A DNA stretch of 41,604 nt. Origin: an uncultured Chlorobiaceae bacterium. Lineage in GTDB: Bacteria > Bacteroidota > Chlorobiia > Chlorobiales > Chlorobiaceae. Where the stretch lies: the NCBI GenBank assembly GCA_903940125.1, contig CAJAJL010000021.1, positions 1 through 41,604 on the forward strand, written 5' to 3'. This document shows, piece by piece, positions 1 to 41,604 of the stretch (the first letter of the stretch is position 1; the number at the start of each line of letters is the position of its first letter). The notes beneath the pieces were generated by a model that had not been told where the DNA came from, did no database searches, and saw only the letters and a list, made by a program, of their open reading frames with translations. The position numbers and the translations under genes were made by a program.

Positions 1-461
1 AAATCTTCCTTCCCAAGGCTCTCGGAGAGCAGCTTTAATAGCTACAAACAAAACAATCTATTACCTTAGAAAACTGCACCATCCTATCGTATAATGAAGT
101 ATTAGTGTTTCACTTCAAACCATTAAATTCCGCGAATACCCGTGTTTTTTATGTGATGATAATTTATTTATTATTATGAATAATACTTATATAACACTTT
201 AACTGTAGAGCGACAAAACAAAGTTGTTTTCTGTATTTCCTGACTATTTCGTTACATTACTGCGATATAGTATCTTATTTTCCCCTTATTTTTTTATCAC
301 TAACTGCATTTCATGAATAAAGTCAGAAGTTTTAGATGATTTTTTATTTTGATCAATATTGATCTATTCCTTACTGAAATTTCAGGAACCAAACTATAAA
401 TCAAAGTATTTATTTATTTTCAATTATTTTGATTATAAACACAATATAAAATAATTTTATT
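1..461. other. AT-rich intergenic region, no gene seen
   Basis: No convincing coding frame was found on either strand. The stretch is very rich in A and T, especially after about 140. A short perfect inverted repeat (gctctc/gagagc) lies at 18-30, but no T-run follows it, so it is not a convincing terminator. The region presumably contains the promoter of the DUF805 gene that begins at 462, but I could not pick out reliable -35 and -10 boxes in such AT-rich sequence. Confidence 0.6.
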
Positions 462-1202
462 ATGTTTAAATCCGTTTTTTCATTTCAAGGAAGAATTAAC
501 AGAAGGGAATATTTTTTAAGCTTCATCATATTTTCTGCAGGTTTTATAATAATGCACAGTATTGTGGTGACTATTCTTGCTGATTATAATATTAATAATA
601 TAGCAGTATTCTGGATATCTTCTATTATATGTGCACCATTTGCTTTTTTTTATTTTGCTCAAGGGGCAAAAAGGTGCCATGATATAAGTATAAGTATGTG
701 GTGGCAATTAATGCCTTTTTTTGGACTTTTTTTAATACTGAAAAAGGGAGATTTGACACGCAATAAACATGGGAAAAATCCAACAAAATCACGAAGCAAT
801 AGAGATCAACACGATAGAGATAATAGTGATGATTATAAATCAAGTTCAAGGCAATCTGATAATCCATATATAGAAACAAGAAAATTACTAAAACAATCTA
901 AAATTACCGGCCTTATATCCGAAGATGAATACAACGAAAAAAATGCTTTATTGGATATACAGGAAAGAGAATACAAAGAGAAAAAAATTTTACTTATACG
1001 TCAGAAAGAAGTACATAAAACAGCGAAGCCAATTTTAGATAATTTGGATAAACTAGTAATAGACGGTGTATTCACACAAGCTGAATATGAGGAAAAGAAA
1101 AAAGAACTATACGATAGACTTACAAATGAATATAATAATTCCAAGCAGAGCAAAATCGGGGAAAATAATTTCACCAGAATATTTAATATTTTTAATAAAT
1201 AA
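462..1202 (+). CDS. DUF805 membrane protein with SHOCT-like C-terminal segments
   Basis: The N-terminal 110 residues match the DUF805 (YhaH-like) inner-membrane family. A GRINRREYF motif lies just inside the start, two to three hydrophobic segments follow (about 18-40, 48-68 and 80-94), and then come the AKRCHDI and NKHGKNP signatures typical of the family. The remaining ~135 residues are highly charged and probably cytoplasmic. They contain two short SHOCT-like helical hairpins (near residues 142-166 and 190-220), each with the pattern 'L...G.I....Y...K..L'. DUF805 proteins have no settled biochemical function. The gene is much more AT-rich than the operon downstream, with AAA/AAT/ATA codons dominating, which suggests recent acquisition. 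It stands alone, with no operon partner. Confidence 0.75.
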   Translation: MFKSVFSFQGRINRREYFLSFIIFSAGFIIMHSIVVTILADYNINNIAVFWISSIICAPFAFFYFAQGAKRCHDISISMWWQLMPFFGLFLILKKGDLTRNKHGKNPTKSRSNRDQHDRDNSDDYKSSSRQSDNPYIETRKLLKQSKITGLISEDEYNEKNALLDIQEREYKEKKILLIRQKEVHKTAKPILDNLDKLVIDGVFTQAEYEEKKKELYDRLTNEYNNSKQSKIGENNFTRIFNIFNK

Positions 1203-1263
1203 AAATCCTTATCTACATCTCTTTTATTCATTTTAGCCAATAGCCATGCTTATTTGTTGATAC

Positions 1264-1329
1264 AATAAGCGCTCTGCAATAAGTCCCTCCGCAAACCTTT
1301 CTGTAATTATTTTCTGTGAAGCGCTTATT
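1264..1329. repeat. 10-bp perfect inverted repeat with 46-nt spacer
   Basis: aataagcgct at 1264-1273 is the exact reverse complement of agcgcttatt at 1320-1329. It lies between the 3' end of the DUF805 gene and the 3' end of the HepT-like remnant. It could be a transcript hairpin or a scar of a mobile element; no flanking target duplication was noticed. Confidence 0.4.
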
Positions 1330-1349
1330 CTTTCAAGGTATCTAAAATT

Positions 1350-1700
1350 TTAACTCATAGAAGCTCTTTGCTGAGTTGTAATTTTGATAAGGTCATCACT
1401 TACTGTAAATATTAAATTGATGGAATCTACAACTTCATCAACATGCGATGAATATTCATGCGCAATCTCATTTTTTGATTCTCTAAGTTGCAGCCATTTT
1501 ATTTTATCTATAATTCCCAACTCTTCTAAGCCTGTTAAGGATATAGATAAATTTTTATTTCTTGACTTTTTTGGCAGACAAGATCGATATAGCTGGAAAT
1601 TTTTTTCACCTAATAAATCTTGAATTTTTGAAAACTTTAATATCAGCTGGTCTATAAACTTTCCCTGTACAAAAAGTATAGGACAAATCAGGGGATTTGT
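1350..1700 (-). pseudogene. HepT-like / nucleotidyltransferase-partner family protein, N-terminus missing
   Basis: The minus strand carries an open frame of 116 codons that has no ATG, GTG or TTG before the conserved region and is closed upstream by an in-frame TGA at 1701-1703. The translation shows the hallmarks of the small helical HepT-like family, which are partners of minimal nucleotidyltransferases in type VII toxin-antitoxin systems. These are a 'FIDQLILKFSKIQDLLGEK' block near residues 15-33, 'LEELGIID' near 58-65, and a 'WLQLRESKNEIAHEY' block near 69-83 that holds the conserved R...N.xxHEY motif. About 35 residues are missing compared with typical members, and no partner nucleotidyltransferase is nearby. 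I read it as a decayed or truncated gene. A non-canonical start (CTG or ATT near residue 4-5) cannot be excluded. It diverges from the kinase gene at 1740. Confidence 0.55.
1683..1700. promoter_or_regulatory. Palindrome upstream of the hybrid kinase gene
   Basis: acaaatc-aggg-gatttgt forms a perfect 7-bp inverted repeat about 40 bases before the kinase start. It could be an operator or a transcript hairpin. It also overlaps the 5' edge of the HepT-like remnant. The role is inferred from position only. Confidence 0.25.
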
Positions 1701-1739
1701 TCAATTGAGTGCCAGAGATTACATGATTTATTCGATCAT

Positions 1740-3884
1740 ATGAACGGCGTTAATTTCATAAAATCTTCAATTCGGCAAGGAACCCAGATTTCGCATTTTA
1801 ATATAATTGCGGGATCGATTATTGGCGCTACCGGACATTTCGGACTCTATTTTGTTTACAAATTTATTTTTCATATCAGGTGGGAAAATATGCCTGTCCG
1901 CCTGGTTGGTGTAGCACTTTGTATCGGTGTCCTTTTCAAAGTAAAATACCATAATTTTCTTGGGAAGTATTTTGTCTTTTACTGGCACACCATGCTCATT
2001 TATATGCTTCCTTTTATTATTACACTTTTTACTTTCAAGAATAATTTTGAAGAACCCTGGCTGACTTGGGAAATTTTTATGGTTTTTGTTCTTTTATCAT
2101 TTGTTCCCAATTTTTTTATGTTTCTGTTCGATTTAAGTATCGGCGTGGCTGCTGCATTTATAGCATTTCAATTTATACCTCCTTATTTCACCCTTGAACC
2201 ACAATTCAACATCGGACATTATTCCATTGTTGCTGTATTTTCCATTTTGGCCGGGTTTATGATCAGCTTAAGCAACCTGAAAGGCATTATAGCTATGGAA
2301 AATAATGCCGTATTACAGATTCTCGCATCAAGTATTGCTCACGAGATGCGAAATCCTTTAGCACAGGTGAAATTCAGTTTTGAAAAAATATTTGATGAAA
2401 TTCCAATCAAGCAGTCAAATACAATAATTGCACCTATATCACCTGAGAGTCTCAACCGGATTTATCTTAGTGTAGCACAAGGGAAAATGGCTGTTGCCCG
2501 AGGGGCGCAGATTATCGACATGATCCTCAGTGAAACGAGAAACAAGACGATAGATCCAAATAATTTCAGTTATTTCTCCTGCTTTAGCATTACTCGCAAA
2601 GCACTTGACGAATATGGTTATGAATCAGATAATGAACGGCAAAAACTGACACTGGAGTATAATGAAGACTTTTTTATAAACGTTGATGAGACTTTATATC
2701 TCTTTGTTCTTTTCAATCTTATTATCAATGCTTTTTATTTTATGAAGCCATATCCGGATGCCCGGATTTCTGTCCGTCTTCAGAAAGGAACCTCGCTAAA
2801 CAGGGTCTATGTGAGAGATACAGGGCCGGGTATACCTGCAGCAAACCTTGGAAGGCTTTTTGATGCCTATTTTACATCAGGTAAAAAAGGAGGAACCGGG
2901 CTGGGTCTTTCATATTGTAAAAGGGTTATGCGAGCTTTTAAAGGTGATATTGTATGCCAGTCGGTACAGGGCAGGTATACCGAATTTATGCTTACTTTTC
3001 CTGTTGTCATTGACAAGTCAATTGCTGAATACAGAACAAAGATAATTGCAGATCATCTTGAGGTTTTCCGTGACAAACGGATTCTCCTGATTGACGATAA
3101 GGTTGATGATAGAAAGCAGGTGATAAATTATCTGAAACCATTTCATGCAGATATCGACGAAGCAAGTAACGGACTTGAAGCAGTAGAAATGGTAAAGCGA
3201 CACCATTATGATGCTCTGTTGATGAACTTGAATATGCCTGTTCTGAATGGCTATGAAGCAACCGAAGCAATACGGGCCGGCAAAGCTGGAATCTTATCCA
3301 TCGATATTCCGATTATTGGCCATACTGCGGAACCTCTTTATATAGCTCGCGCCAAAACAGAAAAAGTGGGAATGCAGGGATTTATTACAAAGCCTGTCCA
3401 GGAATTTGAACTGATCAAAAGTATTGCGTCGATATTAAACATCAAATATTTCAACAGTGCATTAGCTTTTTCAGGTCTGACCGTCATGCTTGTTGACGAC
3501 ACAAAGGTCATAAGGTTGTCACTCCGCTGGTTGCTTGAAAAATTTAACATCAACGTTATTGAAGCTGGCAATGGAGAAGAGGCCCTTAAGCTGTTGAGGG
3601 ATAACAACAAGGCGTGCGACCTTGTTCTGATGGATATTCAGATGCCTGTACTTGACGGTCTCGAGACAACCCGAAGAATTCGCGATGATCACCGTTTTGG
3701 GTTCAGAGATATTCCTATTATTGGTCTCAGCGGAGAATCGGATGAAAAAGAAATCTCCAAAGCATTTGACGCAGGAATGAATGATTATCTGGTTAAACCC
3801 ATTGATAACACGTTACTGATAAGAAAAATCTGGCAGTGGACAAGGATTCGAAATAATGATATTTCAGATAGTGTGGCAATGTGA
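1740..3884 (+). CDS. CqsS-like hybrid sensor histidine kinase with two receiver domains
   Basis: This 714-residue protein has about six membrane-spanning helices (residues ~22-180), a HisKA domain with HEMRNP (phospho-His201), a HATPase domain (N-box around 326-330, DTGPGI at 360-365, GGTGLGL at 384-390) and two receiver domains (~446-562 and ~580-705). The membrane module and kinase core resemble the Vibrio CqsS/Legionella LqsS sensors of alpha-hydroxyketone autoinducers. Shared features are the absence of a periplasmic loop domain, 'IAHEMRNPL', 'NAFYF..K', and the spacing of 'GLGLSYCKRVM.AF.G'. The first receiver reads LMNLNMP, with Asn496 in the phospho-acceptor position; the second has the normal LMDIQMP (Asp632). 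No cqsA-like synthase or response regulator gene is in the window. The ligand is unknown; the CqsS relation is inferred from recalled sequences. Confidence 0.8.
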   Translation: MNGVNFIKSSIRQGTQISHFNIIAGSIIGATGHFGLYFVYKFIFHIRWENMPVRLVGVALCIGVLFKVKYHNFLGKYFVFYWHTMLIYMLPFIITLFTFKNNFEEPWLTWEIFMVFVLLSFVPNFFMFLFDLSIGVAAAFIAFQFIPPYFTLEPQFNIGHYSIVAVFSILAGFMISLSNLKGIIAMENNAVLQILASSIAHEMRNPLAQVKFSFEKIFDEIPIKQSNTIIAPISPESLNRIYLSVAQGKMAVARGAQIIDMILSETRNKTIDPNNFSYFSCFSITRKALDEYGYESDNERQKLTLEYNEDFFINVDETLYLFVLFNLIINAFYFMKPYPDARISVRLQKGTSLNRVYVRDTGPGIPAANLGRLFDAYFTSGKKGGTGLGLSYCKRVMRAFKGDIVCQSVQGRYTEFMLTFPVVIDKSIAEYRTKIIADHLEVFRDKRILLIDDKVDDRKQVINYLKPFHADIDEASNGLEAVEMVKRHHYDALLMNLNMPVLNGYEATEAIRAGKAGILSIDIPIIGHTAEPLYIARAKTEKVGMQGFITKPVQEFELIKSIASILNIKYFNSALAFSGLTVMLVDDTKVIRLSLRWLLEKFNINVIEAGNGEEALKLLRDNNKACDLVLMDIQMPVLDGLETTRRIRDDHRFGFRDIPIIGLSGESDEKEISKAFDAGMNDYLVKPIDNTLLIRKIWQWTRIRNNDISDSVAM

Positions 3885-4457
3885 TGGTCAGGTATTCTCG
3901 TCGGAAACGCTCTCTGAGAAGCTGTTCATCCCGAACATAGCATTGAATGGTTAAGTGCGCCCAGTATAGGAGATCGGGATTTTCGACTATCTGGCTACCC
4001 TGACTGTGCTACAGATAAGATGATGTCGCGATCAACGGCCGGATTTTTCACATCGAATCAACTACCCTAAGCCGAGCTAAGGGATATGAGTATATTTTTA
4101 GGTGTGGGAATACGCAAATCGGGGCGTTGCGGTTGATTTATGATTGTTTTGTAACCGTTTCCGAAATCTCTCATTATTTTGTTGATATTTTCTTCGAGAG
4201 ATTATACGAAGCCGTTGAAGCGTGTGGCTGCAATGAGTTAATTGCAGGTTGTGGCGCGGGTGGTGTCGGAGGGACGAAAAAAACTTTATATTATTGTACT
4301 GCTTAAGGTAATACAATGCTCTTTTTTCTTACCTTCATGGTGTTTTTTTAGAGCGTGTTTGTGAATTTTGTGTAAACAAATACTATCAGCCGATATATAA
4401 ATATCCACTTAAAGATTTTTAAAATATTAGTTTATAGCGATTCAACCAATATCTTTC
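3885..4457. other. 573-nt non-coding stretch between the kinase gene and ilvN
   Basis: No intact gene is visible. An open frame without a start at 3918-4070 (+) encodes 50 residues and may be a remnant (see findings). Two inverted repeats are present: aatctctc/gagagatt (4165-4172 and 4196-4203) and aaggtaa/ttacctt (4305-4311 and 4329-4335). Neither is followed by a convincing T-run. The last ~100 bases probably contain the promoter for the ilv-leu operon. No leader peptide rich in Leu, Ile or Val codons and no T-box was recognised. Confidence 0.5.
4359..4386 (+). promoter_or_regulatory. Possible promoter of the ilvN-cimA operon
   Basis: TTGTGA (4359-4364), a 16-bp spacer and TACTAT (4381-4386) resemble a sigma-70-type promoter about 70 bases before the ilvN start. 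This is a weak match in AT-rich DNA and is based on consensus only. Confidence 0.25.
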
Positions 4458-4934
4458 ATGAAACACATCATATCAGTACTCGTTGAAAACAAGTTCGGAA
4501 CCCTCAACAGGGTTGCTACGATGTTCAGCGCCCGGGGTTTTAATCTTTCAAGTATTTCCATTGGCGAAACGGAGGATCCCGAAATCTCACGCATGACTAT
4601 TGTTACCTGTGCTGACGACCAGATCATCAATCAGGTTATAAAGCAGTTGAACAGACTTATTGATACTATTAAAGTTACTGATCTGACAAATCAGCCTCAT
4701 GTTGAGCGGGAACTGCTTCTTATGACTTTAAAACTCAGCAAGACGCAACAGCATGAGATTTTCGAACTTATCAATGTTTTTAAAGGAAAAGTCGTGGATA
4801 TAAAACAAAAATCCATTACTATTGAGGTCATCGGTTCACCGGATAAGATCAACACAACTATTGATATCTTCAAGCCCTACGGAATAAAGGAGTTAGCCCG
4901 TTCCGGCGCTGTAGCAATACACCGTGGAGAGTGA
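4458..4934 (+). CDS. ilvN: Acetolactate synthase small (regulatory) subunit
   Basis: This 158-residue protein has the usual length and architecture of IlvN/IlvH: an N-terminal ACT domain (residues 2-76, 'HIISVLVENKFGTLNRV' and the 'RGFNLSSISIG' loop) and a C-terminal regulatory domain. It binds valine-type effectors and stimulates the catalytic subunit IlvB, which makes acetolactate and acetohydroxybutyrate, the first common step to valine, leucine and isoleucine. It is the first gene of a seven-gene operon. Unusually, ilvB is not next to it; upstream is non-coding DNA and a sensor kinase, so the catalytic subunit must be encoded elsewhere. Confidence 0.95.
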   Translation: MKHIISVLVENKFGTLNRVATMFSARGFNLSSISIGETEDPEISRMTIVTCADDQIINQVIKQLNRLIDTIKVTDLTNQPHVERELLLMTLKLSKTQQHEIFELINVFKGKVVDIKQKSITIEVIGSPDKINTTIDIFKPYGIKELARSGAVAIHRGE

Positions 4935-4973
4935 CACCATTTTACTGTATTATCAATCAAAATCATTTCACTG

Positions 4974-5966
4974 ATGAATGTTTATTACGATAAGGATGCC
5001 GATCTGGGTTATCTCCAGGGAAAGAATATTGCAATACTCGGTTACGGCAGCCAGGGCCATGCCCACGCTCTTAACCTGAAGGATAGCGGCTTGAATGTCC
5101 GAGTCGGTCTTCGCTCAGAGAGTTCTTCGTCCGACAAAGCAAGAGAGGCCGGACTGCAGGTAGATACCGTTGCCGAAGCAGTTAAATGGGCAGACATCGT
5201 GATGGTGCTGCTTCCTGACCAGAACCAGAAGGCAATCTATGATGCTGAAATTGCTCCGAACCTTGTACCGGGAAATACCCTTGCTTTTGCTCATGGCTTC
5301 AATATCCATTACAAACAGATCATTCCGTCGGAGACGATCAACGTTATCATGATTGCTCCTAAAAGCCCAGGGCACCTTGTGCGCCGCACCTTTACCCAGG
5401 GCAATGGTGTCCCCTGCCTTATCGCAGTACATCAGGATGCTACAGGAGAAGCAAAACATCAGGCTCTTGCATGGGCTAAAGCTCTTGGCGGTACGAAAGC
5501 CGGTGTCATTGAGACATCAATCAAGAATGAAACTGAAACCGATCTCTTCGGAGAACAGGCAGTACTCTGCGGTGGTTCAGCCGAGCTTATCAAGGCTGGA
5601 TTTGAAACCCTTGTTGAGGCCGGTTACCCTGAAGAACTTGCCTATTTTGAATGTATGCACGAGTTGAAGCTGATTGTCGATCTGTATTATGAAGGCGGCC
5701 TGTCGAGAATGAACTATTCGGTGAGCGATACAGCTGAGTACGGCGGCATGACCCGTGGACCGCGCCTTATTACTCCTGCAGTAAAGGCTGAAATGAAAAA
5801 GATCCTTGAGGAGGTCCAGGATGGCCGTTTTGCCAAGGAGTTCATAGATGAGTGCAACGGCGGCTACAAACAACTTAACAAGCTCAGAGAGGAAAACCGT
5901 AACCATTCAATTGAAACGGTAGGGGCAAAGCTTCGGAATATGATGAGCTGGCTGATTAAAAAATAA
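4974..5966 (+). CDS. ilvC: Ketol-acid reductoisomerase (class I)
   Basis: This 330-residue enzyme catalyses the Mg2+- and NADPH-dependent isomeroreduction of acetolactate or acetohydroxybutyrate, the second shared step of branched-chain amino acid synthesis. The Rossmann fingerprint [17 protein letters not shown] lies at residues 23-39, followed by 'VGLR.SS', the usual phosphate-binding loop. The class I C-terminal knotted domain contains the metal-site motifs '[12 protein letters not shown]' (~190-201) and '[12 protein letters not shown]' (~226-237). Length is standard for the short class I form. It begins 39 bases after ilvN and ends 16 bases before leuB. Confidence 0.97.
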
Positions 5967-5982
5967 CCGACCCGAAAGCGCA

Positions 5983-7041
5983 ATGTACAAGATTGTATCA
6001 ATACCGGGTGACGGTATCGGCCCGGAAGTAGTTGCCGGAGCTGTTTCAGTACTGGAGCAGCTCTCAAAAAAACACTGCTTTGAAATAGAGATTGAGGAGC
6101 ATCCATTCGGCGGTGCTTCTTATGACCTCCACGGTGAAATGCTCACACTGGCTACGCTGGAGGCTTGCAAAAACTGTGATGCTGTTTTGCTTGGCGCTGT
6201 CGGCGGCCCGAAATGGGAAAAACTTCCTCATGAACATAAACCGGAAGCCGCACTTCTTAAAATCCGTAAAGAACTTGAACTGTTTGCCAACCTCAGACCA
6301 GCCAAAGTATATGATGCATTGCTCGGAGCATCTTCTCTCAAGGCTGACGTGGTTCGCGGCACTGATTTTCTTGTTTTCCGTGAATTGACCGGCGGTATTT
6401 ATTTTGGCCATCCGCGTGGATTCGATGAAAACAAAGGCTGGAATACCATGGTCTATGAACGCTATGAGGTTGAGCGTATTGCTCGCCTGGCGTTTGAAGC
6501 TGCGCGGAAACGCGACAAAAAAGTCATTTCAATCGACAAGGCAAACGTTCTTGAAGTCTCGCAGTTCTGGAGAAATGTGGTTCACGAGGTTCACAAGGAT
6601 TTTCCGGATATTGTGCTGAGCGATATGTATGTTGACAATGCCGCCATGCAGATTGTACGGAATCCGAAACAGTTTGACGTCATTGTTACCAGCAATCTTT
6701 TTGGTGATATTTTGAGCGACATTGCGGGGATGATAACCGGAAGCCTTGGTATGCTGCCGTCAGCAAGCATTGGCAAAAAACATGCTTTGTATGAGCCTAT
6801 ACATGGCAGTGCTCCTGATATTGCAGGACAGAACAAGGCAAACCCAATTGCTACGATTGCATCAGTTGCCATGATGTTCGACTATAGTTTCTCTTTACCG
6901 GGGATTGCCACCGAGATCTATCAGGCAATTGAGGCAACACTTGCTTCAGGCCTTCGTACAGCGGATATCGCAAATCCCGGAGAGAATACTGTTTCAACAA
7001 CAGTTATGACAGAGGCAATTGTCAGGCATCTGGGCGCTTGA
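5983..7041 (+). CDS. leuB: 3-isopropylmalate dehydrogenase
   Basis: This 352-residue NAD-dependent decarboxylating dehydrogenase oxidises 3-isopropylmalate to 2-ketoisocaproate in leucine synthesis. In citramalate-using organisms the same enzyme can also serve 3-methylmalate on the way to 2-ketobutyrate. Family signatures are visible: PGDGIGPEV near the start, 'LLGAVGGPKW' (~69-78), the substrate-binding RxxxxxxANLRP region (~96-106), 'RELTGGIYFG' (~130-139), the metal ligands in 'NLFGDILSDIAG', and 'PIHGSAPDIAGQ' (~271-282). It is tightly coupled to ilvC and leuA within the operon. Confidence 0.97.
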   Translation: MYKIVSIPGDGIGPEVVAGAVSVLEQLSKKHCFEIEIEEHPFGGASYDLHGEMLTLATLEACKNCDAVLLGAVGGPKWEKLPHEHKPEAALLKIRKELELFANLRPAKVYDALLGASSLKADVVRGTDFLVFRELTGGIYFGHPRGFDENKGWNTMVYERYEVERIARLAFEAARKRDKKVISIDKANVLEVSQFWRNVVHEVHKDFPDIVLSDMYVDNAAMQIVRNPKQFDVIVTSNLFGDILSDIAGMITGSLGMLPSASIGKKHALYEPIHGSAPDIAGQNKANPIATIASVAMMFDYSFSLPGIATEIYQAIEATLASGLRTADIANPGENTVSTTVMTEAIVRHLGA

Positions 7042-7074
7042 TTAAATAAAGGCATAGAGGGGCGGGCAGATAAT

Positions 7075-8643
7075 GTGAAAGAAAAAATTCTTGTATTTGA
7101 TACAACATTGCGTGATGGGGAGCAATCCCCCGGAGCATCACTGAATGTTCAGGAAAAAGTTGAGATCGCCAGGCAGCTTGAAAAACTGGGTGTTGATGTT
7201 ATCGAAGCAGGTTTCCCTGCTTCGTCTCCTCTTCAGCTTGAAGCCGTGCAAAGGGTTAGCAGCGAATCGTCTGCTATTGTGGCCGCTTTAGCGAGAGCAG
7301 TTGAAAACGATATCACTGCAGCCTGGAAAGCACTGCGCCAGGCAAAAAAACCTCGAATCCACACCTTCATCGGCACTTCTGATATACATATTGCCGGAAA
7401 ATTCGGCAGTGACCGTTATGGTGTCAACCTGAAGGAAAAACGACAGACCATCCTTAAAATGGCTGTTGATGCAGTTACCTTTGCCAAGACATTTACGCCT
7501 GATATCGAGTTTTCCGCTGAAGATGCAGGGCGTACTGACCAAAGCTACCTTGCAGAAATCATTGAAGCGGTCATAGCCGCCGGAGCAACAACCGTTAATA
7601 TTCCCGATACAACCGGCTATACCTGGCCTTCGGAGTTCGGGATAAAAATAGCCGACCTTCACAGCCGCGTCCAGAACATCAATAAAGCGGTTATAAGCGT
7701 GCACTGTCATAACGATCTCGGTCTTGCCGTGGCGAACACGCTCAGCGCACTTGAACATGGTGCACGGCAGGCGGAATGCTCAATGAACGGAATAGGAGAG
7801 CGGGCAGGAAATGCTTCGCTGGAAGAGATTGTGATGGCACTGAAAGTCCGTAGTGATCTTCATAACTTCTATACAAATATTGTTACTGAGGAGCTGTTCA
7901 ATACAAGCCGTATGGTTTCAACCTTTACAGGTATTATCATCCAGCCCAACAAGGCAATTGTCGGCGACAATGCATTTTCACACGAGTCAGGAATCCATCA
8001 GGATGGCATGCTGAAAAATCGGCAGACCTATGAAGTGATGACTCCGGAATCTGTCGGTGTGCCAAAAACAAGCATCGTCCTCGGTCGCCATTCAGGCAAA
8101 CACGGCCTGAAATCCAGACTGCATACTCTTGGCTACGATTTTCAGGATGCAGAACTCGATGCGGTGTACAAGCGGTTTGTTGAAATTGCTGACAAAAAGA
8201 AAGAGGTATACGACGACGATCTCAGAGTGCTGATGGGCGATGAACGGAGCAAACCCCAAAAGGCTTACGAGCTTGATTACCTCCATATCAACAGCGGAAC
8301 AGCTTCGATACCCACAGCAACCATAAGAATTCGACACAAAGAACAGATATTTGAAGAATCAGCAACCGGTGACGGCCCGGTAGATGCCTGTTTCAGAGCT
8401 ATAGAACGGGCACTCGGCATAGAATCGATGGTCACCTCCTACTCTGTTCGGTCAACTACTGCCGGACGACAAGCACTGGGAGAAGCACTTGTGCGAATCA
8501 GAGACAACAATATTTTTTTTAACGGAAGAGGAGTTTCGACCGACATTATTGAAGCAAGCGCCAAGGCCTATTTACAAGCTCTTGGCCTGCGTCTGCAATA
8601 TTTTGAAAATAACAATACTGAAACCATAGACAGCGGGGTTTAA
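7075..8643 (+). CDS. leuA: 2-isopropylmalate synthase
   Basis: This 522-residue enzyme condenses acetyl-CoA with 2-ketoisovalerate, the committed step of leucine synthesis. The HMGL-like catalytic barrel carries DTTLRDGEQSPG at residues 9-20, HCHNDLGLA with the metal-binding histidines (~203-211), and GIGERAGNASLEE (~236-248). The C-terminal LeuA allosteric/dimerisation domain (~390-510) is present, so feedback inhibition by leucine is expected. The start is GTG at 7075; an overlapping ATG at 7073 is out of frame. It is followed after only 4 bases by leuC. Confidence 0.96.
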   Translation: MKEKILVFDTTLRDGEQSPGASLNVQEKVEIARQLEKLGVDVIEAGFPASSPLQLEAVQRVSSESSAIVAALARAVENDITAAWKALRQAKKPRIHTFIGTSDIHIAGKFGSDRYGVNLKEKRQTILKMAVDAVTFAKTFTPDIEFSAEDAGRTDQSYLAEIIEAVIAAGATTVNIPDTTGYTWPSEFGIKIADLHSRVQNINKAVISVHCHNDLGLAVANTLSALEHGARQAECSMNGIGERAGNASLEEIVMALKVRSDLHNFYTNIVTEELFNTSRMVSTFTGIIIQPNKAIVGDNAFSHESGIHQDGMLKNRQTYEVMTPESVGVPKTSIVLGRHSGKHGLKSRLHTLGYDFQDAELDAVYKRFVEIADKKKEVYDDDLRVLMGDERSKPQKAYELDYLHINSGTASIPTATIRIRHKEQIFEESATGDGPVDACFRAIERALGIESMVTSYSVRSTTAGRQALGEALVRIRDNNIFFNGRGVSTDIIEASAKAYLQALGLRLQYFENNNTETIDSGV

Positions 8644-8647
8644 AACA

Positions 8648-9943
8648 ATGGCACAAACAATAACCCAGAAGATCCTTTCAAAAGCAGCAAAAAGAACATT
8701 TGTCGACCCAGGGGAAAGCGTATGGCTGAATGTTGACATCCTGCTGACTCATGATGTCTGCGGTCCGCCGACCTTTGATATATTCAAAGAAGAGTTCGGT
8801 TCTGATGCAAAAGTATGGGACCCGAAAAAAATTGTCGTCCTTCCCGACCACTACATTTTTACAGCTAACGAACATGCCCATCGAAATATCGATCTTTTGA
8901 GGCAGTTTGCAAAAGAACAGGGACTTGAGAACTACTATGATGTAGGAACGGATCGCTACAAGGGTGTCTGTCATGTCGCACTTGCCGAAGAGGGCTTTAA
9001 TCTCCCGGGAACGGTGCTCTTTGGAACCGACTCTCACACCTGTACATCAGGAGCATTCGGCATGTTCGGTACAGGTATCGGCAATACTGATGCAGCATTT
9101 ATTCTCGGTACAGGCAAACTATGGGAAAAAGTCCCTGAATCAATGAAGTTCACCTTTGATGGCCCTATGCCTGAATACCTTACGGCAAAAGACCTGATTC
9201 TGCAGATTCTCGGAGATATAACAACCGATGGAGCAACTTACCGGGCCATGGAGTTTGATGGAGAGGCTATCTTTTCGCTTCCTATGGAAGAGAGAATGAC
9301 GCTTACCAATATGGCTATCGAGGCCGGAGGCATGAACGGCATCATTGCTGCAGACGAGGTCACTGAACATTATGTCCAAGCAAGAAGCAGCAAACCGTAT
9401 GAAGTGTTTAGAAGTGATCCGGACGCAAAATACTACAGCAAATACAGTTATGACGTCCGTAAACTTGAACCTGTGGTTGCCCAGCCCCACAGCCCTGATA
9501 ACCGGGCTACGGTCAGAAGCGTACAGGGAACAAAAATCACCAAGTCTTATATAGGGTCGTGCACCGGCGGCAAACTGACTGATTTTGTAATGGCTGCAAA
9601 GATTCTGAAGGGGAAGAAGGTGTCGGTTACGACAAATATTGTACCGGCAACCGTAAAAGTTGCCCTTGACCTTGAGCATGAACTCTATGATGGTCAGACA
9701 CTGAAACAGATTTTTGAAGATGCCGGCTGCAGTATTGCATTGCCTTCTTGCGCTGCATGTCTTGGCGGCCCTGCCGATACCGTTGGACGTTCGGTTGATA
9801 ATGATGTCGTTGTCTCGACAACAAACCGCAACTTCCCCGGACGGATGGGCAGCAAACACGCAGGGGTATACCTTGCTTCACCGCTGACAGCAGCCGCATC
9901 GGCAATTACCGGAAAACTCACCGATCCGAGAGATTTTCTCTGA
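8648..9943 (+). CDS. leuC: 3-isopropylmalate dehydratase large subunit
   Basis: This 431-residue aconitase-family subunit carries the [4Fe-4S] cluster that isomerises 2- to 3-isopropylmalate with LeuD. The cluster cysteines are visible in 'GSCTGGK' (~302-308) and 'LPSCAACLGG' (~363-372). 'FGTDSHTCTSGAFG' (~126-139) is the conserved substrate-binding block. It is of the shorter ~430-residue LeuC/HacA type found in archaea and many anaerobes, rather than the ~470-residue enterobacterial type. This type often also accepts citramalate, which fits cimA being in the same operon. leuD follows after 36 bases. Confidence 0.95.
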   Translation: MAQTITQKILSKAAKRTFVDPGESVWLNVDILLTHDVCGPPTFDIFKEEFGSDAKVWDPKKIVVLPDHYIFTANEHAHRNIDLLRQFAKEQGLENYYDVGTDRYKGVCHVALAEEGFNLPGTVLFGTDSHTCTSGAFGMFGTGIGNTDAAFILGTGKLWEKVPESMKFTFDGPMPEYLTAKDLILQILGDITTDGATYRAMEFDGEAIFSLPMEERMTLTNMAIEAGGMNGIIAADEVTEHYVQARSSKPYEVFRSDPDAKYYSKYSYDVRKLEPVVAQPHSPDNRATVRSVQGTKITKSYIGSCTGGKLTDFVMAAKILKGKKVSVTTNIVPATVKVALDLEHELYDGQTLKQIFEDAGCSIALPSCAACLGGPADTVGRSVDNDVVVSTTNRNFPGRMGSKHAGVYLASPLTAAASAITGKLTDPRDFL

Positions 9944-9979
9944 TCGGCACAAATGGACTAACTTATTCGCTACACTCCA

Positions 9980-10546
9980 ATGGAAAAAGTCATTCAGGGA
10001 AAAGCCTATGTTTTAGGCAAGAACATTGATACCGACCAGATTATTCCGGCCGAACATCTTGTTTACAGCCTCTCCAATCCTGAAGAGGTAAAATTATACG
10101 GAAAGTATGCCCTTTCAGGGGTACCGCCAGAACAGGGCGGGCTTCCTGACGGCAATGTTCCTTTCATTCAGGATGGAAGTTTTGAATCGGTATATACAAT
10201 TATTATTGCCGGACCTAACTTCGGCTGCGGTTCGTCAAGAGAACATGCGCCGTTCGCCCTGAAAGTTGCAGGAATTAAAGCCATTATCTCAGAGTCCTAT
10301 GCAAGAATTTTTTACCGTAACTCTGTCGATGGCGGTTTTGTTATACCCTATGAAACCTCGGAACACCTCAACCAGCTTATCAGTACCGGTGATGAACTAA
10401 AGATTGATGTGGAATCCAATACCATCGAAAACCTGACCCACAAGGTCACCTATAAACTCAATCCTCTTGGTGATGTATTCAGGATCATCGAGGCCGGAGG
10501 CATTTTCGCATATGCCAGACAGGAAAACTTAATGGCTCAAAGCTGA
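9980..10546 (+). CDS. leuD: 3-isopropylmalate dehydratase small subunit
   Basis: This 188-residue swivelling domain partners LeuC. The diagnostic motifs are 'GKNIDTDQIIPAEHL' near residues 13-27 and 'GPNFGCGSSREHAPFAL' near 78-94, whose 'GSSREHAP' contributes to the substrate site. Length fits the stand-alone small subunit of the shorter type. It ends three bases before the cimA start, which suggests translational coupling. Confidence 0.95.
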   Translation: MEKVIQGKAYVLGKNIDTDQIIPAEHLVYSLSNPEEVKLYGKYALSGVPPEQGGLPDGNVPFIQDGSFESVYTIIIAGPNFGCGSSREHAPFALKVAGIKAIISESYARIFYRNSVDGGFVIPYETSEHLNQLISTGDELKIDVESNTIENLTHKVTYKLNPLGDVFRIIEAGGIFAYARQENLMAQS

Positions 10547-10549
10547 TTT

Positions 10550-12187
10550 ATGACTGTTACCACAAAGCCAATAGAGCTTTACGATACCACCCTGCGTGAT
10601 GGCACTCAAGGTGAACATATAAACCTTTCTGTACAGGACAAACTTCTTATTGCTGAAAAGCTTGATGAGTTTGGCATGGACTATATTGAAGGTGGATGGC
10701 CAAGCAGTAATCCCAAGGACGAAGAGTTTTTTATCAAGGCACGGCTTCTTAAGCTCAAGCATGCTAAACTCTGTTCATTTGGTTCCACCGCACGAACGGT
10801 AGCAACCGTTGAAAGTGACCCTAATCTGCTCGGTCTGCTTCAATCTGAAACTCCGGTCATAACGATTTTCGGAAAAACCTGGAAAGCTCACTCCGCAAAA
10901 AGTCTTGGGATTTCTGACGAAGAGAATGCGGAACTGATATACCGCTCTGTTGCATTTCTTAAAGCACAGGGAAGGGAAGTTTTTTTTGATGCTGAACATT
11001 TTTTTGACGGCTTCAAGGACAACCGTGAGTTTGCCTTGAAAATGCTTTTATCAGCAGTTCAGGGTGGGGCTTCACGAATTGTGCTCTGCGACACCAACGG
11101 AGGATCACTACCCAATGAAGTTACAGAGGCAGTGGCACAGGTGCTTGCAGTTACAGGAGTACCTGCAGGAATCCACAGCCATAATGACAGCGACTTGGCT
11201 GTGGCGAATTCAATAGCTGCAGTAATGGCCGGTGCCACTCATATACAGGGAACCATCAATGGAATCGGCGAACGTTGCGGAAATGCCAACCTCATCAGCA
11301 TTATTCCAAATATCATGCTGAAACTGCAACGCTCATTCTCCTATGTTGAGCATCTCAATCAGCTTTCCTCCCTTTCGAAGTTTGTCTATGAGATTCTGAA
11401 TATGCCGTCGAATACGAGAGCCCCCTTTGTTGGAAAATCAGCATTTGCTCATAAAGGCGGCATTCATGTCAGTGCTGTCATGAAAGAGAGTTCACTTTAC
11501 GAACATATCGACCCGGCACTGGTAGGAAACCGTCAACGGGTTCTTGTTTCAGAACTTGCAGGTCAAAGCAATATCCGGTACAAGGCACAGGAACTCGGTA
11601 TTGGTATTCCGGAGAAGAAAGATCTTATAAAGAATATTGTCCACCATATCAAAGAACTCGAACACGAAGGCTATCAGTTTGACGGAGCTGAGGCCTCTTT
11701 TGAGCTGATCCTGCACAGGGAACTTGGCAACTTCAAACCATTCTTCGAAGTCCTGGAAACCAAAGTACATATTGAATCAAGCAAAAATGCAAAAAATGTC
11801 GATCAGGCTGTACTCAAGGTCAAAGTTGGCGAAGAGATCGAGCATATCGCCGCTGATGGAGATGGACCGGTCAATGCGTTAGACAAAGCTCTCCGCAAAG
11901 CACTGATCCATTTTTATCCTGAAATCAAGAGTATCAAGCTGGTTGACTACAAAGTCAGGGTTCTTGAAGAAAAAAAGGGAACGAGTGCCAAAGTACGGGT
12001 ATTGATAGAATCAAGTAACGGACGCTATACCTGGGGAACTGTCGGGGTATCGACAAACATCATCGAAGCAAGCCTGCAGGCCCTGCAGGACAGCATGAAC
12101 TACCACCTGTTCACCTTAAAAGCATCAGCTCCGGTACCCGAGAAAACTCGACAGGGGCATAACCAGAATTTTTCAAGCAGCATCTGA
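10550..12187 (+). CDS. cimA: (R)-citramalate synthase
   Basis: This 545-residue protein is related to LeuA but belongs to the CimA subgroup. It reads DTTLRDGTQGEHI (residues 9-21) instead of the LeuA 'DGEQSPG', then 'GGWPSSNPKDEEFF', 'GIHSHNDSDLAVANS' and 'GIGERCGNANL'. A LeuA-type regulatory domain lies at about residues 400-520. The enzyme condenses acetyl-CoA and pyruvate to citramalate, the threonine-independent route to 2-ketobutyrate and isoleucine. LeuC, LeuD and LeuB from the same operon can carry out the following steps. It is the last gene of the operon and ends in a strong hairpin. Confidence 0.92.
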   Translation: MTVTTKPIELYDTTLRDGTQGEHINLSVQDKLLIAEKLDEFGMDYIEGGWPSSNPKDEEFFIKARLLKLKHAKLCSFGSTARTVATVESDPNLLGLLQSETPVITIFGKTWKAHSAKSLGISDEENAELIYRSVAFLKAQGREVFFDAEHFFDGFKDNREFALKMLLSAVQGGASRIVLCDTNGGSLPNEVTEAVAQVLAVTGVPAGIHSHNDSDLAVANSIAAVMAGATHIQGTINGIGERCGNANLISIIPNIMLKLQRSFSYVEHLNQLSSLSKFVYEILNMPSNTRAPFVGKSAFAHKGGIHVSAVMKESSLYEHIDPALVGNRQRVLVSELAGQSNIRYKAQELGIGIPEKKDLIKNIVHHIKELEHEGYQFDGAEASFELILHRELGNFKPFFEVLETKVHIESSKNAKNVDQAVLKVKVGEEIEHIAADGDGPVNALDKALRKALIHFYPEIKSIKLVDYKVRVLEEKKGTSAKVRVLIESSNGRYTWGTVGVSTNIIEASLQALQDSMNYHLFTLKASAPVPEKTRQGHNQNFSSSI

Positions 12188-12199
12188 ACGATGCTGCTT
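12175..12199 (+). terminator. Hairpin at the end of the ilv-leu-cimA operon
   Basis: A perfect 10-bp stem, aagcagcatc/gatgctgctt, with a 5-nt loop encloses the cimA stop codon (TGA at 12185-12187). Only a pyrimidine-rich, T-poor stretch follows, so it may be a weak intrinsic terminator or an RNA-stabilising 3' hairpin. Confidence 0.5.
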
Positions 12200-12374
12200 C
12201 TGTGCCTTATCCCCTCTTCCATAGAAGCACCTCAGCATACCATCTTTCCTTATGTTTTTTCTGCCTCTTTTTCCATACATCAAAAAAAAGTAAAAAGTCA
12301 TTTTTGATACGCCCTTATTATGTATCTTTTAATTTTACGCTCTTATTGCTTTTTTGACTCCAATTATTGGAACC

Positions 12375-12389
12375 CATGATTAAATCATG
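12375..12389. promoter_or_regulatory. Short palindrome just before radC
   Basis: catgat-taa-atcatg is a perfect 6-bp inverted repeat that ends 4 bases before the radC start codon. It could be an operator or could limit ribosome access. No Shine-Dalgarno sequence is evident. Confidence 0.25.
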
Positions 12390-12393
12390 AAAA

Positions 12394-13062
12394 ATGAAAA
12401 TCCATGATCTGGACCCTGAAAACAGACCGCGTGAACGATTTCTCCGAACCGGACCTGCTTCACTCAGTCCAGCTGAACTGCTGGCACTGATTCTGCGATC
12501 AGGATCAAGAAACCTTAATATTGTTGATACCTGCAATCAGATCATCCGTGAATTCAGTCTTGAAAAGCTTGCCGATATAACACAAAATGAACTGCAGAAA
12601 ATCAGGGGAATCGGCAAAGTGAAAGCAATGCAGATCATTGCTGTTTTTGAACTGAACAAACGGCTGCATTATGCTCGAAATTTCAACAAAAAAATTACAG
12701 CAGCAAGAGATATTTTTGAGTACATGACCGGCAGAATACCTGATGAAACAAAGGAGCATCTCTTTGTTCTACACCTGAACACAAAAAACCAGATTATTAA
12801 ACCCGAGCTGGTTTCTGTAGGAACACTCAACGCGGCACTTATTCATCCCAGAGAGGTTTTTAAATCAGCAATCAGAGAAAGTGCTCACGCTATTATCCTT
12901 GTGCATAACCATCCTTCAGGTGACGTTGAGCCAAGCAATGCCGATAAACAGGTCACCACCCTGCTCAAACAGGCCAGCGCTATTATCCAGATCGATCTGC
13001 TGGATCATATCATTATAGCAAGATCAGAATGGTTCAGCTTTCGGGAACGCTCTCTGCTTTAA
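12394..13062 (+). CDS. radC: RadC/YeeS family JAB domain protein
   Basis: This 222-residue protein has an N-terminal UPF0758 helical region with a helix-hairpin-helix ('[15 protein letters not shown]', ~66-80) and a C-terminal JAB/MPN+ metalloprotease-like domain. The latter carries the metal motif [14 protein letters not shown] (~171-184). Despite the name, RadC proteins have no proven general repair role, and the biochemical activity is unsettled. The start giving '[16 protein letters not shown]' matches the family. It converges on the cold-shock gene with only two bases between the two stop codons. Confidence 0.93.
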
Positions 13063-13064
13063 TG

Positions 13065-13322
13065 TTACCCAAATGATTCCTGACGAAAAGAAGGTGTTTT
13101 TGAAAAGCCATTTGCGGAAACTTCCCTGACATTTTTTGCCTGCAATCCTTTCTGAGTTTTGTCAAATTCAAAATCCACTTCAGCATCCTGATTAAGAACT
13201 TTAAAACTTCGATCTGACTGAATAGCCGAAAAATGAACAAAAATGTCTTCACCTCCTTCTGGATTTACAAGAAACCCATAGCCTTTTTTACCATCAAACC
13301 ATTTAACTTTTGTTATAGCCAT
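13065..13322 (-). CDS. Cold-shock domain protein
   Basis: This 85-residue protein has one complete cold-shock domain, with RNP1 'KGYGFL' at residues 13-18 and RNP2 'DIFVHF' at 26-31. A short Ser/Phe/Gly-containing tail follows ('NGFSKTPSFRQESFG'). It should be an RNA chaperone that binds single-stranded nucleic acid in the cytoplasm. About 215 bases of AT-rich DNA separate it from the divergent sepiapterin reductase gene, leaving space for a long 5' leader of the kind often used for cold regulation. No specific cold-box could be identified. Confidence 0.93.
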   Translation of the reverse strand: MAITKVKWFDGKKGYGFLVNPEGGEDIFVHFSAIQSDRSFKVLNQDAEVDFEFDKTQKGLQAKNVREVSANGFSKTPSFRQESFG

Positions 13323-13539
13323 GATAAATATTAAGATTTACCATTGTTAAAGATTTGCAATGCACTATAGGCACACAAGTGCATATACAGCTAAACTGTA
13401 AATTAAATATATATATTTTCTCAGTTATTTCCCGCCTAAAAATAAAACACATCGCAACATTGCACTTATAGTACTTTGTTCAAAAATTATAATATATATA
13501 CACCCATACAGAAGCCTATTTAATTATCAAATACCATTA
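13323..13539. promoter_or_regulatory. Divergent intergenic region between csp and sepiapterin reductase genes
   Basis: AT-rich DNA that must hold both divergent promoters. An imperfect direct repeat is visible: gcaatgcactatag near 13357-13370 and cattgcacttatag near 13459-13472. It may be an operator pair. No function is proven. Confidence 0.3.
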
Positions 13540-14271
13540 ATGAAGCAGATCATTATCATAACCGGTGCCGGCAAAGGAATTGGCAAGAGCATTGCTCTTG
13601 ATTTTGCGAAAGCAGCAAACACGAAAAAAGACTTTACTCCAGTTCTCATCCTCGCTTCCAGAACGCTTTCAGATCTTGAGTCCCTTGCAGACGAATGCCA
13701 CTCTTACGGTGCAGCCTCGGATATCATTCAAACAGATATTGCCGATATTGCGCAGATTGAACGGCTTATTACTACGACACTCGAACGTTACGGCACCATC
13801 GACTGTCTGGTCAATAATGCTGGTGTGGGACGATTCAAGCCTCTGGATGAAATGACTGAGGACGATTTCGACTACACTATGGCAACAAACCTGAAAGGAA
13901 CGTTTTTTCTGACGCAAAAAGTCTTTGCCGTAATGGAAAAGAAGAGATCGGGTCACATATTCTTTATCACTTCCATTGCGGCTGAAACCGCATTTAAGAG
14001 CTCTTCGATCTACTCGATGTCGAAATTTGGACAAAAAGGGCTGGTTGAGACAATACGGCTCTACGCAAAAACCTGCAACGTCAGAATCACCAATGTCATG
14101 CCCGGAGCAGTTTATACACCGATGTGGGGTGAAGTTCCCGATACCCTGAAAAATGTGATGATGATGCCCGAGGATATTTCAGCTCCTGTGGTGAATGCAT
14201 ATCTTACTGCGCAGCGAACATCTCTTGAAGAGCTTGTAATCAGGCCGGTTTGCGGAGATATCAATGAGTGA
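13540..14271 (+). CDS. Sepiapterin reductase, SDR family (tetrahydrobiopterin synthesis)
   Basis: This 243-residue short-chain dehydrogenase has the NADP motif TGAGKGIGKSIA (residues 8-19), NNAG (~91-94), the catalytic Ser in 'FFITSIAAE' and YSMSK (~157-161). The pattern 'KKRSGHIFFITS...KSSSIYSMSKFGQKGLVETIRLYA' and the 'PGAVYTPMWG' block match the Chlorobium tepidum sepiapterin reductase that I remember. That enzyme reduces the pyruvoyl-tetrahydropterin side chain to L-threo-tetrahydrobiopterin, the precursor of the glycosylated pterin tepidopterin. The Lys in 'MSKFGQ' and the GAGKGIG motif support NADPH dependence. No other pterin gene is in the window. Confidence 0.85.
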   Translation: MKQIIIITGAGKGIGKSIALDFAKAANTKKDFTPVLILASRTLSDLESLADECHSYGAASDIIQTDIADIAQIERLITTTLERYGTIDCLVNNAGVGRFKPLDEMTEDDFDYTMATNLKGTFFLTQKVFAVMEKKRSGHIFFITSIAAETAFKSSSIYSMSKFGQKGLVETIRLYAKTCNVRITNVMPGAVYTPMWGEVPDTLKNVMMMPEDISAPVVNAYLTAQRTSLEELVIRPVCGDINE

Positions 14272-14361
14272 TCAATGCAAAAGCTCTTGTGGGAAAGCCG
14301 CATTTTTTCCTGTATTTTCAGATACTCCTTTTTAAACAACCACATTGAACAATGTACGGCC

Positions 14362-14820
14362 ATGAGTCTGAAAGAAAAAATAGATCAGGATCTCAAAAAT
14401 TCTATGAAAAGCGGTGATAAAGACCGTCTTAATGCAATTCGCTCTATCCGTGCTGCTTTGCTTGAAAAAGAAGTATCGATTCGAGTTGGAGGAAAAGCTG
14501 TGCTTAGCGACGATCAGGAAATAGAGGTACTCGTGAGCCTTGCAAAAAAACGACGCGATGCTATAGAGCAATTCACCGCAGGGAACCGTCCCGACCTTGC
14601 AGCAACTGAACTTTCGGAACTCAGCGTTATCGAAGAGTACCTACCCGAACCGGTATCGGATGATGAAATAAACTCCATAGTGAAAGATGTTGTCGCAAAG
14701 ACAGGCGCTTCGTCCATGAAAGATATTGGAAAAGTGATGGGTGAGGCCATGAAAGCACTCAAGGGAAAAGCTGACGGCACCAAGGTTCAGCAGGTAGTCA
14801 AGTCACTGCTTTCAGTATAA
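14362..14820 (+). CDS. GatB/YqeY domain protein
   Basis: This 152-residue protein matches the stand-alone YqeY family, which is related to the tail domain of the amidotransferase subunit GatB and is thought to act on or bind tRNA. Typical blocks are 'LKEKIDQDLKNSMKSGD' at the N-terminus, 'RLNAIRSIRAALLEKE', 'AKKRRDAIEQF' and 'IEEYLPEPVSD.EI' in the middle, and 'MKDIGKVMGEAMKAL' at the end. The open frame begins upstream at 14275, but the extra 29 residues are hydrophobic and unlike the family, so I chose the ATG at 14362. serS follows after 18 bases. Confidence 0.9.
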   Translation: MSLKEKIDQDLKNSMKSGDKDRLNAIRSIRAALLEKEVSIRVGGKAVLSDDQEIEVLVSLAKKRRDAIEQFTAGNRPDLAATELSELSVIEEYLPEPVSDDEINSIVKDVVAKTGASSMKDIGKVMGEAMKALKGKADGTKVQQVVKSLLSV

Positions 14821-14838
14821 CCTTATTTTTTTACCATC

Positions 14839-16118
14839 ATGCTTGATATCAATTTTATCCGTCAGAATCCGGAAGAGGTGCTTGATATGCTTCACAACCG
14901 TCAACTCTCTTCCGAAGAGCCAAAACTTGCTGAACTCCTTGACCTCGACAAAAAGCGAAAGGAGCTGGTACAGCGTTCAGATGACCAGAAAGCCCTTCGC
15001 AACAAGGTCTCCAAAGAGATTGCCGAGATTAAAAAAAGCGGAAAAGGATCTGGTGACGAGCTGATTATTGAGATGAAGAGAGTTTCAGAGGATATCGCCG
15101 GAATGGACACACTTCTCAGCAATCTGGAAGCGGATATTGAAAATATTCTTTTGTGTCTCCCAAATAAACTTCACAACTCGGTACCTGCCGGACGTTCGGC
15201 AGAGGACAATCAGGTATTCAAAGAACCGGTGAACTTTGAACACGATCTAAACTTTCCTGTAAAAAACCACCTTGAGCTGGGCAGATCCCTCGGAATCCTT
15301 GATTTTGAACGCGGCGCTAAAGTTTGTGGAGCCGGTTTTCCCGCCTATATCGGAAAGGGTGCACGCCTTGAACGCGCACTGATCAATTTCATGCTTGACC
15401 TTCATACAGAGAAACACGGATATACTGAAGTCTTCCCTCCCTTTTTTGTCAATCAGGAGTCACTCAGAGGAACTGGACAGTGGCCGAAATTCGCCGATCA
15501 GGTTTACCATATCCAGGAGGACAACCTTTACGCCATCCCGACAGCTGAAGTGCCGATAACCAATCTGCACAGAGGTGAAATGCTCGATCAGAAAGCGCTT
15601 CCGATATCCTATGCAGCCTATTCAGCATGTTTCCGACGAGAAGCGGGCAGTTATGGCAAGGAAACCAGAGGCTTTCTGAGAGTACATCAGTTCAACAAGG
15701 TCGAAATGGTTAAGTTTACCCGACCGGAAGAGTCATACAAGACTCTTGAACAAATACGGGAAAACGCTGAAGCTATCCTTATCGCCCTGAAGATTCCTTA
15801 CCGTGTGCTTTTGCTCTGCAGCGGAGATATAAGCGCCAACGCCACGAAATGTTATGATATTGAAGTGTGGTCGCCAGCGGAAAACAAATATCTTGAAGCT
15901 TCAAGCTGTTCGAACTTTGAGGATTATCAGGCACGGCGTGCAAACATTCGCTTCAAGCCTGACAGCAAGTCAAAACCCGAGTTTGTGCATACATTGAACG
16001 GCTCAGGTCTGGCGACGTCCCGTCTGATGGTATCGCTTCTTGAGCACTACCAGACTCCGGAAGGCAACATAAGGGTACCAGAGGTCTTGCGGCACTATAC
16101 GAGATTTAACGAGATCAC

Positions 16119-16134
<16 letters not shown>
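14839..16134 (+). CDS. serS: Seryl-tRNA synthetase
   Basis: This 431-residue class II synthetase charges tRNA-Ser. The N-terminal long antiparallel coiled coil, which binds the tRNA long arm, spans about residues 28-105. The catalytic core shows motif 1 around 'GTGQWPKF', motif 2 '[14 protein letters not shown]' (~259-272) with 'HQFNKVEM' following, and motif 3 '[11 protein letters not shown]' (~391-401). Length is standard for bacteria. Its last 16 bases overlap the 3' end of metX on the opposite strand. Confidence 0.97.
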
Positions 16135-18499
<2,365 letters not shown>

Positions 18500-18547
18500 T
18501 CACAATGGTTGAAAAATGCAGCTATCGTTCCCTGAAAGCAGAGAAAC

Positions 18548-18568
18548 AACCCTTGAAAACAAAGGGTT
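18548..18568 (-). terminator. Candidate expression-platform hairpin of the metY riboswitch
   Basis: In the metY transcript a 7-bp stem aaccctt/aagggtt with a 7-nt loop lies between the SAM-I aptamer and the metY start. The following gtttctctgc is a poor U-tract. It may terminate weakly, or the switch may act through translation instead. Confidence 0.4.
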
Positions 18569-18618
18569 TAAACGGAAAATGTCTGAAGAAAGGTATGAAC
18601 CTGCAGAAAGGCATGCAT

Positions 18619-18730
18619 ACCATCATCATTCCCGGTAATTACTCCGGGATGGAATTGGCACCACTCATCGTGTAATGACGGTTGCCAAGGCTTCTCAGGG
18701 CCAGTCCCTCCACCTTTCTGGATGATAGCT
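18619..18730 (-). ncRNA. SAM-I riboswitch (S-box) upstream of metY-metX
   Basis: Read on the minus strand, the sequence contains the S-box core: AGAAAGGTGGAGGGACTGGC, then CCTGAGAAGCC, TTGGCAACC and, further on, GGTGCCAATTCC. P1 is formed by ctatcatc (around 18729-18722) with gatgatgg (18627-18620), including a G-U wobble. A P4 hairpin, tcccgg/ccggga, lies between. The order and spacing match class I SAM aptamers. It senses S-adenosylmethionine and should repress metY-metX when SAM is abundant. The aptamer lies close to the divergent rsmB gene. Confidence 0.95.
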
Positions 18731-18836
18731 TAAAAACTTGAAAAGAACATTTAGTTCAGTTAATCTACAACAGGGAATAGTATTTTACAAACAGCCTGAA
18801 GAGGGCAATGCACTTAAATTGTTTTTATTATTATCC

Positions 18837-20195
18837 ATGATCACAGCAAGAGAACTGGCACTGAACGTCCTTAAGGCACTTGATACCGAACAGAAAAGAT
18901 CAGATCAGCTGCTGCACCGACTGCTGCAGCACACAACCCTTAACCGCATCGACCGGGCACTGACGACAGGGCTAGTGAATGGTGTCCTCCGATACCGCCT
19001 TCAGCTTGACTTTATCATTGCACGTTTCTACCACCACAAGCTTGAAAAAGCTGCCCCGGTAATGAGAAACATACTCCGCCTCGGAGTTTATCAGATTCTT
19101 TTTTTCGACAAAGTCCCCGATTGGGCAGCTGTAAACGAATGCGTCAAGCTTGCCCGAAAATATAAGGGCGATAGAATGTCGAAACTTGTCAACGGTGTTT
19201 TAAGAAAGATTACTCCGGAGAGTGTAACTCTTGAAAAGTGGCTGGAGGACAAAAGCCCGGTGGAGCAGCTTGCTGTAACATACTCCCACCCACAGTGGAT
19301 GGTAGAGCGATGGCTGGGTACATACGGAAAAGAGCAAACCGAGGCGATTCTCTCTTATAATAACCAGTTTCCGCTTTTCGGATTCAGGATTAATCGGCTC
19401 AGAACATCCATCAGGGAGTTTTTTTCAGACCCGCATCTTGTAAGTGTACCATATGAGGAGTGCGGCATTGAGAACTTTTTTCTTTCAAAAGAGTTCAACA
19501 GCTTTGAGCCTGCTGTGACTGAAGGATTCTGCACTGTACAGAACCCTACTCAGGCACTTGCCTGCCTGCTGCTGAATCCCGCCCCCGGAAGCATTGTACT
19601 CGACCTCTGTGCTGCACCTGGTGGAAAATCTACCTTTATGGCTGAAATAATGCAGAATAGCGGAGAGATCACCGCAGTTGACCTGTACGAACAGAAACTA
19701 CTGAAGACAAAAAGTCATTCCAATGCTCTTGGTATTACGATCATTACCACTGTTACAGCTGACGCTCTTACCTATACACCCGAAAAAAGACCTGACAGCA
19801 TCCTGCTTGATGTACCCTGCACGGGGAGTGGTGTGCTTGGCCGGCGCGCTGAACTGCGCTGGAAACTGACTCCCGCGACCTTGCAGGAGCTCAAGACGCT
19901 GCAGGCGAGATTGCTTGACCATGCGGCAGAGCTGCTTGACAAGGACGGCATTCTGGTCTATGCCACCTGCTCCATCGAACCTGAAGAGAACACCCTGCAG
20001 ATAGAGGCATTTCTTCAAAGACATCCTGATTTTATTGTAGAACCCGCAAGTGAGAACCTGCCTGAAGCATTTCTGCCGGGCAAGAAGGGTAATAGCGCTA
20101 TCCTCACCCTGCCCGGCAGGCATCCGGGTTTTGACGGCGGATTCTGCCAGAGATTACGCAAAACCAAAGAGTTCACTGATGCACACCCTGCATAG
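18837..20195 (+). CDS. rsmB: 16S rRNA (cytosine-967 C5) methyltransferase
   Basis: This 452-residue protein combines an N-terminal NusB-like RNA-binding domain (~1-130, with 'RIDRALTTGLVNGVLRY' and 'LRLGVYQILFFDKVPDWAAVNE') with a NOL1/NOP2/Sun methyltransferase domain. SAM-binding and catalytic motifs are 'DLCAAPGGKST' (~256-266), 'DVPCTGSGVLGRR' (~321-333) and 'YATCSIEPEEN' (~376-386), which contains a catalytic cysteine. The frame is open from a TTG at 18738, but residues before 18837 do not fit the family and would overlap the metY promoter region, so the ATG at 18837 is preferred. It overlaps xerD by 17 bases. Confidence 0.92.
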   Translation: MITARELALNVLKALDTEQKRSDQLLHRLLQHTTLNRIDRALTTGLVNGVLRYRLQLDFIIARFYHHKLEKAAPVMRNILRLGVYQILFFDKVPDWAAVNECVKLARKYKGDRMSKLVNGVLRKITPESVTLEKWLEDKSPVEQLAVTYSHPQWMVERWLGTYGKEQTEAILSYNNQFPLFGFRINRLRTSIREFFSDPHLVSVPYEECGIENFFLSKEFNSFEPAVTEGFCTVQNPTQALACLLLNPAPGSIVLDLCAAPGGKSTFMAEIMQNSGEITAVDLYEQKLLKTKSHSNALGITIITTVTADALTYTPEKRPDSILLDVPCTGSGVLGRRAELRWKLTPATLQELKTLQARLLDHAAELLDKDGILVYATCSIEPEENTLQIEAFLQRHPDFIVEPASENLPEAFLPGKKGNSAILTLPGRHPGFDGGFCQRLRKTKEFTDAHPA

Positions 20196-21093
20196 CCTGT
20201 TCAGAAGCGCTCTTGAGAATTTTGTGAACTATATGCTCATAGAACGCAACTTTGCACGGAATACAAGAGAGGCTTACATCAACGATCTCAAACGTTACCT
20301 GTTTTTCATGCAGGAGTGCGCCGGACAGATAGGATTCATAACGCCCCATCAGATCGAGCAGTTTATCGGTGAGCTTCATGCAACCGGACTGGAGACAAGC
20401 TCAATGGCCCGAAACATCTCTGTAATACGATCATTTCACAAATTTCTGATGATCGAGCATGCTGTTGATAAAAATCCGTCGGAAAACCTTCATCTGCCCA
20501 AACAGTCCAGATATCTCCCAACTGTTTTGACAATCGATGAAACCATGCGTCTGCTTGAAGTACCGCTTGCCACTACCCCGCAGAGCAAATATTGTACAAG
20601 AGACAGGGCTTTGCTTGAAATGCTTTACGCTACAGGAATAAGGGTAAGCGAGCTCGTTAACCTTCAGCAGCAGAGCCTTTATCTGGAAGCCGGTTTTGTA
20701 AGGGTCTTCGGAAAGGGATCGAAAGAGAGGCTTGTGCCGGTCGGCAGCTCGGCCATTACGTGGATCAACCAATACCGGGCAGGGCTTCGTCTTTCGCTTG
20801 TGAAACGCGACTCCGATGACTATCTCTTTCTTAATTCGAGAGGAAAAAAACTATCAAGAATGGCGATCTACAACATGGTACAGCACTATGCGCAACTCGC
20901 AGAAATTGAAAAAAATATCAGTCCGCATACCTTTCGCCATACCTTCGCGACCCATCTTCTGGAAGGCGGGGCCGACCTGCGCGCTGTACAGGAAATGCTT
21001 GGGCACAGTTCAATTGTCACTACCCAGATCTACACGCATATCGACCGCTCCTTTATCAAAGAGGTACATAAAACCTTTCATCCGAGGGGATGA
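20179..21093 (+). CDS. xerD: Tyrosine recombinase XerC/XerD
   Basis: This 304-residue tyrosine recombinase has an N-terminal SAM-like core-binding domain ('FVNYMLIERNFARNTREAY') and a catalytic domain. The active-site set is complete: Arg in 'LYATGIRVSEL', Lys in 'GKGSKERLVP', His-x-x-Arg in 'SPHTFRHTFATHLL', a His in 'EMLGHSS' and the nucleophile Tyr in 'QIYTHID'. Size, lack of mobile-element features nearby and placement among housekeeping genes suggest the chromosomal dimer-resolution recombinase that acts at dif, rather than a phage integrase. XerC versus XerD cannot be settled by eye. The start at 20179 removes an unlikely 43-residue extension. Confidence 0.9.
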   Translation: MHTLHSLFRSALENFVNYMLIERNFARNTREAYINDLKRYLFFMQECAGQIGFITPHQIEQFIGELHATGLETSSMARNISVIRSFHKFLMIEHAVDKNPSENLHLPKQSRYLPTVLTIDETMRLLEVPLATTPQSKYCTRDRALLEMLYATGIRVSELVNLQQQSLYLEAGFVRVFGKGSKERLVPVGSSAITWINQYRAGLRLSLVKRDSDDYLFLNSRGKKLSRMAIYNMVQHYAQLAEIEKNISPHTFRHTFATHLLEGGADLRAVQEMLGHSSIVTTQIYTHIDRSFIKEVHKTFHPRG

Positions 21094-21108
21094 GAAAACT
21101 TTTTTTGT

Positions 21109-21588
21109 TCAGTATCCTTTTGTTTCAAGAATAAGCCTTTTCTTATCGTGGCTTTCCATTTCTATTCTGAAGGCTGCAAGGTTCATATTCACATCAAGAA
21201 AGAAAAAGAGCAAAGAACAGCTCAAACAGAGCATACTGCCGATAAATACAGCCGACAAAACCATAGGCAGATCAATATTGACCAGAGCGCTGAGAAACAG
21301 CATTATAATCAGCACTGACGCGCCAAAACATGTCATACAGGCCAGCAGAATGGCAACTCGGATATAACGAGCACGTTTCCAGAGAATAGCCACCTCTTTG
21401 TTTATCCGGAGAACATACGACTCAGGATTGGACTCCAGATCATCAAGCAGTGATCTTGACCGGTCAATAATACGACCCAGCCTGTTGGTCATGGTAAGAA
21501 GAAGAAGACCAAGACCGGAAATAAGAATCATCGGTCCAATGGAGGTCTGAAGAATAGGGACAAGCTCCCTGAATGAAGTAACTGACAT
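21109..21588 (-). CDS. DUF2721 membrane protein
   Basis: This 159-residue protein resembles the DUF2721 family, which has no known function. An N-terminal hydrophobic helix (~12-32) is followed by 'TNRLGRIIDRSRSLLDDL', a conserved cytoplasmic amphipathic segment. Two further transmembrane helices (~78-100 and ~106-130) and a charged tail complete it. A longer frame begins at 21645, but its first 19 residues look non-coding, so I place the start at the ATG at 21588. It converges with xerD. Confidence 0.75.
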   Translation of the reverse strand: MSVTSFRELVPILQTSIGPMILISGLGLLLLTMTNRLGRIIDRSRSLLDDLESNPESYVLRINKEVAILWKRARYIRVAILLACMTCFGASVLIIMLFLSALVNIDLPMVLSAVFIGSMLCLSCSLLFFFLDVNMNLAAFRIEMESHDKKRLILETKGY

Positions 21589-21759
21589 AGTATCTTTGTT
21601 AATAACATAAAAAAAACAATCATAATCATCTATACTGCCCTGCAATTGACAAGCAACACCTGTAAGACACGGTCAAAATAGTAATTAATCCAACACACGC
21701 AACCACTGAACTGCGGTTTTGCAAAAGAGTGACAACCCGATAACTGACAGATAAATTTA

Positions 21760-23151
21760 TTATCCAAATGTGATAACATCTCCTGCTGCAGGAATTGTTG
21801 CCTTTAGATGTAAACGCTCCTCAAGAGCATCCCGGAAAATTTTTTTAACCGGCTCATCGCCATGAACAACAAATATTTCCGGATTATTGACAAATCCTCC
21901 TGTCCAACGAAGCAGATCATTCTGATCAGCATGCGCAGATAAACCTCCAATGGTATGAAGAGCTGTCTTGACCTGATAATTTCTGCCATGAATAACAACC
22001 ACACTGTCTCCGTCAACAAGAGAACGTCCAAGAGTTCCTTCCGCCTGAAAACCTGTCATGATCAAAGAACATTCCGGACGTTCTATATTGTGCTTCAGAT
22101 GGTGCAGAATCCGACCTCCATTGCACATTCCACTTCCGGCAATGATAATCGCACCACTTTTTATTGCATTGATAGCTTTAGACTGCTCCGGTTTTGGAGT
22201 AAAATGGAGGTTCTTCAAATGAGGCATGATGCTTTTGTCATTACGAAACGCAACCGCCTCCTCATCATACAACTCCGGATAGTCCCAATAGATGGTGCTG
22301 GCTTCTATTGCCATAGGACTATCAAGAAAAACCTGCCACTGGTCGAGTCCCCACTCTTCATAATACTGACCGAAAAGGTAGAGCAGCTCCTGACTTCTTC
22401 CAATTGCAAAAGCAGGAATAAGAATATTCCCCTTTCCAGCACTCGATGAACGGATAATCTCTCCTATTTCAGCAATGGTAAGCTGCAGTTCCCGGTGAAG
22501 TCGGTCGCCATAGGTGCTCTCAAGAATAACAGCATCGGCCTCTTCAATAGTTTCGGGATCGTTCAGGATAGGACCGCCATACTGTCCGACGTCGCCACTG
22601 AAAACCAGTTTCTTTGCAATCCCGCCTTCTTTCAGCCATACTTCAACAAGAGCAGATCCAAGAATATGTCCAGCATCCCGGAAACAAATGGCTATACCCG
22701 GAAAAATTTCATGCTTCTCACCGTAAGTGAAACCTGTCATCGTGTCAAGAGCCTGCAACGCATCATCTCGGGTATAGAGTGGTTCGGCATGTTTATCAGC
22801 CCGCGTCTCAGGATGCTTTCGACGGTACGCGGCATCACGTTCTCCAAGTGAGGCTGAATCAAGCAACAGTACCTTGCATAGATCAACAGTTGCCGGGGTT
22901 GTATAAACAGGGCCATTGAATCCTTGTTTTACCAGTAAGGGCAGTCGTCCCGAGTGATCAATATGCCCATGCGTAAGCACAACAGCATCGATTGAAGCGG
23001 GATCAAAAGGAAATGGCAGACGATTGAGCGCTTCATCTTCACGTGTACCCTGGATCAAACCACAGTCCAATAAAACAGTTAAGCTGTTCACTCTAATGAT
23101 ATGAGAAGAACCGGTTACCCGTTCCGTTGCACCGTAGAATTGAAGCTCCAT
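21760..23151 (-). CDS. Beta-CASP metallo-beta-lactamase ribonuclease-like protein
   Basis: This 463-residue protein has the metallo-beta-lactamase core with motif 2 'LTHGHIDHSGRLP' (~69-81), 'DAGHILGSA' and motif 4 'VFSGDVGQYG'. A beta-CASP insertion ('ILIPAFAIGRSQELLYL', 'SGMCNGGRILHHL') and the C-terminal 'IGGLSAHADQ' motif of RNA-processing nucleases follow. It is therefore probably a zinc-dependent exo- or endoribonuclease of the YSH1/CPSF-73-like bacterial group, acting on RNA in the cytoplasm. Substrates are unknown. The ATG at 23151 gives the typical 'MELQFYGATERVTGSSH' beginning; an upstream 16-residue extension is unlikely. Confidence 0.9.
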   Translation of the reverse strand: MELQFYGATERVTGSSHIIRVNSLTVLLDCGLIQGTREDEALNRLPFPFDPASIDAVVLTHGHIDHSGRLPLLVKQGFNGPVYTTPATVDLCKVLLLDSASLGERDAAYRRKHPETRADKHAEPLYTRDDALQALDTMTGFTYGEKHEIFPGIAICFRDAGHILGSALVEVWLKEGGIAKKLVFSGDVGQYGGPILNDPETIEEADAVILESTYGDRLHRELQLTIAEIGEIIRSSSAGKGNILIPAFAIGRSQELLYLFGQYYEEWGLDQWQVFLDSPMAIEASTIYWDYPELYDEEAVAFRNDKSIMPHLKNLHFTPKPEQSKAINAIKSGAIIIAGSGMCNGGRILHHLKHNIERPECSLIMTGFQAEGTLGRSLVDGDSVVVIHGRNYQVKTALHTIGGLSAHADQNDLLRWTGGFVNNPEIFVVHGDEPVKKIFRDALEERLHLKATIPAAGDVITFG

Positions 23152-23395
23152 TATTATTGCCCTTATATCCAAAAGTTTACTGATCCCACAACATACCATG
23201 GTATTGGGAAAACTGAGTCAATACTTTCAATATACAATATTGCCTAAGCCCATGAAAAGCAGAGGAAGAAATTCCCCGCTCTGATATTTCAGTGAAATTG
23301 AACAGACCAGTATGCATCATCTGGCTTGTGCTCTATTTGATACTGTTTATATTCGCTGTAGTAGACAACAGATAGACTGGATTAAAAAATAATCC

Positions 23396-24274
23396 ATGAA
23401 CATGCAAGGTCACCATAAAAAGGCATCGATCAACAACCTCCTGATTTTTTCAGCTGTTGCAATCTCAGCAGGGTGGATCGGATGGATATTGGATCGCCTT
23501 ATGGGAGTCTCCCACAATCAAGGACCGGGCCAGCTTCTCTGGCTTGTTATGCCGCTTTTGTCAGTAATGCTTTTGCGGACATTTAAAGGAGACGGCTGGG
23601 AGGATTTCGGCTTTCAGATAATGCTGAAAAAGAATGCCAGCTGGTATGCTTTAAGTCTTGTCGTGTTCCCCTTCTGCGCGATATTCACCATTATAATCGG
23701 TCTTATAATTGGAGTAACCACAATACCTGAGTATTCACCAGCCATAATAAGACTCTTTCTGAAAGCAGTATTCCTTGGACTCTTCCCCTCTTTTTTCAAA
23801 AATGTTTTTGAGGAGTTCGCCTGGCGCGGCTATCTCGCCCCAAGGATCTCCACGCTTGGGATGAACGATCTGGCCGGACACGCTCTTGTAGGTGTGGTAT
23901 GGGCCGCATGGCATGTTCCATATTACCTCTTTTTTCTGGACAGGGCTTCGTTTACTGCGTATACTTCACTGAGTTTCACAACCTTTTTTCCCATGCTGTT
24001 CGCAGGCGTTCTTGCAATGTCGTTTGTGTACGGAGAAATCAGACTTATGACACATTCGGTATGGCCACTGCTCTTGCTCCATACTGTCAGTAACGCCACC
24101 GGCAGCCCCCTGCTTCTTAACGGTTTGATCAGAATGGAACCAGGGGCGGAAGTGTTCGTGTCCCCAGCACCGGGTTCAGTTACAAGCATCATGGTATACT
24201 GTGCGATCGGTACAGCACTGTACCGGTTCAGAACCTTTCATGAGTGCAAGAAGAATTTTCCGCAGACAGTGTAA
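23396..24274 (+). CDS. CPBP family intramembrane metalloprotease
   Basis: This 292-residue protein is predicted to have about eight membrane helices. It carries all CPBP (Abi/CAAX-like) motifs: EEFAWRG (~139-145; EExxxR), 'WAAWHVP' (~165-171; FxxxH-like) and 'LLHTVSN' near 228-234 (HxxxN/D). CPBP proteins are glutamic-type intramembrane peptidases; bacterial roles range from bacteriocin self-immunity to protein processing. No peptide or bacteriocin gene is adjacent, so its substrate is not evident. It is transcribed alone and converges on the DEAD-box helicase gene. Confidence 0.88.
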   Translation: MNMQGHHKKASINNLLIFSAVAISAGWIGWILDRLMGVSHNQGPGQLLWLVMPLLSVMLLRTFKGDGWEDFGFQIMLKKNASWYALSLVVFPFCAIFTIIIGLIIGVTTIPEYSPAIIRLFLKAVFLGLFPSFFKNVFEEFAWRGYLAPRISTLGMNDLAGHALVGVVWAAWHVPYYLFFLDRASFTAYTSLSFTTFFPMLFAGVLAMSFVYGEIRLMTHSVWPLLLLHTVSNATGSPLLLNGLIRMEPGAEVFVSPAPGSVTSIMVYCAIGTALYRFRTFHECKKNFPQTV

Positions 24275-24304
24275 ATTGTAAAAAAAAGGGAGGTGCAGTA
24301 GGGA

Positions 24305-24333
24305 TAAAAAAAGCGGGGACACAATGCCCCGCT
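24305..24333 (-). terminator. Rho-independent terminator of the DEAD-box helicase gene
   Basis: On the minus strand a 7-bp GC-rich stem agcgggg/ccccgct with an 8-nt loop is followed directly by a run of seven T's. It lies 20 bases after the helicase stop codon. On the plus strand only 'aaaac' follows, so it works mainly in the minus direction. Confidence 0.85.
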
Positions 24334-24353
24334 AAAACAATAAATGTTCAGTC

Positions 24354-26147
24354 TTAACTTTTGTATTTCTTTTTGCTGCCTGTAAAGAATGCTGCTTCTT
24401 TGCCTGCAGGTTTAAAAGGCTTTTTAAAGCTCTTTTTTATCCCATAAGGTGATGAAGACTGACGCTCCTGTTCATCCATTTTGCTGAGTCTTAGCTGGCG
24501 ACCGCAAACCCTGACTTTTCTGAGTTCATGAAATACGTTATCCGGCATTCCCTGAGGCAGTTCGACTGTGCTGTATGCGTCGTTGATTGTAATCTGACCC
24601 ACTGATTCCGGATCGAGACCGACCTCGTTGAGAATAGCGCCAAGAATATTGCCAGCTTTCACGCCATCCTTGCTGCCAACTTCAATTCTATACCTTTCCT
24701 TTCCTTCTTCACCATAGGTCTCGTCCTTTTTTCTTCTCTTCACCAGCCCACGGTCTCTGTCTGAGGCGCGATCTCTGTCAAAGCCATCCCGATCATCACG
24801 TGACCTTGGTTTTTCAGGCTTGTTTGATAAAAGAAGAGGTGTTTCTCCTTGAACCATCGAGGCAAGTGCTGCCGCTGCTTCAATTGCGGGAACATCATGC
24901 TCGTGACAGTACTGCTCGATAAGATTGGTAAAAAATCCAAGATCTTCAGTAGCAATCGTATCGGTAATTTTTTGATTGAATTTTGCCACTCTCTTGTTAT
25001 TGATGACTTCGGTAGAAGGAAGCTCCATCAATTCTATGCGACTGTGGGTAGCTCTTTCAATAGCGTTAAGCATATTTTTTTCCCTCGGAGAAACAAACAG
25101 AATAGCATCGCCAGCACGTCCGGCACGCCCTGTTCGTCCTATACGGTGCACATAAGATTCGGTATCGGATGGAATATCGTAATTAATAACATGGCTGATG
25201 CGTTCGACATCGAGTCCGCGTGCTGCCACATCGGTGGCAATAACGATACTCAATGCTCCGTTCTTCAATTGCTCGACGGTTCGTTCACGCTGATTCTGTG
25301 CCATATCTCCGTTAAGAGCGGCAGCACCATATCCCCTTGCCTGCAGTTTTTCGGCAAGTTCCAGCGTCATGGTTTTTGTGCGAACAAAAATAAGCATGCC
25401 ATCAAATGGCTCGACTTCAAGGATTCTTGTAAGAATATCGATTTTGTGGCTACCACCAACAATCCAGTAACGCTGACGAATGGTATCGACAGTGGTGGTT
25501 TTTGTCTGAATGGTAACCTCTGCAGGATTATTGAGGTACTTTTGTGCAATACGGCGAATCACCGACGGCATGGTTGCGGAGAAAAGAGCAACCTGCCGAC
25601 CTTTCGGTGTCTGGTCAAGAATCCATTCGACATCGTCGATAAATCCCATACGAAGCATTTCGTCGGCCTCGTCAAGCACCAGGCACTTCAGCGAAGAGAG
25701 ATTGAGCGATCCGCGCCGCATATGATCCATGACCCGGCCGGGTGTACCAACAACGACATGCACTCCCCGTCTCAGCATGCGAAGCTGGATGCCGTAGTCC
25801 TGTCCACCGTAAATAGGAATAACATGGAAACCTTTGAGATATTCGGCATAACGCTGAAATGCCTCGGCAACCTGTATGGCAAGCTCCCGTGTCGGAGCAA
25901 GCACAAGTGCCTGAGGTTCAGCTTGTTCAATATTGATATGAGAAAGTATAGGCAGGGCAAAAGCCGCTGTTTTTCCTGTTCCTGTCTGTGCCTGCCCGAG
26001 AACATCACGTCCTTCGAGAATAAGAGGAATTGTCTGAGCCTGAATCGGGGTGGGGTTTTCATACCCAACCTCTTCAAGAGCTCTCATAATGGGTTCTAAA
26101 AGCTGAAGGCTACGAAAATCCTGCGGCAATAATTGCTGTTCTTTCAT
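24354..26147 (-). CDS. deaD: DEAD-box RNA helicase with DbpA-type RNA-binding domain (CsdA/DeaD group)
   Basis: This 597-residue protein has all DEAD-box motifs: the Q motif 'NPTPIQAQTIP', 'AQTGTGKT' (motif I, ~53-60), 'PTRELA', 'TPGRV', 'DEAD', 'SAT', and 'HRIGRTGRAGRAG' (motif VI). Beyond the helicase core are a CsdA-like dimerisation region, an Arg/Asp-rich stretch (~450-475), and a DbpA RNA-binding domain (~485-560, 'KDGVKAGNILGAILNEVGL'). A basic Lys-rich tail ends the protein. Such helicases assist ribosome assembly and mRNA turnover in the cold. The ATG at 26147 is preceded by 'aggaa'; a longer frame from 26210 runs through the leader hairpin and is unlikely. Confidence 0.93.
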   Translation of the reverse strand: MKEQQLLPQDFRSLQLLEPIMRALEEVGYENPTPIQAQTIPLILEGRDVLGQAQTGTGKTAAFALPILSHINIEQAEPQALVLAPTRELAIQVAEAFQRYAEYLKGFHVIPIYGGQDYGIQLRMLRRGVHVVVGTPGRVMDHMRRGSLNLSSLKCLVLDEADEMLRMGFIDDVEWILDQTPKGRQVALFSATMPSVIRRIAQKYLNNPAEVTIQTKTTTVDTIRQRYWIVGGSHKIDILTRILEVEPFDGMLIFVRTKTMTLELAEKLQARGYGAAALNGDMAQNQRERTVEQLKNGALSIVIATDVAARGLDVERISHVINYDIPSDTESYVHRIGRTGRAGRAGDAILFVSPREKNMLNAIERATHSRIELMELPSTEVINNKRVAKFNQKITDTIATEDLGFFTNLIEQYCHEHDVPAIEAAAALASMVQGETPLLLSNKPEKPRSRDDRDGFDRDRASDRDRGLVKRRKKDETYGEEGKERYRIEVGSKDGVKAGNILGAILNEVGLDPESVGQITINDAYSTVELPQGMPDNVFHELRKVRVCGRQLRLSKMDEQERQSSSPYGIKKSFKKPFKPAGKEAAFFTGSKKKYKS

Positions 26148-26167
26148 TGTGTATTCCTGATTCCAGA

Positions 26168-26317
26168 TCATTGAGAAAAAAAGCCTCGTTTGAGGCGGGA
26201 GTGGCAGCAATGCAGGAAAGAAAAAAATGAAGAAGAGTTCTCATCAACCGAAAACATCCGGGCAACTTCAGAAAATACCGAGCGCCATCGTTTCGTCACA
26301 AACGCAGGGAAATTCAT
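26168..26317 (-). CDS. Possible 49-codon leader ORF upstream of the DEAD-box helicase
   Basis: A short ORF begins at an ATG (26317) preceded by 'aggga' at Shine-Dalgarno spacing, and ends at a TGA (26168-26170), 20 bases before the helicase start. It runs through a terminator-like hairpin. The 49-residue product has no recognised domain and is moderately Ser/Phe/Arg-rich. It may be translated for regulation rather than for the peptide. The evidence is only position and the ribosome site, so this remains a hypothesis. Confidence 0.35.
   Translation of the reverse strand: MNFPAFVTKRWRSVFSEVARMFSVDENSSSFFSFLHCCHSRLKRGFFSQ
26176..26196 (-). terminator. Attenuator-like hairpin in the DEAD-box helicase leader
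   Basis: On the minus strand gcctc-aaac-gaggc (5-bp GC-rich stem) is followed by seven T's. It is 28 bases before the helicase start codon. The gene upstream on this side, waaA, is divergent, so no minus-strand gene needs to end here. Premature termination of the helicase transcript is a plausible reading. Confidence 0.5.
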
Positions 26318-26605
26318 GATCTATCCCTGTGTCCTTTCTTAGCATATTCACCACGCATTTAAAACGTCAGCATAGTACGATTTTTTTTTGTCAAAGACGA
26401 ATTTATTATGGGATAAGAAAAATGCAAGCCCGGAGAACAAGAGGAATAATGTTCATGTCGAAGGTGACAAAAGAAATAACGCTCAATTGATATTGAATGT
26501 ATTGTGTTTTTTTCGATTCAGATATGCGTTGACAAAGAGTCAGCAAATGACTTTTTTATTACCTTGATGCTATTTATCGATGTCAAGAGCAAGAAAATTT
26601 TTCTG

Positions 26606-27880
26606 ATGCATAGTCTTCCCCTCTTTTTTTACACCCTGTTTTGTCCGTTCATTATGGGTGCAGCAAGACTTTTAAGCCCCCTGCACCCGAAACTGCGAAC
26701 TTTTTTCCAAGTACGTCAACGAGTTTTCGAGGAACTTGAAAAAAAAATAGCACCTATTCCATCTTCTGCTGTAAGGGTATGGATACATGCAGCCTCCGTC
26801 GGAGAATTCGAGCAGGCTCGCCCAATAATTGCCGCTCTGAAAAAGAAGCGGCCGGACATTACCTTTTTTGTCTCCTTTCTTTCTGATTCCGGCTACAATG
26901 CGAGAAAAAACTTCACCGATGCATCCGCAGTGTTTTACCTCCCGATTGACACGCAAACGAATGCAAAGAAACTGGTCTCGCTGCTCAAACCGGATGTTCT
27001 GCTTCTCATGCGCTACGACTTCTGGCCAAACCATCTCCTGGAAGCAAAAAAATATGGAACAAAACTTATACTGGCGGCTGCAGTACTCCAAAAAAATGCT
27101 CCATATTTCAAACCGGTCGTTAAAAATTTTTACCGGAGCATTTTTCACCTGTTCGATAAGATTTATACCGTTTCATCAAATGATACTCTTGCTTTCAGGA
27201 AGACATTTTTCTGCCAGCAAACAGAAACCGCAGGCGACCCACGGTTTGACCAGGTCTTTATACGAAGTAAAAACACTGCAGGAGTTGATCACATCAAACC
27301 GTTCTTTGACCACAAAACAGTACTGGTAGCTGGAAGTGTGTGGGAAAAGGATATTGATCTCCTGCTTACAGCGTGGCAGAAGCTTAAAAAGCGACCATCA
27401 CTTATTCTTGTTCCTCATGAAGTACATCCGGAAAAAATGGCAAACCTATACCGTGATCTTCAAAACCGTTCTTTTGGGTTTGTGAAGGTTTCATCAATGG
27501 ACAGAACATTCACTCCTGACAGTGAAATTCTCGTCATTGACCAGACCGGTTATCTTGTTGAGCTTTATTCAATCGCATCGATGGCTTACGTTGGCGGAGG
27601 ATTCGGAGTGAATGTCCATAACACACTTGAACCAGGTATTTACGGTATTCCTGTAGTTTTCGGCCCAAACTATCACAATTCGCCTGAAGCAGAAGGTCTT
27701 GTTGCAGCAGGCGGGGCTATGGTCATCCATGATGAGGCAACTCTGACAGCGGCATTGCAAACTCTTATAACCAATGCCACTGAAAGAAACAGGAGAGGAA
27801 AAACAGCTGAAACTTTCGTCAAAGAAAGAACCGGTGCCACAACAAAAATAGCAGACAGTATTATGAGCCTGCTTAAATGA
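26606..27880 (+). CDS. waaA: 3-deoxy-D-manno-octulosonic acid (Kdo) transferase
   Basis: This 424-residue GT-B glycosyltransferase attaches Kdo to the lipid A precursor at the inner membrane. An N-terminal membrane anchor lies at ~2-25. 'IHAASVGEFEQARPIIAAL' (~60-78) contains the catalytic Glu region. 'YVGGGFGVNVHNTLEPG' (~339-355) and 'VVFGPNYHNSPEA' are the CMP-Kdo/phosphate-binding blocks of WaaA (KdtA). The frame is open from 26504, but the extra 34 residues do not match the family; the ATG at 26606 gives a typical start. It diverges from the helicase and converges on the membrane gene at 27888. Confidence 0.93.
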   Translation: MHSLPLFFYTLFCPFIMGAARLLSPLHPKLRTFFQVRQRVFEELEKKIAPIPSSAVRVWIHAASVGEFEQARPIIAALKKKRPDITFFVSFLSDSGYNARKNFTDASAVFYLPIDTQTNAKKLVSLLKPDVLLLMRYDFWPNHLLEAKKYGTKLILAAAVLQKNAPYFKPVVKNFYRSIFHLFDKIYTVSSNDTLAFRKTFFCQQTETAGDPRFDQVFIRSKNTAGVDHIKPFFDHKTVLVAGSVWEKDIDLLLTAWQKLKKRPSLILVPHEVHPEKMANLYRDLQNRSFGFVKVSSMDRTFTPDSEILVIDQTGYLVELYSIASMAYVGGGFGVNVHNTLEPGIYGIPVVFGPNYHNSPEAEGLVAAGGAMVIHDEATLTAALQTLITNATERNRRGKTAETFVKERTGATTKIADSIMSLLK

Positions 27881-27887
27881 GAACAAC

Positions 27888-28682
27888 TCAGGGAACCAAA
27901 GTATCTTTAACTGTCTTAACTGGTTCAATTTTTGGAACTTGAACTGGGCGTTTACGATACCTCTTTGACCAGCCCTGTATAGTATAGGCTTTAAAAGTCT
28001 GCGTAGCTACAACAACACCTGTGATTTTCACATGTTTTCCAGGAACTAGCCGAGTACCGGGGCGCACCTCGGTATTGCTCATATCAATCTGCCATATATT
28101 TTTGTTAAAGTCTTTTATAATAAGACGATTTTTATCTTTTAGGTACTGAATAACTTTACCTCCGAGCAAACCTTTTTCTGCATGCGTCCAGCGGTGTTCA
28201 TTGGCGTAGACCAGCTTGTTATACACATGAACATTTTCAATAAGATAACGGTGGATAACCTTGCCTACATCGATCGTGTTCAATCCGACACTTAGTAAAA
28301 GACTTGCAAGAAGAGCACCTGCAATAACTTTTGTTGTAGCATACCGATAGCCTGTTTTAGTATGCCTGAATCCAAAATAGGCAACAAGGGTGAACAGCGC
28401 AAGAGTTGCCAGCCATATATAGGGAATGCTTGCCACAATTTCGGCAATCATGGGTCGCTCTGCTAAAAACAAGTGGATGTATTCATGATCTTCAATAAAA
28501 TCGTTATCAATGAACACATAAATAGCTGTTGCCATCGCAATACTCCCTGTTAAGACAGAGATTGCTGCAAGCAGCCAAAAACCAAATCGCTGAAGAACAA
28601 AGTGCCACCTCGGAATAGGCACTGCTTTTCTTTTTTCGATTTCATCCAGAATGGATTTTGATCTGTCCTTAAGCATAATCAT
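27888..28682 (-). CDS. Three-helix membrane protein paired with an ECF sigma factor; candidate anti-sigma factor
   Basis: This 264-residue protein begins 5 bases after the sigma factor gene. A short cytoplasmic N-terminus (~1-30, charged, with 'PRWHFVLQ') precedes three hydrophobic helices (~32-56, ~84-106, ~116-135). A C-terminal beta-rich domain (~170-235) is OB-like in pattern ('RPGTRLVPGKHVKITGVVV'), and the tail is Lys/Pro-rich. The block 'IPYIWLATLALFTLVAYFGFRHTK' reminds me of uncharacterised membrane proteins next to sigma factors in other phyla, but I could not check this. It lacks the zinc-binding HxxxCxxC of ZAS-type anti-sigma factors. Sequestration of the sigma factor at the membrane is inferred from gene order only. 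Confidence 0.6.
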   Translation of the reverse strand: MIMLKDRSKSILDEIEKRKAVPIPRWHFVLQRFGFWLLAAISVLTGSIAMATAIYVFIDNDFIEDHEYIHLFLAERPMIAEIVASIPYIWLATLALFTLVAYFGFRHTKTGYRYATTKVIAGALLASLLLSVGLNTIDVGKVIHRYLIENVHVYNKLVYANEHRWTHAEKGLLGGKVIQYLKDKNRLIIKDFNKNIWQIDMSNTEVRPGTRLVPGKHVKITGVVVATQTFKAYTIQGWSKRYRKRPVQVPKIEPVKTVKDTLVP

Positions 28683-28687
28683 AATAT

Positions 28688-29269
28688 CTAACTCTCTTCT
28701 AAATAACTTTTTATCTTTTTCTTTGCACGATTAATCATTGTAGCAACAGTTCCTTCCGGTATCTGTAAAATATCTGATATTTCTTCGTACCGCTTTTCTT
28801 CAAAGAATTTCAAGACAATGATTTCACGACTCTTTGGATCAAGGCGCTCAACTGCCGTTTGTATTTCCGCTGCTGAATGCTTTTGACCATCCTGATCTGT
28901 CAGTTCCAAATCATCAGCCACTTTATCAAAAAGAAATAAATCTCCCTCTCTCTCTAATACAATCGGGCCATTCTTTTCCTTTCGAAATGAGCTGATTATT
29001 TCATTATGTGCGATTCTGTAGATCCATGACGAAAACTGAAGTGAATGATCGTAATCATTGAGATGAACGTAGGTTTTGATGAAAATCTCCTGCAGCAAAT
29101 CCTGCGCTGTACTGGTATTCCTGCATCCCAAACGGGTTATATATCGTAAAAGTGGTGCTTCATAGCGACGAACGATTTTGGCAAACGCCTGTTTATTTGC
29201 AAGCGTCTGGGTAACCAGATCCTGATCGGTGTATTGCTGCTGTTCTTTATGTCGTGAAGTATCGGCCAT
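28688..29269 (-). CDS. ECF-type RNA polymerase sigma factor
   Basis: This 193-residue sigma-70 family protein has region 2 (~25-97: 'DLLQEIFIKTYVHL', then 'FSSWIYRIAHNEIISSFRK') and region 4 (~130-190: 'RLDPKSREIIVLKFFEEKRYEEISDIL' and 'IPEGTVATMINRAKKKI'). It lacks regions 1 and 3, as is usual for extracytoplasmic-function sigma factors. An acidic linker of ~30 residues joins the domains. It is co-transcribed with the membrane protein at 27888. The promoters it recognises are unknown, and no auto-regulated promoter could be identified upstream. Confidence 0.93.
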   Translation of the reverse strand: MADTSRHKEQQQYTDQDLVTQTLANKQAFAKIVRRYEAPLLRYITRLGCRNTSTAQDLLQEIFIKTYVHLNDYDHSLQFSSWIYRIAHNEIISSFRKEKNGPIVLEREGDLFLFDKVADDLELTDQDGQKHSAAEIQTAVERLDPKSREIIVLKFFEEKRYEEISDILQIPEGTVATMINRAKKKIKSYLEES

Positions 29270-29383
29270 ATCCTGTTGAAAGTGCCTGAATTTCAGTGTT
29301 TCAATCTTTAGTTAAATAGCTATAGCCAGATGAAGTGCCTTATTATGTGAAGATGATGGTTTATTCTGTGAGGAGCTGCATTG

Positions 29384-30634
29384 TTAATCTAATCGAGGCT
29401 TGACTCCCTTGATATCATGAAAAGACACAACACCAAGCATGTAATCGTTTTCATCAGTTATCGGTATAGCCCGGAAAGAGTAACGGAAAAACATATCTAC
29501 CGCATCCTGCAGGGTATCATCCGGATTAAGGGATATAATACTGTCTGTCATAATCTCGCCAAGTGTCTTCTCCGGTTCAGCTGCAATCAGTTCCCTGAGA
29601 TCGACAACACCTTGCAAGATATTCTCTTCATTGACAACATAGACATACATGATGACATCCATATCACCGGCTACTTCACGATAATTGTTAATGACATCCC
29701 TGACCACAGTGGCAGGTGATCGTTTGATAACCTGCTGCGTGGAATAAAGCATGATGTTTTCATCGTGCTGATCAATAATCTGCTGTACCCTCTGTTTGTT
29801 TTCACTGTCCACAAACTCGATAATTTCATCGGCTTCCGATGCGGGCAGCACCGAAAGAATATCAGCAACCTGAGCAGGACTCATTTCATTGATTAATCCG
29901 GCAGCACGCTCTTTTTCCATTGAGCGGATAAGTTCACGCTGCACTCTCGGCTCAACTTCTTCCAAGGTATCAGATGCCAATTCCGGTTCGATTTGATTGA
30001 ATACTGCCATACGCTGACTGCCCTCAAGCTCCTCGAGAATATCAGCCAGATCTACAGGATGGATGTCGTTGATATTTTCCTTGAGTACATTGAGCTTGAC
30101 ATTGCCATCAAAGCTACCGATTGTATCGGGCAACGGCTGTACATAGAGCCATGAGATACTGGATCCCTCTTTGTATTTTGCTAAATAATTCGCAAGCTTC
30201 TTAAAACCCATCCGCCGGAGAATACGAAAACGATTGAAATCTACCTCAGTAACAAAAAGCCGTTCGTTCTGAAACAGAAGCTTGACATCATAGACCACTT
30301 CAACCTCGTGGCCATCCATATCAAGGATCTTCTTGTCAAGAATATAGTCTTTCAGGAAAATATGATTATCAAGGGGGTTCAGTTCGTATCCTTCGGTACT
30401 GACAATTTCCGATACAATTTCAGTGTTTGAAATCAGGGTGATTTTATCCCATGGAATTAAAAGACGAGGATCACCGTAAGGCTGGTGAACCAGAAGATGG
30501 GTAACTTCAGGGATTTTTCCGGCGTTCTCCTGTATAACGAGATCTTTAAGCTTGCCGATTGTGCGCGTTTTCAGATAGATGCGGCGGCCAACAATCTCAC
30601 TCAAATAAAAATCACGATCAAGTACTGTAACCAT
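29384..30634 (-). CDS. PRC-barrel / MgtE_N / CBS-pair cytoplasmic protein
   Basis: This 416-residue soluble protein has two PRC-barrel-like segments at the N-terminus (~8-70 and ~88-150), an MgtE_N superhelical domain (~185-285: 'HPVDLADILEEL', 'MSPAQVADILSVLPASEADEI') and a CBS-domain pair (~290-412: 'MYVYVVNEENILQGVVDL', 'SFRAIPITDENDYMLGVVSF'). In MgtE channels this MgtE_N/CBS unit senses cytoplasmic Mg2+ and gates the pore. Here it is separate from any channel and lies in one operon with an NRAMP protein, so it may regulate that transporter. The transmembrane domain of MgtE is absent. Confidence 0.88.
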   Translation of the reverse strand: MVTVLDRDFYLSEIVGRRIYLKTRTIGKLKDLVIQENAGKIPEVTHLLVHQPYGDPRLLIPWDKITLISNTEIVSEIVSTEGYELNPLDNHIFLKDYILDKKILDMDGHEVEVVYDVKLLFQNERLFVTEVDFNRFRILRRMGFKKLANYLAKYKEGSSISWLYVQPLPDTIGSFDGNVKLNVLKENINDIHPVDLADILEELEGSQRMAVFNQIEPELASDTLEEVEPRVQRELIRSMEKERAAGLINEMSPAQVADILSVLPASEADEIIEFVDSENKQRVQQIIDQHDENIMLYSTQQVIKRSPATVVRDVINNYREVAGDMDVIMYVYVVNEENILQGVVDLRELIAAEPEKTLGEIMTDSIISLNPDDTLQDAVDMFFRYSFRAIPITDENDYMLGVVSFHDIKGVKPRLD

Positions 30635-30647
30635 TGGTGTTTCCCTT

Positions 30648-30824
30648 TTATAAAACCTTGATAACAGTGATGAATTTGTAAATCATCAATAGCACAAGTA
30701 CAAAAAGATAAATCCTGAGTACCGCCAGTGAAAAACTGACCCCTTTTGACATTTCGATTTTCGGTTTGGCATAACGCTGGTTGATCTCACGGATCTTGCT
30801 GATAAACTGTTTGAGCATCCTCAT
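30648..30824 (-). CDS. 58-residue single-span membrane protein between NRAMP and MgtE_N/CBS genes
   Basis: This short gene lies between the NRAMP gene (16 bases before) and the CBS protein gene (13 bases after). The start ATG at 30824 is preceded by a 'gaggg' Shine-Dalgarno at suitable spacing. The product has a basic amphipathic N-terminus (~1-28, many Lys/Arg) and one hydrophobic helix (~31-56), ending with a Lys near the C-terminus. I do not recognise the family. Operon position suggests a small accessory subunit that may link the soluble sensor to the transporter. Confidence 0.7.
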   Translation of the reverse strand: MRMLKQFISKIREINQRYAKPKIEMSKGVSFSLAVLRIYLFVLVLLMIYKFITVIKVL

Positions 30825-30840
30825 GATCTGATACCCTCAA

Positions 30841-32109
30841 TTACTTGAAAAGATTAGGGAAAAGCGCACTTATGCCATACAACGTGGACAGTATAATAAT
30901 TAATACAACGATCATAGTACTGACAATATTCTGCAAAAGGGTATTGGCATACTCCCCCATTGTCTTTTTATCGTTGAGCAGCAAAATCAAAAAAACAAGC
31001 GCAGCGGGAAGCAGAGTCACCGCGACAACCTGAACAAAAAGAGTGATGAGCACAAGGGGTGCTCCTGGTATAAGAGGAACAACACCGGCAGTCGCCAGAG
31101 TAATAAAAAACGAAATATAGAACCAGGGAGCTTCCTTGACCTTGGTGTTCAGTGAGTGTGCCCATCCGAAGATTTCACCGAACGCCCACGAACTGGCCAG
31201 CGAGATACAGATTGCCCCAAGCAATCCGGCATCAAAAAGGCCAATTGCCATGAAAGCACCGATATAGTGATTGGTTTTCATCAGCATTCGGGCAGCTGTT
31301 GCGGCATCATCGATTGGCGCACCATGCAGGAGAGTCCCTGTTACAATGACAATGAAAATCGCCACTGCAACCGTGATAATTGAGCCGATAAAGGTATCGA
31401 GTTTACCCATTTTAATATCTTTCTCCAGCAAGCCTTTGTCGACAACAGAGCTCTGCTGAAAAAACAGCATCCATGGTGCAATAGTCGTACCGATATTGGC
31501 CATAAGCAGAAAAAACAGCTCATTATTAAAGCCACCGGGGAGATTTGGAATCAGCCCCTGACCAACTATGCTGGCAATAGAAGGGTTGACCATGAATGCC
31601 GCCGGAATATAAATCAGGTTCAGCAGACAGAATCCCAAAGCAATTTTTTCCCATGTCCAGTATCGTCCATTGAGAACAATAATACCCATGAGCAGCACGA
31701 CCAGAATTACAGTCAACCAGGCAGGAACTCCGAAAATGCTTAACGCTGCCGTCATGCCGACAAATTCAGTGACCAGCGTCAACCAGTCGACAATCATGAG
31801 ATCAATCAGAGAAAACCATCCCCAGAAAGCACCGAAACTTTCAAATATTGCCTCGGCATGACCTCGTTTTGTCACAGCGCCAAGCCGAACTGTCATCTCC
31901 TGGACATAGTATGCAACTGGAATAAGAAGTAACAGAAACCATATAAGGTGATAACCATATTGAGCACCTGTAGCCGCATAGGTAGTAATGCCTCCAGCAT
32001 CATTATCAGCAATCATCACTACAAGACCCGGTCCTGCAATAACCAGATAAAGGCGAATCGCTTTCCAGACTTTTTTAAACCGGTAGTAGAGAACGGAAAA
32101 GATATCCAT
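30841..32109 (-). CDS. NRAMP-related transporter with altered metal-site motifs (NRMT-like, probably Mg2+)
   Basis: This 422-residue protein has the SLC11/NRAMP fold with about 11 membrane helices. The helix-1 metal motif DPGN of Mn/Fe NRAMPs is replaced by DAGG (residues 37-40, in 'ADNDAGGITTYAATGAQYG'), and the helix-6 motif MPHN by APWM (211-214, in 'GTTIAPWMLFFQQSS'). Loss of the Met that selects for soft transition metals is a hallmark of NRAMP-related Mg2+ transporters. The neighbouring MgtE_N/CBS gene supports a role in Mg2+ uptake. A GTG start at 32196 would add 29 residues; neither start has a clear ribosome site. No M-box riboswitch was seen upstream. Confidence 0.8.
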   Translation of the reverse strand: MDIFSVLYYRFKKVWKAIRLYLVIAGPGLVVMIADNDAGGITTYAATGAQYGYHLIWFLLLLIPVAYYVQEMTVRLGAVTKRGHAEAIFESFGAFWGWFSLIDLMIVDWLTLVTEFVGMTAALSIFGVPAWLTVILVVLLMGIIVLNGRYWTWEKIALGFCLLNLIYIPAAFMVNPSIASIVGQGLIPNLPGGFNNELFFLLMANIGTTIAPWMLFFQQSSVVDKGLLEKDIKMGKLDTFIGSIITVAVAIFIVIVTGTLLHGAPIDDAATAARMLMKTNHYIGAFMAIGLFDAGLLGAICISLASSWAFGEIFGWAHSLNTKVKEAPWFYISFFITLATAGVVPLIPGAPLVLITLFVQVVAVTLLPAALVFLILLLNDKKTMGEYANTLLQNIVSTMIVVLIIILSTLYGISALFPNLFK

Positions 32110-32428
32110 ATCCGTTGAGTTGGACGTTGACGAAACCCGGCATTGATATTCAGAAGGAAAGGACAGGTATCGAACTAACCAGTGTTCAATTGTCACCGGT
32201 CGATCTGGCGCAAATTTACAACTCTATGCTCACTTTACAAAGTCGTTTTAACATTCTCTGAAACAGAGAAACATAAGCACTATACCATAGATGAGGTATT
32301 TTTTAATAATCACTTGCAAGCTCCTCATATATTGATCTTTATTAGCAATCCGGATGACTCGACTCACTGCGCAAAGTGATACCCCGCAACACAAATAAAA
32401 CACTTGATCCAAAAGGAAAAAATTATTC

Positions 32429-33646
32429 ATGCCATTGCCGATTACTTCGAATCCCGCTTTTCTAAAACTCTTGTCTTTCAGAATACTTGTTGTTCTTGCC
32501 TACCAGATCATGGCAATCGTGGTTGGCTGGCACATTTACGAACTGACACATGACACGCTTGCTCTTGGCTTGATTGGACTCGCCGAAGTCATACCATACT
32601 TTTCCTGTGCACTGTTCGCCGGCCATGCGATAGATCACTATTCAAGACGTCTTTTTGGAGTGCTCGCCTGTCTGATGCTTGTTCTCAATGCACTGACGCT
32701 TACAGCAGTATCGACAGGTTGGATTAGCGGCAATCCCTCGTGGTGGATTTACGGTTCCATTGCTGTCGGCGGGGTGGCTCGCGCTTTTATCGGCCCGACG
32801 TACAGTGCCATGTTCGCTCTGATTCTACCTCGTCATCAATATGCTCGAGCCTCTGGAATAGGCAGTTCAGTATTTCAACTGGGATTGATTGTCGGACCTG
32901 CTCTGGGAGGCATCCTGGTCGGATGGGCAGGCAAAACAGCAGCCTACTGTGTAGCAACCGGTCTATGCCTTGCTGCAGCAATAACTATGCTGTCAATCCG
33001 TATCGAGGAGCCTCCCTCAGCGGAAAGCACACCAATCCTCACCAGTATTGCGGGAGGGCTCCGGTTCGTGTTCAGCAACCAGATTATACTTGGTGCACAA
33101 TCACTGGATATGTTCGCTGTACTTTTTGGAGGTGCAGTTTCAATGTTACCCGCATTCATTCATGATGTCTTTCATTTCGGCCCGGAGGGGCTTGGTGTGC
33201 TTCGTGCCGCTCCTGCAATAGGTGGTTTGATGACTGGACTGTTTCTGGCACGCCATCCCATCAATCACCATGCCGGACGTTGGCTATTAGCGACTGTCGC
33301 CGGGTTTGGCATCTGTATCATCTTCTTTGCCATTTCAACAAACTTTTGGGTTGCCGGCCTTTGTTTGATGCTCTCTGGAGTTTGTGATGGGGTATCGGTG
33401 GTTATGCGTACAACCATCATGCAATTGGTGACACCTGATGTCATGCGCGGCAGGGTTTCAGCAATAAACGGCATCTTTATTGGTTCATCCAATGAGCTGG
33501 GTGCTTTTGAATCAGGTTTCGCAGCACGCTTGATGGGACTTGTTCCTTCTGTAATTTTCGGTGGGATAATGACTCTGACCGTCGTTGCCGCAACGACAAA
33601 ACTTGCACCGAAACTACGCAGACTCGAGCTACACCAACTCTATTGA
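32429..33646 (+). CDS. Major facilitator superfamily exporter (EntS/MFS_3-like)
   Basis: This 405-residue protein is predicted to have 12 membrane helices. Its N-terminus resembles the EntS-like MFS_3 group ('FRILVVLAYQIMAIVVGWHIYELT', 'GLAEVIPYFSCALFAGHAIDHYSRR'). The latter contains a motif A-like 'GHAIDHYSRR' in the loop between helices 2 and 3, and 'DVMRGRVSAINGIFIG' lies near the end, as in related exporters. The substrate cannot be predicted. A good Shine-Dalgarno ('aaagga') precedes the ATG. It diverges from the NRAMP operon, but co-function is not implied. Confidence 0.85.
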   Translation: MPLPITSNPAFLKLLSFRILVVLAYQIMAIVVGWHIYELTHDTLALGLIGLAEVIPYFSCALFAGHAIDHYSRRLFGVLACLMLVLNALTLTAVSTGWISGNPSWWIYGSIAVGGVARAFIGPTYSAMFALILPRHQYARASGIGSSVFQLGLIVGPALGGILVGWAGKTAAYCVATGLCLAAAITMLSIRIEEPPSAESTPILTSIAGGLRFVFSNQIILGAQSLDMFAVLFGGAVSMLPAFIHDVFHFGPEGLGVLRAAPAIGGLMTGLFLARHPINHHAGRWLLATVAGFGICIIFFAISTNFWVAGLCLMLSGVCDGVSVVMRTTIMQLVTPDVMRGRVSAINGIFIGSSNELGAFESGFAARLMGLVPSVIFGGIMTLTVVAATTKLAPKLRRLELHQLY

Positions 33647-33752
33647 TGCGCCATCTCCACCGGGAATTTTTCCTTACAAAAAAATGTTATTTATTATCCC
33701 ATTACAGGGATTACAATAAACAGTTAACCCTCTAAAATAAGGAGATGCAGCC

Positions 33753-34172
33753 ATGGCACTGACACTTTACGGAAGAGACCCTTTAAAAATGTTTGAAGAC
33801 GTCTTTAACGACAAAGTATCACCATTTTTTTCTTCAATGGTGGCTCCGTCCTTCAAGGTTGATATCAGTGAGGATGATTCTGCTATTTTCATTGAAGCCG
33901 ACATACCCGGGGTACAAAAAGAGGATATCAAAGTGTCGATGGAAGACGATCTGCTGACTATCAGCGCTGAAAGAACCCAGAAGGAGGAGGAAAAGAAAAA
34001 AGGTTATCATCGTGTTGAGCGTTCATGGGGTAGCCTTAGCAGAAGTTTTACCGTAGGTGAAAATATTGATGCCGAAAAAATTGAGGCCGCCTATGATAAC
34101 GGTGTTCTGAAAATCAAGGTGCCTAAAATTGAGCTGAAACCAAAAACGGGCAAGGAAATTACTGTTTCATAG
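33753..34172 (+). CDS. Small heat-shock protein, Hsp20/alpha-crystallin family
   Basis: This 139-residue protein has a central alpha-crystallin domain (~30-125, 'FKVDISEDDSAIFIEADIPGV.KEDI', 'GVLKIKVPK') and a short C-terminal tail. The oligomerisation IXI/V motif is only loosely represented. It is an ATP-independent holdase chaperone in the cytoplasm. A strong Shine-Dalgarno (aaggag, 33740-33745) precedes the start. No CIRCE element was seen in the 106 bases upstream. The gene ends in a strong bidirectional terminator. Confidence 0.93.
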   Translation: MALTLYGRDPLKMFEDVFNDKVSPFFSSMVAPSFKVDISEDDSAIFIEADIPGVQKEDIKVSMEDDLLTISAERTQKEEEKKKGYHRVERSWGSLSRSFTVGENIDAEKIEAAYDNGVLKIKVPKIELKPKTGKEITVS

Positions 34173-34189
34173 GGCACTTGTTTGAAAAA

Positions 34190-34227
34190 AGCAAAGCCCT
34201 CCGATATAGAGAGGGCTTTGCTTTTTG
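34190..34227. terminator. Bidirectional intrinsic terminator between hsp20 and the radical SAM gene
   Basis: A perfect 12-bp stem agcaaagccctc/gagggctttgct (34190-34201 and 34211-34222) is flanked by a run of A's on the left and T's on the right. It therefore can terminate transcription in both directions, which suits the two convergent genes. Confidence 0.9.
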
Positions 34228-34234
34228 CTCTAAA

Positions 34235-35176
34235 TCAGAAAATTCCTTTTAATACCCAGTAGGGTTCTCCGTCATGATCTACAAGTTTGAACCTCCCTGT
34301 GGCGAGCATATCCTGCATTACAGCGCTTACTTTATCTTTCTCTCCGGGAAAACAATCAGCAATAGCTTTCTGCAGTTCAAGCTGCTGTACCGGATGTCGG
34401 GAAACTATGGCTGTTACTGCTTCAAGCATGTCAGGTGCACTGCGAAGATCCATCGTACCTTTGACCGGATGAATAACCGTTGCCACCGTTGAAAGGATAG
34501 CGATGGCCTGCTCAATACGCTCCTCAGAAGGAAGACGCACTTCCTGCTCGGGCGCCGGCCGGGTGGGCAGCACAAGGTGCACCATATCAGGATTGATCTC
34601 TTTAATGACGGAAGCAAGCTCATGAAGCGCTTCATCGGAGTCGTTGATACCGCCAAGCAGCATCACCTCAATCCAGAGCCGCCCTTTGTATTCCCTGCGA
34701 AAAGCTACTAGACCATCAACATGCCGGCGAAAAGTCAATCCTGGTGCAGGACGGTCTATTTGCGTATGCAAAGCTTCCGATCCGGCATTAAGAGAAGGCA
34801 GCACGGCATCAGCTGCAAGCAATTCCTCACGCACTTCCGGAAGATAAAAAAGCGATCCGTTGGTAATAACAGCAACAGGTGTGATCGTCAGTTTTTTAAC
34901 CTCCCCGATAAGCCATCCAATTCCTTTGTAAAGCATGGTCTCACCGGAACCGACAAAGGTTATCCAGTCAAGAGCACTGTTGGCGGCGATAGCCTGACGA
35001 ATCTCATCAAGAACCTCTTCACGGGGAAAAAATTCCTGCCTGTCGGTGACAAATTTCCTGGTTTTTCCCAACTGGCAATATACACAGTTCCATGAGCAGC
35101 TTTTAGGGGGAAGCAGGTCAACTCCAAGTGACTGGCCAAGTCGTTTGGAAGAAACAGGACCAAAAGTGTATTTCAT
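34235..35176 (-). CDS. Radical SAM protein (COG0731-like)
   Basis: This 313-residue protein has a radical SAM cluster motif CSWNCVYC (CX3CX2C, ~27-34), preceded by 'GPVSSKRLGQSLGVDLLPPK'. 'FVGSGETML' and 'VAVITNGSL' follow as the GxxE and beta-strand motifs of the SAM fold, and 'LPSLNAG' and 'MLLGGIND' are typical of the COG0731 Fe-S oxidoreductase group. The C-terminal ~80 residues look like a small helical domain. Substrate is unknown. The longer frame starts with TTG at 35203 next to the pucC-like stop; the ATG at 35176 matches the family start. It is probably co-transcribed with the pucC-like gene. Confidence 0.85.
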   Translation of the reverse strand: MKYTFGPVSSKRLGQSLGVDLLPPKSCSWNCVYCQLGKTRKFVTDRQEFFPREEVLDEIRQAIAANSALDWITFVGSGETMLYKGIGWLIGEVKKLTITPVAVITNGSLFYLPEVREELLAADAVLPSLNAGSEALHTQIDRPAPGLTFRRHVDGLVAFRREYKGRLWIEVMLLGGINDSDEALHELASVIKEINPDMVHLVLPTRPAPEQEVRLPSEERIEQAIAILSTVATVIHPVKGTMDLRSAPDMLEAVTAIVSRHPVQQLELQKAIADCFPGEKDKVSAVMQDMLATGRFKLVDHDGEPYWVLKGIF

Positions 35177-35203
35177 AATTTCATTGGCGTTTTCGCGGGT
35201 CAA

Positions 35204-36550
35204 TCAGAGTTTGCGGGCAAGGGCAAGTTCAGCCATCTTTGCCTCGCTTTCAGCCTCAAACGCCTCTTTTGAAATGTGCGGCAGCACAAGGCTGGCAATG
35301 GTGAATGCAATAATTTCAATAGAAAAAATTGCGACATAAGCCCAGACATACTGGCCTGAGAGATGGTAGACCGTATCAATAATAATGCCTGCTCCCAGAT
35401 GACCGATAAAAATTGCAAGGCTTTGCGCTGTACCCCAGAGTCCGATGTAGACACCGCTGCGGCCTGCTGTCATGGACATCATCATGGATATATTGGAAAC
35501 ACTTGAGGCTCCAAGACCGATACCGGTGACGACAAGAGCGATACGAAGAAACTGGACATCACGGATAAAGGCTGCTGCAATCAGCAGGCCAAAGCCGACG
35601 ATACAAAACATATTACCGATGAAAGCACCGCGTTTCTGCCCGATGCGGTTAAGCAGAAAGCCTGTGATGAGCATAAAAATCAACTGGGTACCACCCATGG
35701 TTGGTCGAAAAAGTTTGGTGGTTGTACCTACCGGCATACCAAAGACGTGAGCGCCGAAAGGATCCATAACAATTTCGTTGGCAAAAAGCGCAAAAATTGA
35801 AATAAAGATATAGGAAGCAAAGAGCAGTGTTTTTGGTGATGAAGAGAGCAGCATGATGGACTGAGAAAAAGAGATTGCATGTTTGCTCTTCCCCTCTTTT
35901 ACTTCGACATTGCGCTTCTCAATACCAAGAACAGCAAAAAGACCGATACCGAGTGCAATCAGGCCACCGATCTCCGCCACTTTTATCAGGCGCTCCGGAG
36001 TAAAAACGTCAAGAAAAGATCCGACAATACGGGTGGAAATAATAGTGGTGAGCACCATCAGGGTCCAGCTCGCTCCGGTAACCTTTCCGATATTCTCCTC
36101 CCCGACGGTATCAGCAAGCAGTGCATAGTAGGCTGTTGTAGCTACCTGCAAACCGAAGCCAAACACAAGAAAAATAATGGACAGCTTTAAAAGGCCAATA
36201 TCCTTTATCATGGCTGGAAGCATCTCTCTTAATGCGACTCCTGCTATTTTAACCTCATAAGCGGCGGCTGGAGCAAGCATGAAAGAAAAAACGCAGCAGA
36301 AAAGCCCAAGCAGAATATAGGGAGTACGCTTCAGTCCGAATATCTGTGAACGATCCGAAAGGTTGCCCGCCCATACCTTGACACCGAAAATAGCAAGCAG
36401 CTCTTTGAGGCTTATAAGACCGAAAACAATGGTAGCTGAAATACGCAACTCGGTTGTCATAACCCTGTTGAGGGTATCGAGCAGAAAGCCGAGCATGATA
36501 CCAAAGCCCATCTGAAACAGGGAGAGGCGGACAAGATTGATTCTCTTCAT
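35204..36550 (-). CDS. PucC/BCD-family bacteriochlorophyll-type carrier (MFS)
   Basis: This 448-residue protein has about 12 membrane helices and belongs to the BCD (PucC/LhaA/Bch2) branch of the major facilitator superfamily. Signs are 'GFLLDTLNRVMTTEL' in helix 1, 'ELLAIFGVKVWAGNLSDRSQ' followed by 'FGLKRTPYILLG', and 'GASSVSNISMMMSMT' in the C-terminal half. PucC and LhaA help assemble bacteriochlorophyll into light-harvesting complexes in purple bacteria. Green sulfur bacteria lack those complexes, so here it may serve chlorosome, FMO or reaction-centre pigment delivery. Other in-frame ATGs at 36565 and 36595 are possible starts. Confidence 0.88.
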   Translation of the reverse strand: MKRINLVRLSLFQMGFGIMLGFLLDTLNRVMTTELRISATIVFGLISLKELLAIFGVKVWAGNLSDRSQIFGLKRTPYILLGLFCCVFSFMLAPAAAYEVKIAGVALREMLPAMIKDIGLLKLSIIFLVFGFGLQVATTAYYALLADTVGEENIGKVTGASWTLMVLTTIISTRIVGSFLDVFTPERLIKVAEIGGLIALGIGLFAVLGIEKRNVEVKEGKSKHAISFSQSIMLLSSSPKTLLFASYIFISIFALFANEIVMDPFGAHVFGMPVGTTTKLFRPTMGGTQLIFMLITGFLLNRIGQKRGAFIGNMFCIVGFGLLIAAAFIRDVQFLRIALVVTGIGLGASSVSNISMMMSMTAGRSGVYIGLWGTAQSLAIFIGHLGAGIIIDTVYHLSGQYVWAYVAIFSIEIIAFTIASLVLPHISKEAFEAESEAKMAELALARKL

Positions 36551-36687
36551 AAATACGACGCTCATGTTTACGGGAATATCAGGTATGCTCAGCACATATT
36601 TCTATGCTTTCAGAGGTTACCCTTAAAGCATGGCCGAAATATAATAAAAAAGCGGGATGATCATTGCCGGAGGTTATCCTCTGATTA

Positions 36688-38880
36688 TCAGGAAATCCAT
36701 GCGGAGGAAATCCTTGCAGCCAGACCCGTAAGTCTTTGCGAAGAGCGGCTGTTGCCAATGGCCATAGCAAGAGCTTCAGGATCGCCGATGATCATCACCA
36801 GCTTTTTGGCCCTTGTCACTGCCGTATAAATAAGGTTCCTTTCCAAAAGCGAATAGTGCTGCATGGAAAGTGGTATCACCACTGCCGGATATTCCGAACC
36901 CTGACTTTTATGGATAGTAATGGCATAGGCCAGAGCAATTTCATCAAGCTCGCCGAACTCATACATGACCTCTCTATCGTCATACAGAACACAAAGAGAA
37001 CTCTCTTCCTCATTCACTGTTACAATACGCCCTATATCACCGTTAAAAACCTCCTTATCGTAGTCATTCACCATCTGTATGACCTTATCCCCTTCTGCAT
37101 AGACAGTCCCATAGCGTTCAATTTTTCGTACGGCATGATGGTTCAATGTTAACTGCAGAAGGGTATTGAGAGCCTTTGTACCAAGCGGCCCCTTGTTCAT
37201 TGGAGTCAGCACCTGAATATCATTAAGGGGATCCAGTCCGAAGCGTTCAGGAATTCGATTACCGACCACCCGGAGAAGGCTGTGATAAATATTTTCCGTA
37301 CTCGAAGATGGAACGACATAAAAATCGGAAAGCTCTTTTCCGACGAACTGGATCGGCAACTCTCCACTATTGATTCTGTGGGCATTAACAATAATCTTAG
37401 AGGTTTCGGCCTGACGAAATATCTCTGTCAATCGAACAACAGGCAGTACTCCGGACTGAATCATATCCGCAAGCACAAAACCCGGACCAACCGGAGGGAG
37501 CTGGTCGACGTCACCGGCAAACATGAGAGCGGAACGATCTGAAATGGCTGCCAGCAGACGGTTCATCAGCACAATATCAATCATGGAAGCTTCGTCGACA
37601 ATAACAACATCAGCCTCAAGCGGATATGAAGAGCTCCGTTTAAAGTCACGGGCATAGGGATCGAATTCGAGAAGCCGATGTATGGTTTTCGCTTCCCTGC
37701 CTGTAGATTCAGAAAGACGTTTGGCCGCCCTTCCTGTTGGAGCGCAGAGAAGAATTTTCAGCTTCCATGTACCAAGAATAATGAGAATAGTGTTGATGAT
37801 AGTGGTTTTACCAACACCAGGACCACCGGTAATGATGATCAATTTATTTAAGAGTGCCAGCGACACAGCGCTTCGTTGGGATTCCGACAGTTCAATATCT
37901 GATTTTTTTTCTGCCGCCATAATAGCCTCTGCCGGATTAACCGCCCGCCAGGGAAGCATGCCCCGCATGATTCTGCATATACTGCTGGCAACCCCCGTCT
38001 CTGCACGGAACAGCGCTTTAAGATAAAAACTCCGCTCGCCCTGATTCTCAACAACAACCAGAGTACCTAAGGAGAGTTCAACATCGATAGCCTCTTCAAG
38101 AACCGGCGACGGAATATGCAGGAGCCTGCTGGAAGCTTCAAGCAGCATTTGTTCAGGTACCCGGCAGTGCCCCTCCGATGAGAGCTCCTGAAGCACATAA
38201 GCGATACCAGCCCGAGCCCTAAGCGGAGAATCAGAAGCTATCCCGATATTCCGGGCAATCTGATCGGCTGTTTTAAATCCAATTCCCGGTATATCAAGCG
38301 TCAAGCGATACGGATTAGCTCGAACCATAGAGAGAGCCTCAGCACCATAAACGCGGTAGATCCGTACCGCCCGTGCAGTACCAACCCCGTGAGACTGAAG
38401 AAAGACAATAATCTCCTTGACACTTTTCTGCTCCGCCCATGCAGCTGAAATCTGCTGCATACGCTTTCTTCCGATCCCGGGAAGCTCAAGCAGTTTTTCA
38501 GGTTCATCCTCGATAATGCTGAAAACCTCCATACCATAAGCACTGATAAGCACCTTAGCCAAATGGGGGCCAACACCTTTCACCATTCCAGAAGAGAGAT
38601 ATTTGCTTAACCCATCAAGAGTATCGGGAGATATGACTGCAAGATGGCTTGCCTTGAACTGCAGACCCCAGGTTTTATCGTTATGCCAGAGACCGACTGC
38701 TTCAACATGCTGGCCAGTATTAACAGCTGCAATACACCCTACAACCGTCACAGGATCCCGCTCACCTTTAACAACAAGACGCAATACGCTGAAGCCTGAC
38801 GATTCGCTGAAATAACTTATGGTTGCAACAATACCAGTAATACGTTCCTCACCGGCAACGATGGGCGGACTGTCACTCAT
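36688..38880 (-). CDS. recD2: RecD2-type ATP-dependent 5'-3' DNA helicase
   Basis: This 730-residue protein has the RecD2 layout: an N-terminal OB-like region (~13-85), helix-hairpin-helix repeats ('GVGPHLAKVLI', 'LPGIGRKRMQQI', 'IPGIGFKTADQIA'), then the superfamily 1B helicase core. Core motifs are 'GGPGVGKTT' (Walker A, ~353-361), 'VIVDEASMID' (Walker B), 'GDVDQLPPVG' and 'TIHKSQGSEYPAV'. RecD2 acts outside the RecBCD complex in repair and recombination. It is 137 bases upstream of the pucC-like gene on the same strand; functional linkage is not expected. Confidence 0.94.
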   Translation of the reverse strand: MSDSPPIVAGEERITGIVATISYFSESSGFSVLRLVVKGERDPVTVVGCIAAVNTGQHVEAVGLWHNDKTWGLQFKASHLAVISPDTLDGLSKYLSSGMVKGVGPHLAKVLISAYGMEVFSIIEDEPEKLLELPGIGRKRMQQISAAWAEQKSVKEIIVFLQSHGVGTARAVRIYRVYGAEALSMVRANPYRLTLDIPGIGFKTADQIARNIGIASDSPLRARAGIAYVLQELSSEGHCRVPEQMLLEASSRLLHIPSPVLEEAIDVELSLGTLVVVENQGERSFYLKALFRAETGVASSICRIMRGMLPWRAVNPAEAIMAAEKKSDIELSESQRSAVSLALLNKLIIITGGPGVGKTTIINTILIILGTWKLKILLCAPTGRAAKRLSESTGREAKTIHRLLEFDPYARDFKRSSSYPLEADVVIVDEASMIDIVLMNRLLAAISDRSALMFAGDVDQLPPVGPGFVLADMIQSGVLPVVRLTEIFRQAETSKIIVNAHRINSGELPIQFVGKELSDFYVVPSSSTENIYHSLLRVVGNRIPERFGLDPLNDIQVLTPMNKGPLGTKALNTLLQLTLNHHAVRKIERYGTVYAEGDKVIQMVNDYDKEVFNGDIGRIVTVNEEESSLCVLYDDREVMYEFGELDEIALAYAITIHKSQGSEYPAVVIPLSMQHYSLLERNLIYTAVTRAKKLVMIIGDPEALAMAIGNSRSSQRLTGLAARISSAWIS

Positions 38881-39077
38881 CAGTCATACTGATGGATTCA
38901 TTGGAGATCGGAGTTTCGGAAATGTCATGTTGCATTCAGCAATATGCAAAAAAGGGATTGAACTGCCCTCGCAGTGAACCTATGTCATGAAAAAGTTACA
39001 ATGAAAAATTATCCTCAACACCAAGAGTGCTGCTCACCTGCAAAGACCAGGGCAAGTTATCGGTAAATCATAAAAGT

Positions 39078-40250
39078 TTACGGTTCCAGAAACACAATAT
39101 CATCAGGAAGATCACTTAACCTGACGCCGCCCTCCGCAGTGACAACAAAGGTATTTTCGATGCCAATGACCCCTTTGCCCGGAATGACAAACTTTGGCTC
39201 GACGGCAATAACCTGGTTGGCCTGCAAAAGCATTGAAAACCCTTTTGCCAGTACCGGCAGCTCATCAAGTTCGAGACCTACACCATGCCCGACAAATTTT
39301 GCCTGTTCACCCGGCATACCCATAAAATATGAGCCAAGTCCAGCATGTTCAGCCATTGATGCTGCCGAAAGAAAGAGATCTTCACAGATTACCCCCGGTT
39401 TCATGGCCTGACGCACCATCTCCTGAATATCGGTCGCGACATCGAACGCACGCTGCAATTCTTGATCAAGCCTTCCAACAACAAACATGCGGGTCATATC
39501 GGCAATGTAACCATTGAAAACTCCAGGATAATCAATAAGAACAGGCTGGTTCACTTGAATTGCATCATAGGATGCTCCATGTGGTGAAGCGCTTGACAAC
39601 CCCTTTCCTGTTACTGGGCCGTCAAAAAATCCGCCGTTTAATCCTCCAGAGGAAGCAGCGATGCCATAAAACAGCTCCTGGTTAAATGCCCGCATACGTA
39701 TATATCCCTCATGCCCTGCCTTGCGGAGTCGATATTCAAGTTCGGCAGAGAGATCAAGCTCGCGCATACCCGCTTTCAGAAAGTGCGGCACCTCGGCAAG
39801 GACTGAAGCAAGCTTGTCTGCGCTCAGGCGGAGCTGCTCAAGTTCAAAAGGTGACTTGACTGAGCGGAGTTCACGCAGTACCATGGAGATATCCACAAAG
39901 TGATGGCCCGGCAGCGCCCGAGTGTAATAGGTGTGCTGCTGAACCGGAACAGCGTCAAACGTCATGCCGATGCAGGAGTGATCTTCACTGAAAACGGCGG
40001 CAAACTCCTTGCTTGAAGGAAAGGAACGAATATCAGCAATCGGACTCTCCTCTCTTGCCCGCGAAAGGCTTTTTCGAACAAGCAAGATCGGCTGACCATC
40101 CGCAGGTATCCAGAGAACAGCGTTCTGGCGAGTACCGGAGAAATAATAGACATCAATCGGCAGTATAAAAAGGGCTGCCTGGATACCCTTGCTACGGAGC
40201 ATTCCCTGCAGCCGCAATATCCGCTCTTGTGATTCAGTTTCTGTCAGCAT
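39078..40250 (-). CDS. M24 family aminopeptidase (Xaa-Pro peptidase type)
   Basis: This 390-residue protein has an N-terminal creatinase-like domain (~5-130) and the C-terminal pita-bread metallopeptidase domain. All five dinuclear metal ligands are present: Asp240, Asp251 ('IADMTR'), His322 ('GHGVGLELDELP'), Glu351 ('VEPKF') and Glu365 ('GIENTF'). It probably cleaves N-terminal residues before proline in cytoplasmic peptides. The gene is alone, and the adjacent thiC gene is divergent. Confidence 0.88.
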   Translation of the reverse strand: MLTETESQERILRLQGMLRSKGIQAALFILPIDVYYFSGTRQNAVLWIPADGQPILLVRKSLSRAREESPIADIRSFPSSKEFAAVFSEDHSCIGMTFDAVPVQQHTYYTRALPGHHFVDISMVLRELRSVKSPFELEQLRLSADKLASVLAEVPHFLKAGMRELDLSAELEYRLRKAGHEGYIRMRAFNQELFYGIAASSGGLNGGFFDGPVTGKGLSSASPHGASYDAIQVNQPVLIDYPGVFNGYIADMTRMFVVGRLDQELQRAFDVATDIQEMVRQAMKPGVICEDLFLSAASMAEHAGLGSYFMGMPGEQAKFVGHGVGLELDELPVLAKGFSMLLQANQVIAVEPKFVIPGKGVIGIENTFVVTAEGGVRLSDLPDDIVFLEP

Positions 40251-40441
40251 AGTTTATTATTAACGTCAATTAAGCTTCACTGTTTAGTTTACCTGATTAC
40301 TCAGAAAAGGTAAAATTTTAATTTCAGGATTTCTGATTATAAAAACCTGACAAACACCCTGTTTGTATAATAGAGTGAATTTCAGTATTGTTTCGTTAAA
40401 TTCTCACCATGGGGCAGTAAAGATGAACCCCGGCTGTTTAA

Positions 40442-41604
<1,163 letters not shown>

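Follow-up and report, generated by a model that had tools for sequence, protein, structure and literature searches.

Mg2+ import by relatives of the NRAMP metal transporters is recent knowledge, and the control of such uncoupled transporters is a current question. Shin et al. (2014) reported that most nrmT genes adjoin a gene resembling the cytosolic domain of MgtE, sometimes under the control of an M-box, and proposed that the product of this MgtE-like neighbor provides cytoplasmic feedback (PMC4072509). The NrmT of Acidobacterium capsulatum, which has an MgtE-like neighbor, fully rescued Mn2+ transport and weakly rescued Mg2+ transport, and co-expression of the MgtE-like gene caused no change (PMC4072509). 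The metal-site signature DxxG-TxxA characterizes the NRMTs, of which EleNRMT carries Mn2+ too (PMC8806188).

The locus described here lies in the window, the 41,604-nucleotide stretch of an uncultured Chlorobiaceae genome that was analyzed. It encodes an NRMT-like transporter, a 58-residue small protein (SP), and a protein with MgtE_N and CBS domains (CBS protein). The initial annotation had inferred that an Mg2+ sensor was moved to a separate subunit that gates the transporter. The putative sensor is indeed encoded by a separate gene and has no channel domain, and physical gating is a step that we infer. However, a separate MgtE-like sensor beside an NRMT is a rediscovery, because Shin et al. 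(2014) had already paired nrmT with an MgtE-like feedback gene (PMC4072509). Two parts of the trio represent a pairing known from the sister lineage, and SP is the reason why the finding merits attention.

Gene content of the operon

The three open reading frames (ORFs) are tightly spaced, lying 16 and 13 bp apart (Table 1). In Pfam searches, the transporter ORF matched Nramp (1e-76), the 58-aa ORF had no match, and the 416-aa ORF matched PRC, MgtE_N (8e-23), and, once, CBS (5e-15), with no Pfam match to the MgtE channel domain in the 416-aa protein. The tight minus-strand trio reported by the initial annotation was thus recovered with matching domains. The transporter start was assigned to the ATG at 32109; a GTG at 32196 was rejected because the conserved protein starts at the ATG. 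The same gene order was found in 20 of 20 same-genus loci. In a wide scan of one genome per species, of which the best 80 loci (L056-L135) were examined, the order was kept in the 79 closest loci, several of which are cut by contig ends, and the most distant one carries the same genes in another order. In view of this recurrence, the trio arrangement is not due to chance. The survey of co-occurrence that the initial annotation had called for therefore found the neighbors beside orthologues in related genomes. The trio is followed, also on the minus strand, by genes for an ECF-type sigma factor and for a membrane protein, both of which show synteny in some members of the genus. A SAM riboswitch is located elsewhere in the window.

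Table 1. Coordinates of the operon and of other features mentioned in the text
Feature	Position	Strand	Basis
Operon, in the order transporter, SP gene, CBS gene	window, 29384-32109	minus	
NRMT-like (SLC11/NRAMP-related) transporter, 422 aa	window, 30841-32109	minus	Pfam, PDB sequence and fold matches, tree
SP, 58-aa single-span membrane protein	window, 30648-30824	minus	conservation, linkage, pN/pS
PRC-barrel, MgtE_N and CBS protein, 416 aa, without channel domain	window, 29384-30634	minus	Pfam, MgtE homology
Operon 5' leader	window, 32110-32246	minus	alignment across same-genus loci
ECF-type sigma factor and membrane protein	window, 27888-29269	minus	
SAM riboswitch	window, 18620-18728	minus	far over Rfam threshold
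SP locus without CBS gene, Acidobacteriota	L186:11-2762		
SP locus without CBS gene, Acidobacteriota	L233:2942-5540		
Second M-box, Geobacteraceae assembly	L093:6793-6960		

The operon leader is alignable over up to 67-137 bp across the genus loci despite differing flanking genes, and 67 bp of it show about 87-90% identity in many of them. A riboswitch in the window leader was considered and rejected, since the leader had no riboswitch match in Rfam, showed a weak consensus fold (-4.0 kcal/mol), and is unique in the genome. A possible short upstream ORF in the leader (MPGFVNVQLNGYGYLFRSLLPV) overlaps the transporter start and is broken in L055.

The signature DxxG/TxxA is present in the transporter as D37-A-G-G40 in helix 1 and T208-T-I-A211 in helix 6. 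Compared with the classical NRAMP/MntH motifs, DAGG and APW replace DPGN and MPH; the sequences DNDAGG and GTTIAPWM agree with the initial reading of DAGG and APWM in place of DPGN and MPHN. The best PDB sequence match was EleNRMT (7qia; E 6.6e-67, 37% identity), and the MntH entries ranked behind it (E 1.4e-17). EleNRMT was also the top fold match of an AlphaFold2 model (pLDDT 83.6, pTM 0.85, 11 predicted membrane helices), and the equivalents of its conserved Asp, helix-3 Glu, and helix-10 Gln are kept in the window transporter. In a tree of 79 proteins, built by a quick method that gives the deepest splits no firm order, the SP-bearing transporters formed one clade (SH-aLRT 100), and an adjacent clade (SH-aLRT 95) held EleNRMT and the SP-less NRMTs. 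The window transporter fell outside the EleNRMT-containing clade and was separated from MntH by long, fully supported branches. Because of this placement it is called NRMT-like, not NRMT, and regarded as a sister lineage to the EleNRMT clade. A tree including NRMTs had been called for at the outset; no grouping with Mn/Fe transporters was seen in it, and EleNRMT is far closer than MntH.

The window genome encodes two more NRAMP-related proteins: one is of the classical MPHN type, and the other, the third relative, is of a different type. In the genus, this third relative (DDPSG / TTISPYLFFW type) adjoins a P-type ATPase gene (G007:C29, G015:C3, G027:C79, and, in the window genome, G000:C20); several genomes have a second CorA gene there as well.

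About 230 residues of the CBS protein are homologous, by sequence and fold, to the cytosolic domain of MgtE (2yvy, E 7e-26). The protein matches an MgtE-like regulatory fragment in carrying MgtE_N and CBS domains without a channel. The MgtE ligand residues named in PMC5882242 were compared in 42 relatives of the CBS protein. Position E59 is D or E in 39 of the 42, D95 is D in 39, and D247 is D in 41; D91, D226, and D250 are not conserved. A changed ligand set is expected, because the plug helix of MgtE, which shares several of the sites, is missing from the CBS protein. The CBS protein is a likely, though putative, Mg2+ sensor.

The small membrane protein and its distribution

Within the genus, the SP ORF showed a pN/pS of 0.17 at a dS of about 1.1. 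The 58-aa ORF is therefore a genuine gene, one under purifying selection. The consensus of SP is KIREINxKYxKPxIxMTxxVKxSLLxLRxYLxxLVxLLxYKFITL, and Tyr18, Leu36, Arg37, Tyr39, and Phe51 are invariant in 22 diverse members. None of these 22 proteins had a match in Pfam or NCBIfam, an SP profile matched no PDB chain, and a literature search, whose coverage of subscription papers was sparse, yielded no description. SP appears to be an undescribed conserved family and the part of the trio that is new. Its conserved part consists of the membrane helix and the inner edge, which are strongly constrained over very large distances. The N-terminal segment is positively charged and predicted to be cytosolic by the positive-inside rule.

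SP was found near the transporter in all of the best 80 wide-scan loci, and the taxa carrying it in the scan include Chlorobiota, Pseudomonadota, Nitrospirota, Acidobacteriota, Bacteroidota, Patescibacteria, methanogens, and a Micrarchaeota assembly. All informative loci of the transporter clade (121 of 121) contain SP; the sole locus of the clade without it, L234, is truncated at the edge of its contig and hence not informative. On the other hand, SP was present in none of the 24 sister NRMT loci sampled. Each of 30 diverse carrier genomes has one clear copy at the trio, and one of them has a second, distant copy, also beside a transporter relative. No SP away from such a transporter was found in the genomes and contexts inspected.

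When 247 genomes were sampled from the phylum to which a trio-bearing Acidobacteriaceae genome belongs, the arrangements formed a graded series (Table 2); L135 of the wide scan is also type II. In type II, most of the N-terminal segment of SP is lost and the CBS gene is still present, and at L186, L233, and L235-L237 SP is kept with no CBS gene nearby. Because SP persists with a changed gene order and an absent CBS gene, it follows the transporter, not the sensor. A role of SP in linking the sensor to the transporter, which the initial annotation had considered, would fit the type I gene order, in which the SP gene separates the other two, and the putatively cytosolic N-terminal segment of SP. 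Such a coupler is disfavored by the type II and type III arrangements, and we regard it as very unlikely.

Table 2. Gene arrangements around SP-bearing and ordinary NRMT-type transporters
Arrangement	Genes	Transporter identity to window
Type I	transporter, SP, CBS gene	65-98%
Type II	transporter, CBS gene, SP shortened to membrane core	56-61%
Type III	transporter, SP, no CBS gene nearby	42-45%
Ordinary NRMTs	CBS gene upstream in 17 of 24 loci, SP in none	33-39%

Very small membrane proteins can act as turnover or assembly-type factors, as MgtR does on MgtA or MgtC. SP might likewise help to assemble, target, or turn over the transporter instead of being a stable subunit, and sequence cannot separate the two. 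The constraint on the helix and the inner edge fits a lasting contact better, although it is not decisive, and we consider a transient role possible but rather doubtful. Positions conserved in SP-bearing transporters only are clustered where helix 2 ends, where helix 3 begins (Asp103 included), and where helix 8 ends and runs into the next segment, a region that includes His318. Asp103 in TM3 occurs in all aligned SP-bearing transporters and in 0 of 19 SP-less ones, and Arg37, inside the membrane span of SP, occurs in 118 of 121 SPs. Since Asp103 marks the SP-bearing transporters and SP has a membrane Arg, a contact of SP near transporter helix 3 is plausible. A strict Arg37-Asp103 salt bridge is a suggestion at most and is not supported, because three type II SPs are without Arg37 and their partner transporters retain Asp103.

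Neighbors at the type III loci include genes for DtxR/MntR-type (L186, L233) or CsoR-type (L235, L236) repressors, which suggests that these Acidobacteriota SP loci serve other metals. The wider SP clade is for this reason not tied to Mg2+, and SP is probably not bound to one metal. Some of the repressor-adjoining Acidobacteriota relatives have GENDGPS/GATVTPWM metal sites; no such NRMT site was found described in the literature consulted.

We lean slightly toward the conclusion that SP founds a new family, namely obligate single-span subunits of one deep SLC11-related clade of bacteria and archaea, acting with Mg2+ and, judging from the neighboring regulators, other metals. To our knowledge, no subunit of this kind was previously known for SLC11-family transporters, and SP would, if this is true, be the first. 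The searched family databases missed SP despite its strict linkage in bacteria and archaea. It can serve as an annotation marker that sets the SP-bearing clade apart from other NRMTs, and its presence may be required for proper expression or reconstitution of the clade's transporters.

Trio transporters from different phyla, and even from different domains, share 65-80% identity (L056-L135), and many of the records come from lakes, peat, and sediments. These results suggest that the operon as a unit may often be transferred horizontally.

Metal specificity and proposed function

Genomic associations point to Mg2+ as the substrate, as had been proposed initially. M-box riboswitches scoring far above the threshold are located 300-650 bp upstream of four trio operons (L093, L113, L115, and L128), and two lineages (L055/L059 and L117) have a gene for the MgtA pump next to the trio. 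In 65 same-genus genomes, mostly metagenome assemblies, CorA was absent from 21 of 39 trio carriers compared with 3 of 26 non-carriers (p=6e-4), and MgtE was absent from 13 of 39 compared with 2 of 26 (p=0.018), both p values ignoring shared ancestry. Three carriers that are 98-100% complete (G016, G205, and G223) have no recognized CorA, MgtE, or MgtA, and the trio is their only recognized Mg2+ importer. In the window genome, one CorA and one MgtA passed the cut-off; no MgtE channel gene was found in it, and no M-box was found upstream of the window operon.

A second M-box lies directly after the CBS gene of L093 and precedes genes for an outer-membrane porin-like protein and a CDF-type transporter, which hints at an Mg2+-controlled porin.

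The initial annotation had connected the operon with the Mg2+ demand of bacteriochlorophyll synthesis. This driver was rejected, because the trio is missing from 26 of the 65 same-genus genomes and many of its carriers come from lineages that are not phototrophic, methanogens and Patescibacteria among them; the distribution of the trio does not track phototrophy.

The A. capsulatum and EleNRMT precedents (PMC4072509; PMC8806188) and the repressor genes beside the CBS-less SP relatives would also fit an operon that mainly imports Mn2+ or a broad range of divalent cations, with a CBS protein that senses Mn2+ or adenine nucleotides, not Mg2+. This is unlikely given the four M-boxes, the adjacent MgtA genes, and the replacement of CorA and MgtE in the genus; furthermore, a classical NRAMP of the MPHN type is encoded separately in the window genome.

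Taken together, the operon probably encodes a three-part Mg2+ uptake system composed of the transporter, SP as a subunit, and the CBS protein as an Mg2+ feedback sensor. The NRMT-like protein would carry hydrated Mg2+ via a widened NRAMP metal site. SP would be a single-span accessory subunit, probably packed on the membrane surface of the transporter and stabilizing or tuning it, and the cytosolic PRC/MgtE_N/CBS protein would throttle uptake when cellular Mg2+ is high. The model is based on homology, signature residues, clade membership, linkage, gene-order changes, and the associations with Mg2+ riboswitches and importer loss. From these we infer physical assembly, the exact role of SP, and gating by Mg2+. 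Operons of this type offer a compact system whose pore, small partner, and sensor can each be removed separately.

Comparison with known systems

MntH and DraNramp share the superfamily and the fold of the window transporter, which is, however, without their metal-site Met, Asn, and TM6 His. MgtE (2yvy) and the CBS protein have in common about 230 homologous residues with acidic residues at E59, D95, and D247; the CBS protein differs from MgtE in having neither the channel, the plug helix, nor D91, D226, and D250, and in its extra N-terminal PRC region.

The NrmT and MgtE-like fragment pairs, such as those of Clostridium acetobutylicum (Ca_c0685, Ca_c3329; PMC4072509), resemble the window operon in that an NRAMP-related transporter is paired with a homologue of the MgtE cytosolic domain, some of the operons are M-box controlled, and a feedback role has been proposed. 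In contrast, no small membrane protein was described for these pairs, and the window transporter belongs to a separate sister clade. Unlike in the window, the MgtE-like gene is located upstream of nrmT in the example from A. capsulatum, as it is in each of the 17 SP-less loci that have one. EleNRMT of Eggerthella lenta (7qia; PMC8806188) is equal to the window transporter in its fold, 11 helices, DxxG/TxxA signature, and conserved Asp, Glu, and Gln. It groups, however, with the SP-less transporters and is without Asp103 (Ala there), His84, and His318, the residues that mark the SP-bearing clade.
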